The notes beneath the pieces were generated by a model, which saw only the letters and a program-made list of their open reading frames with translations, did no database searches and had not been told where the DNA came from. Position numbers and translations under genes: made by a program. Below, piece by piece: positions 1-55,774 of a stretch of 55,774 nucleotides of DNA (the stretch's first letter is position 1; every line of letters starts with the position of its first letter). Origin of the DNA: Planctomycetaceae bacterium (lineage in GTDB: Bacteria > Planctomycetota > Planctomycetia > Pirellulales > Thermoguttaceae); NCBI GenBank assembly GCA_021372555.1, contig JAJFUI010000111.1, forward strand, positions 1 through 55,774, written 5' to 3'.

Positions 1-164
1 AGCCAGCCCAAGCCAACTAACCGGCAATGTTTCCTCAAGCCGCAAGATCGTCACGACGAAATAATGGGGAAGGGGTGACTTGGCGGGCGAGGGCGGTCCA
101 GACGCAACGACTTCCTCCGCGTCGTTCTGCACAGCCCGCAGCCGCTTTCCGGACGAGATCAGGT

Positions 165-1037
165 ATGAACGGCAATTCCACCTCCGACATCCGCCGACCA
201 ACGAGCAGCGGCCCACTGGGGGCGATGACCGCGTGGATCGCCGATTTCGGCGGCGTGGTCATGGACTGGATCACCGGGCTAGGAAATGTCGCCGGCTTTT
301 CGCTCCGCACGTTTGGCTGGATGTGCGGTCACTTGCCGCGAAAAGGGACGGTGATGCCCTGTTTTTACCAGATCGGCGTGCTCAGCTTGCCCGTCGTGGC
401 GTTGACCGGCACGTTCATTGGAATGGTGCTGGTCGTGCAAAGCTACGTGCAGTTTCGCAACCTCCACATGGAGGCGAAGCTCGGGGCCGTCATCAATATG
501 TCGCTGGTTCGCGAGCTGGGGCCGGTGCTGGCCGCCACGATGCTTGCCGGCCGCGTCGGCAGCGCCATGGCCGCGGAGCTGGGCACCATGCGGGTCACCG
601 AGCAGATCGACGCCCTGGTGACGATGGGCGCTAATCCAATTCACTACTTGGTAGTGCCCCGCTTCCTCGGTTGCCTGCTGCTGATTCCGGCGCTGACGAT
701 CATGGCCGACTTCATGGGCGTGGCCGGCGCGCTATTCTACGCCGTCGAGTTGCTCGGCATCGACTATCACCACTACCTCCTAAACTCGCAGAATTTCGTC
801 GGCAACTTCGACCTCTTCGCAGGCGTGTTTAAAAGCCTCTTTTTCGGGGCCGCCATCGCACTGATCGCCTGCTATCGCGGATTCAATTGTGATCCCGGCG
901 CGGAAGGCGTGGGTCGAGCCGCCACCGCCGCGTTCGTTTACTCGTTCGTAGTCATCTTGCTGTTGGACTTGCTATTGGGAATCGCCCTGGACGGTCTTTA
1001 TTTCACCCTTTGGCCCGAGGCCCCGAAGCTCCTGTAA
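165..1037 (+). CDS. mlaE: MlaE-type ABC transporter permease
   Basis: Membrane permease of an Mla-type phospholipid transport system, working with the ATPase and MCE protein just downstream. The 290-residue product has the MlaE signature at about residues 116-165, including RELGPVLAATMLAGRVGSA, AAELGTM, EQIDAL and the YLVVPR end, followed by three or four hydrophobic helices. The ATG at 165 is preferred over the in-frame ATG at 27: the 46 extra residues would be basic and unlike the family, and a purine-rich GAGATCAGG lies just upstream. The N-terminal part is somewhat longer than in proteobacterial MlaE. First gene of an mlaE-mlaF-mlaD set on one strand. Nothing recognisable lies in bases 1-164. 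Confidence 0.9.
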   Translation: MNGNSTSDIRRPTSSGPLGAMTAWIADFGGVVMDWITGLGNVAGFSLRTFGWMCGHLPRKGTVMPCFYQIGVLSLPVVALTGTFIGMVLVVQSYVQFRNLHMEAKLGAVINMSLVRELGPVLAATMLAGRVGSAMAAELGTMRVTEQIDALVTMGANPIHYLVVPRFLGCLLLIPALTIMADFMGVAGALFYAVELLGIDYHHYLLNSQNFVGNFDLFAGVFKSLFFGAAIALIACYRGFNCDPGAEGVGRAATAAFVYSFVVILLLDLLLGIALDGLYFTLWPEAPKLL

Positions 1038-1071
1038 CCACCGCTTCCCGCGTTGTGTCTCTTGGAATCAA

Positions 1072-1908
1072 ATGGTCACTGCCGCAACACCTCACGACAC
1101 GTCCACGCCGCTGATTCACTTGGATCACGTGAGCATCCATTTTGGGCGGCAACAAGTGCTGCGCGACATCGACCTGACGATCGCCCGCGGGCAAACGCTA
1201 GCGGTCATCGGCGAGAGCGGGTGCGGCAAGACGGTGTTGCTGAAGACGATCATCGGGCTGTTGCGACCCAACCGCGGCGCCGTGTACTTCGATGGCCGCA
1301 ATCTGGCGAAGCTCAGCGAGCGCGAGGCCGCTCAGCAGCGTATTCGCTTCGGGTTTCTCTTCCAGCAGGCGGCGTTGTTCGATAGCATGACGGTCGCGCA
1401 GAACATCGCGTTCTCGCTGCGGCAACACACGAACAAGCCGCTGGATGAGGTTCGCGGCATTGTCTCCGCCCGGCTGGCCGAGGTTGGCCTTCCCGAGGAC
1501 ATCCTCGTGAAGAAGCCGGCGGAACTCTCGGGCGGTATGCGCAAGCGCGTCGGACTGGCCCGGGCGCTGGCGCTTGAGCCGGAAATCATGCTCTACGACG
1601 AGCCGACCACCGGCCTGGACCCGATCATGAGCGACGTCATCAACGAGTTGATCCTCGGCACGCGGCAACACCATCCAGTGACGAGCATCGTGGTGACGCA
1701 TGACATGCGGACGACGCAGAAAGTGGCCGAGCGCGTCGTGATGCTCTACCCGCTTTCGCGGCTCCAGCGCGACGAGCCGCAGATGATTTACGACGGCCCA
1801 GCCGCGTCGATCGAACAGACCGCCGACCCCAGGGTGTCGCAGTTTGTGCAAGGCGAGGCCGGCGAGCGTTTGATGGAAATGCGGCAGCAGAATGACTATG
1901 CAAAGTAG
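1072..1908 (+). CDS. mlaF: MlaF-type ABC transporter ATP-binding protein
   Basis: Cytoplasmic ATPase that energises the MlaE permease. The 278-residue protein shows all nucleotide-binding motifs in order: Walker A GESGCGKT at residues 47-54, a Q-loop region (FLFQQAALFDSM), the signature LSGGMRKRVGLARA from about residue 152, Walker B IMLYDEP with the catalytic Glu at about 177, and the H-loop VVTHDM. The LSGGM form of the signature and 'KRVGLARAL' are usual for MlaF and the organic-solvent-resistance ATPases. It starts 34 bases after mlaE ends, consistent with one transcript. Confidence 0.93.
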   Translation: MVTAATPHDTSTPLIHLDHVSIHFGRQQVLRDIDLTIARGQTLAVIGESGCGKTVLLKTIIGLLRPNRGAVYFDGRNLAKLSEREAAQQRIRFGFLFQQAALFDSMTVAQNIAFSLRQHTNKPLDEVRGIVSARLAEVGLPEDILVKKPAELSGGMRKRVGLARALALEPEIMLYDEPTTGLDPIMSDVINELILGTRQHHPVTSIVVTHDMRTTQKVAERVVMLYPLSRLQRDEPQMIYDGPAASIEQTADPRVSQFVQGEAGERLMEMRQQNDYAK

Positions 1909-1969
1909 GGGCTCCGTTTTGTCGGTGGCACGCCCTGAAACTGAGCGTGGTGCGTGTCGAAGGTGAATC

Positions 1970-3091
1970 ATGGACGAACGAGTACAGCAGTTCCGGGTCG
2001 GCGTCATGGTACTGGCCGTGCTCATCATCACGGCCATCCTCATGGTCATGTTCGGGAAGCTCCCGAGGATGATGGGCACTTACACGCTCTACGCTCGCTT
2101 CAACTACGCGGCTGGCATTGCCGACGGCACGCCGGTGCGCAAGAGCGGCGTGCTGATCGGGCGAGTGAGCAACGTCGAGCTGGCTGACCACCAGGAACAG
2201 GTCCTGGTGACGTTGAAGATCAACAAGAACATGGCCGTTTACCGCAACGAGGACTGCTACATCACGCGGGACTCGTTGGTTGCCGGGGACGCCGCGCTGT
2301 CGTTCATTCCCGACCCGGAGAAAAAAAGTCTTCGCGGGCAGCGAATTCCGGACGGCACCGAGTTGCAGGGCCGCGTTTCCGACGATCCAACGGGCCTCAA
2401 GCGGGCACTGCAGGGGCCCATCAATACGGTCGAGGAGACCGGCGAAGCCTTGAAACAGGCGAGCCTGCAACTGGGCAGTGCGGCCAAAAAGGTTGACGAA
2501 CTGCTCGATGCGGAGCGGAGCCGGATTCACGACGTTCTGGACAACGCCGCCGAGTCGCTTAAAGCGATGCGAACGGTGCTCGGCGATCGCGAAACGCAGC
2601 AGCGGCTCGGCGAGGCTATGAAGAAGCTGCCCGACACGCTCGACAACATGAACGAGACGTTCCATTCGGCGGACGCGAGCCTGAAGGCGTTCACGGCGCG
2701 TAGCGGCCCGGACCAGAGGACACCCGTCGAGCGAATGGTCACCACCATCGAGATGACCGAGCGGACCTTGCGGAAGTTCAGCGAGTCGAGCGATCCGAAC
2801 AAGCCGCCACCGGCCGATCAGATCGCCAGCGCGATGGAGAACATCAACGAGATCACTGGGCTAATGCGGCAGATCATGGCCCGCATCGACCGCGGCGATG
2901 GCTCGCTCGGGGCACTCCTCAACGACCGGCAGCTCTACGACCGGCTGAACCGTGCCGCGCGGAACGTCGAGCAGGTGACGCGTGACGTTAAGCCGATCAT
3001 CGAGGACGCGCGGGTGCTGTCCGATAAACTGAAACGTCACCCTGGCGTGATTCTCCGCGACGCGGTCAAGCCCGGCTCCACAATTCAGTGA
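1970..3091 (+). CDS. mlaD: MlaD-type MCE-domain lipid-binding protein
   Basis: Membrane-anchored periplasmic subunit of the Mla-type transporter that passes phospholipids between the membranes. The 373-residue product has one N-terminal transmembrane helix (about residues 11-30), then an MCE domain (about 38-115, with AGIADGTPVRKSGVLIGRV and a later SLVAGDAAL segment). A long helical, charged C-terminal part follows (about 140-370) with heptad-like Leu and Ala spacing. MlaD of Escherichia coli is about half this length; the long helical tail resembles longer MCE proteins that form a needle or tunnel, which is inference. It follows mlaF by 61 bases. Confidence 0.88.
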   Translation: MDERVQQFRVGVMVLAVLIITAILMVMFGKLPRMMGTYTLYARFNYAAGIADGTPVRKSGVLIGRVSNVELADHQEQVLVTLKINKNMAVYRNEDCYITRDSLVAGDAALSFIPDPEKKSLRGQRIPDGTELQGRVSDDPTGLKRALQGPINTVEETGEALKQASLQLGSAAKKVDELLDAERSRIHDVLDNAAESLKAMRTVLGDRETQQRLGEAMKKLPDTLDNMNETFHSADASLKAFTARSGPDQRTPVERMVTTIEMTERTLRKFSESSDPNKPPPADQIASAMENINEITGLMRQIMARIDRGDGSLGALLNDRQLYDRLNRAARNVEQVTRDVKPIIEDARVLSDKLKRHPGVILRDAVKPGSTIQ

Positions 3092-3159
3092 GTCGCGAGA
3101 GACGAGAATCCGGAGTGGAGAGCAGTTGCTCTCTCGGCTTTCCACGCTCCCCTCTCTGC

Positions 3160-3165
3160 TATAAT
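3160..3165 (+). promoter_or_regulatory. Extended -10 box immediately before the phosphoesterase start
   Basis: TATAAT preceded by TGC (an extended -10), ending 6 bp before the ATG at 3172. No Shine-Dalgarno is present, so initiation would fall at or next to the A of the start codon, giving a leaderless mRNA. No good -35 box is visible. Confidence 0.6.
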
Positions 3166-3171
3166 GATGGC

Positions 3172-3876
3172 ATGGGGAAGTGTTACTTTGTCTCGGACTT
3201 GCACCTGCTGGCAAATCGATCGGCCGCGCACCAGTATTTGGAACAACTGTCGCGGACGGCACAACACGCGGAGGTGTTCGTGCTGGGCGGGGATATCTTC
3301 GATTTCCCCTGGTCTGGCATGCCGATTCAGCGTGCGGTCGCACGGGCGGTCAACTGGCTTTTGCAACTGACGGCGTCTTGCCCACAGTGCCAGTTTCATC
3401 TGGTGCTCGGGAACCACGACTACCACCAGGTCTTCATTGACCGGCTGGTGCGGCTGGAGCGGCAGGTGCCCAATCTTTCGTGGCACCGCTACTACGTTCG
3501 GCTTGGCAACAGCGTGTTCCTGCACGGCGACGTGGCGAACCGACGGATGGACGCCCGCGGACTGGCCGAGGCCCGGGACCGTTGGCTGGACAAGCGACGA
3601 CGGGGGCCGTTTTTGAGCCGGCTCTACGACGTGGTGGTGCTCACGCGGTTGCACAAGCCAGTCGCGCATCTGGTCTTCACGAAGCGGACCGTGGTGCGAC
3701 GCGTGCTGAACTACTTGGAGAGCGTCGGGCAGGGCCACGGCGACGGGGTGCGCGACGTCTATTTTGGCCACACCCATCGGCGGCTTTCGAACTATCGTTA
3801 CCGCGGCCTGCAGTTCCACAACGGCGGCGCGCCGATCAAGGGGATGAAGTTCCGAATCGTGGAGGCGCGGCGGTAG
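3172..3876 (+). CDS. LpxH-like calcineurin-fold metallophosphoesterase
   Basis: A 234-residue calcineurin-like phosphoesterase, close in size and motif order to LpxH, the UDP-2,3-diacylglucosamine pyrophosphatase of lipid A synthesis. Metal-binding motifs are complete: SDLHL (D9, H11), GGDIFD (D41), GNHDY (N81, H82), HGD (H118) and GHTH near the C-terminus. The ATG at 3172 is chosen over the in-frame 3088 because the upstream codons show no family similarity and a strong -10 box lies just before 3172. It follows the mla genes, which fits an outer-membrane lipid role. Substrate is inferred; LpxH-like proteins in this phylum could act on other phosphoesters. Confidence 0.8.
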   Translation: MGKCYFVSDLHLLANRSAAHQYLEQLSRTAQHAEVFVLGGDIFDFPWSGMPIQRAVARAVNWLLQLTASCPQCQFHLVLGNHDYHQVFIDRLVRLERQVPNLSWHRYYVRLGNSVFLHGDVANRRMDARGLAEARDRWLDKRRRGPFLSRLYDVVVLTRLHKPVAHLVFTKRTVVRRVLNYLESVGQGHGDGVRDVYFGHTHRRLSNYRYRGLQFHNGGAPIKGMKFRIVEARR

Positions 3877-4209
3877 AATGGGGAGAGCGTTCCCACGCAG
3901 AGCATGGGAACGAGTGTGGCGTCAGCTTGCATCATCGGCGCTTGCTCGGTCACGAACGAAACCGGGCTGCCGGCGCGACTCGCGGCACAGGACGAATCGC
4001 CCTCACCCCCGGCCCCTCTCCCAAAGGGCGAGGGGACAAGGCTCGCGGCGTCGCGGACGGGGGCGGCAGTGCAACTACCGCCCCAACTTACAGTTTTGGC
4101 GCGCGGCGAGCCGCCATCACCCCCGGCCCCTCTCCCGCGGGCGGGCGAGGGGAGGAGAGGCGCGGCCCTCGCCCCAGCCGCAAGCGGGCGAGGGGAGAAG
4201 TTGGCGACA
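3877..4209. repeat. Repeat-filled spacer with several hairpins
   Basis: This 333-bp stretch between convergent genes has no credible gene. It holds an 8-bp hairpin at 3888-3912 (CGTTCCCA paired with TGGGAACG). It holds two copies of a C-rich and G-rich hairpin built on ACCCCCGGCCCCTCTCCC followed by a GAGGGG arm (4000-4037 and 4117-4156), and a degenerate third copy at about 4166-4197. A further element at 4061-4093 resembles the one at 18935-18990. They look like dispersed intergenic palindromes, and may also end transcription from both sides. Confidence 0.7.
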
Positions 4210-5985
4210 TCACGGCGAAATGGTCACCTTCAGCGGATTCGCCGCCGCGCCGTCACCGCGGACGATGATCACGTCCGCCTCCGTCGGCCCGGCGACCGCC
4301 ACTCGCGGCAGCGACAACCGTACGCCGAGGTCGTACCAGCCGAGAATCTCGGCGTCCATTTCCTGACCGTTAACGACGACCAGCGCTCTGCCCGGCTGCG
4401 GTCCGAAACCCTCGCCGGCCAGAGTCACTTCGCTGCCGGCCCGGGCCGCGACCGGATCGAGTTGGAACGCCGCGGGATCGACCGGCAGAATCTCGCTAGG
4501 GTTTAGCCGCGTGCCGTTGTTGGCCATCGTTGTCTCCGGCACCTCGCGGTTGGCGTCGACCAGCACGTGCAGCGTCGCAAACGGCGCGGGGTTTCCCTGC
4601 GCATCGCGGTTCATCGCATAAACATCGACCGGCAACCGAATGTCGACGCTCTGGATGGCGCCCGCCTCGATGGCGTTCACGCGCACGCCCGCCTGGGGCA
4701 GGTTCGGCGCGAGCCTGGCGTCATTGCTTGCGAACAGCATCACGTTAAAGGGTTGCGTGACTGGGCCGTTCCCGTTGTTTCGGAACCAAACTCGATAACG
4801 CGGGCCGGTCCTTTCCTCGGGATGCCCCGGGTCAACGAACCGTACCGCCACGAGTTGCAGATCCGCTTGTTGCGGCGCAAGCACCACGGGCCGCAGGTCG
4901 ACCCACGTCCCGCACGACACGACCGGCAGCGGCGTCCAGACCGGCGTCGCCCAATAAATCCAAGGCAAGGCCGCGGCATACACCACCGGCCGGCACCAGA
5001 TTGGCCGCGGATCCCACCACGGTCGAGCGCGGTAATACCAGGACCACTTCACCCAGGGATCCCACTTGGGGTACCAATGCACGCCGGCAAACCGTGATGG
5101 CCCATAGTAGCGGTACTGGAAGCTATGTTGGTGATACGCCGGGCTTACCACGCCTCGATAGACCGTTGTCGGCGGGCGGTGTTTTTCCAAGTCCAGCCGT
5201 CGCGCGACGTCCCCCTGCTGCCACAGCCGATATTGCTCCGTCAGCCGCAGCTTCTGGGCGTTCGGCCCACCGGCAATCCGGTTCACCTCCCCGCTCTTTA
5301 CTCGATCGACGAACCGAGGCTGCTTGATGTCGCGGGGCGGCATTCTATCCGGCACGCGGGTTGGGCCAACGACCGGCTTCCCGCGGTCTCGATCCAAGCG
5401 CTTTTTGGCGTCCTCGATCCGAGACCGATCGCCCGCAGGCGGCTGCCTCTTGTCGACCGACCCGCCGATCGGTTTTGGGGGAACCTTTTGATCCTGCCTC
5501 TTGTCAGCGTCTGGTTTTTTGCCAGCGCCCTTATCGACGTCGGGTTGTCGGCGCTTGTCCTTGTCCGGCCCGGCGTCACGACGAGTGCCACTGCCGGCCG
5601 GTCCCTCAGTCTGCTTTGGCACATCTCGCCCAGGCGCCTTCCCTGCGTCCGGAACGTCTCGCTTGGTGGGTGGCGGCTGCGGGCTGTCACGCTTGATGTT
5701 CTGGGGCGGATTTTGGGGCGCCTCGCGACGAATGTTCTGCGGTGGCGGCGGCGGGTTGTCACGCCTGGTCGCCGGCGCCGGCTGCGGATTGTCGCGTTTG
5801 ATGTTCTGTGGCGGCGGGGTATCGCGCCTCGTGTCCCGCGATTCTTTTTGCGCCACCCGATCCGGCTGCCGCGAATCTCTGCGGCTGCTGTCCGGCGGGG
5901 CGGCCGAAAGGGCGCCGGTCAGGACGCACCCGATGCCGAGGCCAACGCAAAAACGCCCAACAGTACTGAACCCTCGAATTCTCAT
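4210..5985 (-). CDS. Secreted Pro/Lys/Arg-rich protein with CARDB-like and TIG domains
   Basis: Predicted 591-residue exported protein of unknown function. After a signal peptide (hydrophobic core GVGLGIGCVLTGALSA, cleaved near AAP) comes a low-complexity stretch of about 200 residues with repeated RRDNP, NIKRD and QPPP units. Next is an unusual Trp/Tyr-rich segment (about residues 300-365, for example KWSWYYRARPWWDPRPIW). A CARDB-like beta domain (about 380-500, with FRNNGNGPV) and a C-terminal IPT/TIG-like domain (about 512-591, with GSEVTLAGEGFG) complete it. The ATG at 5985 has AGGAGAG upstream; the in-frame ATG at 6045 does not. A cell-surface or cell-wall-binding structural role is plausible but unproven. 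Confidence 0.75.
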   Translation of the reverse strand: MRIRGFSTVGRFCVGLGIGCVLTGALSAAPPDSSRRDSRQPDRVAQKESRDTRRDTPPPQNIKRDNPQPAPATRRDNPPPPPQNIRREAPQNPPQNIKRDSPQPPPTKRDVPDAGKAPGRDVPKQTEGPAGSGTRRDAGPDKDKRRQPDVDKGAGKKPDADKRQDQKVPPKPIGGSVDKRQPPAGDRSRIEDAKKRLDRDRGKPVVGPTRVPDRMPPRDIKQPRFVDRVKSGEVNRIAGGPNAQKLRLTEQYRLWQQGDVARRLDLEKHRPPTTVYRGVVSPAYHQHSFQYRYYGPSRFAGVHWYPKWDPWVKWSWYYRARPWWDPRPIWCRPVVYAAALPWIYWATPVWTPLPVVSCGTWVDLRPVVLAPQQADLQLVAVRFVDPGHPEERTGPRYRVWFRNNGNGPVTQPFNVMLFASNDARLAPNLPQAGVRVNAIEAGAIQSVDIRLPVDVYAMNRDAQGNPAPFATLHVLVDANREVPETTMANNGTRLNPSEILPVDPAAFQLDPVAARAGSEVTLAGEGFGPQPGRALVVVNGQEMDAEILGWYDLGVRLSLPRVAVAGPTEADVIIVRGDGAAANPLKVTISP

Positions 5986-6340
5986 GGCTGCTCTCCTGTC
6001 CTTGTATCGCGCCGATGGATAGACGCTGCACGGCTTGTGCCGCAACCAGATGCTCCTCGCTGCATCTTGCCGTCAGCTCGAATTTCGCTGAGTCAGACCT
6101 TGCAGCGTTGGCACTTTGATTCTTCCCATGTACCGAGGACGCGACAAGTGGATGTCGAAATGACGCCGCCGCGGGTCATTGTGACGACATGGCCATCGTC
6201 GGGCCGTCGTCGCGCCGCACACCTTCTCACACCGTCGCCGCGGCTTTATACTTAAGAAAGTACAGGAATGGAACGCCCAGAGGAACCGCCTCCCCAACGG
6301 TAGGGTAGAGGCGTCTTTCGGCAGAACAGACGGAAGTACA
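5986..6340. other. Divergent intergenic region, 355 bp
   Basis: It separates two divergent genes. For the plus-strand gene, TATACT at 6247-6252 is the best -10 candidate, with no good -35, which would leave a leader of about 80 bases. For the minus-strand gene the only clear signal is its AGGAGAG ribosome-binding site beside 5985. No gene was seen. Confidence 0.5.
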
Positions 6341-7390
6341 ATGACCGAGTCGAATTCCCCGAGCCATTGGGACGCGTTAGTCTCCCAGCTCGGCATCACG
6401 CCCTCCGAAGAAAAGCCACAGCCAGCCAGCCGCCCCGCGACGCCGCCGCCACCGGCCAAGAAACCCACCGCTCGTCGTCCCGCGAAGACAGCCCCCGCAG
6501 CCAGTTGGGACGCGATCGCAAGCGAGCTTGGCATAAGCCCAGCGCCCGAGGCGCCGCGGCCAGCATCCCGCCCGGCCGAGTCTCCGGCTCCGGCAATGGC
6601 GCAGCCCGAACCGCCGCGTTCCCGCCCAGTCGAGCCTCCGGCTCCGGCGACGACGCGGCCCGAATCGCCGCGTTCCCGCCCGGTCCTGGCCGAGAGCGCC
6701 ACCGAATCTCCCAATTTTTTCGAGGAGCCGTTCGACTTCGAGGAGCCGTTCGACGTCGTCGAACCCGGGGAAACATCCGCCACCGAGACGCCGGCGACGG
6801 AGCCGACCGAAAAGCGTCGCCGTCGTCGTCGCCGTCGTCGCCGCGGTGGCCGTGATTCCGAAGGACGGGAGACTCGCGAGCCGATGACTGGCCGATCGCC
6901 GACCGAAGAGCCGGGCGAGCCTGCCAGCACCGCTGTTGCCGAGCAGCCAGCCGAGGACTCGTCGTCCGCCCAGGAGGAGCCGATCCTCGCCGAGCGAGTC
7001 GAGGAGCCTGAGCGTGGTCGCCGCGAATCTCGCGGTCGCCGCCGCGGCCGCCGTTCGTCCGGTGATCGACGGGAGAAAGCCGCTTCCGGCAAGGATCGAC
7101 CTACGGCCGAATCACCGCCGGAGGAACCGCACGACGCCCTCGAAACCGCTGTGGTCGCTGGCGAGGGCGTCGAGGACGAGATGGGCGAAGAAGGGGATGG
7201 CGATCGTCCGGCCCGCGTCGGCTTCCGCGGAATTCCCACATGGGACGAAGCCGTCGGAATGCTCATTACCAAGAACATGGAAGCCCGGGCGAAACGCCCC
7301 GCTCCGCCACCGTCCAACGGCGGCCGCGGTGGGAGTAATCGCGGGCGCGGCGATAACCGCGGTCGTGGCCGTGGCGATCGCCGGTCATAA
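6341..7390 (+). CDS. Disordered RG-rich protein with repeated WDxxxxxLGI motifs
   Basis: A 349-residue protein, mostly disordered, of unknown function. Short conserved-looking segments break the low-complexity sequence: HWDALVSQLGI (residues 9-19), SWDAIASELGI (55-65) and IPTWDEAVGMLITKNM (298-313). Between them lie Pro/Ala-rich and acidic stretches (FEEPFDFEEPFD near 127), a run of about ten Arg near 159-168, and a C-terminal Arg-Gly tail (GGRGG, RGRGDNRGRGRG). RG-rich tails bind RNA in many proteins and Trp motifs often dock partners, so an RNA-linked scaffold is a reasonable guess. It lies 151 bases before mfd. Codon periodicity and GGAAG before the ATG support a real gene. Confidence 0.72.
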   Translation: MTESNSPSHWDALVSQLGITPSEEKPQPASRPATPPPPAKKPTARRPAKTAPAASWDAIASELGISPAPEAPRPASRPAESPAPAMAQPEPPRSRPVEPPAPATTRPESPRSRPVLAESATESPNFFEEPFDFEEPFDVVEPGETSATETPATEPTEKRRRRRRRRRRGGRDSEGRETREPMTGRSPTEEPGEPASTAVAEQPAEDSSSAQEEPILAERVEEPERGRRESRGRRRGRRSSGDRREKAASGKDRPTAESPPEEPHDALETAVVAGEGVEDEMGEEGDGDRPARVGFRGIPTWDEAVGMLITKNMEARAKRPAPPPSNGGRGGSNRGRGDNRGRGRGDRRS

Positions 7391-7523
7391 GCCCTCGTTG
7401 GCGAACGTTCATCGTTGGGTGGCCGCAGCCCTGGTGTTGGCCCGTTTGTCAGCCCAGGTCCGGTCCTAGGCCGTGTCCTTCTGAGCACCGCCTTCCGCGG
7501 TTCCATCGCGCCGGGCGTTCCAG

Positions 7524-7529
7524 TACAAT
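7524..7529 (+). promoter_or_regulatory. -10 box of mfd
   Basis: TACAAT lies 12 bp before the mfd ATG at 7542. A start about 7 bases downstream of the box would leave a leader of only about 5-6 bases. No matching -35 is visible. Confidence 0.5.
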
Positions 7530-7541
7530 GACTCTTGGACT

Positions 7542-10500
7542 ATGGCAAGCGCCGAGACGGCTGCTGTTGCGTCCGAGCGGTTGATGCAACTGGTCGGACG
7601 CCTGGAGCGACAGGAGGGCTTCGCCGAGGTCGTCGAGAGTTTGGAGGGGGGCCAAGCGGCGACTCTGGACGGAGTCTGGGGGTCTTCGTGCGCGCTGGTC
7701 GCCGCCGCGCTGGCCGCTCGCGTTCCCGCAACGCTGCTGGTCGTTTGTCCGCAAGTCGAACAGGTCGACGAACTGATCGAGGACCTGTCCCTTTTCACGC
7801 AGCTCAAGCCCGAGCGGTTTCCCGCGTGGGAATCGCCAGAACGGCCCATCCACGACGAGGTTTTCGGCCAGCGGGTACATCTGTTGAAGCTGTTGGCTTC
7901 CGGTGCAGCACAGGCTCCGAAGCTGGTGGTGGCCAGCATCCAGAGCCTATTGCAGCCGGTGCCGGACCGCGAGACGCTCACACGCCAGACCCGCACGCTC
8001 CGCGTGGGCGACGCGATGGCCGTGACCGACTTGACTCGCTGGCTTGCCGAGAGCGGGCTGGCAAGCACACCGGCGGTTGATTTGCCCGGCGAGTTCGCCG
8101 TGCGCGGCGGCATCGTCGATATTTTCGCGCCCGACTGGGATTGGCCGGTCCGCGTCGAGTTTTTCGGTGACGAAATCGAGTCGATCCGCCGGTTTGAAAT
8201 CTCCAGCCAGCGGAGCTTGGCCGCGCTCGATAGCGTCGATGTGACGATCGTCGGGCCTGCGAGGACCGACCGCGCCCACTTGGCCGACTATCTTCCGCCA
8301 CAGAGCTGGTTCCTGCTTCTGGAGCCGATGGATTTGGAGCAGCAAGGGCGGCAGTACCTCGACAGAGCCGAGCAGAGAGGGCCAAGCGGCTTCGACGACT
8401 ATATCGAGCCCGCCAGTCGCTCCTCGCCGTCTGCTGAGCACCCGCCTCTCTTCCACACCGTCGCCGACGTGCTGCGACAAGTGTTCCGCTTCCCATCGGT
8501 GGCTGCATCCGCAGTGGCGACGGCGTCGCTGGAGACCACCTGCCGACTGCGGATCGAATCGGTCGAGCGTTTTAGCGGCGACATCAATCGCGTCCGCGAC
8601 GAACTCGACGAAGCCGGCGCCGGCCAGGAGGTGTTCGTCGTCTGCCAGACCGACGCCGAGGTCCGCCGCCTGACCGATATCTTCGGCAGCACGCAATCCG
8701 CGCAGGAGAACCGCCTGCACTTCCCCATTGGAGCGCTGCACCACGGCTTCCGGCTGGTTACCGAGCGGATCGTGCTCCTCAGCAGCGGCGAGTTGTTCCA
8801 CCGGACCGACCTTCGCCGTCCGACTGGCAAGCGACTCTCACGCATCATCGACAGCTTCCTCGAACTCCGAGAGGGAGACCTCGTCGTCCACGTCGGGCAC
8901 GGCATCGCCCGCTACCGCGGCCTGCGCCTACTCGAAAAAAACGGCCAGGCCGAGGAGCATTTGGAGCTGGAGTTCGCCGGCCGCACGAAGCTCTACGTGC
9001 CGGCCGCCAAGATCGGGCTGGTGCAGAAATACGTCGGCGGCAGCAAGAGTCGGCCAACGCTGGCGAAGCTTGGCGGCCGCATGTGGGAGCGACAGAAGGG
9101 CCGCGTCGAGGAGGCTGTGACGGACTTGGCCGCCGACATGCTCGAGTTGCAGGCCGCCCGCGCCGCCCGACCCGGCATCGCATATCCGGCCGACACCGAA
9201 TGGCAGCGGGAGTTCGACGCCTCGTTCCCCTATCAAGAAACCGTCGACCAACTCACCACGATCGACGCCATTAAACGCGATATGTGCCTCGCGCGGCCGA
9301 TGGACCGCCTGCTCTGCGGCGATGTCGGCTACGGCAAGACGGAACTGGCGATGCGGGCGGCGTTCAAGGCCGTCGATGCCGGCTATCAAGTGGCCGTGCT
9401 CGTGCCCACCACCTTGCTGTGCGAGCAGCACGAACGAACGTTCACCGCGCGGATGTCGGAGTTCCCGTTTGAGATTGCCTCGCTGTCGCGATTCGCCACG
9501 CGACGCCGCCAATCGCAGATCATTAGCGGGCTTGCCGAGGGCTCGATCGACATCGTTATCGGCACGCACCGCCTCGCCCAGCCCGACGTCCAGTTCCACA
9601 ATCTCGGCCTCGTGGTCATTGACGAGGAGCAGCGGTTTGGCGTCGAGGTGAAGGAACGGCTCAAAGCACTGCGCGGAATTGTCGACGTGCTGACGATGAC
9701 GGCCACGCCGATTCCGCGCACGCTCCACATGGGCCTGCTCGGCCTTCGCGACATTTCCAATTTGGAAACGCCGCCTGAGGAGCGGTTGGCCGTCGAAACG
9801 CGTGTTGGCCGCTTCGATGCGGAGCTGATCCGCCAAGCCGTGTTGCGCGAGCTAAACCGCGGCGGACAGATCTTCTTCGTGCACAATCGCGTCGAGGACA
9901 TCGAGGTCGTCGCTCGACGGCTGCGGCAAATCGTGCCCGAGGCGCGAATGGCGGTGGCTCACGGCCAGATGAACGAAAACGAGCTGGAGCACGTCATGCT
10001 CGCTTTCCTCGACCGCCGTTGCGACATGCTGCTGGCCACGACGATCGTCGAGAGCGGGCTGGACATCCCGAACGCAAACACCATCTTCATCGACGAAGCC
10101 GACCGTTACGGCCTGGCCGACTTGCACCAGCTCCGCGGCCGCGTCGGTCGCTACAAGCACCGCGCCTACTGCCACCTGCTGATCGACCCGAACAAGAATC
10201 TCACGCCAACCGCCGCGAAGCGACTGCGAGCCATCGAGGAGTTCAGTCGTTTGGGCGCCGGGTTCGCCATCGCCATGCGGGACCTGGAAATTCGCGGCGC
10301 CGGCAACATCCTCGGCGCCGAGCAGAGCGGACACATCGCGGCCATCGGCTATGAACTCTACTGCGATCTGCTCGCCCAAGCCGTCGGCCGGTTGAAGGCG
10401 CTGCCGCCGAAAACGATGATCGAGGTCGACGTTGATCTCCCCGGCGAGGGGTACATCCCGCGATCGTACGTGCCTGACATGCGGCTGAAGATCGATCTCT

Positions 10501-10841
10501 ATCGCCGGATCGCGCGGATTTCCAACGCATCGGAACTGGAAGACATCGTGGCGGAACTGGCCGATCGCTTCGGCCCGCCGCCACCGCCGGTGCAGCATTT
10601 GTTGGAACTGGCGGGCATTCGGATCGCCGCGCATCGCTGGGGAATTACGTCAATTCACCTCGAAGACCCGTACGCTGTTTTCCGCTATACATCGCGGCGA
10701 CAAATCGAGCGACTCGCGGCCGCCAGCCATGGGCAGCTCCGGGTGGTCGATGCGGCGAGTGCGTATCTCCCGTTGGAGCATGGGGTTACGCAATTCGCCG
10801 CAGTCTTCGCCGAAGTGAAATCGCTGTTGCAGCGACCATGA
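7542..10841 (+). CDS. mfd: Transcription-repair coupling factor
   Basis: Mfd removes RNA polymerase stalled at DNA lesions and recruits UvrA. The 1,099-residue protein has the full domain order: a UvrB-like N-terminal region (about 1-330), the RNA-polymerase-interacting CarD-like domain (about 445-540, with GDLVVHVGHGIARYRG), and a RecG-like helicase core. Walker A GDVGYGKTE is at about 593-601, the DEEQ box at about 694-697 and TATPIPRTL shortly after. A C-terminal TRCF domain follows. Length matches the family (about 1,100-1,150). No truncation or missing motif was seen. Confidence 0.96.
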   Translation: MASAETAAVASERLMQLVGRLERQEGFAEVVESLEGGQAATLDGVWGSSCALVAAALAARVPATLLVVCPQVEQVDELIEDLSLFTQLKPERFPAWESPERPIHDEVFGQRVHLLKLLASGAAQAPKLVVASIQSLLQPVPDRETLTRQTRTLRVGDAMAVTDLTRWLAESGLASTPAVDLPGEFAVRGGIVDIFAPDWDWPVRVEFFGDEIESIRRFEISSQRSLAALDSVDVTIVGPARTDRAHLADYLPPQSWFLLLEPMDLEQQGRQYLDRAEQRGPSGFDDYIEPASRSSPSAEHPPLFHTVADVLRQVFRFPSVAASAVATASLETTCRLRIESVERFSGDINRVRDELDEAGAGQEVFVVCQTDAEVRRLTDIFGSTQSAQENRLHFPIGALHHGFRLVTERIVLLSSGELFHRTDLRRPTGKRLSRIIDSFLELREGDLVVHVGHGIARYRGLRLLEKNGQAEEHLELEFAGRTKLYVPAAKIGLVQKYVGGSKSRPTLAKLGGRMWERQKGRVEEAVTDLAADMLELQAARAARPGIAYPADTEWQREFDASFPYQETVDQLTTIDAIKRDMCLARPMDRLLCGDVGYGKTELAMRAAFKAVDAGYQVAVLVPTTLLCEQHERTFTARMSEFPFEIASLSRFATRRRQSQIISGLAEGSIDIVIGTHRLAQPDVQFHNLGLVVIDEEQRFGVEVKERLKALRGIVDVLTMTATPIPRTLHMGLLGLRDISNLETPPEERLAVETRVGRFDAELIRQAVLRELNRGGQIFFVHNRVEDIEVVARRLRQIVPEARMAVAHGQMNENELEHVMLAFLDRRCDMLLATTIVESGLDIPNANTIFIDEADRYGLADLHQLRGRVGRYKHRAYCHLLIDPNKNLTPTAAKRLRAIEEFSRLGAGFAIAMRDLEIRGAGNILGAEQSGHIAAIGYELYCDLLAQAVGRLKALPPKTMIEVDVDLPGEGYIPRSYVPDMRLKIDLYRRIARISNASELEDIVAELADRFGPPPPPVQHLLELAGIRIAAHRWGITSIHLEDPYAVFRYTSRRQIERLAAASHGQLRVVDAASAYLPLEHGVTQFAAVFAEVKSLLQRP

Positions 10842-10856
10842 GACCGTGGCTATAAT
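10827..10856 (+). promoter_or_regulatory. Sigma-70-type promoter of the parvulin gene
   Basis: TTGCAG (10827-10832), 18-bp spacer, TATAAT (10851-10856). It overlaps the last codons of mfd and lies about 80 bases before the ATG at 10936. Confidence 0.55.
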
Positions 10857-10935
10857 CCCGCCCGCCGCAGGGTGCGTCGTCGCGCCGCTGCGCTGTTGCT
10901 GCGTCACCGCACGCAAAAACCGGGCTGCGATTCCC

Positions 10936-12204
10936 ATGACTATCGACCGGAAACTTCTTGCCGGTGTTTCTGTTCTCGTTGCCATCGTGGCACGCTTCGC
11001 GTCGGCGCAAGATATGCCGAGCGGCACCGGCACCATGCCGATGGGCCAGTCCGCGCCGGTGTCGTCCGCCTGGCGAGAACAGTTCACTGGACCCGGCGCA
11101 CCCACAAAGCCCACGCCGGCATCGCGGCCGTCCACTTGGCCGGGAGGCGGCCCCATCGACACCTCGCCCGGAGCGCCGCATTCCGCATCGTCTCTGCCCC
11201 CCGGCGAACTGCACTCGTGCGACGGCACCGGCCGGCTCGCCGTGGTGGGCCAAGAGGTAATTCTCGAAGGCGACGTTGTCACTCCTCCCGTTAAGGAGTT
11301 CATCCTCAAGAGCAAGGACCGCATGCCGCCTGAAGAGTTTGAAGCGCAGCGGATGATGCTGATCCGGCAGAGTCTGCAACGCCGCATCGAGACTCTTCTG
11401 ATTACTCAGGACGCCAAACGAACGATCCCATCCGAAGGTTGGACGCACGTCCAGTCGCAACTTGGCAAGCTCTTCGAGGACCAGGAACTGGACAAGATGA
11501 TGAAGCAGTCGAACGCTGCCTCCCGCGGCGATCTCGACCGAAAGCTTCGTGAGTTCGGCTCATCCCTCGAGCGAGTCAAAATGGCTTGGTGCGAGCATGA
11601 ACTGGCGCGCCAGTGGGTCACGCAGCAAGTGAAGCCGAACGACGAAGTCACCTACGACCAAATGGTCACCTACTACCGAAAGCATCGGGACGATTTTGCG
11701 ACCAGGGCGCGGGCGAAGTGGGAAGAACTGATGGTCAGCTACGCCCGATACCCGAGTCGTGAAGCCGCTCGCGATGCCATTGGGCGACTCGGCAATCAGG
11801 TGCTGGCCGGCGCTCCGTTGGCCGACGTCGCGAAGACCGCCTCCGACGGCGTCACTGCGGCCGATGGCGGCCGCCGCGATTGGACCGGCAAAGGTAGCCT
11901 GGTGTGCCGGGAGATCGACGAGGTGATTTTTAGCCTGCCAATCGGCCAGCTCAGCCAGATTATCGAAGGCCCCACCGGGTTCCACATCGTTCGCGTCACG
12001 CAACGTGAAGAAGAGCGAGTGGCGCCTTTCCTCGACGCCCAACGCGACATCCGCGACAAGATTGTCAAACAGCGGCGCGAAAAGCAGATCGACGAGTATC
12101 TGACCAAGCTCAAGACCCGCACGCCCGTCTGGACAGTCTTCGACGACCGCTCCACCCAGATGCAGATGGCCACTCCGCCAAGCCGCGAGCCGTACCGGCG
12201 GTAG
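10936..12204 (+). CDS. Exported parvulin-type (PpiC/SurA-like) peptidyl-prolyl isomerase
   Basis: Predicted periplasmic folding helper of 422 residues. A signal peptide (MTIDRKLLAGVSVLVAIVARFASA) is followed by a Pro/Gly-rich linker. A SurA-like helical region follows, then a parvulin domain (about residues 255-360) with ADVAKTASDG, DGGRRDW, IDEVIFSLPIGQLSQII and GFHIVRV, the usual parvulin landmarks. A charged helical C-terminus ends it. The in-frame ATG at 10846 would put 30 unrelated residues before the signal peptide, so 10936 is used. Client proteins cannot be inferred. Confidence 0.87.
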   Translation: MTIDRKLLAGVSVLVAIVARFASAQDMPSGTGTMPMGQSAPVSSAWREQFTGPGAPTKPTPASRPSTWPGGGPIDTSPGAPHSASSLPPGELHSCDGTGRLAVVGQEVILEGDVVTPPVKEFILKSKDRMPPEEFEAQRMMLIRQSLQRRIETLLITQDAKRTIPSEGWTHVQSQLGKLFEDQELDKMMKQSNAASRGDLDRKLREFGSSLERVKMAWCEHELARQWVTQQVKPNDEVTYDQMVTYYRKHRDDFATRARAKWEELMVSYARYPSREAARDAIGRLGNQVLAGAPLADVAKTASDGVTAADGGRRDWTGKGSLVCREIDEVIFSLPIGQLSQIIEGPTGFHIVRVTQREEERVAPFLDAQRDIRDKIVKQRREKQIDEYLTKLKTRTPVWTVFDDRSTQMQMATPPSREPYRR

Positions 12205-12305
12205 GTCACAGATCAAAGGCTAGAGATCAGACGGTCAGACGGTTCGTTCCTCTGACTACGGACTTCGGACGTCTCTCCCCTCTCCCGTCTCCCCTTTTGC
12301 CCTGC

Positions 12306-12311
12306 TATAAT
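12306..12311 (+). promoter_or_regulatory. Extended -10 box immediately before pdxJ
   Basis: TGC-TATAAT, ending 7 bp before the pdxJ ATG at 12319, with no ribosome-binding site between. Predicts a leaderless or nearly leaderless mRNA. Confidence 0.6.
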
Positions 12312-12318
12312 CGCCGCC

Positions 12319-13032
12319 ATGCCCGAACTTGGTGTTAATATCGATCACGTTGCCACGGTCCGTCAGGCTCGCCGCACGAACGAGCCCGATCCCGTCTGGG
12401 CGGCCGCTTTGGCCCAGCTCGGCGGCGCCGATGGCATTACAGTTCATCTTCGCGAAGACCGTCGCCACATCTCCGACCGCGACGTGCGCATCCTCCGCGA
12501 GACGGTTACGGTCAAGCTGAACCTGGAAATGGCTTGCGAGCCGGAGATCGTCGAGATCGCTTGCCAGGTGAAGCCCGATCAGGCTACGCTTGTCCCCGAG
12601 CGACGCGAAGAAGTTACGACCGAGGGTGGGCTGGACATCGTCGCGCAACACGACCGCGTGGCCCGCGCGATCGATCGCCTCCGCAGCGCTGGCATCTCGG
12701 TCAGCCTGTTCCTGGACCCCGATGCCCGGCAGATCGAAGCCGCCGCCGGCCTGCGGGCCGATGCCGTCGAATTGCATACCGGCCAGTATGCCCTCGCGTC
12801 GGGTGCCGCGCAGCAGAAGGAACTTGAGAACCTTGTGCGCATCGGCGCCCTGGTGCGTCAATCAGGAATGTCATTGCACGCCGGTCACGGTCTGACGTAT
12901 CGCAACGTCCGCCCGGTCGCCGCCATCGAGGCCATGCACGAGTTGAACATTGGCCACAGCATCGTCGCGAGGGCGATCATGGTCGGCCTTGAGTCCGCCG
13001 TCCGCGAGATGAAGCGGCTCGTCACCGTCTGA
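12319..13032 (+). CDS. pdxJ: Pyridoxine 5'-phosphate synthase
   Basis: PdxJ condenses 3-amino-2-oxopropyl phosphate with 1-deoxyxylulose 5-phosphate in the DXP-dependent vitamin B6 pathway. The 237-residue product matches the family throughout: [17 protein letters not shown] at the start, [73 protein letters not shown] and [12 protein letters not shown]. Key residues (the early N and H, the HLREDRRHI block, the GHGL and GHS phosphate contacts) are present. No other B6 gene is in the window; it stands alone with its own promoter. Confidence 0.96.
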
Positions 13033-13072
13033 CATCTTTCCGTTCCCTCTGTTTGCTCGTGTCCATTTGCGA

Positions 13073-13078
13073 TACGAT
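13073..13078 (+). promoter_or_regulatory. -10 box immediately before the glycosyltransferase start
   Basis: TACGAT, ending 6 bp before the ATG at 13085. There is no Shine-Dalgarno and no clear -35. Confidence 0.5.
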
Positions 13079-13084
13079 TCGCAA

Positions 13085-14221
13085 ATGCGCGAAATCCTCC
13101 TGCTCTGCGAATACGCTACGCTCAACGGCGGCGAGCGGTCGATGCTAGCCACGTTTGACGGGCTCGGCGCCGCCGGCTTTACGCCGACCGTGATGGCGCC
13201 GCCCGACGGCCCACTGGCCAACGAGCTGGCTCGTCGCGGCATCGAGGTACTCCCTTTCCGCTGCCGCAACGGCGATGAGCGGATACCGCTCGCGCAGCTT
13301 CGCGAGGAACTTGCCGCTATTCTGCACAGTCGTCGTCCTTCGGTTCTGCACGCCAACAGCCTCGCCATGGGGCGACTTTCCGGCCCCGTCGCAGCAGATC
13401 TCCGCGTGCCGAGCCTCTCGCACCTCCGCGACATCATCAAGTTGAGCGCGCAGGCCGTTGCCGATCTTAACCGGCATCAGCGGCTTCTGGCCGTTTCTGC
13501 GGCAACCCGCGATTTTCATATCGCCCACGGACTCTTGCCCGAAAAAACCCACGTCCTCCACAATGGTGTCGACCTCGACGTCTTTTGTCCCCGCCCGTCC
13601 ACCGGCTATCTGCACCGCGAACTCGGGCTTCCTCCCGACACCCAGCTAATCGGTACGGTGGGCCAGATCGGCCTTCGCAAGGGCCAGGAAATCCTCCTCG
13701 AAGCAGCGATGATGCTTCACGACCCGAACGCCGACGCGGCGCACTATCTCATCGTCGGCGAACGCAATTCCGACAAAGCGGAGTCGCGTCGGTTTGAGGA
13801 AGGCCTGCACGCCATGGCGACCGGATCGTTGAGCGGCCGCGTCCACTTCCTTGGCCGTCGCAACGACGTTCCCCTGTTGCTCAACGAATTGACGCTGCTG
13901 GTCCACACCGCTCGGCAGGAGCCGCTCGGCCGCGTGCTGCTTGAATCAGCCGCCGCGGGCGTTCCCATCATCGCAACCGCCGTTGGCGGCACCGCCGAGA
14001 TTTTCCCGCCCGAGGGCCATTCCGCGCTTCTCATTCCGCCCAACGATGCGGCCGCCTTGGCTGCCGCGATGTCCCGGCTGCTCGACGACGCGCCGTTGCG
14101 TCATTGTCTTGCCGCAGCCGCCCGCCAAGGCGCCGAAGATCATTTCGACATTCGCCAAGCCGTCGCAGGTCTCATCGGTCACTATGACTCAGTGCTTTCG
14201 CACTCCGCGGGCTGCGATTGA
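13085..14221 (+). CDS. GT4-family glycosyltransferase (GT-B fold)
   Basis: Retaining glycosyltransferase of 378 residues. The N-terminal half has the acceptor-domain opening ILLLCEYATLNGGERSML and HANSLAMG; the C-terminal half has the donor-binding signs of GT4 enzymes: HNGVDLDVF, GTVGQIGLRKGQE, VHFLGRRNDVP, and the E-x7-E motif in EPLGRVLLESAAAGVPIIAT followed by GG-x-EI. The ATG at 13085 is used; an upstream in-frame TTG at 13067 lies inside the promoter. It is not in a polysaccharide cluster, so donor and acceptor sugars are unknown. Confidence 0.88.
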   Translation: MREILLLCEYATLNGGERSMLATFDGLGAAGFTPTVMAPPDGPLANELARRGIEVLPFRCRNGDERIPLAQLREELAAILHSRRPSVLHANSLAMGRLSGPVAADLRVPSLSHLRDIIKLSAQAVADLNRHQRLLAVSAATRDFHIAHGLLPEKTHVLHNGVDLDVFCPRPSTGYLHRELGLPPDTQLIGTVGQIGLRKGQEILLEAAMMLHDPNADAAHYLIVGERNSDKAESRRFEEGLHAMATGSLSGRVHFLGRRNDVPLLLNELTLLVHTARQEPLGRVLLESAAAGVPIIATAVGGTAEIFPPEGHSALLIPPNDAAALAAAMSRLLDDAPLRHCLAAAARQGAEDHFDIRQAVAGLIGHYDSVLSHSAGCD

Positions 14222-14309
14222 GGTGATCGCGCGAAAGTCGATTTTTTGGCTGCGACCACGACCAGCGGCGGCTAAGAGAAGTATGCTTTCTGGTCACTTT
14301 GGCGACCGC

Positions 14310-16412
14310 CTACACTCGCTCGACCACCTGCCGGCATTTCGGCAACGACGCGAGAAACAGCCGGCCGTAGGGTTTCGTGCGAACGCGCGGATCCAGGATC
14401 ACGACCATGCCGGTGTCCCGTTTCGTGCGGATCAGCCGGCCGAAGCCCTGCTTGAGCTTCAGAATCGCCTCTGGCAGTTGATAGTCGCGAAACGGATTGC
14501 CGCCCGCCTGGCGGATCGCATCGAGCCTCGCCTCCAGCAGCGGCCGATCCGGCACACTGAAGGGCAGCCGCGTAATGATCACGTTCTGCAGCGCCTCGCC
14601 GGGGACGTCGACCCCCTGCCAAAAACTCTCCACGCCAAACAGCGCCGATCGCGGGTTGGCCTTGAACAGTTCCAGCATCCGGCTTCGCGGCACTCCGTCG
14701 CTCTGGCTGAAGAGCGAGAGCTCCTGCTCGGCGAACCAAGGACTCAAAGCGGCCGCCGCTCGCTTCATCATTTCGTAACTGGTGAACAGCACGAACGCCC
14801 GCCCGTCGCTCCGCGCCACGTAGCGGCGGATCATCTCGGTTGCCGTCTCCTCGTAGTGCCGCCCATCGCTCGGATCAGGCATGCCATCGATCAGGATCAG
14901 TTGCGCCTGATTCTCGTAATCGAATGGGCTGCCGAGCAACAGGGTCTCTGCACCAGCCGTGGGGCGGGTCGTCAAACTGTCATCAGCAGCGTCTGACTTC
15001 CCCTGTCCGCCCAGCCCAATTCGCGACAAGAAGAACTGAAAGGAACTGTTCCTCCCGCCCGCCGCCAGCGTCGCGCTGGTCATCACGACACTCGGCGCCT
15101 TGGCGAAAAGATGCTCTCGCAGAATGGGCCCAACGTCGATCGGCGCCGCGGCCAGCGTCACCCGCTGTCGGCTCCTGCCTGCGCTGTGCTCCGCCCAATA
15201 CACCGAGTCGGAAATGCTCTGCGTTCGCCATTGCTCGATCCCCTGGCCGAGTGCGTCGAGCCGGTTCGCCGCCGCGTTGAAATCCTGCCGCTCTTCCGGC
15301 TCGTCGAACAGTTTGGCTTGGCGACGCAACGTTGCCACGAGGTGCGCCAATTTTTCGCTCAACGGGTTGGCCACGATGCCAGGCTGGCGGACGCGGCCGT
15401 TGCTGTCGCGTTGCTCGGCCAACCACCGCCCGACGCTGTCGAAGAAATCAGCCGCGTACTCGCGGCACTCCCAGACTTCCTTCTGCGCGTCGCGGAGCCT
15501 GTGGTGCACCAAGAGCCCACGATTCGTGCGATCGTTGTATAGCTTTCGCAACGTGTACTCGACCTGACCATTGGTAATGTTCAGTCCGAGATGGTCGCCG
15601 GCGACGCCCTCGATCTGGTGCGCCTCGTCCAGAATCGCCACATCGTAGTTCGGCAGCAGGCTGACTCCCTCGCGACGCAGCGAAAGGTCCGTGAAAAACA
15701 GCGCGTGGTTGACCACCAGCACTTGAGCGTGCTGCATCCGCCGTCGGGCCTTGTAGTAGAAGCACTTCTTGTACATCGGGCACTTGCGGCCCATGCAGTT
15801 GCCGTGATCGCTGGCCACCTCGTCCCAAACGGCCGGGAGCGGTCGAAAGCCCAGGTCGGCCAGCGAGCCATCGTTCGTTTCCGTCGACCAGTCGCGGAGT
15901 TGGCGAAGCTGCTCCAATTCCTCCGAATCGTTGAACAGGCTCGTGGCTCGGCTCAGCGCCCCGGCCAGCCGCCGCAGGCTCAGATAGTTCCCCCGGCCCT
16001 TGACCAGCACCGCCGAAAACTCGACCGGAATCACGCTTCGCAGCAGCGGAATGTCCTTCGAGATTAGTTGCTCCTGCAGGCTGATCGTGTGCGTCGAGAC
16101 GACCACCCGCCGCGATGGCTTGGGAGGTACGGCATCACCTGGCGCAGCTCCCGCTGGCGCTATGCCTGTCGGCTCCGCGTCGGTCGGGTTGGCAGTTGAA
16201 CTGTCCTCCCCCGCAGTCGCAAGAATCGCAGGCACTAGATAGGCAAAGCTCTTGCCGACGCCCGTTCCTGCCTCGACGGCCAGATGCCGCCGCGCGGCAA
16301 TCGCCTGCTCAACCGCCTCGGCCATTGCGAGCTGCTCTTGCCGCTGCTCGTAGTCCGGCAGCCGAGCCGCAATTCGTCCCCCGGGGCCAAGAATGTCGCT
16401 GACAGTAAGCAT
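14310..16412 (-). CDS. DinG/XPD-like superfamily 2 DNA helicase
   Basis: ATP-dependent DNA helicase of 700 residues, related to DinG and YoaA. Visible motifs: RQEQLAMA at about 24-31, Walker [10 protein letters not shown] (47-55), [18 protein letters not shown] (262-265), and late motifs [17 protein letters not shown] and QGFGRLIRT. The Fe-S region keeps three Cys (C206, C211, C217 in [16 protein letters not shown]). The first ligand position, Cys in KGRGNYLC of DinG, is Ser here (S145 in [11 protein letters not shown]). An Ala/Pro-rich insert sits at about 70-100. The ORF extends open to 16919, but homology begins at the ATG at 16412. Confidence 0.88.
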
Positions 16413-16418
16413 AGCTAA

Positions 16419-16424
16419 AGGGTA
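16419..16424 (-). promoter_or_regulatory. Weak -10-like box before the helicase start
   Basis: On the minus strand TACCCT ends 6 bp before the ATG at 16412, with no Shine-Dalgarno. It matches only the TAnnnT core, but the spacing is the same as at several other starts here. Confidence 0.3.
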
Positions 16425-16663
16425 CTGGAAACCCGTTCGGTACGCGAGGGAGGGGCGAAGTTGACGGATTCTGGCGCAAGAAACGCTTGGCCGACGGTCT
16501 TGTGATGCAAGCGTACCGCGTGCAAGTTCAGCCGACACGGCCGCGCCGAAGTCCGAGGTAGCTTTCGGATTTCGAGCTTCGGATTTCTCTCGTCCCTCGT
16601 CATTCGTGCTTCGCCACTGCCTCGGCCTCATCCTTTCCCCTATCCTCTTGCTGGTCGCTCCGC

Positions 16664-16669
16664 TATATT
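16664..16669 (+). promoter_or_regulatory. -10 box before the first zinc-ribbon gene
   Basis: TATATT at 16664-16669, followed by a strong GGGAGG ribosome-binding site (16676-16681) and the ATG at 16690. This gives a short leader carrying a Shine-Dalgarno, unlike the leaderless starts. Confidence 0.45.
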
Positions 16670-16689
16670 CTTCCCGGGAGGATGCGAAA

Positions 16690-17376
16690 ATGCCGATCGA
16701 ATTCCGCTGCAGCCGCTGCGGCAAGTTGCTTCGAACTCCGGATGGCACCGCTGGACGCCAGGCCCAGTGTCCCGAATGCGGGACGATTGGCGCGGTGCCG
16801 GGCGAGACGCCTTCCGCGGGATCACCGGGCGAAACACCGCCCGAGCCCGCCGGCTTCCCGCCGGTCGTCGATAATCCCATGGGATCCAGCCAAACGGCGC
16901 CGATCGGTCCCGCATTCAAGCCGGCCCTCGGCGCCGGCTATGAACGTTCGACGGAACTGTATGCTAGCGCCGCCCAGCGAGTCGCGGCCCCGGCCACCGC
17001 GCTGACCGTCATCGGATGGGTGACCGCCGTTCTCTCGCTCCTGGCCGCGCTCTTCCTGATTCTTTGCATCGCGCTCGTGGCTTCCGGCGCACCGGTCCGC
17101 GAGGGCCACGCGCTACATGGCGAGGAACAGGTCCGAGCCATTTACGGCTGCTCCGTCTATCTCGCCCTGACGATCGTCTGGATCGCGCTAAGCATCCTCA
17201 TCATGATCGGCGCCCGCAAAATGCGAAGACTCGAGGGTTATGGTCTCGCGATGACTGCCACCATCGTCGCCCTGGTCCCGTGCATCGAACCCTGCTGTCT
17301 CCTGACCTTCCCGTTCGGAATTTGGGCGCTCACTGTTCTCAGCGACAACGCCGTCAAGGCTGCGTTCCGACGTTGA
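16690..17376 (+). CDS. Zinc-ribbon membrane protein, paralogue A
   Basis: A 228-residue protein of unknown function. It starts with a zinc-ribbon module: CSRC (C7, C10) and CPEC (C27, C30) around [17 protein letters not shown] Pro/Gly-rich linker leads to about four hydrophobic helices (one near 100-130, a pair in the middle, and the end around [21 protein letters not shown]). The zinc ribbon is nearly identical in sequence and position to that of the gene at 17984. The ATG at 16690 has GGGAGG upstream; the open frame reaches back to 16606 but lacks support. A role in binding nucleic acid or a partner at the membrane is speculation. Confidence 0.78.
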
Positions 17377-17385
17377 TCCGTGAGT

Positions 17386-17865
17386 ATGAACAACGCCGTA
17401 CTTATCGCCGATTGCGCCGACGACGCACGCAGCGTGCGGCGAACGCCCGCTGGAGCGCATGAAAAATACCCCGCGCCAGGCGAGCCGCGCCGCTTGGCGG
17501 TCGCTGGTCTCTCGCTCCTGGGCGTCACCATGCTCGCTGTGCTTTGGTGGTTTGACCCGGCGAAGATGGGCCTCCCCCTTTGCAGCTTCCGAGTGCTGAC
17601 CGGCCTGAACTGTCCGGGCTGCGGCGCTACTCGGGCGACGCACGAAATGCTCCATGGCCACTGGCTGGCCGCCTGGCGGCTGAACGCCCTTTGGGTGCTC
17701 TCTTGGCCAGTGGCCTTGTACTTGGTCGCGTCCGAATTGCGGATACTGGCGGGTCGTCGGCCTTTGCCCGGCGATCTGCCACGACAACCCTGGTTCTGGA
17801 TTTCAGTGACGCTGGCCGCCGTGCTGTTTTTTTTCGTTCGAAATTTGCCCTGCGTGGGAATGTGA
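17386..17865 (+). CDS. DUF2752 membrane protein
   Basis: A 159-residue membrane protein of the DUF2752 type. The family mark is clear: an L-x-C-SFRVLTGLNCPGCGATRATHEMLHGHW block, with CPGCGATRA and the downstream H-x-H, followed by hydrophobic helices. The N-terminal 35 residues are basic and probably cytoplasmic. The ATG at 17386 is used; an in-frame GTG sits two codons earlier. It begins 9 bases after the zinc-ribbon gene ends, so the two are probably cotranscribed. DUF2752 has no established function; the paired Cys suggest metal or redox chemistry (inference). Confidence 0.8.
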   Translation: MNNAVLIADCADDARSVRRTPAGAHEKYPAPGEPRRLAVAGLSLLGVTMLAVLWWFDPAKMGLPLCSFRVLTGLNCPGCGATRATHEMLHGHWLAAWRLNALWVLSWPVALYLVASELRILAGRRPLPGDLPRQPWFWISVTLAAVLFFFVRNLPCVGM

Positions 17866-17983
17866 AACCGCCGCGAATCGCGGAGATCATTCAAAAAGCC
17901 CCTTGGTGCAACGGGTGCACTGCCCCGAGCCCCAGCTACCGCCATCTCCAGCACCGCCAGCTTAAGAAAGGGTGAACCGCATC

Positions 17984-18868
17984 ATGTCCATCGAGTTCCG
18001 TTGCTCCAATTGCAGCAAGCTGTTGCGGACCGCCGACAACACCGCCGGCCGGCAAGCTCAATGTCCCGATTGCGGCGCACTGACAACAATCCCCGGCAAG
18101 GCTGACGCGTCAGACGCCGGTGCCCCGCCGCCAATCACGCCCAGCGATAGGCCCTTTGCCACCGGCGGTTCACAGCCTTCCGGCCGCGGCCCTATCGTCG
18201 CTCCTCCCGAGTTGGACGTCGCCGACGTCTTGGGCCGGACGTGGCGGCTCTTTGTGGACAGAATGGGACTGTGCATCGTCGCGGCGTTGCTCCCCACCGT
18301 GATTATCGCCACGCTGTCTTTCGCGCTGCGGATCTTCGTGGCCGTCATCCAAGGCGTCACAAGAAGTCAGACGCTGACCACGTTGTTCTCCTCAGTCGTC
18401 GCCATTGCGGTGGCCGTGGTCTCGGCTTGCCTCATGGTGTCGCTGATTCGCGTCTTCTTGAAAATCGCCCGGGGACTAGAAGCAAGCCTGGGCGAAGTGT
18501 TCACCTTTGATGCCGCGACGCTGGCGGCCGTGCTTACCTCGATCGTGTTTGGGCTGATGGTCAGCGTCGGAACGGTGCTTTGCATCATCCCGGGCGTTTA
18601 CCTCATGGTGTTGTTCTACCCATGCGTCACACTCGCCATCGATCGCCACCTGATGGTTGGCGATGCCCTTTCAACCGCCAGGCGAATGACCGAAGGCAAC
18701 CGAATGAACCTGTTTCTCATTTGGCTCTTATCCTCGGTTGGCGCGGGCGTGGTCAATGTGCTCACCTGCGGTGTTGGCGCCTTCTTCACGACCCCCTTCC
18801 TGCTGCTTCTCAACGTCGTGATCTATTTGGCCTTGGCGAACGAGCCAATCGGAAGAGTCGCACGATAG
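17984..18868 (+). CDS. Zinc-ribbon membrane protein, paralogue B
   Basis: A 294-residue protein beginning with the same zinc-ribbon module as the gene at 16690: CSNC (C7, C10) and CPDC (C27, C30) around SKLLRTADNTAGRQAQ. After a Pro-rich linker (about 40-75) comes a different membrane part. It opens with LDVADVLGRTWRLFVDRMG and has about six hydrophobic helices with GEVFTFD and RRMTEGNRMNLFLIW, resembling membrane proteins of the YciC/DUF975 type. It starts about 118 bases after the DUF2752 gene. Function is unknown. Confidence 0.77.
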   Translation: MSIEFRCSNCSKLLRTADNTAGRQAQCPDCGALTTIPGKADASDAGAPPPITPSDRPFATGGSQPSGRGPIVAPPELDVADVLGRTWRLFVDRMGLCIVAALLPTVIIATLSFALRIFVAVIQGVTRSQTLTTLFSSVVAIAVAVVSACLMVSLIRVFLKIARGLEASLGEVFTFDAATLAAVLTSIVFGLMVSVGTVLCIIPGVYLMVLFYPCVTLAIDRHLMVGDALSTARRMTEGNRMNLFLIWLLSSVGAGVVNVLTCGVGAFFTTPFLLLLNVVIYLALANEPIGRVAR

Positions 18869-18934
18869 AGTCCACCGTCGGTAACGCCGGCACGGCGCGA
18901 AATTGCGCTGAATATCGATCGGCCGCCGGCGCAA

Positions 18935-18980
18935 GCTATGTTGGGCCGGCAGTTGCGCGCTATGTTGGGCCGGCAGTTGC
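18935..18980. repeat. Tandem 22-bp repeat, two copies
   Basis: GCTATGTTGGGCCGGCAGTT plus GC occurs twice (18935-18956 and 18959-18980), separated by 2 bp. A related but diverged element in the opposite orientation lies at 4061-4093. Confidence 0.75.
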
Positions 18981-18990
18981 ACTGCCGGCC
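18968..18990. terminator. Perfect 10-bp hairpin between convergent genes
   Basis: GGCCGGCAGT, loop TGC, ACTGCCGGCC. It lies between the zinc-ribbon gene (ends 18868) and thiG (ends 19028, opposite strand). It could end transcription from both sides, although no T-run follows. It also forms the end of the tandem repeat. Confidence 0.5.
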
Positions 18991-19027
18991 TTCCCCGCGC
19001 CACGGTACTTGCCGCAGCCGCGGCCGA

Positions 19028-19867
19028 TTACTTTCTTGCGCTGGCAACGACGCCCTCGGTCGGGCTGCTGGCCGTCGCGTAGAGCTTCTTCGGAATTCGA
19101 CCGGAGAGATAGGCGAGCCGGCCCGATTCGGCGGCCAGGCGCATCGCCCGAGCCATCCGCAGCGGGTCCTTGGCATGCGCAATGCCAGTGTTCAGCAGAA
19201 CACCATCCACGCCCAATTCCATTGCGCCGGTCACATCGCTGGCGGTGCCGACGCCGGCATCCACGATCACCGGGTAGTCCGGATCGTTCTCCTTCAGGTA
19301 CTCGAGGCAAATCCGAATCGCGTTCGGATTCAGCACGCCCTGGCCGGAACCGATCGGGCTGCCGGCCGGCATGACGCTCGTTGCCCCGGCCTCCTTCAGC
19401 CGCCGTGCCACCACCGGATCGTCGCTCGTGTAAACCAAGACCTGGAACCCCTCGGCCACCAATGTCTTGGTCGCTTCCAGCGTCGCAATGGGATCCGGCA
19501 GCAGCGTGCGGGTGTCGCCGAGCACTTCGAGCTTCACCCAATCCGCGCCGGGATTTCCCAACTGCGTTAGAATCTCGCGTCCCAGGCGTGCCACACGCAC
19601 CGCGTCCTCGGCCGTGAAGCAGCCCGCCGTGTTCGGCAGGATCGTGTAACGCTTGGTGTCGATGAAGTCCAGAAGATTCTTCCCCGCCGCGTCGATCAGC
19701 CGCTCGCGACGCACCGCCACGGTAATGCACTCCGTGCCCGAAATGTCGAGCGCCTCGCGCATCTGTTCGTAGCTGGCATATTTGCCCGTGCCGACGATAA
19801 GACGATTCGTGAACGTATGAGTGCCGATGCGCAATGGTTCGTCGGCTTGTGTCTTCATGTCAGACAT
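19028..19867 (-). CDS. thiG: Thiazole synthase
   Basis: ThiG builds the thiazole phosphate of thiamine from 1-deoxyxylulose 5-phosphate, dehydroglycine or iminoglycine, and the sulfur carried by ThiS. The 279-residue product shows the family signs: [50 protein letters not shown], the active-site Lys in [44 protein letters not shown] and [15 protein letters not shown]. The ATG at 19867 has GGAGG upstream, contributed by the end of thiS; an in-frame ATG at 19858 is less well spaced. Confidence 0.96.
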
Positions 19868-19872
19868 ACCTT

Positions 19873-20073
19873 CTATCCTCCCCCCACTAACGTGACAATT
19901 TCCAGCCGGTCGCCCTCGGCCAGCCGGTGTTCGGCATGACGCGGCCGAGGAACCAACTCCAGGTTGACTTCAACCGCCACCGGCTTGCCGCCGAGTTGCA
20001 ACTCGCCCAGCAAAGCGGCAATCGTAAGGCCTTCGGCGACCTGACGGGCTTCCCCGTTGACGGTGATTTGCAT
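19873..20073 (-). CDS. thiS: Sulfur carrier protein ThiS
   Basis: A 66-residue ubiquitin-fold protein that carries sulfur as a C-terminal thiocarboxylate to ThiG. Family signs: [12 protein letters not shown], the ALLGELQL helix, [28 protein letters not shown]. It ends in the required Gly-Gly. It lies 2 bases after the upstream gene and 5 bases before thiG, so the three are translated from one message. The thiF/moeB-type activating enzyme is not in the window. Confidence 0.93.
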
Positions 20074-20075
20074 GA

Positions 20076-20651
20076 CTATTCGCCCCGACCCCGCCGCGGT
20101 CCGCCGGGCAACGCCCCGGGACCCATGCGGCCCGCCTGGCCTAGCCCTTCGCGGAAGCTGATCGCCGGGCCGGCCAGCCACATCTCTCGGCTCTGCCACT
20201 GCCCCGCCGCGTACATCGTCGGGCTCCACGGGATCGAGTACGCGGCCATCTTGCCGCTGCTGACCTCGCCCACGTAGCACATCGCGGTGCTCCACTGCAA
20301 CCGATTGCCGCCGGCGCGACGCGGCGTGGCGATCCCGGTGGTGATGAAATACTTCGAGTTCTTCTGCGGATCGACGCCCAGATCGGCAGCCACATCGCGG
20401 AAGAAATATCCCGTCCAACTACCCGGCTGCTTTCCCGGCACGAACGCCTTCAGGTTGCCGGTGAGAAAATCAAGCACGTAAAAGGCCTCGACCTCGTTGT
20501 CGACCGGGCCCGTGGCCGCGCCGAATGTGTCGGTCCGGTCCGTAGCCACCGCGTAAAGCGGGCTGCTCGGCCAGAAACCGCTCAGCAACACCCCACCTAG
20601 CAAACCGATTCCCAACCCGATCAGCAATCGCGACGGCCTGCGCGGAAACAT
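20076..20651 (-). CDS. Exported protein of unknown function leading the thiSG operon
   Basis: A 191-residue protein not assigned to a named family. It has a signal-anchor (LLIGLGIGLLGGVLLSGFW) and then a globular part with VEAFYVLDFLTGNLKAFVPGKQ, GSWTGYFFRDVAADLGVDPQKNSKYFITTGI and MCYVGEVSSGKMAAYSIPW. It ends in a Gly/Arg-rich tail. AGGAG precedes the ATG. The stop codon is 2 bases from thiS, so it is co-operonic, but no sequence sign ties it to thiamine synthesis. The tandem YVLDF..TG and YVGEV..SGK segments could be two blades of a beta repeat (inference). Confidence 0.78.
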   Translation of the reverse strand: MFPRRPSRLLIGLGIGLLGGVLLSGFWPSSPLYAVATDRTDTFGAATGPVDNEVEAFYVLDFLTGNLKAFVPGKQPGSWTGYFFRDVAADLGVDPQKNSKYFITTGIATPRRAGGNRLQWSTAMCYVGEVSSGKMAAYSIPWSPTMYAAGQWQSREMWLAGPAISFREGLGQAGRMGPGALPGGPRRGRGE

Positions 20652-21254
20652 AGACGGTCTCCTGTGTTGGTTCGTCGCAATGCTCGACCACGAGCCGCGC
20701 GACTACCGGACTACCGAAAATCGTACCCGGATTCGGGACCGGCTACCAGACTGGGAGAAGCGTTTTTTCTCCACGCGGCACGCGATTCCGCACAATTCCG
20801 TCGCCAGACGGGGCCAGGCTCGCGCGTATCGCGATCGCATGCCGCTAGCATCGCCAGCATGGGTCGATTCCCTCGGTCGCGATCCCATGCCAGCCGTCTC
20901 CGGCGATGCCAAACGCCCGGACCACCTTCGTTATTCCGGCTGCACCGCGCTTCGTCGATTCCGACGCCGTCTGGGCACGTCATTCTGATCGCCGGCGAAG
21001 AATCTGCCGCAAAACTGCGACCACTTTTCGGCCGCTTTTCTCGCATGGAAATTCCACCGCCCAGCGACGGCGAGAATTTCGCGTCGCGGCCTCTTGTCAG
21101 AATTTGAAAATCGTCTATAACCATCTTTCATCGTCGGTCGGGGTGTTGCGGAACGTCATCCTGAGCGCAGTGAAGAGTGTCGGAAACGCGTCGGATCTTC
21201 GCCTCACGTGAACGACAGTCGCAATCCCGTCAAACACCCTCGATGGAGCAACTG
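20652..21254. other. Divergent intergenic region, about 600 bp
   Basis: Open frames here (for example 20664-21107) show no family similarity and no ribosome-binding site, and are not taken as genes. The region holds a 6-bp hairpin (20754-20772, GGAGAA with TTCTCC) and the promoter at 21094-21121. No clear promoter for the thi operon was found beside 20651. Confidence 0.5.
21094..21121 (+). promoter_or_regulatory. Sigma-70-type promoter of the oxidoreductase
   Basis: TTGTCA (21094-21099), 16-bp spacer, TATAAC (21116-21121). The leader to the ATG at 21255 would be about 125 bases. Confidence 0.6.
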
Positions 21255-22436
21255 ATGGCAACGATCAACGTGGCCTTGATCGGCCAGGGCTTCATGGGCC
21301 GTTCGCACTCGAACGCCTGGGGCCAGGTGGCGAAGTTCTTCAAGCCGCCAATCACGCCCGTCATGCACACGGTGTTCGGCCAGCCGGAAGAAAAGCCACA
21401 AGCGTTTGCTGCCAACTGGGGCTGGAAGAACGCCTCCACCGACTGGGAACAGTTGGTTCGCTCCCCCGAGATCGGCTTGGTCGACATCGTCACGCCGAAT
21501 TACATGCACGCCCCGGTGGCTCGGGCCGCGATTGCCGCCGGAAAGCCGGTTGCCTGTGAAAAGCCGATCGCCGGCTCACTCTCCGATGCCCGCGAGATGG
21601 CTGCCGCCGCCAAGGCCGCTAAGCTTAAGACCTTCGTCTGGTTCAACTACCGGCGTTGCCCCGCCGTCGCCTTGGCCTACCAAATGGTCAAAGACGGCAA
21701 GCTCGGCGCCATTCGCCACGTCCGCGCCACGTACCTGCAGGACTGGGCCGACGAAAGCGTGCCGTTGCTCTGGCGGTTCGACAAGACGCTGGCCGGCTCC
21801 GGCGCCCACGGCGACCTGAATGCCCACATCGTGGACATGACCCGCTTCGTCACCGGCCAAGAGATTACCGAAATTGCCGGCGCGATCGCCGAGACATTCA
21901 TCAAGGAGCGGACACTGCCTGCGGGCGTCGCTGCGGGCGGAATCGCTGCCGGGCGCCAAGGCGGCGGTGGAAAAGGCCCCGTCACCGTCGATGACGCGGT
22001 GCTGTTCCTCGCCCGCTTCTCCGGCGGCGCGGTCGCCAGCTTCGAGGCCGCTCGCCAGGCCACCGGCAACTTCAACCGAAACACCTTCGAGCTCAACGGC
22101 ACCAAGGGCTCGCTCAAGTTCGACTTCGAGCGGATGAACGAGCTGCAGTGGTACGATGCGACGCTGCCCCGTGCGGTTCAGGGGTGGAGCACGATTATGT
22201 GCACCCACGGCGGCGATCATCCCTACGTCGCCAACTGGTGGCCCGACGCACACATCATCGGCTACGAGCACGGTTTCACCAACCAGGCCTACGACATTCT
22301 CCGCGTGCTCGCCGGCGAGTCGCCAACCGTGCCGATCCCCGATTTCGAGGACGCGTATCAAACGCAGCGCGTCTTGGAAGCGGCACTTTTGTCCGCCGAA
22401 GAACGCCGCCCGGTCAAACTTGAAGAAGTGAGATGA
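21255..22436 (+). CDS. Gfo/Idh/MocA-family NAD(P)-dependent oxidoreductase
   Basis: A 393-residue sugar- or inositol-type dehydrogenase. The N-terminal Rossmann domain has VALIGQGFMGRSHSNAW (nucleotide loop at about 10-15). The family motif VACEKPIAG follows DIVTPNYMHAPVARAAI. The C-terminal half has GAHGDLNAHIVDM, which carries the catalytic-site His and Asp, and a Gly-rich loop (AAGRQGGGGKG) that may be an insertion. GGAG, 5 bases before the ATG at 21255, fixes the start. The substrate is unknown; this family is much expanded in planctomycetes. Confidence 0.87.
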   Translation: MATINVALIGQGFMGRSHSNAWGQVAKFFKPPITPVMHTVFGQPEEKPQAFAANWGWKNASTDWEQLVRSPEIGLVDIVTPNYMHAPVARAAIAAGKPVACEKPIAGSLSDAREMAAAAKAAKLKTFVWFNYRRCPAVALAYQMVKDGKLGAIRHVRATYLQDWADESVPLLWRFDKTLAGSGAHGDLNAHIVDMTRFVTGQEITEIAGAIAETFIKERTLPAGVAAGGIAAGRQGGGGKGPVTVDDAVLFLARFSGGAVASFEAARQATGNFNRNTFELNGTKGSLKFDFERMNELQWYDATLPRAVQGWSTIMCTHGGDHPYVANWWPDAHIIGYEHGFTNQAYDILRVLAGESPTVPIPDFEDAYQTQRVLEAALLSAEERRPVKLEEVR

Positions 22437-22447
22437 GACGTGCTCCT

Positions 22448-22594
22448 CACGCTTCGCGTGGGGAGTGTGCAATCAGAGAAGCGCTCGAGGAAGCATTAAG
22501 CACCCCACAGGCCTTGCCAACCTGTCGGCGATTTGTGGTATACGGCAATCACGCGGAGCGTGATCACTTCCGAGACTGCGTCACGCGGAGCGTG
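22448..22594. repeat. Three copies of a CACGC-GCGTG stem-loop
   Basis: Short hairpins with the same stem: CACGC-TTC-GCGTG (22448-22460), ATCACGC-GGA-GCGTGAT (22548-22564) and CACGC-GGA-GCGTG (22582-22594). They lie in the 360-bp spacer 22437-22796, which holds no gene. Confidence 0.7.
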
Positions 22595-22663
22595 GCGAGT
22601 GCAGTTTCCTGCGGGTCGCAAATGTCCCCTTTGCGATCCGCGAACGGTTCGTTGCGCGACGAC

Positions 22664-22710
22664 GGGCGTCATGGGCTGAAGGACTCAGCCCATGACGCCC
22701 ATGCTTTTTT
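22664..22710 (+). terminator. Rho-independent terminator of the oxidoreductase gene
   Basis: A perfect 16-bp stem (GGGCGTCATGGGCTGA at 22664-22679 with its complement at 22685-22700), a 5-base loop, then ATGCTTTTTT. The T-run is on the plus-strand side only. Confidence 0.75.
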
Positions 22711-22751
22711 CCGGGCTCCCGGTCCAGCCTTCAGACGGCCCGCGTATTGTC

Positions 22752-22773
22752 GGACGGATTTCCAAATCCGTCC
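22752..22773. repeat. Perfect 10-bp inverted repeat
   Basis: GGACGGATTT, two-base centre CC, AAATCCGTCC. It lies 23 bases beyond the stop codon of the minus-strand metallopeptidase gene and may act as its terminator or be another dispersed palindrome. Confidence 0.55.
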
Positions 22774-22796
22774 TCAAACGCCGCTACTCTTCGCAC

Positions 22797-23486
22797 TTAA
22801 TCTCGGTCCCGGTTCCCGGTCACCAGCGTTAAGTAATACATCAGCGTCAATATCGCCTGCAGCGTCGCCGCCACATACGTGAGGGCCGCGGCATTGAGCA
22901 CCTTGCTCACATAGTGCAATTCATCAGGGCTTACGATGCCCAGACTGACCAACTGGGCCTTTGCCCGTGCGCTCGCGTTGAACTCGACGGGCAGATTTAC
23001 CACCTGAAAGGCAACGAACGCTGAAAACAGCGCGATCCCGAGCCAAATCAGCACCGGGTTCATGTGGAGCACCGCCCCGACCACGATAAGGATCACGCCC
23101 GCGTTGCTGCCAATGCCCGCCACCGGCACCGCAGCGTTGCGAATCGTCAGCGGCGCGTACGCCAGCGCGTCCTGCAAGGCGTGACCCGCCTCGTGCGCAG
23201 CAATGCCGACGGCCGCCAGCGTTCGATTCGCGTACACGTCCTGGCTCAGCCGAAGCACCTTGTCCCGCGGGTCGTAATGGTCGCTAAGCTGCCCGGGCAC
23301 CTGCTCGATCGCCACGTTCATCAGTCCGGCAGAATCCAAGATGTGCCGAGCCGCCGCCGCCCCGCTCAACGGCGCCGCCAATTGCTGCGCCTGAGCGTAG
23401 GCCGTATGAATCCGCAACTGCGCCCAAAGCCCCAGCAAAACGGCCGGGGCAATGAACAGGAAATACATCGGATCGAAATAAAACAT
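22797..23486 (-). CDS. YugP-like zinc membrane metallopeptidase
   Basis: A 229-residue membrane protein of the YugP/Zn-peptidase-2 type. It opens with an N-terminal helix after MFYFDPMYFLFIAP. The zinc-protease motif HEAGH (H98, E99, H102) is in AAVGIAAHEAGHALQDA, preceded by LRLSQDVYANRTLAAVG, both usual for the family. Two more hydrophobic helices follow, then VNLPVEFNASARAK and a final membrane segment. The ATG at 23486 is chosen because homology begins there and AAAGG lies upstream. The physiological substrate of this family is not established. Confidence 0.87.
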   Translation of the reverse strand: MFYFDPMYFLFIAPAVLLGLWAQLRIHTAYAQAQQLAAPLSGAAAARHILDSAGLMNVAIEQVPGQLSDHYDPRDKVLRLSQDVYANRTLAAVGIAAHEAGHALQDALAYAPLTIRNAAVPVAGIGSNAGVILIVVGAVLHMNPVLIWLGIALFSAFVAFQVVNLPVEFNASARAKAQLVSLGIVSPDELHYVSKVLNAAALTYVAATLQAILTLMYYLTLVTGNRDRD

Positions 23487-23544
23487 ACCTGCTACCTTTG
23501 CCCTTTCGCCCCGGCCGCACGCTTGCACGGCGGGGTTGCCTTAT

Positions 23545-24087
23545 CTACGGATTCGACGGTCCACTGGTTCGCTTCTCCCCGGCCTTCTTATTATTCGTCG
23601 CGTCCTTCGCGCCGTCACCGCTGTTTTGCGTCTTCCCCGGTTGCTGCTTCACCGCTCCCGGCGTTGCCCCGGCCTTCTTGTCGGTGGCCTTGCCGCTGGT
23701 TTTCGTTTCCGGCCAGTGCGGCAGAGCGATTGGCACCATTCCTTGCTTGGGCGATTGGGCAAAAACCCCGAATCCTTGACCAACTCCGCTCAAAACAACC
23801 GTCCCCCCAGACGGGGACGAATCGATCTGGACCAGCGGAAATCCCGTGGGCGAAAAGGTCGCAATCGCCCCGCCGTGGGACTGGCTGTCGGTGCCTGCCA
23901 AAATCACCGGCCTGCCGTTGGCCCCGACCACCACGAGCCTCCCGCACTCGGCTTGGATCGACTCCAGTCGCTCGCAAACCACGCGTTCCGCCCGCACCTC
24001 GCGCGAGCCAACCAGCTTGTCCCGTAGGACAGCCCCCAGCGTCAGGAACAACAGCGGATAGACAATCCAGCGTTCGCGGGTGGACAT
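23545..24087 (-). CDS. Membrane-anchored protein of unknown function
   Basis: A 180-residue protein, not assigned to a named family. It has an N-terminal membrane helix (WIVYPLLFLTLGAVL) and a short helical link. A beta-rich part follows with VVVGANGRPVILAGTDSQSHGGAIATFSPTGFPLVQIDSSPSGGTVVLSG, and the C-terminal tail is Lys/Gly-rich. The beta part reads like a repeated 'G-x-P-hydrophobic' strand pattern. It lies on the same strand as the metallopeptidase, 58 bases upstream of it, and may share its transcript. Confidence 0.7.
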   Translation of the reverse strand: MSTRERWIVYPLLFLTLGAVLRDKLVGSREVRAERVVCERLESIQAECGRLVVVGANGRPVILAGTDSQSHGGAIATFSPTGFPLVQIDSSPSGGTVVLSGVGQGFGVFAQSPKQGMVPIALPHWPETKTSGKATDKKAGATPGAVKQQPGKTQNSGDGAKDATNNKKAGEKRTSGPSNP

Positions 24088-24305
24088 TTTTTAGTGCTCT
24101 CGAAGCAAGAGTTGGCCGATCCCTCGGCGCGTGACCTGTTTCTCCACAAAGCGACGGTTACGAGCGACTCTGAAGGATACCGCTTGACCGCGGCCGGGGA
24201 AAGCCGAAACAGCCCGGGCGTCGGACGTCCAGCGGCCCAGCCGACGCAAAGAATTCGACCGCCGCTGCTCCCTCCCACCCTCTATGCCGCCACCTGCCCG
24301 CTCGC

Positions 24306-24311
24306 GATAAT
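24306..24311 (+). promoter_or_regulatory. -10 box immediately before the small lipoprotein start
   Basis: GATAAT, ending 6 bp before the ATG at 24318. No Shine-Dalgarno and no clear -35. Confidence 0.5.
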
Positions 24312-24317
24312 TTAGCC

Positions 24318-24635
24318 ATGAGCACCAAGTTCCTGTTCGCAGTAACCGTGGCGCTATGCCTTGGCGGATGCTCGTCCGAAACGCCGCAGCCGACTTCTCC
24401 GTCCCCGCTGGCCGTGCGTGGCAAGCCGGCGGCAACGTCGCACCCCAAGCCGACTGCAAAGGTGCCACCGGCCATCCTCGGCAAAGCGCTCTTGCCGGCC
24501 GGTGCGACGGTCGTCCCCAATGCTACGACCGATCAGTTCGGGTTCCCGCTGGTCATCGTCATCAACCCGCCGCCGGTACCCAAGGAAATCGAGGGCCCGT
24601 CGCCGCCGATCAAGGACGACTCCAAGGCGCATTGA
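24318..24635 (+). CDS. Small Pro-rich lipoprotein
   Basis: A 105-residue predicted lipoprotein. The signal peptide MSTKFLFAVTVALCLGGC ends in a lipobox (LGGC, Cys18). The mature part is Pro-rich and short, with a central VVPNATTDQFGFPLVIVINPPPVP segment that could be one beta hairpin. No family was recognised. The opposite-strand reading is unlikely to be coding, and the -10 box before the ATG supports this start. Confidence 0.62.
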   Translation: MSTKFLFAVTVALCLGGCSSETPQPTSPSPLAVRGKPAATSHPKPTAKVPPAILGKALLPAGATVVPNATTDQFGFPLVIVINPPPVPKEIEGPSPPIKDDSKAH

Positions 24636-24702
24636 GGAGCCGCTGACCGCGGCAGACGCGGCGGAACCGCTTGTCACCGAATCTTCCGGCCGACTCCTAT
24701 GC

Positions 24703-26208
24703 CTAGAGAATCGTCCCAGTTGCCGTCTTTAGCACCGGCGATGACGGGTCGGCCACCGTCGCCTTGAATTGGACCTCGTAGGTCTTCCCTTTTTCGAACT
24801 TGCCGGCCTTCATCAGCATGATGAAGTTGGGCGTCACGAGCGGCGCCATCTCCTTCCCCTTCGTCACCTCGATCCCCTTCAACCGCTGTGGGAAGATCAT
24901 GCCCGGCTGTCGGCCTGGCGTGCAGTCAGCCGTGGCGCGAATGCGGAAAGTGTACACGCCGTTCGCCGACGAAAGCTCTTGTGTGAAGGGCAGCGACCGC
25001 GGGGCAAGTCGGGCTTCCCATGCCGGGTCTCCGTAGAAGGCCAGCGTGTCCCGGTCCCACAACAGCCCGAGATTGTCCCTGATCTCCGGAGCTGGCTCCG
25101 TGTAACCCAGGGTCTCGGCCATCCGGCCGAGAATCGTGTGGTCCTTCGCCAAATCCCACTCTTTGTACGTCGCCCGGGCGCTCTTCGGGAATCGCGTCTC
25201 GAGCTCATATACGATCGACTGGTTGTTCAGGTAAAACGCCTCATTCAGCGTGTAGTGGCCCGGCTGGCTGAAGAAGTAATTCATCGTGCCGAAGCCCGCC
25301 GCCGGATACCACTGATTCACCGTGTACCCGATCATCTGCGTGACGCCCGCCGTGCGCATCCAGGCCAGGCAGATGGCGTTCCGGTCGATGCAGTGCCCCA
25401 TCAGACAGTTGCCGGCAGCCAGAAGAACCTTCGGATGATCCTCGCCGTGGATCTCTACCGCGCTCTTGTGGTTGCGCTCGACCGCGACCAGCGTACCCCC
25501 TTGTCGCCAGAACATCCCCTTATTGTTCTTGTCCTTCCCAATTGGATATCCGATCTGCCAGTCACGCTCCGTGGCGTGGCCCGACGTCACGAAGATGTCG
25601 GGTTTACGCTCCATAATCACCTTGGCCAAGGGAAAGGCGTCATCGCCGGTGCCGGTCTTCTGCTCGATCGGTCCGCCGGGCTTCTTCTTCTCGACGTACT
25701 CGTTCTTGCTGGTTTCCTTGTAGCAAATCCCCTCGTCGAAGAGGTCCAACGGAATCACGATCCCGCCGGCCGCCTTGCGAATGATCAACGGCTCCTTGGT
25801 CTTTGCGATCCGCAACGCATCGTCGGAAGTGTAGCCGGTGATGATGCCCCACATGATGTCGGTGTACGGATCGTCGTTCATCTGCCGAGTAAGCCGGTGA
25901 ATCCCGATGACGAACATCCGCCCCGCCTCATCCGGCTGGGCCACGAAGCAGGCGTATCGCGGCATCAAGCGCCGCAATTCGCCGGTCGCCTCATTGACGT
26001 CCTTCTGGTACTCGACAACGCTTGCCTTGTGCTTGGTCACCAGTTCATCGACCACGCGATTCCACTTCGCATCGGCGTGCGTTCGTTTCGACACGACGAC
26101 AGCGTAGAGTATTTCGCCGGAAGCGGCCGCTGCGGCGCCAAACGTCGCCACTGCGAACACACAACAGACCGTCAAACACGAAAGCCGAGAGCGGATAGTC
26201 CTGGTCAT
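24703..26208 (-). CDS. Secreted protein resembling clan CD cysteine peptidases
   Basis: A 501-residue exported protein with a signal peptide (CCVFAVATFGAAAAASG). No named family was recognised with certainty. The middle has the two-residue pattern of clan CD peptidases (gingipain, caspase): a His in DIFVTSGHATERDW (H211) after a hydrophobic strand, and a Cys in VLLAAGNCLMGHC (C268) after another, followed by GVTQMIGYTVNQWY. The N-terminal part has ILYAVVVSKRTHADAKW and ACFVAQPDEAGR. The C-terminal 110 residues look like a beta domain (YTFRIRATADC, TYEVQFKATV). Catalytic function is inference from the His and Cys context; it could equally be a non-catalytic relative. Confidence 0.72.
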   Translation of the reverse strand: MTRTIRSRLSCLTVCCVFAVATFGAAAAASGEILYAVVVSKRTHADAKWNRVVDELVTKHKASVVEYQKDVNEATGELRRLMPRYACFVAQPDEAGRMFVIGIHRLTRQMNDDPYTDIMWGIITGYTSDDALRIAKTKEPLIIRKAAGGIVIPLDLFDEGICYKETSKNEYVEKKKPGGPIEQKTGTGDDAFPLAKVIMERKPDIFVTSGHATERDWQIGYPIGKDKNNKGMFWRQGGTLVAVERNHKSAVEIHGEDHPKVLLAAGNCLMGHCIDRNAICLAWMRTAGVTQMIGYTVNQWYPAAGFGTMNYFFSQPGHYTLNEAFYLNNQSIVYELETRFPKSARATYKEWDLAKDHTILGRMAETLGYTEPAPEIRDNLGLLWDRDTLAFYGDPAWEARLAPRSLPFTQELSSANGVYTFRIRATADCTPGRQPGMIFPQRLKGIEVTKGKEMAPLVTPNFIMLMKAGKFEKGKTYEVQFKATVADPSSPVLKTATGTIL

Positions 26209-26322
26209 GGAAGGCTAAGGGGGTTGGGAGTTGTAGGCGGGAACCCTCATTGAACCAAATTCGCTCCATCGCCGCAAGCGATTCGCCCGTGCCCGCCCTT
26301 CATCGACCACCCCATCGCGGCT

Positions 26323-26351
26323 TTGACGCCCCTCGACCCGCTACGTACAAT
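26323..26351 (+). promoter_or_regulatory. Promoter of the cardiolipin synthase gene, start codon at the initiation site
   Basis: TTGACG (26323-26328), 17-bp spacer, TACAAT (26346-26351). The -10 box ends 6 bp before the ATG at 26358, so transcription should begin at or next to the start codon. This is the best-supported leaderless start in the window because both boxes and the spacer fit. Confidence 0.7.
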
Positions 26352-26357
26352 CGGGGC

Positions 26358-27794
26358 ATGAACTTCCTCTCCTGGACGCAGCTCCTCCTGGCTACCGAGT
26401 GGGCGATCCGCCTCGTCATGCTCCCGGTCATCGTGCTGCGAAAGCAAAAGCCAGCTACCTGCCTCGCTTGGCTTGCCATCGTCTTCTTCGAGCCCTGGAT
26501 CGGCCTGGTGCTTTACCTTCTGATGGGCGAAATCCGCCTCGGCCGGGTGCGACTCGCGCGACGCCGCCAGCGACGCCCTCTGCTTGAAGCCTCCGACTAC
26601 CCCGCGGTCGAGCCCGCGCACGTCGTTGACCCCGCCGCGACCGACGACTTCACCTTGCTGGTCCACCTAGCCGAGCATGTCGGCGGTCTTCCGGCCGTGT
26701 CGGGCAATGCCATCCACCTGATGTCCGACACCGACGTCGTGATCGAGCAACTTATTGCCGCCATCGACGCCGCCAAGCAGCACGTCCACCTCCTCTTCTA
26801 TATCTTCAAGGACGATTCGGTAGGCCAGCAAGTCGCCGCGGCCCTCGCTCGCGCGGCCCAGCGAGGCGTCGCCTGCCGGGTGCTGGCCGATGCCGTTGGC
26901 TCCCGCCGGCTCTTCCGCCGCATGGCCCCCTACCTGCGGCAGCGCGGCGTGCGAATCTTCCCCGCCTTGCCGGCCAATCTTTGGCGGCTCCCCTTCAAGC
27001 GGCTCGATCTCCGCAACCACCGCAAGCTGGCCGTCATCGACGGCTGCGTCGCCTTCACCGGCTCGCAGAACATTGTCGAGGCCAGCTACGGCCATAAGCG
27101 TGCCGGCGTTTGGCACGACATCATGGTCCGCATCACTGGGCCCGTCGTCCGACAGCTTCAAGGAATCTTTCTCGAAGACTGGTTTTACGAGACGGGCGAG
27201 TTGCTCGAAGACGCTGCCCTATTTCCCGATTGCCCACCAACGGGACAAATCGCGGTGCAGGTGGTTCCCACGGGGCCCGACGAGCCGACCGAGCTCTTCG
27301 AGGACCTGATTGTTCGCGCCATCTTCCTCGCGCGGCGGCGCGTGGTAATCACCTCTCCGTATTTCATCCCCAACGAGGCAATGTTGCTGGCGCTCCGCTT
27401 AGCAGCCCTCCGTGGTGTCGAGGTCGATCTCGTAATTCCCAAACGGAGCGACCATCGCCTGGTCAATGCCGCCGGCAGCTTCTACTGCCAGTACCTGATG
27501 CAATACGGCGTCCGCGTGTTCCTGTTTCAGGAAGGCATGCTGCACGCGAAGACCCTCACGGTCGACGACGAGCTGGCGATGTTCGGTTCCGCCAATTACG
27601 ACATTCGCTCCTTCGCCCTGAACTTCGAATTGAACCTGTTCGTTCACGCGGAAGAAGCCGTTCAATCGATGCGCCGCCTCCAGCAAGGCTATCTCGACCA
27701 ATCGCTCCGCGCCGATCCCGCCACGTGGCCCTCGACCACCTTGCCTGGCCGCCTCAAAATGAACCTCGCCAAGCTCTTTAGCCCGCTCCTGTGA
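26358..27794 (+). CDS. cls: Cardiolipin synthase (phospholipase D family)
   Basis: Membrane enzyme that joins phosphatidylglycerol molecules into cardiolipin. The 478-residue protein has two N-terminal hydrophobic segments, PATCLAWLAIVFFEPWIGLVLYLLMGE being the typical second one. Two HKD motifs follow: NHRKLAVIDG with TGSQNI, and HAKTLTVDDELAMFGSANYD. Length and layout match bacterial ClsA-type enzymes. The in-frame start at 26250 adds 36 unrelated residues and crosses the promoter, so 26358 is used. Confidence 0.93.
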   Translation: MNFLSWTQLLLATEWAIRLVMLPVIVLRKQKPATCLAWLAIVFFEPWIGLVLYLLMGEIRLGRVRLARRRQRRPLLEASDYPAVEPAHVVDPAATDDFTLLVHLAEHVGGLPAVSGNAIHLMSDTDVVIEQLIAAIDAAKQHVHLLFYIFKDDSVGQQVAAALARAAQRGVACRVLADAVGSRRLFRRMAPYLRQRGVRIFPALPANLWRLPFKRLDLRNHRKLAVIDGCVAFTGSQNIVEASYGHKRAGVWHDIMVRITGPVVRQLQGIFLEDWFYETGELLEDAALFPDCPPTGQIAVQVVPTGPDEPTELFEDLIVRAIFLARRRVVITSPYFIPNEAMLLALRLAALRGVEVDLVIPKRSDHRLVNAAGSFYCQYLMQYGVRVFLFQEGMLHAKTLTVDDELAMFGSANYDIRSFALNFELNLFVHAEEAVQSMRRLQQGYLDQSLRADPATWPSTTLPGRLKMNLAKLFSPLL

Positions 27795-27896
27795 GAGATA
27801 GATAGTGGATAGTGTTGAGGGTTCATGGTATTCGAGGTCGCCCGTACCGACGCCGTGCCGCCGCCTGAGTCCTGTGGCAAACGGCTTCTAGACTGG

Positions 27897-28691
27897 TTAG
27901 CCATCGGGGCTGCTTGGCTGCGTTCCTGGCGGACATGCCATTAGCGGCAGCGTGACAATGAACGTCGCGCCCTGGCCGGGTTGGCTTTCGACATCGATGC
28001 GGCCGCCGTGATTGGTGACGATGCGCCAGGCTTTCGACAGCCCGAGGCCAAGGCCGCGCCCGGCTTGGCGTGCGGAATAGAAGGGATCGAAGATGTGCCG
28101 GCGTTCTTCGGGCTTGACGCCTGGGCCATTGTCACGGACATGGATTCGCACTTGCTGAGCCGCGGTGCCGGTGCCCGGGTCCTGTGGCAAATCGGCACTG
28201 GCGGAGCCAGTGGCACACGTCACGGCGACCTCGATGTGGCCGCCGCTTTGGAGGGCTTCGAGCGAGTTCTGGCAGATGGCTCGAAGGGCAACGGCAAGCT
28301 GGGTTGGGTCGCCTTGCAAGAAGATCGGGCTGGCATCGCCGGTTCGGCGAATCGCGGTCTCCTGCTTCATTGCGCGAGGCAGCAGCTCCGCAATCAGATC
28401 ATCAACCAGCTTGACGACCTCGACCGACTGCAATTCGGGCCGCGGGGGGCGGGCGAAGAGCATCATGTCGGCGATCATCTCGTAGACCCGCATCGCCTGG
28501 GTGCTGATCAGCGCCAAGGCGTGTCGCCGCTCCGGATTGGTCTCTTCGCGGAGCAGCAGTTGCGCGCGGCCGGAGATAACCGTCAGGGGGTTGTTGATCT
28601 CGTGGCCGGCGCCGGCAGCGAACTCGGCCATCGCTTCGAGCTTTTCGGCCTCAAGCGCGCGGTCGAAGTCGGCTCTGTCGTTATCCGACAT
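27897..28691 (-). CDS. Soluble NtrB-like histidine kinase
   Basis: A 264-residue cytoplasmic sensor kinase core. The phospho-acceptor H-box is FAAGAGHEINNPLTVISGRA (H30). The catalytic ATPase domain has an N-box (AICQNSLEAL), G1 (RDNGPGVKPEE), an F-box (IFDPFYSAR) and G2 (GRGLGLGLSKA). There is no transmembrane helix and no input domain beyond about 28 N-terminal residues, so it probably gets its signal from a partner. It lies downstream of the HTH-receiver gene on the same strand, 182 bases away, and may phosphorylate it. Confidence 0.9.
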   Translation of the reverse strand: MSDNDRADFDRALEAEKLEAMAEFAAGAGHEINNPLTVISGRAQLLLREETNPERRHALALISTQAMRVYEMIADMMLFARPPRPELQSVEVVKLVDDLIAELLPRAMKQETAIRRTGDASPIFLQGDPTQLAVALRAICQNSLEALQSGGHIEVAVTCATGSASADLPQDPGTGTAAQQVRIHVRDNGPGVKPEERRHIFDPFYSARQAGRGLGLGLSKAWRIVTNHGGRIDVESQPGQGATFIVTLPLMACPPGTQPSSPDG

Positions 28692-28697
28692 GGGTAT

Positions 28698-28703
28698 AGT
28701 TTA
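28698..28703 (-). promoter_or_regulatory. Weak -10-like box before the histidine kinase start
   Basis: On the minus strand TAAACT ends 6 bp before the ATG at 28691, with no ribosome-binding site between. Same spacing as the leaderless starts elsewhere, but a poorer match. Confidence 0.35.
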
Positions 28704-28784
28704 CAAAATCGGAAAGGGGACAGAGGGGGTTCTCGGTGGAAGTCTGAGCGTCGCGCAGACTCACGCCCCGAAGACCTCCTCCGT

Positions 28785-28849
28785 CCCCGCGAGATGTTTT
28801 GCGCGAGAACGCCGGTGCCCTCCCTGCGAACGCAGTCGCGGGGCTTTTT
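28785..28849 (+). other. Structured element ending in a T-run between kinase and regulator genes
   Basis: CCCCGCGA (28785-28792) pairs with TCGCGGGG (28836-28843); inside lies CTGCG-AA-CGCAG (28824-28835); CTTTTT follows (28844-28849). On the plus strand this resembles a small structured RNA with its own terminator or a multi-arm terminator, but no plus-strand promoter was identified. Confidence 0.35.
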
Positions 28850-28873
28850 CCCACTGACCAGCCGCGGCGATAG

Positions 28874-29455
28874 CTAGGCGCTGGCGGCGACTTCGATGTC
28901 CAGGTGCTGGCACATCCGCTCCACCAGTCGCTCGACCTCGAACGGCTTGTGAAGGAAGTCGTTGGCGCCGGCTTCGCGGAGCTCGTTGATTTTGTCGTCC
29001 TCGACCATGCCGGAGATGCAGATGATCCGGACGTCATCCATGCTCTTGTCGCTGCGGACACGCTGGCAGACTTCCTTGCCGTTGATGTCGGGGAGCATGA
29101 CGTCAAGCACGATCAGGTCGGGGCGATATTCCTTGACCATCATGCCGGCGTCGAAGCCGTTGTTGACACTGCGGGTCTCGAACCGGCCATCGCGTTCCAA
29201 GGCGTCGGTGATCAGTTCGACCAACTCGGCGTCGTCATCGACGATGAGGACCTTGCGTTTGCCACTTTCCAGGGCGTCGGTGGGGATGCCGTTGTCCCGC
29301 ATAAAGGAGAAGAGCTGGTCGCGGGGAATGCGGCGGAATCGGCTTCCCGGGACGCGGAATCCTTTCAATTGTCCGGAGTCAAAACAGCGGATGATCGTCT
29401 GCTGGGAGACCTTGCAGATTTTGGCCGCTTCGCCGGTTGTAAACACGGTTTTCAT
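28874..29455 (-). CDS. Response regulator with N-terminal helix-turn-helix and C-terminal receiver
   Basis: A 193-residue regulator in which the DNA-binding and receiver domains are in reverse of the common order. Residues about 4-55 (FTTGEAAKICKVSQQTIIRCF, then GFRVPGSRFRRIPRDQL) form a MerR/excisionase-type winged helix-turn-helix. Residues about 67-180 form a complete receiver: VDDD (73-75), phospho-acceptor D118 in LIVLDVMLPD, Ser in ISG (148) and K170 in HKPF. The ATG at 29455 is where homology begins; an ATG at 29470 is possible, and the upstream frame starts with TTG. It is the likely partner of the kinase downstream. Confidence 0.88.
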   Translation of the reverse strand: MKTVFTTGEAAKICKVSQQTIIRCFDSGQLKGFRVPGSRFRRIPRDQLFSFMRDNGIPTDALESGKRKVLIVDDDAELVELITDALERDGRFETRSVNNGFDAGMMVKEYRPDLIVLDVMLPDINGKEVCQRVRSDKSMDDVRIICISGMVEDDKINELREAGANDFLHKPFEVERLVERMCQHLDIEVAASA

Positions 29456-29599
29456 GTTTGGCTCACCCATCCTTGTCAAAGCTGGCTTTAGAACCGCCCT
29501 GAGTTCGCGACTGCCGCAAACCCTTCACTTTCCTTGACTCTATGCAATCCGTAGGCTCATCCGGTTCTTCCGACATTGCCGAACTTGCCAACTGGGCTA

Positions 29600-29627
29600 A
29601 TTATAGCCATCTTCCCGTACCTGTCAA
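29600..29627 (-). promoter_or_regulatory. Consensus promoter of the HTH-receiver gene with two dyads
   Basis: On the minus strand TTGACA (29622-29627), 16-bp spacer, TATAAT (29600-29605): both boxes match consensus. A dyad with 7-bp arms (TACCTGT-4-ACAGGTA, 29618-29635) covers the -35 box, and GGCTA-ATTA-TAGCC (29595-29608) covers the -10. This is how a repressor or activator site would be placed. The leader to 29455 is about 140 bases. Confidence 0.75.
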
Positions 29628-29702
29628 TACAGGTATTATCTCCCCAAGTCCCTATTGTTTCGAGACTTACGCGGGCCAGCCGCTCGCGCGGGCTCCGATG
29701 GG

Positions 29703-29731
29703 TTGACCGTCTGGAAGGGCACCGTTACGAT
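29703..29731 (+). promoter_or_regulatory. Candidate promoter of tRNA-Val
   Basis: TTGACC (29703-29708), 17-bp spacer, TACGAT (29726-29731). The tRNA begins about 130 bases downstream. Confidence 0.5.
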
Positions 29732-29861
29732 CTAGCATACAGTGCCGAGCGGCAAGAATGGGCCCGTCGCGGTGGTCTAGGTTTGGCCGGGATGGTCGGT
29801 ATCGGACCGGCGGAGGAGGTCTTCTTGGTCCGTCGGTAGGTGCGGCGAAAGGGGCGGCTCG

Positions 29862-29934
29862 GGGCGCGTAACTCAGTGGTTAGAGTGCGATCCTTACAAG
29901 GTCGAAGTCGTGGGTTCGATCCCCACCGCGCCCA
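29862..29934 (+). tRNA. tRNA-Val (anticodon UAC)
   Basis: A full cloverleaf of 73 bases: acceptor GGGCGCG/CGCGCCC, D-arm ACTC/GAGT, anticodon arm CGATC/GGTCG with one G-U pair and loop CTTACAA (anticodon TAC), and T-arm GTGGG/CCCAC with loop TTCGATC. Discriminator base A. The 3' CCA is not encoded (CTC follows), so it must be added by the nucleotidyltransferase. Confidence 0.95.
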
Positions 29935-29991
29935 CTCGTGGGTAGCCTTTGCGTCGGCGACCCGCAGCTATTCTTATCAACCGTTTCGCGG

Positions 29992-32900
29992 TTAGGATGC
30001 TGGGTTGCTCGGGCCGGTTTCATGGGGCCGTTGGTTTTGGGCAGTCAGCCAGTCGATGGCGAAGAAGAAGACGGGCGTTAGGAAGATACCGAACAGGGTG
30101 ACGCCCAACATGCCGCTGAAAACGGCGGTTCCCAGGGTGCGGCGCATCTCGGCCCCGGCGCCTTCGGCAATCACTAAGGGCACTACGCCTAGTATAAAGG
30201 CCAGCGAGGTCATCATGATCGGCCGCAGTCGGAGCCGGCAGGCTTCCAACGTGGCCTCGCGGCCGGCCACGCCTGCCTGGCGTTGCTGACGGGCGAACTC
30301 TACCACCAGAATGGCGTTTTTGCTGGCCAGGCCGACCAGGACCACGAATCCGATCTGGGTGAAGATGTTGACGTCCATGTGCATGATCGCCACGCCGGCA
30401 ATCGAGCACAGCAGGCACATTGGCACCACCAGGATCACGGCCAGCGGCAGGGACCAGCTCTCATATTGGGCGGCCAGGACGAGAAACACCAGGACAACCG
30501 CCAGCGCGAACACGGTCATGGCCGTGCTGCCGGCGAGGATTTGCATGTAGGTCAGCTCGGTCCATTGCAGTTCCATGGCCGGCAGCAGCACGTTACGGCC
30601 GACGTTTTCCATCAGGCTGATTGCCTGGCCGGAGCTGACGCCTGGGGCGGGAGCGCCGTTGATGGCCGCGGCGGGATACATGTTGTATCGCATGACCATG
30701 ACTGGGCCGCTCATGGGGCTGGCCGTGGCCATGGTAGCCAGCGGAACCATTTCTCCGCGCTGGTTGCGAACCTTCATTTGCAGGATGTCATCAAGGCTGC
30801 GGCGGTGCGTGGAATCGGCCTGAACGTTGACCTGCCAGGAGCGGCCGAACTCGTTGAAGTTGTTGACATAGAGCGAGCCGACGTAGACCTGAAGCATGTC
30901 GAAGACATCGCCGACGCTGACGCCCATCGATTTGGCTTTGATGCGGTCGATATCGAGATAAATCCAAGGCGTGTTGGCGCGGAGGCTGGTGAAGACGCCA
31001 TCCAGCCCCGTGGTGGCATTGCCCTGGGCGACCAGCTTGTCCGCCTGAGCTTGCAGCACATCCAGTCCGAGGTTGCCGCGGTCCTCGATCATCAGCTTGA
31101 AGCCGCCGGCGTTGCCAAGGCCATCAACCGGCGGAGCGCCGAATACGGACACCAGCGCATCGGTGACTTTCGCTTCGCACCGCTGGCGGAGTTGGGCGGC
31201 GATGGCGTCGGCGGTCAGTTTCTCGCCGCGGCGATTGGCGAACTCGTCGAGCATGACGTACATCGAGCCGAAGTTGGGGGCGTTGGCGCCCAGCAGCAAC
31301 GACTGGCCGGAGATTGACACCGTGTGGGCGACGCCGGGCACCTTATGGGCGATCTGCTCGATGGCGCTCATGACGCTGCGAGTCCGCTCGACGGCCGAAC
31401 CATCGGGCAATTGGGCGTTCAGGAGCAAGTAGCCCTTGTCCTGGTTCGGGATGAAACCGCTGGGCACGTGGGTCATGCCCCACCAAGTCAGCACCAGCAA
31501 ACCGCCGTACAACAACAGCACCAGGACGCTGGTGCGGAGCAACATGCCCACGGAGCGGACGTAGAGCGAGGTGGATTGACTGAAACCCCAGTTGAACGAC
31601 CTGAAGAACCAGCCGAGCGTCACGTCCATCAGTCGGGTGAACCAGTCGCGGCTGGCGCCGTGCGGCTTGAGAAGCAGGGCTGCCAACGCCGGGCTGAGTG
31701 TCAGCGAGTTCAGGGCGGAAATGACGGTCGAGACGGCGATGGTCAGGGCGAATTGGCGGAAGAACTGCCCGGTGATGCCGCTGATGAATGCACAGGGGAC
31801 GAAGACCGCGCAGAGGACCAACGCGACGGCGATCACCGGTCCGGTGACTTCTTCCATGGCACGGTCGGCGGCGTCGCGCGGCGAGAGGCCCTGGGCAAGC
31901 CATCGCTCGACGTTTTCCACGACCACGATGGCGTCGTCGACGACGATGCCGATGGCCAGCACGAGACCGAACAGCGAGAGGTTGTTGAGGCTGAAGCCCA
32001 TTGCGGCCATGACGGCGAACGTGCCGATGATGGCCACTGGCACGGCGATTAACGGGATGATGGCGGCTCGCCAGTTCTGCAAAAACACGAGCACGACGAT
32101 CGACACCAAGAGAATGGCGTCGCGGAGGGTCTTGAGCACCTCGCTCACCGATTCGTAGATGAACGGCGTGGTGTCATAGACAATCTTGTAATCGAGCCCT
32201 TCGGGGAAGCGGTGTTTCAGCTCCGCCATCTTGGCGTACACGGCGTTTGCTGTTTTGACGGCGTTGGAGCCAGGCAACTGGTAGATCGACAGGGCGACGG
32301 ACGGCTCCATGTCTAGCGTGCAAGACTGGTCGTACTGCTGCGCGCCGCGTTCCACGCGGGCGACATCGCGGAGACGCACCACGGAGGCAGTCTGATTATC
32401 GTCGCCGGACGGATTGCTTTTGAGCACGATGTCGCCAAACTGATCGGCCTCGATCAGCCGGCCAAGCGTGTTCATCGTGAGCTGGAAGTTTTGGCCTCGC
32501 GGCACGGGCGGCTGGCCCACCTGACCGGCGGCGACCTCGACGTTTTGCTCCTTGAGGGCTTTGACCACATCGTCGGCGGTCATGTTGCGCGTGGCCAGCT
32601 TCTCGGGGTCGAGCCACGCGCGCATGCTGTAGTCGCGTTCGCCCAGGAAGGTGACGTCGCCAACGCCGGGGAGACGCAGCAGTTCGTCGCGGATCTGGAT
32701 AGTCGCGTAGTTGGACAGGTAGAGATCGTCCTGGCGGTAGCGCCCGTTGCGGTCCTTGGTCGAGAACAGGTTGACGATCATCATGATGCTGGGCGATTTC
32801 TTCTTCACCGCCACGCCCTGCAGTTGCACGATGCTGGGAATGACAGGCATCGCCAGTTGCACGCGGTTTTGCACGAGCACCTGGGCGATGTTCAGATCGG

Positions 32901-33195
32901 TGCCCAATTGGAACGTGACCGTCAGCGTGTATTGGCCGTCGTTGGTGCATTGCGACGACATGTAGAGCATGTTCTCGACGCCGTTGACTTGCTGTTCGAT
33001 CGGCGCGGCGACGGTATCGAGCACCAACTGGGCGTTGGCGCCCGGATAGCTGGCCGTCACCTGAACGGTCGGCGGAGTGATTTCTGGATATTGAGCGATC
33101 GGGAGCGTAAAGACGCTCAGCGCTCCGGCCAGCGTGATGATGATCGACACCACGGCGGCGAAAATCGGACGGCGAATGAAGAAATGGGATAACAC
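29992..33195 (-). CDS. RND efflux pump, HAE1 family, second tandem copy
   Basis: Inner-membrane proton-driven drug efflux permease of 1,067 residues, the usual AcrB/MexB length. It starts FFIRRPIFAAVVSIIITLAGALSV, has the porter-domain opening TVQVTASYPGANAQ and the proton-relay pair VVDDAIVVVENVER. It also has the distal Lys in VGLASKNAILVVEFARQQR and Arg in RLRLRPIMMTSLAFILGVVPLV. All relay residues seem intact. The start codon is GTG at 33195. It lies 32 bases downstream of the first copy, in the same operon as one adaptor. Confidence 0.95.
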   Translation of the reverse strand: MLSHFFIRRPIFAAVVSIIITLAGALSVFTLPIAQYPEITPPTVQVTASYPGANAQLVLDTVAAPIEQQVNGVENMLYMSSQCTNDGQYTLTVTFQLGTDLNIAQVLVQNRVQLAMPVIPSIVQLQGVAVKKKSPSIMMIVNLFSTKDRNGRYRQDDLYLSNYATIQIRDELLRLPGVGDVTFLGERDYSMRAWLDPEKLATRNMTADDVVKALKEQNVEVAAGQVGQPPVPRGQNFQLTMNTLGRLIEADQFGDIVLKSNPSGDDNQTASVVRLRDVARVERGAQQYDQSCTLDMEPSVALSIYQLPGSNAVKTANAVYAKMAELKHRFPEGLDYKIVYDTTPFIYESVSEVLKTLRDAILLVSIVVLVFLQNWRAAIIPLIAVPVAIIGTFAVMAAMGFSLNNLSLFGLVLAIGIVVDDAIVVVENVERWLAQGLSPRDAADRAMEEVTGPVIAVALVLCAVFVPCAFISGITGQFFRQFALTIAVSTVISALNSLTLSPALAALLLKPHGASRDWFTRLMDVTLGWFFRSFNWGFSQSTSLYVRSVGMLLRTSVLVLLLYGGLLVLTWWGMTHVPSGFIPNQDKGYLLLNAQLPDGSAVERTRSVMSAIEQIAHKVPGVAHTVSISGQSLLLGANAPNFGSMYVMLDEFANRRGEKLTADAIAAQLRQRCEAKVTDALVSVFGAPPVDGLGNAGGFKLMIEDRGNLGLDVLQAQADKLVAQGNATTGLDGVFTSLRANTPWIYLDIDRIKAKSMGVSVGDVFDMLQVYVGSLYVNNFNEFGRSWQVNVQADSTHRRSLDDILQMKVRNQRGEMVPLATMATASPMSGPVMVMRYNMYPAAAINGAPAPGVSSGQAISLMENVGRNVLLPAMELQWTELTYMQILAGSTAMTVFALAVVLVFLVLAAQYESWSLPLAVILVVPMCLLCSIAGVAIMHMDVNIFTQIGFVVLVGLASKNAILVVEFARQQRQAGVAGREATLEACRLRLRPIMMTSLAFILGVVPLVIAEGAGAEMRRTLGTAVFSGMLGVTLFGIFLTPVFFFAIDWLTAQNQRPHETGPSNPAS

Positions 33196-33203
33196 GGGAG
33201 TAG

Positions 33204-33231
33204 TGGCTAGTGGTCAGTGGCTAGTGGTCAG
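33204..33231. repeat. Tandem 14-bp repeat between the pump genes
   Basis: TGGCTAGTGGTCAG occurs twice back to back, with partial units on either side. It spans the junction and includes the stop codon of the upstream pump gene. It looks like slippage-type duplication, not a regulatory site. Confidence 0.7.
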
Positions 33232-36200
33232 TGGGCTTGGTCTGCTTGCGATCTTGTTCTGGTGGTGAACCAATCAATCACATAGAAGAACACGGGGGTT
33301 AGGAAGATGCCGAACAGGGTGACGCCCAACATGCCGCTGAAAACGGCGGTGCCGAGCGTGCGACGCATTTCGGCGCCGGCGCCGGTGGCGACGACCAGCG
33401 GCACCACGCCAAGGATAAACGCCAGCGATGTCATCATGATGGGGCGGAGGCGGAGTCGACAGGCGGTGAGCGTGGCCTCGCGGCATGACTGACCGAGGTC
33501 GCGCTGCTGCCTAGCGAACTCGACAATTAGAATCGCGTTTTTGCTGGCCAGGCCGACCAAAACGACGAATCCGATCTGGGTAAAAACGTTCATGTCCATG
33601 CGGGCAATCGCGACGCCGGCGATGGAGCACAACAGGCACATCGGCACTACCAGGATCACGGCCATCGGCAGCGACCAGCTTTCGTACTGCGCGGCGAGGA
33701 CCAAAAACACGAGGATGACGGCCAGCACAAACACGCCCATCGCGGTGTTGCCGGCTTTGATTTGCATGTAGGTTAGTTCGGTCCACTCGCGCGACATGGT
33801 TTGCGGGAGGGATTTGTCGGCGACGTTCTGGACCAACGCAATAGCCTGGCCGGAGCTGACGCCCGTCGCTGCGTTGCCGTTGACGGCGGCGGCGGGGTAC
33901 ATGTTGTAGCGGGTAACCATCACCGGGCCGGTGGTGTCGCGAAGGTTGACCACGGTGCCGAGCGGAACCATCTGGCCGCGATTGTTGCGCACCTTCAGTT
34001 GACCAACCTGCTCGGCGGTGCGGCGGAAGTCGCCGTCAGCCTGGAGCTTGACCTGCCAGGAGCGGCCGAACGCGTTGAAGTTGTCGGCGTAGAGCGAGCC
34101 CATGTAGACCTGAAGCGTTTGAAAGACATCGGTGACGCTGACGCCCATCGCCTTGGCCTTGACGCGGTCGATGTCCGCATAGAGCTGGGGGGAGTTCGAG
34201 CGGAACATGGTGAACATTCCGCTCAAGCCCGGCTGGCGGTTGCCGGCTTGGACGAACTTGTCGGTGGCTTCTTGCAGCGGTCGAACGCCAAGGTCGTAGC
34301 GATCCTCGACCATGATCTTGAAGCCGCCGGCGGTACCGAGACCATCAACCGGCGGCGCGCCGAACACGCTGACCATGGCGTCGGGCATCTGCCGGTAGGA
34401 GAGTTGCCGCAATCGCGCGGCGATGGCTCTGTCGGACAACTGCGGGCTGCGACGCTCGTCGAATGGCTTCAGGATGACGAAGGTCGAGCCGAAGTTGGGG
34501 GCGTTTGCTTGCAGCAGGATTGACATGCCGGAGACGCCCAGGGTGTGGCCGACGCCGTCAAGCGACCGGGCGATTTTATCGAGTTTTGCGATTGCTTCAT
34601 TGGTCCGTTCCACGGCCGCGCCTTCCGGCAGTTGCACGTTGACCAACAAGTAGCCCTTGTCCTGCTCGGGAATGAATCCGACGGGCACGTGCGTGAACCC
34701 CCAGTAGGTCAGCACGAGGAGGCCGCCGTAAAGGAGCAACGCCAGGACGCAGCCGCGGAGCAGAAGGCCGACGGTCCGGGCGTAAAGGCCCGTCGAGCGT
34801 TCAAATGCCCGATTGAAAAGCCTGAAGAACCAGCCGAGCGAAGCGTCGATGGCGACGGTCAGCATATCGCGGCGGGCGCCATGCGGTTTCAGCAACACGG
34901 CGGCCAGCGCCGGGCTGAGCGTCAGTGAATTGAACGCGGAGATGACCGTTGAGACGGCGATGGTCAGGGCAAATTGGCGAAAGAACTGGCCGGTGATCCC
35001 GGTAATGAACGCACACGGAACGAACACGGCGCAAAGGACCAACGCGACGGCGATGACGGGGCCGGTGACCTCGCCCATTGCTTTGATCGCGGCCTCGCGC
35101 GGGGGCAGTCCTTCAGCCAGCCAGCGTTCGACGTTCTCCACGACCACAATTGCGTCATCGACGACAATGCCGATGGCCAGGACCAGACCGAACAGCGAAA
35201 GATTGTTTAGACTGAAACCCATCGCGGCCATGACAGCGAATGTGCCGACGATAGCAACGGGCAAGGCTACGAGCGGGATGATCGCGGCGCGCCAGTTCTG
35301 CAGGAACACGAGCACGACCACCGCGACGAGAATCACCGCATCGCGGAGCGTCTTGAGCACCTCGGAGATCGACTCGCCGATAAAGGGGGTCGTATCGTAG
35401 TTGATGCAGTAGTCGAGGCCCGCTGGAAAGCGGCGTTTCAGTTCCTCCATCTTCCGTCGCACATTGGCGGCGGTCTCCAGGGCGTTGGCCGTGGGCATCT
35501 GGTAGACGGCCAGTCCGACCGACGGGCGGCCATCCATGACGCATGACTGGTCGTACTGCTGGGCCCCGAGTTCGACGCGGGCGACATCGCGCAAGCGAAC
35601 CAGCGGGGTCACCGGCGAAGTCGGATCGACGCCGCTTTTGACGACGATGTTCCCAAACTGCTCCGGTTCGACGAGCCGACCTAACGCGCTAAGGGTGTGC
35701 TGGAACTCCGCGCCGGCGGCGGGCGGCTGATTGAGCTGACCAGCGATTACCTGATTGTTTTCCTGCTGGACGGCGGTCACGACATCGCCGGCGGTCATGT
35801 TCCGAGCGGCCAGTTTTTCGGGGTCGAGCCACGCGCGGGTGCTGTAGTCGCGCTGGCCGAGCATGTTGACGTCGCTGACGCCGTCGAGCCGCATTAGTTC
35901 GTCACGGACGTAGATCGTGGCGTAGTTGGAGAGGTAAAGGTCGTCATAGCGTCCGTCGGGCGCGTAGAGGTTGACGGCCAGCAGAATGTTCGGCGTCTTC
36001 TTCTTGATGTTGACGCCCTGCTTCTGCACCTGCTCGGGCATTTGCGGCATGGCCAACTGCACGCGGTTCTGGACCTGCACCAACGCGAGTTTCAGATCGG
36101 TGCCGAGTTCGAACGTGACCGTCAGCACGTAGGCGCCGTCGTTCGTGCATTGCGAGGACATGTAAAGCATGTTCTCGACACCGTTGACCTGCTGCTCGAT

Positions 36201-36395
36201 GGGCGCGGCCACCGTGTCGGCCACGGTCTGGGCATTCGCGCCGGGATAGGAGCAGATGACCTGAACGGTCGGCGGCGTGATGTTCGGGTACTGAGCCAGC
36301 GGCAGCCCGGAGAACGTGACCGCGCCGGCCAATAGAATCACCAACGACAGCACGCTGGCGAAGATCGGCCGGTCGATGAAGAAGCGAGAGATCAC
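33228..36395 (-). CDS. RND efflux pump, HAE1 family, first tandem copy
   Basis: A 1,055-residue paralogue of the pump at 29992, with the same layout: FFIDRPIFASVLSLVILLAGAVTF, TVQVICSYPGANAQ, VVDDAIVVVENVER, VGLASKNAILIVEFARQQR and RLRLRPIMMTSLAFILGVVPLV. Proton-relay residues are intact here too. It starts with GTG at 36395. It follows the adaptor gene by 57 bases. The two pumps diverge mainly in the porter and docking regions (for example APDGRYDDLYL against STKDRNGRYRQDDLYL), so they may differ in substrate or form a mixed trimer as MdtB and MdtC do (inference). Confidence 0.95.
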   Translation of the reverse strand: MISRFFIDRPIFASVLSLVILLAGAVTFSGLPLAQYPNITPPTVQVICSYPGANAQTVADTVAAPIEQQVNGVENMLYMSSQCTNDGAYVLTVTFELGTDLKLALVQVQNRVQLAMPQMPEQVQKQGVNIKKKTPNILLAVNLYAPDGRYDDLYLSNYATIYVRDELMRLDGVSDVNMLGQRDYSTRAWLDPEKLAARNMTAGDVVTAVQQENNQVIAGQLNQPPAAGAEFQHTLSALGRLVEPEQFGNIVVKSGVDPTSPVTPLVRLRDVARVELGAQQYDQSCVMDGRPSVGLAVYQMPTANALETAANVRRKMEELKRRFPAGLDYCINYDTTPFIGESISEVLKTLRDAVILVAVVVLVFLQNWRAAIIPLVALPVAIVGTFAVMAAMGFSLNNLSLFGLVLAIGIVVDDAIVVVENVERWLAEGLPPREAAIKAMGEVTGPVIAVALVLCAVFVPCAFITGITGQFFRQFALTIAVSTVISAFNSLTLSPALAAVLLKPHGARRDMLTVAIDASLGWFFRLFNRAFERSTGLYARTVGLLLRGCVLALLLYGGLLVLTYWGFTHVPVGFIPEQDKGYLLVNVQLPEGAAVERTNEAIAKLDKIARSLDGVGHTLGVSGMSILLQANAPNFGSTFVILKPFDERRSPQLSDRAIAARLRQLSYRQMPDAMVSVFGAPPVDGLGTAGGFKIMVEDRYDLGVRPLQEATDKFVQAGNRQPGLSGMFTMFRSNSPQLYADIDRVKAKAMGVSVTDVFQTLQVYMGSLYADNFNAFGRSWQVKLQADGDFRRTAEQVGQLKVRNNRGQMVPLGTVVNLRDTTGPVMVTRYNMYPAAAVNGNAATGVSSGQAIALVQNVADKSLPQTMSREWTELTYMQIKAGNTAMGVFVLAVILVFLVLAAQYESWSLPMAVILVVPMCLLCSIAGVAIARMDMNVFTQIGFVVLVGLASKNAILIVEFARQQRDLGQSCREATLTACRLRLRPIMMTSLAFILGVVPLVVATGAGAEMRRTLGTAVFSGMLGVTLFGIFLTPVFFYVIDWFTTRTRSQADQAH

Positions 36396-36452
36396 GGTGG
36401 GAGTGGGGGCAGGGTCGGTTGCTGACAGTGGTTAAGTGCTGGTCGACGGTCG

Positions 36453-37640
36453 TTACTGGCTGGGCTGCTTCACTGCCAACGTCTTCATATCGACCTGTTC
36501 GGTCTTAACTTCGATACCAGGACGAACTCGCTGGAGACCGCTAACGACGACCCGATCGGTGGGCTTGAGTTCGCCTTCGACGGCTTGCAGGCCATGGCAT
36601 GTGGGACCGAGGCGGACCCGGCGGTTGGCGACTTTGCCGTCCTGGTCGACGACGAACACGTATTTTTGTCCCTGGTCGGTTCCAATCGCCCGCTCGGTGA
36701 CGAGAAGCACTTTGCGCGGTGGACCGACACGAAGCCGCACGCGGACGAACAGGCCGGGCGTGAGCAGCGGGAGACGCTCCGGATATTTGTATGGGTTGGC
36801 GAACGAGCCGCGCACGAGGATGGTGCCGGTCTGGGGATCGACGGTGTTGTTGACGAAATCGAGCGTGCCGTGCAGCGGGAACGCCCTTGCGGTGTCGTCG
36901 GCCAAGCCCATGACGACGGGCACTTCGTTGACACGGCGTGTTTTAATTACGCCGTTCCGAACGAGCTTTTGCAGCCGCAAGAACGTCGGCTCCTCAACAT
37001 CGAAGTAGGCGTACATCGGATCGATCGACATGATCGTGGTGAGGTCGGTCACATCGGCGTTGACCAGATTGCCAACCGTAAGCAGCGTTCGGCTGATTCT
37101 CCCCTCGATGGGCGAGGTGATGCGAGTGAAGCCGAGATTCAGCCGCGCTTGCTCCACCTGAGCCTCGGCTCCTTTTAGGGCCCCGACGTTCTCTGCTTGC
37201 TTAGCAAGGTATTCGTCCAAGTCTTGCTGACTGGCGGCGCCGGTCGAGGCGAGCTTGCGATAGCGGGCGACCTGAATCTCCAGCAGCTTCTTTTCAGCGT
37301 GCAACCGCTCGACGAGCGCCAGGGCTTGATCGAGCGTCGCCTGGAACGGACGGGGGTCGATCTCGTAGAGCAGGGTGTCCTTCTTGACGACGTCGCCATC
37401 GTTGAAGTTGACCTTTACCAGATAGCCGCTGACTCGGGCACGGATGGTAACCTTGCTGACGGCGACGGTTCGTCCTGTGAATTCTTCCTGGTCGGCGACT
37501 TCTTCCGCCAGTGGCGAAGCGACGATTACCGTCGGCGTGACGGGCGTCTTTTTGTTCGATGCCGCACTGTGGCAGCCAAGAAGCGACATCAAAGCGAGGA
37601 CGAAAGAGGCCGATCGCCAAGTGTTAGCACATCGAATCAT
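36453..37640 (-). CDS. RND periplasmic adaptor lipoprotein (membrane fusion protein)
   Basis: AcrA/MexA-type adaptor of 395 residues that would link the RND pumps to an outer-membrane channel. A lipobox (LLGC, Cys23) shows lipid anchoring. Then come TVAVSKVTIRARVSGYLVKVNFNDGDVVKKDTLLYEIDPRPF (barrel-sandwich, lipoyl-like half), a coiled-coil hairpin (about 100-165), SPIEGRISRTLLTVGNLV, and a beta-barrel ending. AAGG with 9-base spacing favours the ATG at 37640 over the ATG at 37649. No TolC-like gene or TetR/MarR regulator is present in the window. Confidence 0.93.
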   Translation of the reverse strand: MIRCANTWRSASFVLALMSLLGCHSAASNKKTPVTPTVIVASPLAEEVADQEEFTGRTVAVSKVTIRARVSGYLVKVNFNDGDVVKKDTLLYEIDPRPFQATLDQALALVERLHAEKKLLEIQVARYRKLASTGAASQQDLDEYLAKQAENVGALKGAEAQVEQARLNLGFTRITSPIEGRISRTLLTVGNLVNADVTDLTTIMSIDPMYAYFDVEEPTFLRLQKLVRNGVIKTRRVNEVPVVMGLADDTARAFPLHGTLDFVNNTVDPQTGTILVRGSFANPYKYPERLPLLTPGLFVRVRLRVGPPRKVLLVTERAIGTDQGQKYVFVVDQDGKVANRRVRLGPTCHGLQAVEGELKPTDRVVVSGLQRVRPGIEVKTEQVDMKTLAVKQPSQ

Positions 37641-37807
37641 CGAAGACATCCTTCTCGTGCGAACTGGGGGGAGCGCAGTTGCCCGAGAAAGGATATATCG
37701 GCCGTCGCTTTTTCCAAACGGGATGCGGCAACAATTGCGAAGGTCGCCGCCCAGTTGGACCAGATGATCGGCCGTTCAGCTACAAACGGCACAACCGGAC
37801 CGGCGTC

Positions 37808-39649
37808 TCAATGAGACGGCTCGGCAGGCTTGGCTTTTTGGCCGCCCCACCACTGCCGCACCTTTTCGCGGGCCTTCTCGTCGGCGAAGCGATAGCCGTC
37901 AACGTGCAATTGGCCCATGAGTTCGTCTGGGACGAGCTGCAGGTCGAAGTCGCTGGGTGATCGCCCATGGCGAGTCAACAGCAAGGCGGCCGCCGTGGCG
38001 GCGACCTCGATCGGCGACACGCGGGCCGGAGTAACAAGCTGCCGACCGGCATCGTCCTCCCAGCCGTGTTCGCGGAGCAGTGCGGCCGAGGGAAGTGACT
38101 CGGCGAGCAGTTCTTTCCGTCCGACTTGATCGGCGAGCCAGGCGTCGGTTGTCGGCCAGGAATCGCGGGCGGCGATGCTCAGGGCAGCGGCCCAGTGCAG
38201 CCTGTACGGCCCGCGAGAGGTCGGCGGGAGAAAGCGATCATTGGCGATCGCGTCGAGCAAGCCCGGGATGGCGTCTTTCGTGCCGTCCTTGGCAAGGTCG
38301 GCGCAGATCATGCCGAAGCGACTCGGTCGTCCGCCGGCGCGCAAAGGCCCCAATGCGGTTAACGGCACGTCGTCAACGAGCAAAAAGTAGCGGCCGGCAA
38401 AACGTGAAACCTCCGCCGGATCGAGCTTGTCGAGCATCGCCAGCTCGGGCTCGGACAATGGCCGCTTGTCGGCCAACACGTGGTCGAGCGTGCGGCGGCT
38501 TAGCTCGGCGAGTCGCTTGGCGTCGGCGCCGCGCGTCGGATAGAGGTAGGCCATGCGACGGCGCGGGGTGGGAAGATTGACTAAGTGGAAGAAGCCCTGT
38601 TCGGTTTGAGGGTGTGGAAACGCTTCGCCTACCGGGTAGTCGCCGGGGGTCAGCGAGTTGCCGGTGACATAGTGAGCGATGCGATCGTCGGCGCGATCGA
38701 AATGGGTTGGTTTCAGTGCACCAGGCGAAAGTGTCGGGACACCGACGATCAGGTGCTGCTCGCCCTCCTGGTGCATGCCGACGAGCTGACCAAACCGGTC
38801 CAACGACGACCAGTACTCGGCGATTAGCTCCGGTTTCGTCCATTCGAGCAGTTCGTTGAGCCGCGCGACGGCGTTTGGCGTCGGAGCTGCGTTCAACCGT
38901 GCCTGAATCGCTTTGCTCAGCAGCGGCACGTACTGGTCGCGGGCCAGCAGATCGAGCAGCTCGCGCTGTGCTGCATCGGATCGTCGTCGGCTGACGCCGT
39001 TATCGCGCGAGGAGATTGGCAGGACGAGATCGTCCAGCCATTGGTCCATTTGCCGCTGCGAGACTGCCGGCAGATCCCAACCGGCCGGATCGCTCGCCAG
39101 CCAGGCGCCGCGGGCGCGCTGCCAGACAAGGACCAGTTGCCGATGCGCTTCCGGACTGAGTTCGCTGTCGGCCAGGCGCCGCTTGAGGCGCGTCATTACC
39201 GGGCAGACCAGCTTCGGATTGCCGAGAAGCCAGCCGAGCCGTTCTGCAGCACCGAGTCGGACCGCGCAGGAATCGTCGTCGGTTTGGCGAACCAGCTCGT
39301 CGAGTTCCTTGGGCGAGGCGTCACCCGGCGGCAGATCGGGCGCCGGCAATCGCGGAAGCCAGCGCATCAAGCGTCTCCGCACCTCGAAAGAGAGGTCCGT
39401 GCGGACCAACCGACGCTCGAACTCCGTGGCCAGCAGCGGTCCCAGCTTGGGCCTGCCGATCAAGTCATCGAGTCGGCGGGCGGCTCGCGAGCGGACCTCG
39501 AAACGATCGTTGTTCAAATCGACGAGCAACCGCGAAACCTCGGCCCGAAGCTGTTCAGTCTCTGTCGGCGGCGCCGGGCGGGCTGCGACGGCGGCCACGG
39601 CCGGCACAAGCAGCAGCGTCGAGAAGGCCAAACAACGGATTGCGTCCAT
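37808..39649 (-). CDS. Exported protein with HEAT-like repeats
   Basis: A 613-residue exported protein of unknown function. The signal peptide is MDAIRCLAFSTLLLVPAVAAVAA. The N-terminal half has HEAT-like repeats, seen as NNDRFEVRSRAARRLDDLIGRP and DDSCAVRLGAAERLGWLLGNP, each followed by an Arg-rich helix. The middle has LPTPRRRMAYLYPTRGADAKRLAELSRRTLDH, and the end is Lys/Pro-rich. The ATG at 39649 starts a good signal peptide; the frame is open to 39700 but lacks support. HEAT-like scaffolds usually bind other proteins. Confidence 0.72.
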   Translation of the reverse strand: MDAIRCLAFSTLLLVPAVAAVAARPAPPTETEQLRAEVSRLLVDLNNDRFEVRSRAARRLDDLIGRPKLGPLLATEFERRLVRTDLSFEVRRRLMRWLPRLPAPDLPPGDASPKELDELVRQTDDDSCAVRLGAAERLGWLLGNPKLVCPVMTRLKRRLADSELSPEAHRQLVLVWQRARGAWLASDPAGWDLPAVSQRQMDQWLDDLVLPISSRDNGVSRRRSDAAQRELLDLLARDQYVPLLSKAIQARLNAAPTPNAVARLNELLEWTKPELIAEYWSSLDRFGQLVGMHQEGEQHLIVGVPTLSPGALKPTHFDRADDRIAHYVTGNSLTPGDYPVGEAFPHPQTEQGFFHLVNLPTPRRRMAYLYPTRGADAKRLAELSRRTLDHVLADKRPLSEPELAMLDKLDPAEVSRFAGRYFLLVDDVPLTALGPLRAGGRPSRFGMICADLAKDGTKDAIPGLLDAIANDRFLPPTSRGPYRLHWAAALSIAARDSWPTTDAWLADQVGRKELLAESLPSAALLREHGWEDDAGRQLVTPARVSPIEVAATAAALLLTRHGRSPSDFDLQLVPDELMGQLHVDGYRFADEKAREKVRQWWGGQKAKPAEPSH

Positions 39650-39727
39650 ATATATAGGAAGCGTGTGAAAAGGTTCTACTGCCAAACGTGCCGGTGGCAT
39701 CGGCCAAGGCGAGGGCGGGCTGGCGGT

Positions 39728-40480
39728 CTAGCCAAGCTCGTTGAGGAAGGCGTCGAACGGATCCTCCGGCTGGTCGCCAGGTCGCTTCCCGGGAGCGGCT
39801 TTCGCCGGAGACTTGTCTTTTGCTGGGGCCTGCTCCGTTGGGGTTTTGTCAGAGGCTGACCGCATCTCGGAAGGCTTGGCGCCCCCGGCAGCGGCTGGCT
39901 TGGCCTTCGTCGCCACGGTGTGCGGCGACGATTTTTTCTCGTTTCCGGCGGGCGGACCCGATTTCTTTTCGGTGGCGGGCTTCGCGGGCGACGCTGCCTT
40001 GCCGGGCTTGGGTTTGGTCAATTTGCCAGCCTTGGACGACGGGGGTTTAGCCGCGGGCGCATCGGATTCGAGCGGAATGGCGTCGTCAACGGCCTCGAAG
40101 TCTGGTGATTCGGTTGGGGCTGCCACGGCCGGCGCGGCCTTGGCGTTCTTTTCGGCCAGCACGGGGGCGGGCAGGGCGCTCAGGTCGCCGTCGTATTGAT
40201 ACTCGGCACGAAAGGTCAACGGACCGACCGAAAACTCGCCCTCTGGGGGGAGGGGCGCGACCTTGATTCGCTCGCCGCCGACCACCGTGCCATTAAGGGA
40301 GCCGAGGTCCCGGATCATCAGGAGGCCGCCGGCCTCGTAGATTTCGCAATGCTGCCGGCTGATCATGGGGTGGGCGAGCTTTAGCGTCGCGTCCCGGCTG
40401 CGGCCGATGACCGTCGGGAGCTTGAGGGGGATGCTTCCCTTGCTAGCTTTGCCGCCGACGACAACGAGTTTCGCGTCCAT
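39728..40480 (-). CDS. FHA-domain protein with a long Lys/Pro/Ala-rich linker
   Basis: A 250-residue protein with an N-terminal forkhead-associated domain (about 1-95): LKLPTVIGRSRDATLKLAHPMISRQHCEIYEAGG and RDLGSLNGTVVGGERI hold the conserved GR, S-R-x-H and N-G that bind phosphothreonine. A disordered Lys/Ala/Pro-rich stretch of about 140 residues follows. It closes with a short acidic motif, EDPFDAFLNELG. It probably reads out Ser/Thr kinase signalling, but no kinase gene is present in the window. Opposite-strand frames here are shadows. Confidence 0.85.
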   Translation of the reverse strand: MDAKLVVVGGKASKGSIPLKLPTVIGRSRDATLKLAHPMISRQHCEIYEAGGLLMIRDLGSLNGTVVGGERIKVAPLPPEGEFSVGPLTFRAEYQYDGDLSALPAPVLAEKNAKAAPAVAAPTESPDFEAVDDAIPLESDAPAAKPPSSKAGKLTKPKPGKAASPAKPATEKKSGPPAGNEKKSSPHTVATKAKPAAAGGAKPSEMRSASDKTPTEQAPAKDKSPAKAAPGKRPGDQPEDPFDAFLNELG

Positions 40481-40632
40481 AGGGCACCTTGCACTCCATG
40501 GTAGTCCCGACCATCGAGGAGGGCAACGGGCGTGCCAAGAATCGCGAGGGGCAGCAGGCAGCGATGGCCACTGGGGGGGTGTCAGCCGTCAACTAAACTT
40601 TCTATTTTGCGCCCAAGCAGCCCCAATTGCCC

Positions 40633-40660
40633 TTGAACGTCGTCCGGTTGGGTTTATAAT
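40633..40660 (+). promoter_or_regulatory. Promoter of tRNA-Gly and probably tig
   Basis: TTGAAC (40633-40638), 16-bp spacer, TATAAT (40655-40660). Initiation would be about 35 bases before the tRNA. No terminator is seen between the tRNA and tig. Confidence 0.7.
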
Positions 40661-40701
40661 TTCGGGATTCGCCGGCGGCGAGAAAACGCTGTCGGGGCGG
40701 C

Positions 40702-40774
40702 GCGGGTGTAGCTCAGTTGGTAGAGCACGACGTTGCCAACGTCGTTGTCGTGGGTTCGAACCCCATCACCCGCT
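40702..40774 (+). tRNA. tRNA-Gly (anticodon GCC)
   Basis: A 73-base cloverleaf: acceptor GCGGGTG/CACCCGC, D-arm GCTC/GAGC, anticodon arm CGACG/CGTCG with loop TTGCCAA (anticodon GCC), and T-arm GTGGG/CCCAT with loop TTCGAAC (one G-T end pair). Discriminator T. The CCA end is not encoded. It lies 145 bases before tig on the same strand. Confidence 0.95.
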
Positions 40775-40919
40775 CTTCGGAACGCATGTTATTGGCCCGT
40801 CGACTCGTAGCTGGAGGAGGCGAGTCCCGCCACCGGGAGACGGCAGCTTTCGGCGGGGCGATCAGCGACGGGATTCCTCCCAGAAATCTTTGGCGCACGT
40901 GCTTGGCACGAATTGAATC

Positions 40920-42443
40920 ATGGCTGACACCGAGAATCGCGACGACGAATTGACCACCACCGAAGCGGCCGTGGCGGAAGAAGAGAAGCCCGAGCGGATG
41001 GCCCTGGAAGTCAAGGTCGACAACCGCAGCACGTGTGAGCGGCACGTGACGGTGACGGTGCCGCACGAGGATGTCACCCGTTATTTCGACAAGGAATACA
41101 CGGAACTGATGCCCAACGCCCAAGTGCCGGGATTTCGGCCGGGGCACGCGCCGCGCAAGCTCGTCGAGGCCCGCTTCCGCAAGGACGTGGCGGAGAAGGT
41201 CAAGAGCGAGCTGCTGATGGACTGCCTCTCGCAGGTCAATGAGGACGAGAAGCTGTCGGCCATCAGCGAGCCCGACTTCGATTTCGCGGCCGTCGAGATT
41301 CCGGAAGAGGGGCCTCTGACGTTCGAGTTCGATATCGAGGTCCGCCCCGAGTTCGATCTGCCGCAGTGGAAGGGTCTCAAGATTGAGAAGCCTGTCCGCG
41401 AGTTCAGCGACGAGGACGTGACGGAGACGATCCAGGGGATCCTCGCTCGTCGTGGCCGGCTGGTGCCTTTCGACGGTGCAGCCGAGTCTGGCGACTACAT
41501 CACGACGAACTTGACGTTCAAGAACGGCGACGAAGTGTTGGCCAGCGCGGACGAGGAAGTGATCCGGCTGCGGCCGTCGCTGAGCTTCCGCGATGGGAAC
41601 ATCGAGAAGTTCGACAAGCTGATGGCGGGCGTCCGCGCGGGCGAGACCCGCGAGGGCCAGGCACAACTGACCGAGGACGCGCCGAACGTGGCCCTGCGTG
41701 GCCAGAAAGTCACGGCCATCTTCAAGGTTCTTGAGGTCAAGAAGCTGGAAGTGCCCGAGCTGACGCCGGAGTTGCTGGAGGAGCTAGGCAATTTCCACGA
41801 TGAAGCGGAACTGCGTGACGCCGTTCGCGATCAGCTTGGCCGGCAGTTGGAATACGAGCAGCACCAACGGGCGCGTCAGCAGATCACCGCCGCGTTGACC
41901 GTGGCGGCCAACTGGGAACTGCCGCCGGGCCTGTTGCAGCGGCAGAGTCACCGCGAGTTGCAGCGTGCGGTACTGGAATTGCAACGTAGTGGTTTCAGCG
42001 ACGAGGAAATCCAGGCTCACGAGAACGCCCTGCGTCAGAGCAGCGCGGTGTCGACCGCCCGGGCGCTGAAGGAGCACTTCATCCTCGAGCGGATCGCCGA
42101 AGAGGAAGAGATCGACGCGGTCCAAGACGACTATGACGAGGAAATCCGGCTGATCGCCGCCCAGAGCAACGAATCGCCGAGGCGCGTTCGGGCGCGGTTG
42201 GAAAAAGCCGGCTCGATGGACGTGCTTCGCAACCAGATTATTGAGCGCAAGGTAATCGACCTCATCCTCGAACACGCCAAGTTCAAGGAAACGCCGTACA
42301 AGCTGCGTCGCAGCGACGAGACGGCCGTGGACCACGCTGCCGGCGGCGGCGAGCAGGCCGAGATTCCCGAGGCCAAATATGACGAGGGCCAGGAAGTGCC
42401 CGAGGCGTCCAAGGAGGAGGGTGCAGAGCATCGCCCCCACTAG
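40920..42443 (+). CDS. tig: Trigger factor, ribosome-associated chaperone
   Basis: A 507-residue folding helper and peptidyl-prolyl isomerase. The ribosome-docking motif PGFRPGHAP is at 70-78 (the usual GFRxGxxP). A FKBP-like part lies around residues 190-260, with the C-terminal chaperone arms after it (many Leu/Glu/Arg helices). It is longer than E. coli trigger factor (432 residues) because of an extra N-terminal acidic stretch and an acidic C-terminal tail (about 470-507). It lies just before clpP1 and clpP2, the usual arrangement. No clpX follows in this window. Confidence 0.95.
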   Translation: MADTENRDDELTTTEAAVAEEEKPERMALEVKVDNRSTCERHVTVTVPHEDVTRYFDKEYTELMPNAQVPGFRPGHAPRKLVEARFRKDVAEKVKSELLMDCLSQVNEDEKLSAISEPDFDFAAVEIPEEGPLTFEFDIEVRPEFDLPQWKGLKIEKPVREFSDEDVTETIQGILARRGRLVPFDGAAESGDYITTNLTFKNGDEVLASADEEVIRLRPSLSFRDGNIEKFDKLMAGVRAGETREGQAQLTEDAPNVALRGQKVTAIFKVLEVKKLEVPELTPELLEELGNFHDEAELRDAVRDQLGRQLEYEQHQRARQQITAALTVAANWELPPGLLQRQSHRELQRAVLELQRSGFSDEEIQAHENALRQSSAVSTARALKEHFILERIAEEEEIDAVQDDYDEEIRLIAAQSNESPRRVRARLEKAGSMDVLRNQIIERKVIDLILEHAKFKETPYKLRRSDETAVDHAAGGGEQAEIPEAKYDEGQEVPEASKEEGAEHRPH

Positions 42444-42505
42444 CGCTCGTTGGTGCGTTTGACGCGTCCTGCGAAACTGCAATCCATAGCGATGAAGGAT
42501 CATCC

Positions 42506-43135
42506 ATGAGCGAATTTTTCCGGCCATCGGCTTTCGAGCCCCGTGCGGCTTACCGCGACTATCAGCGCCAGCGGCAAATGACGCTCGGCGATCTGCTCTT
42601 GGAGAACCGGATCATCCTGCTCCAAGGGGAAATCCACGACGGCAACGCCAATGAGCTGGTGATGAAGCTCTTGTACTTGCAGAGCGAGAACCGCCGCAAG
42701 GACATCCATTTCTACATCAACTCGCCGGGCGGCAGCGTCAGCGCGACGCTGGCCATCTACGACACAATGCAGATCCTCAGTTGCCCGGTCGCGACGTATT
42801 GCGTCGGGCTGGCAGCCAGCGGCGGGGCGGTGCTTCTGGCCGGCGGAACCAAGGGGAAACGCTTTGCACTGCCGCACGCCAAGGTGATGATTCATCAGCC
42901 TTACGGCCAGGTCGGCGGGCAAGTTTCGGATATCGAGATTCAGGCGGCTGAGATTCTCCAGACCCGAGAGTCGCTCAACACGATTCTCTCGGCGCACACG
43001 GGCCAGCCGATCGAGCGGATTGCCAAGGACACGGACCGCGATTTCTACATGACGCCGGAACAGGCTAAAGAGTACGGAATCGTCGACGACATTTTGACCA
43101 AGCATGTCGCAGAGGCCGCGGAAGAGGACAAGTAG
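42506..43135 (+). CDS. clpP1: ATP-dependent Clp protease proteolytic subunit 1, atypical
   Basis: A 209-residue ClpP. The catalytic triad is present: S105 in GLAASGGAVLLAGG, H130 in VMIHQP and D175 in KDTDRD. The serine loop is GLAASGG where ClpP2 has the canonical GQAASMG, and the preceding Cys-rich strand (LSCPVATYCVG) also differs. AAGGA precedes the ATG. Such a pair could form mixed rings, as in other bacteria with two ClpPs. Confidence 0.95.
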   Translation: MSEFFRPSAFEPRAAYRDYQRQRQMTLGDLLLENRIILLQGEIHDGNANELVMKLLYLQSENRRKDIHFYINSPGGSVSATLAIYDTMQILSCPVATYCVGLAASGGAVLLAGGTKGKRFALPHAKVMIHQPYGQVGGQVSDIEIQAAEILQTRESLNTILSAHTGQPIERIAKDTDRDFYMTPEQAKEYGIVDDILTKHVAEAAEEDK

Positions 43136-43227
43136 GGACGGGAAGCTCGAAGTTCGAAGCGCATGTGTGGACTTAGGTTTTTGAGTTTCCTTGTCTTTCG
43201 GCCAGCCTCCTGACGTAAGAGATCACT

Positions 43228-43815
43228 ATGACGCTAATTCCCTTCGTTATCGAGAAGAGCGGCCGCGAAGAGCGGGCGATGGACATTTACAGCCGCCTGC
43301 TGAAAGACCGCATCGTCTTTCTCGGCTCGCAGGTGACCGATGATGTGGCCAACGCGATCGTCGCGCAACTGCTGTTCCTCCAGTCGGAGGACGCGAAGTC
43401 GGACATCCACATGTACATCAACTCGCCGGGCGGCAGCGTTGCGGCCGGGTTGGCCATCTACGACACGATGCAGTTCGTCAACTGCGACGTGGCGACTTAC
43501 TGCCTTGGTCAGGCCGCCTCGATGGGCGCGGTGCTGCTAGCGGCCGGCGCCCCCGGCAAGCGGAAGGCCCTGCCCAACTCCCGGATCATGATCCACCAGC
43601 CGTTGGCCGGCGCCGAGGGCACGGCCGAGGACATCATCATCCACGCCAAGGAGTTCATGAAGGTCAAGGAACGGCTCAACAACATCCTGATCAAGCATAC
43701 CGGTCATCCGTTGTCCAAGATCGAACAAGACACCGACCGCGATCGCTTCATGTCAGCCGAAGAAGCCATGGAGTACGGGCTGATCGACCACGTGATCGAA
43801 CACGCGGGAGGGTGA
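43228..43815 (+). CDS. clpP2: ATP-dependent Clp protease proteolytic subunit 2, canonical
   Basis: A 195-residue ClpP of standard form: [22 protein letters not shown], the serine motif GQAASMGAV (S98), MIHQPLAG (H123) and [11 protein letters not shown] (D168). It starts 93 bases after clpP1. The triad and full-length match to well-studied ClpP leave little doubt. The N-terminal segment ([29 protein letters not shown]) is also typical. Confidence 0.97.
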
Positions 43816-43838
43816 GAGAGATAGAGCTGAGAGTTTAG

Positions 43839-43859
43839 CGGTCGCCGGTAGGGCGACCG
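43839..43859 (+). terminator. Hairpin after clpP2
   Basis: CGGTCGCC, loop GGTAG, GGCGACCG: a perfect 8-bp stem 24 bases after clpP2 ends. There is no T-run directly after it (a T-rich stretch begins about 20 bases further on), so it is a weak terminator candidate. Confidence 0.4.
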
Positions 43860-43976
43860 ACAATCGCGAATTACTCGTCTGTTTTTGTGGCTTTTCATCG
43901 TGTGCGGTGCGGGTGGCCAAGGATGGCCGCTTGAGTGGCGGAGTAGCCGCCGCCGGGAACGCAAGGAAGCGATACC

Positions 43977-44978
43977 ATGAAACCATGGCAACTCTTGCTG
44001 TTGGGTTTCAGCCTGTTGGCAACCGCCGGCTGCCGAACCGATCCCGCCCTTGCGTTCTTGGAGCGGGACAACTTCCGCAAGGACCAGGAGATCTGGCGGC
44101 TCCGCGGCTGCATCGAAGACCTTCAAGACGAGCTGAATGCGTGCCGGCAGCGGGCGGAAGGCCCGCGGGAAGGCGATCGCGCCCCACGGCGGCTTCGTTC
44201 CGTAGCGCCGGCGGCCTCTGCGGTTCCTGAAACGCCGGAAGCAGGCCAGCCAAACATCGAGATGCCGACGCAGGCTGTGCCGGAAGTGCCGGAGGAGTTG
44301 AAGCGTCCCAGCCGCCGCATTCCGCATGAGCTGCGTGAATCGCCTGAGCACAGGCCGGGTTCGACCGAGCCGGGCGGCCCCAGTCTTGAGGTCCCAGGGA
44401 CCGGTGAGGAGCAGTCGCCGCAACAGCGCCATGCTCCGGTTTCCTACGAAGAAGAAATTCCGCAAGCTCAGCCCGATGCCTCCGAGGAAAGCCGGCAAGT
44501 GAGTGCGATTACATTGGACAAACGGTTGACCGGCGGCATCGCCGGCGACGACGGCCGGGGAGATCGGGGCTTGCTGGTCGTCGTTGAACCGCGCGACGCC
44601 ACGGGCCGTACGATCGAGGCCCCAGCCAAGGTGAGTGTCGTGGCTTACGATGCTGCCGTTAAAGACGACGAAGGCCATGCCGTATTGGTGGCGCGTTGGG
44701 ACTATAGCGCCGCCGAGACCGCCGTCCTATTCCGCCGCAATGGCCAAGAGCATACCATCCACTTGGCAGGCGGTTGGGGCAAGGAGACGCCGAAACACAG
44801 CCAGCTCGACGTCTTCGTCCGTTACGTGACCGCCGATGGACGCAATCTGGAAGCCCATCGGAGCGTGGAAGTCGCCCTGCGTTCCAACCACATGCCGCGG
44901 CGAGATGACAGCATTCGTATGGCGCGCCGCGACGACCGGTCAGACTCGCACCGGCCCACCTGGTCGCCAAATCGATAA
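43977..44978 (+). CDS. Lipoprotein with coiled coil and C-terminal beta domain
   Basis: A 333-residue predicted lipoprotein of unknown function. Its signal peptide ends in LATAGC (lipobox, Cys19). Then come a short coiled coil (about 28-60, FLERDNFRKDQEIWRLRGCIEDL), a disordered Pro/Glu/Arg-rich stretch, and a beta domain (about 185-300, GLLVVVEPRDATGRTIEAPAKVSVVAYD and AVLFRRNGQEHTIHL) that looks Ig-like. AAGGA precedes the ATG. Envelope location is likely; function is unknown. Confidence 0.78.
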   Translation: MKPWQLLLLGFSLLATAGCRTDPALAFLERDNFRKDQEIWRLRGCIEDLQDELNACRQRAEGPREGDRAPRRLRSVAPAASAVPETPEAGQPNIEMPTQAVPEVPEELKRPSRRIPHELRESPEHRPGSTEPGGPSLEVPGTGEEQSPQQRHAPVSYEEEIPQAQPDASEESRQVSAITLDKRLTGGIAGDDGRGDRGLLVVVEPRDATGRTIEAPAKVSVVAYDAAVKDDEGHAVLVARWDYSAAETAVLFRRNGQEHTIHLAGGWGKETPKHSQLDVFVRYVTADGRNLEAHRSVEVALRSNHMPRRDDSIRMARRDDRSDSHRPTWSPNR

Positions 44979-45086
44979 CGTGGAGTGACGCCCCACACGG
45001 GGATGCTGCAAACAGGGAGAAGATGGGCGGACGGCGGGGTTGCAGAGTCAGGGCGAACTGCCGTAGGGGCTATTTACGCTTCCTGC

Positions 45087-45092
45087 TAGAAT
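45087..45092 (+). promoter_or_regulatory. Extended -10 box of the first TIGR03009-like gene
   Basis: TGC-TAGAAT, leading to a leader of about 48 bases that carries AGGAG before the ATG at 45147. No -35 was identified. Confidence 0.5.
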
Positions 45093-45146
45093 CCGGCTCG
45101 AACGATACCTCACTGGAGCGAAGCAGACTCCTTTAGGAGTGATTCC

Positions 45147-46223
45147 ATGCGCTTGCGATTCATCTCTTACATGGTAACCGGTCTGGTCTTGGCGGCGGCT
45201 TCGGCCATGGCGCAAACGAATCCCGTGCGGGGACCTGAAGGGCAGGACGGCGGCTACGGGCCAGACCAACCGATTCGGCAACAGGTGCCGCGACTGCTGC
45301 AGCGGCCGCCGGAACCGCCGATGGAACAACGACCGGGCGAGCGGCCTGGCGGCCCTCAGCCTGGCGCGCAGCAACCTGGCCCGCAGCAACAGCCGGGCAT
45401 GCAGCCACCTAATGGTCAACAGCAGCCTGGGGCGCGGCAGCCGGCGGCGCCGCAGCAGCCTCCACCGCCGTTCACGCTGACGCCTGAGCAGCAGGCTGAG
45501 GTAGATCGCGTGTTGAAGCAGTGGGAGGACCACAATAGCACGATCAAGACCTTCGAGTGCGATTTCAAGCGATGGATCTTCAACGTGGTGTTCGCCGCGC
45601 CGGGTCAGCAACTTAAGCCGCAGTTTGTCGAACAGGGCAAGATCAACTATGCGTCGCCGGACAAGGGTCTGTTCCGCATCGACACGGAGGAGAAGGACGG
45701 CAAGCAGGCACCGATCGACAGCGGCCGCGCCGAGCACTGGCTCTGCGATGGCACGTCGATCTACCAATACATCCCCGCGAAGAAGCGAGTCGAGGAACAC
45801 CGGTTGCCGCCGGAGCTTCGAGGGAAGGCGATCGCCAACAGCCCACTGCCGTTCATCTTCGGCGCTGAGGCGCAGAACCTGAAGCAGCGATATTTCATTC
45901 GGCTGGTCACTCCGCCGCCCGACGTGAACGGCCAGTATTGGCTGGAGGCGTATCCGCGGTACCAGCAGGACGGCGCCAACTTTGCTCGGGCGACGTTCAT
46001 CATCTCGACGAAGGACCTGTCGCCGCTTGGACTGGAGTTGATTCAGCCGAACGGCAAGGATTTCGTGCGTTACAGGTTTGACGAGATCGTGATCAACGCC
46101 AAGTGGCGTCCTTTCAAGGGCGATCCGTTCCGGCCGTTCACGCCGTGGGGCTGGCAGATGGTGCCCGACCAGACGCAGACGCCGGCTCAAGCCCAAACCC
46201 CACCGGCCGACGGACGGCGATAG
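45147..46223 (+). CDS. TIGR03009-like exported protein, copy 1
   Basis: A 358-residue exported protein. The signal peptide MRLRFISYMVTGLVLAAASAMA is followed by a Gln/Pro/Gly-rich stretch of about 75 residues (GAQQPGPQQQPG). The conserved domain follows: FTLTPEQQAEVDRVLKQWEDHNSTIKTFECDFKRWIFNVVF, then GKINYASPDKGLFRIDTEE, HWLCDGTSIYQYIPAKKRVEEHRLPPE and LGLELIQPNGKDFVRYRFDEIVINA. It resembles LolA/LolB-type lipoprotein-carrier folds (inference from the outer-membrane-lipoprotein-like strand pattern). TIGR03009 is a planctomycete family of unknown role; the assignment is from memory of its motifs. Confidence 0.82.
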   Translation: MRLRFISYMVTGLVLAAASAMAQTNPVRGPEGQDGGYGPDQPIRQQVPRLLQRPPEPPMEQRPGERPGGPQPGAQQPGPQQQPGMQPPNGQQQPGARQPAAPQQPPPPFTLTPEQQAEVDRVLKQWEDHNSTIKTFECDFKRWIFNVVFAAPGQQLKPQFVEQGKINYASPDKGLFRIDTEEKDGKQAPIDSGRAEHWLCDGTSIYQYIPAKKRVEEHRLPPELRGKAIANSPLPFIFGAEAQNLKQRYFIRLVTPPPDVNGQYWLEAYPRYQQDGANFARATFIISTKDLSPLGLELIQPNGKDFVRYRFDEIVINAKWRPFKGDPFRPFTPWGWQMVPDQTQTPAQAQTPPADGRR

Positions 46224-46262
46224 CGAGTCCGGCAGCCGTCACTCGGGCATGAGGTGAAGCTC

Positions 46263-47147
46263 GTGACACGCCTTGTTGTCATGCTTTGTTCGGCCATGCT
46301 CGCACTATCGGCATGCTGTTTTCCGGCGTTCTCGAAAGAGATTCCAGCTCCGTTCACATTGACTGCGGAGCAGCAGAAGGACGTCGATCGGCTGTTGGAC
46401 CGCTGGGAGCAGTGGAACGCGGGCATCACGACGTTTCGGTGCAGCTTCAAACGCTGGACATACAACGTGGTTTTCGCTGGCCCAGACAAGCCGCAGTACG
46501 TCGAAGCCGGCCAGATCAACTACGCCGCGCCGGGAAGAATCCTGTTTAGCGTCGACACGGGCGTGAAGGACGACAAGCCGGCGCCGGTCCCCGAATCGCG
46601 GGCTGAATGCTGGGCCTTCGACGGCGCGACGATCTACCAGTATCTGCGATCAAAGAAGCGGATCGAAGAGCACCAATTGCCGCCGGGACCGCCCGAACAA
46701 AAGCTAGTCGATGGTCCGCTATCATTCGGTTTCCCCAACGCGGCTATCCGGTCGCTTCTTTACTCACCGATACCATCCACGCCTTTTCCTCTGGGAGCAA
46801 AAGCTGAGTCGCTAAGAAATCGCTATCATTTCCGCGTGGTGACCCCAGCGGATCGACCCGACCAGGTCTGGCTCGAAGCGTATCCACGCCATCAGGATGC
46901 ATGGGAGTCGTCGCGCACGACGCTGATCGTTGCGTCAAAAGACATGTCGCCTGTTGGGCTGGAAATTGTCCAGCCGAACGGGAAAGACGTCGTGCGGTAT
47001 CGCTTCGATGACGTGGTCGTCAACGCAACTATCTGCAGCGACTGGTTCGGTCCCACGGCGACCGTTGAACATCGGTGGTACAAGATCGCCGAAAAGACAC
47101 TGAGGCCCTCGGACGATACGGATCGTAGTCTCGGCGGAAAGCAATGA
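46263..47147 (+). CDS. TIGR03009-like exported protein, copy 2
   Basis: Tandem paralogue of the preceding gene, 294 residues. It lacks the Gln/Pro linker and begins its domain with FTLTAEQQKDVDRLLDRWEQWNAGITTFRCSFKRWTYNVVF. The domain follows copy 1 closely at ECWAFDGATIYQYLRSKKRIEEHQLPPG and VGLEIVQPNGKDVVRYRFDDVVVNA. The signal peptide VTRLVVMLCSAMLALSACCF carries two Cys. GAGG, 8 bases before GTG 46263, favours that start; an in-frame GTG at 46254 is possible. Only 30-40 bases separate it from copy 1. Confidence 0.8.
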   Translation: MTRLVVMLCSAMLALSACCFPAFSKEIPAPFTLTAEQQKDVDRLLDRWEQWNAGITTFRCSFKRWTYNVVFAGPDKPQYVEAGQINYAAPGRILFSVDTGVKDDKPAPVPESRAECWAFDGATIYQYLRSKKRIEEHQLPPGPPEQKLVDGPLSFGFPNAAIRSLLYSPIPSTPFPLGAKAESLRNRYHFRVVTPADRPDQVWLEAYPRHQDAWESSRTTLIVASKDMSPVGLEIVQPNGKDVVRYRFDDVVVNATICSDWFGPTATVEHRWYKIAEKTLRPSDDTDRSLGGKQ

Positions 47148-47303
47148 AATCCGCTCCGCCACCAAGCCGGAAATGGCCGAGGCCAATAGTCCGATGGGCT
47201 TGGAACGGCGAACTTCTTCACGGGCGCTGCTGGCCCGGACTGTCTTTTCGTGACCCCACTCGTCACGCCGTCTCCCCCGATTTGACGGCCCAAGAGGGAA
47301 CCC

Positions 47304-47309
47304 TATAAT
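47304..47309 (+). promoter_or_regulatory. -10 box of the NfeD-type gene
   Basis: TATAAT with TTGACG at 47282-47287 (16-bp spacer). Initiation should fall near 47316, just before GGAGG (47317-47321) and the ATG at 47333. Confidence 0.65.
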
Positions 47310-47332
47310 CTGTAGTGGAGGTTCCCCAACCA

Positions 47333-49546
47333 ATGTCCTGTCTGACGATGCGCCTTGGATTGCGAGCAATCGTTTGCTGGTTTGCGGCGGCGGCGCTGCT
47401 GAGCGTGGCGTCGTTGGGCATTGCGGCTGCGCCGGCGGAAAAGGGCGAGGGAAAGCCACGGGTGGGCCGCTTCGTGCCGATCACGCTGCCGATCACCGGG
47501 CAAAGCTCCGAGCGCGCCAGGCGTGCGATCAATCGGGCGACGGAGACGGCCAAGAGGCAAAACGCACAGCTAGTGCTTATCGTTGAGTTCGACGTGCCCA
47601 GAGGCCAGCAGGACGCCGGCAAGGGAAGCGACTTCGCGGCGGCCTATTCGCTGGCCGATTTCTTGTCGAGCGATGCGCTCAACGGCGTGCAAACGGTGGC
47701 CTACGTCCCGCAGCCGGTGCAAGGGCATGCGGTGCTGCCGGTGATCGCGTGTCAAGAGATTATCATGGCCAAGGACGCTACGCTCGGCGCCGCGGGCATC
47801 GACGAGCGAACGCTGACGGCCACGGTTCGCAGCGCGTACGGTGAGATCGCCGGACGACGACGGACGCTGTCGCCGGCAATCGTCGCGGGAATGCTGGACC
47901 CGGCGGTTGAGGTCCTGGCGGTCGCAACGGAGCAGGGCCAGCTCTACGTGACCTCCGACAAGCTCAAGGAATTGAAGCAGCGGCACGCCGCCAAGGAGCC
48001 GGAGGTCATCAAGCGGGCCGGCGAGCAGGGAGAGTTTTCCGGTAGCGACCTGCGTCACCGCGGCTTGATCAAGTACCTGGCGGACGACCGCCGCGACGTG
48101 GCCCGGGCGTTGGAACTGCCTGCCACCGCGATCGCACCCGACCCTTCGCTTGAAGGCGGCTGGAAGCCGGTTCGCGTCGATCTGAAAGGACCGATTCGAT
48201 TCGAGTCGGTGAACCAGGTCGAGCGGATGATCAAGGACCAAATAGAACAGAACAACGTCAACTTCATCTGTCTTTGGATCGACAGCCCTGGGGGATCGTT
48301 GGTCGACGCGATGCGTCTGGCCAACACGCTGGCCGATCTGAATCCGAGCAAAGTATTCACCGTGGCATACGTGCCGAACGAAGCCCGGGGTGACGCGGCC
48401 GTCGTTGCGTTGGCCTGTGACCAGTTGGTGGTCGGTCCTCAGGCGGTGCTGGGCGGGTCGGGCGCCGATGAGCCGACGCCCGACGCGATTGTCGCCGCGC
48501 GGCAGTCCATCCGCGACTCGCTTTCGAAGGCGAAAGGCCGCAGTTGGTCGCTGTGGGCGGCGCTGATCGATCCCAACCTGAACGTGTTTCGCGCCAACCG
48601 GCTGGGCCATGTTGAGTTGTTTTCCGAGGAGGAACTTGGCAGCCAACCCGATCGGGCGAAGTGGCAGAAGGGGGAGATGGTGACGGACCGCGGACGGCCG
48701 CTGCAACTCAGCGGCGAGCGCGCCGTCGAGTATGACGTGGCCAACCGAATCGTTGACAGTTTCGCGCAATTCAAACAGGCGTACGGCCTGGAGGACGACC
48801 CGGCCTTGGTTGAACCGGGCTGGGCCGACGTGTTGATCCGCGCGCTGGCGTCGCCCGGTCTCGCGGTGCTGCTGTTGATGATCGGGTTTGCCGGCCTGTA
48901 CATCGAGTTGCACTCGCCCGGCGTGGGAGTCGGCGCGTTTGTGGCGTTGGTCTGCTTCCTGCTCTTCTTCTGGAGCCACTACCTGGGCGGCACGGCCGGT
49001 TGGCTGCAAGTAACGTTGTTTGCGACCGGCATCGCCTGCGTGCTGTTGGAAATGTTCGTGTTCCCGGGCTTCGGCATCTTTGGGCTCGGCGGCGGCGCGA
49101 TGATTTTGGCCTCGATCGTGCTTGCCAGCCAGACATTCTCCGGCCTGCCAAAGAACGAGTACCAACTGGAGCAGCTTGAGACCTCGCTGCTGACGATTGC
49201 GGGAGCCGTGGTCGGAGTGATTGCGTTCGGGGTCCTCATGCGGCACCGGCTGCCGCGCTCGCGTTGGCTCGGAAACATGATGCTCGAACCGCCGGCCGGA
49301 GACGAAGCCGAGACGATCCGCCGTCGAGAGGCGTTAATCGACTTGCACGAGCTGGAAGGCGCCCGCGGGGCGACGACGACCCAGTTGACGCCAAGCGGCA
49401 AGGCGAGGTTCGGCGACCTGCTCGTGGACGTGATTGCCGACGGCGAGGTGATCGGCCGCGGCGCGACGATCGAGGTCGTCAAAGTGCAGGGAAGCCGAGT
49501 GCTGGTGCGTGAAGTCCCGAGCGAGGAGCCGAAAGTCGAGAGTTAA
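47333..49546 (+). CDS. NfeD-type membrane protein with two ClpP-like domains
   Basis: A 737-residue exported membrane protein. After the signal peptide come two ClpP/crotonase-like domains in tandem (about 40-190 and 280-450), then about five membrane helices (about 500-650) and a C-terminal OB-like NfeD domain (TTTQLTPSGKARFGDLLVDVIADGEVIGRG). The second ClpP-like domain has LWIDSPGGSLVDAM (about 315-326). The nucleophile position (ASAG in active NfeD relatives) reads ARGDAAVVALAC, with no Ser; the first domain reads QGHAVLPVIAC. By my manual alignment both seem inactive. GGAGG and the promoter support the ATG at 47333. Confidence 0.85.
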   Translation: MSCLTMRLGLRAIVCWFAAAALLSVASLGIAAAPAEKGEGKPRVGRFVPITLPITGQSSERARRAINRATETAKRQNAQLVLIVEFDVPRGQQDAGKGSDFAAAYSLADFLSSDALNGVQTVAYVPQPVQGHAVLPVIACQEIIMAKDATLGAAGIDERTLTATVRSAYGEIAGRRRTLSPAIVAGMLDPAVEVLAVATEQGQLYVTSDKLKELKQRHAAKEPEVIKRAGEQGEFSGSDLRHRGLIKYLADDRRDVARALELPATAIAPDPSLEGGWKPVRVDLKGPIRFESVNQVERMIKDQIEQNNVNFICLWIDSPGGSLVDAMRLANTLADLNPSKVFTVAYVPNEARGDAAVVALACDQLVVGPQAVLGGSGADEPTPDAIVAARQSIRDSLSKAKGRSWSLWAALIDPNLNVFRANRLGHVELFSEEELGSQPDRAKWQKGEMVTDRGRPLQLSGERAVEYDVANRIVDSFAQFKQAYGLEDDPALVEPGWADVLIRALASPGLAVLLLMIGFAGLYIELHSPGVGVGAFVALVCFLLFFWSHYLGGTAGWLQVTLFATGIACVLLEMFVFPGFGIFGLGGGAMILASIVLASQTFSGLPKNEYQLEQLETSLLTIAGAVVGVIAFGVLMRHRLPRSRWLGNMMLEPPAGDEAETIRRREALIDLHELEGARGATTTQLTPSGKARFGDLLVDVIADGEVIGRGATIEVVKVQGSRVLVREVPSEEPKVES

Positions 49547-49575
49547 CCGCCACCGCTCGTGGCTTCTTTACACCT

Positions 49576-50733
49576 ATGAATCCTCTGTCATGGATCGACG
49601 ACGAGCTTGTTGCGTTGGAGCAAAACACACTGCGCCGACGCTTGCGCACGCGCGTCACACCGCAGTCAGCCCAAATGACGATCGACGGTCGAGAACTCGT
49701 CAATTTTGGGTCGAACGACTATCTGGGATTGGCGGCCGATCCACGATTGGCGGCTGCCGTGATAGGGGCGGTTGAGCACGATGGCTGGGGAAGCGGGGCC
49801 AGCCCCTTGGTGACCGGCCACGCCGCGCTCCATCGGCAATTGGAGGAGCGGTTGGCGGAGTTCGAAGGGACCGAAGCCGCGCTGTTGTTTTCATCGGGGT
49901 TCGCCGCCAACGCCGGCACGATCGCCGCGCTGGCCGGGCCGGGCGATGTGATTTATTGCGACCGGAAGAATCACGCCAGCCTTTGGGACGGCTGCCGGCT
50001 TTCGCGGGCGGATGTTCGCGCGTACCCACACAACGACTGCGGACAGTTGGCCGAGTTGCTAGCGAAGTCGAGCAAGTATCGCCGAAGGTTGATTGTCACC
50101 GACGGCCTCTTCAGCATGGATGGCGACATTGCCCCGCTCGGCGAACTGGCCGACTTGGCCGAGCGATACGAGGCGACGCTTCTGGTGGACGAAGCGCACG
50201 CGACGGGCGTTTTCGGCGCGCATGGACGCGGCACCGCCGAACACCTGGGCGTCGAGGATCGCGTCCACGTGCGGATCGGCACACTCAGCAAGGCGTTGGG
50301 AAGCATCGGCGGCTTTGTGGCCGGCAGCCGCGCGCTGATCGAGTGGTTGCTGAACCGCGCCCGGCCGTACGTCTTCTCCACGGCCGCGCCGGCTGCTGTC
50401 GCGGCAGCGGCGTTGGCGGCGCTCGAAATCATCCAGAAGGAGCCGCAGCGCCGCCGGGCGTTGCTCACCAGAGCGGAGGCATTGCGGACCGAGCTTGGCC
50501 GGCAAGGCTGGAATGTGGGCGCGTCGACGAGCCAGATCATCCCGATCATGGTTGGCGATCCGGATCGAGCGGTGAAGCTCTCGCAACAGTTGCTCGCCCG
50601 CGGCATGTTCCTGCCCGCGATTCGTCCGCCGACGGTGCCTGAAGGCGAAGCGTGCTTGCGCCTGAGCCTCACGTCGGGCCACACCGCGGAAATGGTTGCG
50701 GAGTTGGTAACAGCACTTGGGTCTAGCCGGTAG
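49576..50733 (+). CDS. bioF: 8-amino-7-oxononanoate synthase (BioF)
   Basis: PLP enzyme that joins pimeloyl-ACP or -CoA to alanine in biotin synthesis. The 385-residue protein has the alpha-oxoamine synthase signs: NFGSNDYLGLAADPRL, GSGASPLVTGH, LLFSSGFAANAGTI, YCDRKNHASLWDGCRLS, TDGLFSMDGDIAPL, VDEAHATGVFG, and the PLP-binding Lys in TLSKALGSIGG (K239). No other biotin gene is near. Relatives (KBL, ALAS, SPT) share these motifs, so the substrate is inferred from overall similarity and length. Confidence 0.9.
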   Translation: MNPLSWIDDELVALEQNTLRRRLRTRVTPQSAQMTIDGRELVNFGSNDYLGLAADPRLAAAVIGAVEHDGWGSGASPLVTGHAALHRQLEERLAEFEGTEAALLFSSGFAANAGTIAALAGPGDVIYCDRKNHASLWDGCRLSRADVRAYPHNDCGQLAELLAKSSKYRRRLIVTDGLFSMDGDIAPLGELADLAERYEATLLVDEAHATGVFGAHGRGTAEHLGVEDRVHVRIGTLSKALGSIGGFVAGSRALIEWLLNRARPYVFSTAAPAAVAAAALAALEIIQKEPQRRRALLTRAEALRTELGRQGWNVGASTSQIIPIMVGDPDRAVKLSQQLLARGMFLPAIRPPTVPEGEACLRLSLTSGHTAEMVAELVTALGSSR

Positions 50734-50741
50734 GTCCTAAC

Positions 50742-51287
50742 CTACGGCATTGTTGCGCGGACAGTTGCCGCGAGAGCGCGTGCGAGCCGCTTCCGGCGCT
50801 GCCACCAGATCCAGAAGCACAGCGCGACCCCGCCCAGGAAGCCAGACGCATACGAAGCGAGATGGGCAGCGCCATCGGCCAGCAATGCGGCATGTTTTTC
50901 GGGCGAGACAGAATCTGCTAACCACGGAGCGAGCCGCAGTAGACCGTGGTGGGCGAGCCCATAGCCGGTCAGGCCTGCCGCGCACGCACAGAAGGCCATG
51001 ACGCCGAGAAGCACTGCGATTGGGCGAATAAGTTCTTTGGCGGCGAGGGTCGGCGATTTCCCCCAGCGTGCCAGTGCTGCTGCCGGAATGCCGAGAATGA
51101 AGCCAACCCACCATGTGGCAATGATGCCCCAGCCAAACGCGAGCAGCGTTGGTGAGGTCGTGGGAAATACCGGCGGATGGGCAACGGTGAAGTATTCGAC
51201 GCAGATCCGAGCCGTGACCTGATCCTGAATGATGCCATACACCACCGCGGACAGAATCGCCAGACAAAGGATTTTCAGGAATTCCAC
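50742..51287 (-). CDS. Membrane protein of unknown function
   Basis: A 181-residue protein with four predicted membrane helices: FLKILCLAILSAVVYGII, LLAFGWGIIATWWVGFILGIPAAALA, ELIRPIAVLLGVMAFCACAAGLTGYG and ASYASGFLGGVALCFWIWWQ. The loop QVTARICVEYFTVAHPPVF is conserved-looking. GGAGG, 6 bases before a GTG at 51287, is preferred over the TTG at 51293. It lies 114 bases downstream of sufS on the same strand and ends 8 bases from bioF on the other strand. Confidence 0.7.
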   Translation of the reverse strand: MEFLKILCLAILSAVVYGIIQDQVTARICVEYFTVAHPPVFPTTSPTLLAFGWGIIATWWVGFILGIPAAALARWGKSPTLAAKELIRPIAVLLGVMAFCACAAGLTGYGLAHHGLLRLAPWLADSVSPEKHAALLADGAAHLASYASGFLGGVALCFWIWWQRRKRLARALAATVRATMP

Positions 51288-51401
51288 AGGCAACCTCCGA
51301 CCTCCAACAGGCGTAGCGTAGCAGTTGTGAAGCTAGTCAGCAACATGTAGGACAAAAGCCGTGGGGCTCGCTTCGCTCGACCCGCGCGACGCTCCTGTCC
51401 C

Positions 51402-52715
51402 TCATTCCGAACGAGCGGCGGATAGGAAGGCGGAAAAGGGGGCACGCTTGGCGGCGGCCAATGCCTCGCCGAGTTTGTCGACTTCGGCCAGCGTGTTGTA
51501 AAGATAGAAGCTCGCCCGGACGGTCGCGCTGACGCCGAACCGCTTGTGCAGCGGCATGGTGCAATGGTGGCCGGTCCGAACGGCGATTCCGTAGCGGTCG
51601 AGAAACTGGGCGACATCATGGCCGCTTGGGCGTCCGGAAGCGAAGACGAAGCTGACGATGCCAGCCTTGTGCTCGGGCGCAGGGCCGATGATTCGGAGGC
51701 CGCCGACGGATTCGAGGACCTCGTGCGTCCGCTGGGTCAGCAGCCGCTCATGGGCCGCGATGGCTTCCAGACCGACGGCGCCGAGGTAGTCGATCGCTGC
51801 GCTGAGGGCAACGGCGGGCACGATCGGCGGTGTGCCTGCTTCGAACTTGCCGGGCAGGTAGAGCGGCCGAAAACCCTCGAGAGTGACCTCGGAGATCATG
51901 CCACCGCCGCCCATGAACGGCGGCATCGCTTCGAGCAGGTCGCGTTTGCCGTAGAGAACGCCGACGCCCGAGGGGCCGAGCATTTTGTGGCCGCTGAAGG
52001 CCAAAAAATCGCAATCCATCGCCTGGACGTCGGTCGGCTGGTGCGGCGCGCTTTGCGCGGCATCGACCAGGACGACGGCGCCGGCGTCGTGCGCGCGACG
52101 GATTATTTCGCGGACCGGGTTGATCGTGCCCAGCACGTTGGAAACGGCCGATACAGCGACCAGTCTCGTCCGCTTGGTCAGCAGTCGGTCGAGCGAGTCG
52201 AGCTGGAGCAGGCCGTCATCGGTCAGCGGAATGTGCCGGACGACAGCCCCAGTGCGCTGGGCTAGCTGATACCAAGGCACGAGATTCGAATGGTGCTCCA
52301 TCTCGGTCACAAGGATTTCATCGCCTGGGCGCACATTGGCATCGCCCCAGCTTCGAGCGACCAAGTTGATCGAGTGGGTCGCGCCAGAGGTGAAGATCAC
52401 CTCTTGAGTGGTGGCGGGATTGTCGTCGTTGCTCGCGTCGCGCGGGGCGTTAATGAAGGCGCGCACCTTTTCCCGGGCTCCCTCATACAGCTCGTCGATC
52501 TCCGCGGAAAGCGTGTGAATTCCGCGATGGACGTTGGCGTAGTGACGCTCGTAGGCGTCGGTCATCGCCTCAATCACCTGCCGTGGACGTTGGCTCGTGG
52601 CGGCGTTGTCCAGGTACACGAGCGGCACGCCCTCATGGACCATGCGCCCGAGAATTGGGAAATCGGGCCGGAATCGTTCGGGGTCCAGCGGCGGGGCGGC
52701 GCAAGGTGTCCTCAT
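51402..52715 (-). CDS. sufS: SufS-type cysteine desulfurase
   Basis: PLP enzyme that takes sulfur from cysteine and hands it to SufU. The 437-residue product has the family landmarks: FPILGRMVHEGVPLVYLDNAATSQRP, FTSGATHSINLVA, EMEHHSNLVPW, SAVSNVLGTINPV, VLVDAAQSAPH, PLP-binding Lys K244 in FSGHKMLGPSGVGVLYG, and the catalytic Cys C385 in VRTGHHCTMPLH. AAGGAGG with 7-base spacing fixes the ATG at 52715, and the start overlaps the sufU stop (ATGA), showing translational coupling. Confidence 0.95.
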   Translation of the reverse strand: MRTPCAAPPLDPERFRPDFPILGRMVHEGVPLVYLDNAATSQRPRQVIEAMTDAYERHYANVHRGIHTLSAEIDELYEGAREKVRAFINAPRDASNDDNPATTQEVIFTSGATHSINLVARSWGDANVRPGDEILVTEMEHHSNLVPWYQLAQRTGAVVRHIPLTDDGLLQLDSLDRLLTKRTRLVAVSAVSNVLGTINPVREIIRRAHDAGAVVLVDAAQSAPHQPTDVQAMDCDFLAFSGHKMLGPSGVGVLYGKRDLLEAMPPFMGGGGMISEVTLEGFRPLYLPGKFEAGTPPIVPAVALSAAIDYLGAVGLEAIAAHERLLTQRTHEVLESVGGLRIIGPAPEHKAGIVSFVFASGRPSGHDVAQFLDRYGIAVRTGHHCTMPLHKRFGVSATVRASFYLYNTLAEVDKLGEALAAAKRAPFSAFLSAARSE

Positions 52716-53143
52716 CGAGCAGCCTCCTTGGTCGCCGGCAGGATCGGCAACGACCCGTTGCTCTGGACCGGCGAGTAGATCGCGGTCTGCAGGACGCGCC
52801 ACGAGAGCAGACAGCACTTTTGCCGGTTCGGTGTCAATCGGAGGCCGAACAACTCCAGCATGTCCTGCGCGGTAAATCGTTTCACGTCCTCGACCAGGGC
52901 GCCATCGAACTTCTCAACCAACATCGAGGCAGCCGCCTGGCTGATGCAGCAGCCGTCGCCGTTGAAGTAGACCTCCTTGAGCGTTCCTCGCTCGTCGATC
53001 TGCAATTCCAGGCGGATCACGTCGCCGCACAACGGGTTGTTGTCCTCGTGGGTGTGCGTGCAATGGGGGCAGCGGCCCCGATGGTATGGCTCCTCGTAGT
53101 ATTCCTGGATTCGCTCCTGTGCCTCGAATTCGTCGATGGCCAT
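52712..53143 (-). CDS. sufU: SufU-type Fe-S scaffold or sulfur acceptor
   Basis: A 143-residue SufU that receives sulfur from SufS. Conserved ligands are present: C39 and D41 in NPLCGDVI, C65 in GDGCCISQA, and C110/C111 in RQKCCLLSW. Upstream of the first ligand lies an additional CPHCTHTH (C25, C28, H30, H32), which could form a second metal site or be a family variation. AAGGAG precedes the ATG. It is the first gene of the sufU-sufS pair, divergent from fur/perR. Confidence 0.92.
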   Translation of the reverse strand: MAIDEFEAQERIQEYYEEPYHRGRCPHCTHTHEDNNPLCGDVIRLELQIDERGTLKEVYFNGDGCCISQAAASMLVEKFDGALVEDVKRFTAQDMLELFGLRLTPNRQKCCLLSWRVLQTAIYSPVQSNGSLPILPATKEAAR

Positions 53144-53167
53144 GCCGCCGCGCTCCTTCCAGTGGTT

Positions 53168-53173
53168 ATCCTA
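53168..53173 (-). promoter_or_regulatory. Candidate -10 box of sufU
   Basis: On the minus strand TAGGAT, with a predicted start near 53161, giving a leader of about 18 bases that carries AAGGAG. No convincing -35. Confidence 0.4.
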
Positions 53174-53266
53174 GCCGGAAGACGACGGACGGATACCCCC
53201 ATGAGGGGCGGAAGGCCTTCAGTTGAGGGCCAGCGCGAGCGATGGGAACAAAATTGGCAGGCAGCC

Positions 53267-53297
53267 TTGACATATTCGAATCTATTAGTAATAATAG
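53267..53297 (+). promoter_or_regulatory. Promoter of the Fur-family gene with a dyad over the -10
   Basis: TTGACA (53267-53272), 17-bp spacer, AATAAT (53290-53295). A perfect AT-rich dyad CTATTA-GTAA-TAATAG (53282-53297) covers the -10, and ATTCGAAT precedes it. The dyad resembles a Fur/PerR box, which suggests that the regulator controls its own operon. Confidence 0.65.
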
Positions 53298-53318
53298 CTA
53301 GTAGTGATAGAGACACCT

Positions 53319-53783
53319 ATGGAAACTCATTCTCAACGCAACACTCAGCAGCGACAGGCCGTGCTGGAAGAGCTCCGAAAGCTCACCTCGCACCCGACGG
53401 CGGCGACCCTTTACGAGATCGTTCGCCGCCGGTTGCCCAAGATCAGCCTGGGCACCGTTTATAGGAACTTGGAGTTGCTGACGCGCTTGGGAACGATCCA
53501 GAAGTTGGAAGTTGGTGGCGAGGAGGCTCGATACGACGGCAACGTCCAACGGCACGGCCATGTTCGTTGCGTCAAGTGTGGCAGGGTGGATGACATTGAC
53601 GCCCCATCGCTTGACCTTTCTGGGGGTACCGCGAACGATTCTGGAGCGTATCAACTCCTCGACTACCGCATTCAGTTCCTCGGCATCTGCCCACAGTGCA
53701 GGGCCGGGGCTAGGAATACCGGATCGCTGGGCAAGGCGCCCGTCGAGCCGGACGAAACCGCGAACGATTCCTTACAACCTTGA
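53319..53783 (+). CDS. Fur-family metal-dependent regulator, PerR-like
   Basis: A 154-residue regulator. The winged helix is at about 11-75 (TSHPTAATLYEIVRRRL, ISLGTVYRNLELL). Metal sites: RHGHVRC (H79, H81), CVKC (C84, C87) and CPQC (C124, C127), the latter two pairs forming the structural zinc site. Its position before ferritin and peroxiredoxin genes, and divergent from sufU, favours a peroxide or iron role (PerR-like) over Zur; this is from context. The ATG at 53319 is used over the in-frame GTG at 53304, which lies at the predicted transcription start. Confidence 0.88.
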   Translation: METHSQRNTQQRQAVLEELRKLTSHPTAATLYEIVRRRLPKISLGTVYRNLELLTRLGTIQKLEVGGEEARYDGNVQRHGHVRCVKCGRVDDIDAPSLDLSGGTANDSGAYQLLDYRIQFLGICPQCRAGARNTGSLGKAPVEPDETANDSLQP

Positions 53784-53795
53784 AAGGGTAATAAG

Positions 53796-54284
53796 ATGAT
53801 CAGTCCCCGACTTCAAGACGCTTTAAACAAGCAGATCAACGCCGAACTGTCGTCGTCGTACCTGTACCTGGCGATGGCCGCCTGGTTCGAGGCCGAAGAC
53901 CTGAAGGGCATGGCCCATTGGATGCGGGTCCAAGCGAAGGAGGAGAACGGACATGCGGAACGCATCTTCGACTTCATCAACGACTGCAACGGCCGGGTGT
54001 CGCTGACCGCGATCGAGGCCCCGAAGGCCGAATGGAAGTCGCCGTGGGAGGCATTCGAGGAGGCGTACGGTCACGAACAAAAAATCTCCGCCATGATCAA
54101 CGAACTGATGAACTTGGCGGGTGCGGAAAAGAGCGGCGCGACCCACGATTTCCTCGAGTGGTTCGTCCGCGAGCAGGTCGAGGAAGAATCGCAAGTTCAA
54201 TTGATCGTTTCCAAGCTGAAACTGGTTGGCGACAACGGCGTCGGCGTCTACTTGGTCGATCAAGAGCTGGCAAAACGCGAGTAG
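53796..54284 (+). CDS. ftn: Ferritin (FtnA-like)
   Basis: A 162-residue iron-storage subunit of the non-haem ferritin type. Ferroxidase residues are in place: E17, Y24, E50 and H53 (EENGHAERI), with E93/Q94 and Q126 region after. MISPRLQDALNKQINAELSSSYLYLAMAAWFEAEDLKGMAHWMRVQAKEE is split here only for description; the AELSSSYLYLAMA and WMRVQAKEE parts are family marks. It begins 12 bases after the regulator, with AAAGGG before the ATG. Confidence 0.95.
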   Translation: MISPRLQDALNKQINAELSSSYLYLAMAAWFEAEDLKGMAHWMRVQAKEENGHAERIFDFINDCNGRVSLTAIEAPKAEWKSPWEAFEEAYGHEQKISAMINELMNLAGAEKSGATHDFLEWFVREQVEEESQVQLIVSKLKLVGDNGVGVYLVDQELAKRE

Positions 54285-54319
54285 GACCACATCCAACAAC
54301 CACCGAGGGAGAATGTCTC

Positions 54320-54913
54320 ATGAGTACGCTGGTCACGAAAGAAGCCCCCGATTTCACGGCGCAGGCGGTGATGCCTGACAACTCGTTCGCGGATTTGAAG
54401 CTGTCGTCGTACCGCGGCAAGTACGTGGTGCTGTTTTTCTACCCTCTGGACTTCACTTTCGTCTGTCCTTCGGAGATTATCGCGTTCGACGCGGCGTTGG
54501 CGAAGTTCCAGAAGAAGAACACCCAGGTCATTGGCTGTTCGGTGGACTCTGAGTTTACGCACTTGGCCTGGAAAAACACGCCACGGAGCCAGGGCGGCAT
54601 TGGGCCGATTGGGTTTCCGCTGGTGTCGGATCTGACCAAAAAGATCTCGGCCGACTATGGCGTACTGCTTGCGGAGGCGGGCGTTGCCCTGCGAGGGCTG
54701 TTCCTCGTCGACAAGCAAGGAATCGTCAGGCACGCACTCATCAACGATCTGCCCTTGGGCCGCAACGTGGACGAGGTGTTGCGAGTGCTGGACGCCTTGC
54801 AGTTCCACGAGGAGCACGGCGACGTTTGCCCTGCCAACTGGCACGAGGGCGAAGAAGCCATGAAACCGACGGCCGAAGGAGTGGCCAGCTACTTGGCCAA
54901 ACATTCGAAGTAG
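54320..54913 (+). CDS. 2-Cys peroxiredoxin (AhpC/Prx1 type)
   Basis: Thiol peroxidase of 197 residues. Peroxidatic C49 in FYPLDFTFVCPSEI and resolving C170 in GDVCPANW are both present, with GGIGPIGFPLVSD marking the sensitive-type loop. Reduction partner is unknown (no ahpF or trxB nearby). It follows ferritin by 35 bases, and the two plus the regulator form a compact operon for peroxide and iron defence. Confidence 0.95.
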   Translation: MSTLVTKEAPDFTAQAVMPDNSFADLKLSSYRGKYVVLFFYPLDFTFVCPSEIIAFDAALAKFQKKNTQVIGCSVDSEFTHLAWKNTPRSQGGIGPIGFPLVSDLTKKISADYGVLLAEAGVALRGLFLVDKQGIVRHALINDLPLGRNVDEVLRVLDALQFHEEHGDVCPANWHEGEEAMKPTAEGVASYLAKHSK

Positions 54914-54939
54914 CCGAAACGTAGTAATATAGAGGCGCA

Positions 54940-54969
54940 AGGCGCGCCGGGCCAACGTCCGGCGCGCCT
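54940..54969 (+). terminator. Hairpin after the peroxiredoxin gene
   Basis: A perfect 11-bp stem (AGGCGCGCCGG with CCGGCGCGCCT), loop of 8 bases. There is no strong T-run after it (CACCTTAAC follows), so it may act as a partial terminator between the operon and the permease gene. Confidence 0.55.
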
Positions 54970-55015
54970 CACCTTAACATTTGAAGCGGCGTGACAACGG
55001 CGCGGCTCATCCGTG

Positions 55016-55774
55016 ATGGACATCATCGTACGCGTGCTTGTGGAAAGCTGGGCGGTGCTAGGCCAAATGGCCCCGTACTTGTTATTTGGGTTCTTGGCCG
55101 CCGGCGTGCTTTCGGTCTGCATCTCGCCGGAGTTCGTCGAGCGTCATCTGGGTGGCCGGGGGTTCGGTCCGGTCGTGAAAGCGGCCGCGTTGGGCGTGCC
55201 ACTGCCGCTTTGCTCATGCGGGGTGATTCCAGTCGGGGCATCGCTGCGTAGGCATGGGGCAAGCCGGGCAGCGACCACATCATTCCTTCTCTCGACACCG
55301 CAGACAGGCGTCGACAGCATCGTCATTACCTATGCACTGCTGGGTGTTGGGTTCGCCGTGTACAGGCCACTAGCCGCGCTGGCGACCGGGCTCGTGGGCG
55401 GATTCCTCGTGATGATTTTCGCTCAGCGTCAGGGAGCTAACGGCGAGCAAGACCACGAGCCGACCGAATGCACGGAGAGCTGCTGCACGGGGAAACGATC
55501 CAGCGGGCGCATCCGGCGTGCGTTGGAGTACGGTTTCGTGACGCTTCCGCGCGACATTGGATTGCCGCTTCTGGCGGGCGTGGTCATTGCTGGAGCAATT
55601 ACCGCGCTGGTGCCGCAGCCGAACGAGTTGCGACCGTATTTGGGCGGCGGCATCCTCTCGATCCTGCTAATGATGGCGATCGGAGTTCCTCTCTATGTGT
55701 GCGCGTCGGCTTCGGTGCCGATTGCCGCGGGGTTAATTTACCTTGGGGCGTCGCATGGCGCGGCGTTGGCCTTC
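55016..55774 (+). CDS. SO_0444-type metal-efflux permease, 3' end cut by the window
   Basis: The first 253 codons of a permease related to the SO_0444 Cu/Zn efflux and ArsP/DUF318 families; the frame stays open to the edge. Seen: a first helix (LGQMAPYLLFGFLAAGVLS), the family motif VPLPLCSCGVIPVGASLRRHGAS, SFLLSTPQTGVDSI, a cytoplasmic Cys cluster TECTESCCTG (about 153-162) and GVPLYVCASASVPIAAGLI. The ATG at 55016 (GTG at 55013 is in frame) starts the homology. Metal or metalloid specificity is inferred. Confidence 0.85.
   Translation, partial: MDIIVRVLVESWAVLGQMAPYLLFGFLAAGVLSVCISPEFVERHLGGRGFGPVVKAAALGVPLPLCSCGVIPVGASLRRHGASRAATTSFLLSTPQTGVDSIVITYALLGVGFAVYRPLAALATGLVGGFLVMIFAQRQGANGEQDHEPTECTESCCTGKRSSGRIRRALEYGFVTLPRDIGLPLLAGVVIAGAITALVPQPNELRPYLGGGILSILLMMAIGVPLYVCASASVPIAAGLIYLGASHGAALAF

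Follow-up and report, generated by a model that had tools for sequence, protein, structure and literature searches.

The question raised by this locus is whether the 501-residue product of an unassigned gene is an active peptidase and, if so, where it belongs. The gene occupies 24703-26208 (-) of the window, the whole stretch of DNA analysed here (55,774 nucleotides from a Planctomycetaceae bacterium). In the initial annotation, the product was described as a secreted protein with a His/Cys pair in a layout like that of clan CD, and either a new branch of secreted protease or a fold relative lacking activity was considered. According to the structural model and the sequence comparisons described below, the protein is predicted, with a probability of about 0.8, to be a Sec-exported clan CD cysteine endopeptidase from a branch that is sister to C25, the family of the gingipains.

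Gene and protein organization

The reading frame starts with ATG, and its stop codon ends at 24703. The parts of the protein are listed in Table 1.

Table 1. Features of the gene and of protein P0001
Feature	Position	Strand	Remarks
Whole gene, protein P0001 (501 aa), predicted exported clan CD (gingipain-like) cysteine peptidase homologue	24703..26208	-	
N-terminal signal peptide (predicted), residues 1-~30	26119..26208	-	Helix 8-28 in model; putative cleavage site
N-terminal subdomain, residues ~32-137	25798..26115	-	Four beta/alpha units in model
C-terminal (catalytic) subdomain, residues ~139-405	24994..25794	-	Probable boundaries, from model and gingipain match
E165, near-invariant acid, candidate third catalytic residue	25714..25716	-	Glu in 119/120; putative role
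D189, other candidate third catalytic residue	25642..25644	-	Constant in 119/120
H211, proposed catalytic histidine, in SGHATERDW	25576..25578	-	120/120; aligns with C25 GHG histidine
C268, proposed catalytic nucleophile, in GNCLMG	25405..25407	-	119/119; aligns with C25 NCLNG/ACxTG cysteine
YGDPAW motif, residues 392-397	25021..25038	-	Ends catalytic subdomain
C-terminal Ig-like beta-sandwich, residues ~406-496	24721..24993	-	Model; aligned within gingipain K 239-642

In the AlphaFold2 model, residues 8-28 form a hydrophobic helix, and small residues (GAAAAASG) precede the first strand. A hydrophobic N-terminal stretch is present in 70 of 78 relatives. The N-terminal subdomain contains the strands 35-40, 63-67, 85-89 and 119-123, and carries the motif DPYTD..WG..TG (residues 113-125), in which D113, D117, T124 and G125 are invariant; it aligns with D..PD..xGR of C25. 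At the end of the catalytic subdomain, Y392-P395 is kept in all 118 members with letters at these positions, and GDPA is shared with the sister family described below. Residues ~408-485 are mainly strand. The export and the beta-rich C-terminus given in the initial annotation thus agree with the model, the export being a prediction.

Predicted fold

The AlphaFold2 model was calculated from a 78-sequence alignment, and it has a mean pLDDT of 90.6 and a pTM of 0.90. Using Foldseek against the PDB, no match was obtained at E <= 0.001, and the TM-scores were low. The match to gingipains comes from a second aligner, VIA-align, applied to the top 1000 PDB chains from Foldseek. The best of the 1000 aligned chains is gingipain RgpB (4ief), with a Z of 22.1 over 280 residues (model residues 32-403). 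RgpB 1cvr shows a Z of 21.9, and gingipain K (Kgp, 4rbm) shows a Z of 20.5 over 289 residues, where model residues 30-494 are aligned with Kgp 239-642 and the match extends into the Ig-like domain. The agreement with the gingipains indicates that the predicted fold is the clan CD core fold (caspase/haemoglobinase), as the initial annotation had supposed. In gingipain K, an N-terminal subdomain with four strands precedes the catalytic subdomain, which is followed by an Ig-like domain (PMC6426963), and the secondary structure of the model agrees with this layout. As in RgpB and Kgp (MEROPS C25, clan CD), the catalytic domain of two subdomains, the second of them caspase-like, is followed by the Ig-like domain in the same order.

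The next ranks are all clan CD proteins, Csx29 (13.6), separase (C50; 10.4) and SAVED-CHAT (8.6), whereas clostripain (C11; 6.4) is located among unrelated beta-sandwich rows below 7. All four have a His-Cys dyad on the core fold of clan CD (PMC4357240), but their structural scores are much lower than those of the gingipains. As Csx29, separase and SAVED-CHAT are the next-best structural matches, the protein might instead be a clan CD effector whose cleavage is regulated and directed at a single specific partner, as in these proteins, for example in defence or cell death. We consider this quite unlikely, because the protein has a predicted export signal, PADLOC gave no match, the neighbouring genes are not conserved (see below) and the gingipains score far higher.

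The His/Cys pair and its conservation

H211 lies within FVTSGHATERDW and C268 within LLAAGNCLMGHC, and the separation is 57 residues. In the model, H211 follows the strand 205-208 and C268 follows the strand 261-264. The reading frame, the two positions, their separation and the preceding strands are all as the initial annotation had described them. Clan CD is defined by a His and a Cys that each follow a strand, and a glycine adjacent to the catalytic His is a criterion of the clan (PMC4357240). In the model, the invariant His and then the invariant Cys are located at the C-terminal ends of core strands, and the glycine is G210, present in 119 of 120 sequences. The His-Gly layout proposed earlier is correct as to the presence of a glycine, but the glycine precedes the His, and the residue after the His is usually Ala. 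In the one exception, the member L157:1504-3315:-, Ser replaces this glycine (ITSSHATQRD); in the same member W217 is replaced by Leu, and the match contains a TAG stop.

The initial annotation also compared the spacing of 57 with that of gingipains. The value itself is correct, but it is not the gingipain spacing, which is 33 in gingipain K (H444/C477, PMC6426963). In the sampled C25 set the spacing is 30-44, shorter than in the window family, where it ranges from 50 to 57 and is 50 in 75 of 78 members.

H211 and C268 are identical in 31/31 relatives from a whole-protein search. As this set was not selected on the Cys motif, the pair is conserved beyond chance. The conservation count from the motif-guided scan is biased, because the scan motif contained the Cys. 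When the results of all searches are combined (120 sequences), H211 is present in every sequence and C268 in every one that covers it (one contig ends early). The dyad is strictly kept in members down to ~30% identity. Neither of the two findings that would have spoken against the initial annotation, a fold other than that of clan CD or variation of H211 or C268 in homologues, was thus obtained. Nearly as constant across the 120 sequences are S209, G210, W217, G238, G266, N267 and the YGDP motif, and most members also keep H272, downstream of the Cys. E151 was tried as the catalytic acid and dropped, since this position is Val in the window protein and varies in relatives.

At three positions near the presumed substrate pocket, the window protein lacks the consensus residue of the family; it has N310 for Asp, P302 for Gly and F306 for Trp. 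Position 310, Asn here, is Asp in 99 of 119 members and varies across the family. The S1 Asp of gingipain K is D516 (PMC6426963). By its distance from the Cys, N310/D310 may be the equivalent S1 specificity residue, and we treat this as a lead only.

Relationship to C25 and to a sister family

No match to the window protein was found in Pfam, and no credible one in NCBIfam; the TIGR03769 match, over 14 residues and under the cut-off of the model, was attributed to chance. No relative was found among the PDB sequences, using either the single protein or a 23-member profile. C25 membership was judged by Pfam PF01364 (Peptidase_C25) and by structural comparison. Against the 23 members, the best E value with PF01364 is 0.018 (one member), below any usable threshold, and therefore the family is not filed as a member of C25. 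The caution of the initial annotation on naming a family was justified. No description of the family was found in the literature, as searched in open-licence papers.

The family was compared using hhalign with 30 planctomycete C25 domains (P = 4.7e-5), and the His is paired with the His and the Cys with the Cys. The paired segments are SGHATERDW-TGHGAVDIW, GNCLMG-ANCLNG and DPYTDIMWG-DILPDMYIG. With a larger alignment, the score against C25 is 39.6, whereas 20 column shuffles give at most 22.3 and the reversed control gives 14.4. These profile-profile alignments, above the shuffled and reversed controls, place the His and Cys at positions homologous to those of C25, although the direct similarity is weak (P 5e-5 to 2e-4). 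In the planctomycete PF01364 proteins the first motif is TGHGAVDxW, with GHG where the window family mostly has GHA, and the PF01364 model misses the window family. The alignment A2 against a single C25 sequence matched the Cys motif alone and was set aside. The C14 and C11 sets show no profile similarity to the family (hhalign P 0.2-0.5, the same as shuffles). Of the relationships suggested earlier, the one to C25 thus persists as a weak direct link, and those to C11 and C14 do not. As hhalign links the family to C25 and to neither C14 nor C11, it is best placed beside C25 within clan CD.

A sister family of unannotated planctomycete proteins (L164-L172) shares the N-terminal subdomain with the window family (P = 2.4e-19), and its match to C25 spans both subdomains (P = 7.9e-12). 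By way of this sister family, the profile link of the window family to C25 is strong. No Pfam peptidase model matches it. It differs from the window family in its motifs, which in most members are GHGMP and either GxCxxG or a Cys motif resembling it; some members have lost the His. In L164:375-2276:+, in L165:1417-3381:+ and in the second half of L167, GCGDPE or SCGDSQ stands in place of the GHG motif, and the Cys motif is retained (GTCHCG, GSCHSA). L167 consists of two tandem copies, of which only the first has GHG. Altered or lost dyads are possible in these three sequences. The open frame of L170:1-1923:-, a sister-family protein with GHG, continues into a LanC-like domain (PF05147, E 1.2e-8).

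The replacement of the His in L164 and L165 (GCGDPE), together with the loss of consensus residues near the presumed pocket of the window copy (N310, P302, F306), could suggest a secreted pseudo-peptidase, that is, a clan CD fold that serves binding and no longer cleaves proteins. However, in a family of pseudo-enzymes one dyad residue should be missing from some member, and the invariance of H211 and C268 counts against such a function, which we regard as unlikely. Because both residues are strictly kept over this range of identity, sequence conservation favours the new branch of secreted protease over the inactive relative. A third possibility is that the fold is not that of a peptidase, and that H211 and C268 are conserved for metal binding, redox or another hydrolase reaction. 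The conservation of H272 and the lack of a significant match by Foldseek alone are compatible with this, but the Z of 20-22 over 280-289 residues to the gingipains, against less than 7 for unrelated rows, and the profile alignment of the dyad with the C25 catalytic residues make it very improbable.

Distribution and genome context

The whole-protein search covered 298 genomes of the class and found relatives in 45, and at least 263 loci with relatives were found by a profile-guided scan of bacterial and archaeal species genomes. A first scan of genome contigs with the single protein gave no match, and no plasmid relative was found. The 80 loci kept of the 263 are almost all from Planctomycetota or Verrucomicrobiota, and two groundwater genomes are labelled Armatimonadetes. 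The window's genome (4.05 Mb, 93.7% complete) contains one paralogue on another contig (G000:C277, L002:1102-2649:-), with 37% identity and with the His and Cys kept. C25 matches are present in 132 of 246 genomes sampled from the phylum. As PF01364, PF00656 and PF03415 have no match in the window's genome, no clan CD candidate other than the gene and its paralogue was found there.

The gene stands among unrelated genes. On one side is a gene for a putative neutral zinc metallopeptidase (22797-23528), and on the other one for a cardiolipin synthase-like member of the phospholipase D family (26361-27794). Two small adjoining proteins, at 24318-24635 (+) and 23545-24087 (-), have no Pfam match, and the first is lipoprotein-like (LCLGGCSS). 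At 28874-29479 (-), an excisionase-type helix-turn-helix (HTH_17) is fused to a response-regulator receiver, next to a histidine kinase gene (27897-28691). Neighbour clustering over 81 loci revealed no conserved partner gene. Neighbours that recur are genes common in PVC bacteria, as judged by eye DUF1501-like and Gfo/Idh/MocA-like, and an alcohol-dehydrogenase-like gene is located directly upstream in ~5 of the 81 loci.

Proposed mechanism and implications

According to the preferred reading as a clan CD endopeptidase, the protein would be exported to the periplasm or to the outside, where H211 would activate C268. C268 would then attack the peptide bond, a thioester acyl-enzyme would be formed, and water would release the product. 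The His may be oriented by E165 or D189. The enzyme would probably serve in protein breakdown or in the maturation of proteins, either outside the cell or in the periplasm.

The window protein resembles RgpB and Kgp also in the Gly-His and later Cys after strands, in the D..(P)D..xG motif and in the predicted export. It differs from them in its low identity (~11-15% in the structural alignment), in falling below the Pfam C25 threshold, in its longer His-Cys loop and in having no adhesin domains. In gingipains, an inhibitory N-terminal pro-domain of ~200 residues is described (PMC3677877). In the window protein, the first core strand begins at residue 35, directly after the predicted signal peptide. 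As a pro-domain of gingipain size is missing, the enzyme would be active once folded, or would be controlled in some other way. Pfam models of secretion tails gave no match in the 23 members or in the genome; a search of the genome for SprA carries no weight here, since its control gave no match anywhere, and the single Ig-like domain may be confused with such a tail.

We put at about even odds the broader proposal that this is a new clan CD peptidase family of planctomycetes and verrucomicrobia, exported without a gingipain-type pro-domain or type IX secretion, that it makes up, with the sister family, a large set of extracellular proteases overlooked by current annotation, and that the specificity is shifted in the window's branch.

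In an estuarine sediment, exported C25 peptidases reportedly account for more than 40% of the predicted exported peptidase genes at each depth (PMC6752024). The window family is a large and unannotated one, mainly planctomycete and verrucomicrobial, whose predicted fold and dyad are of the gingipain type and to which the family libraries are blind. Surveys resting on current family models would miss both this family and its sister, for which one scan gave at least 263 loci. If active, these proteins would provide a gingipain-like catalytic unit apparently without the pro-domain and type IX export of gingipains, and would add a class of extracellular proteases in bacteria that matter for carbon turnover.
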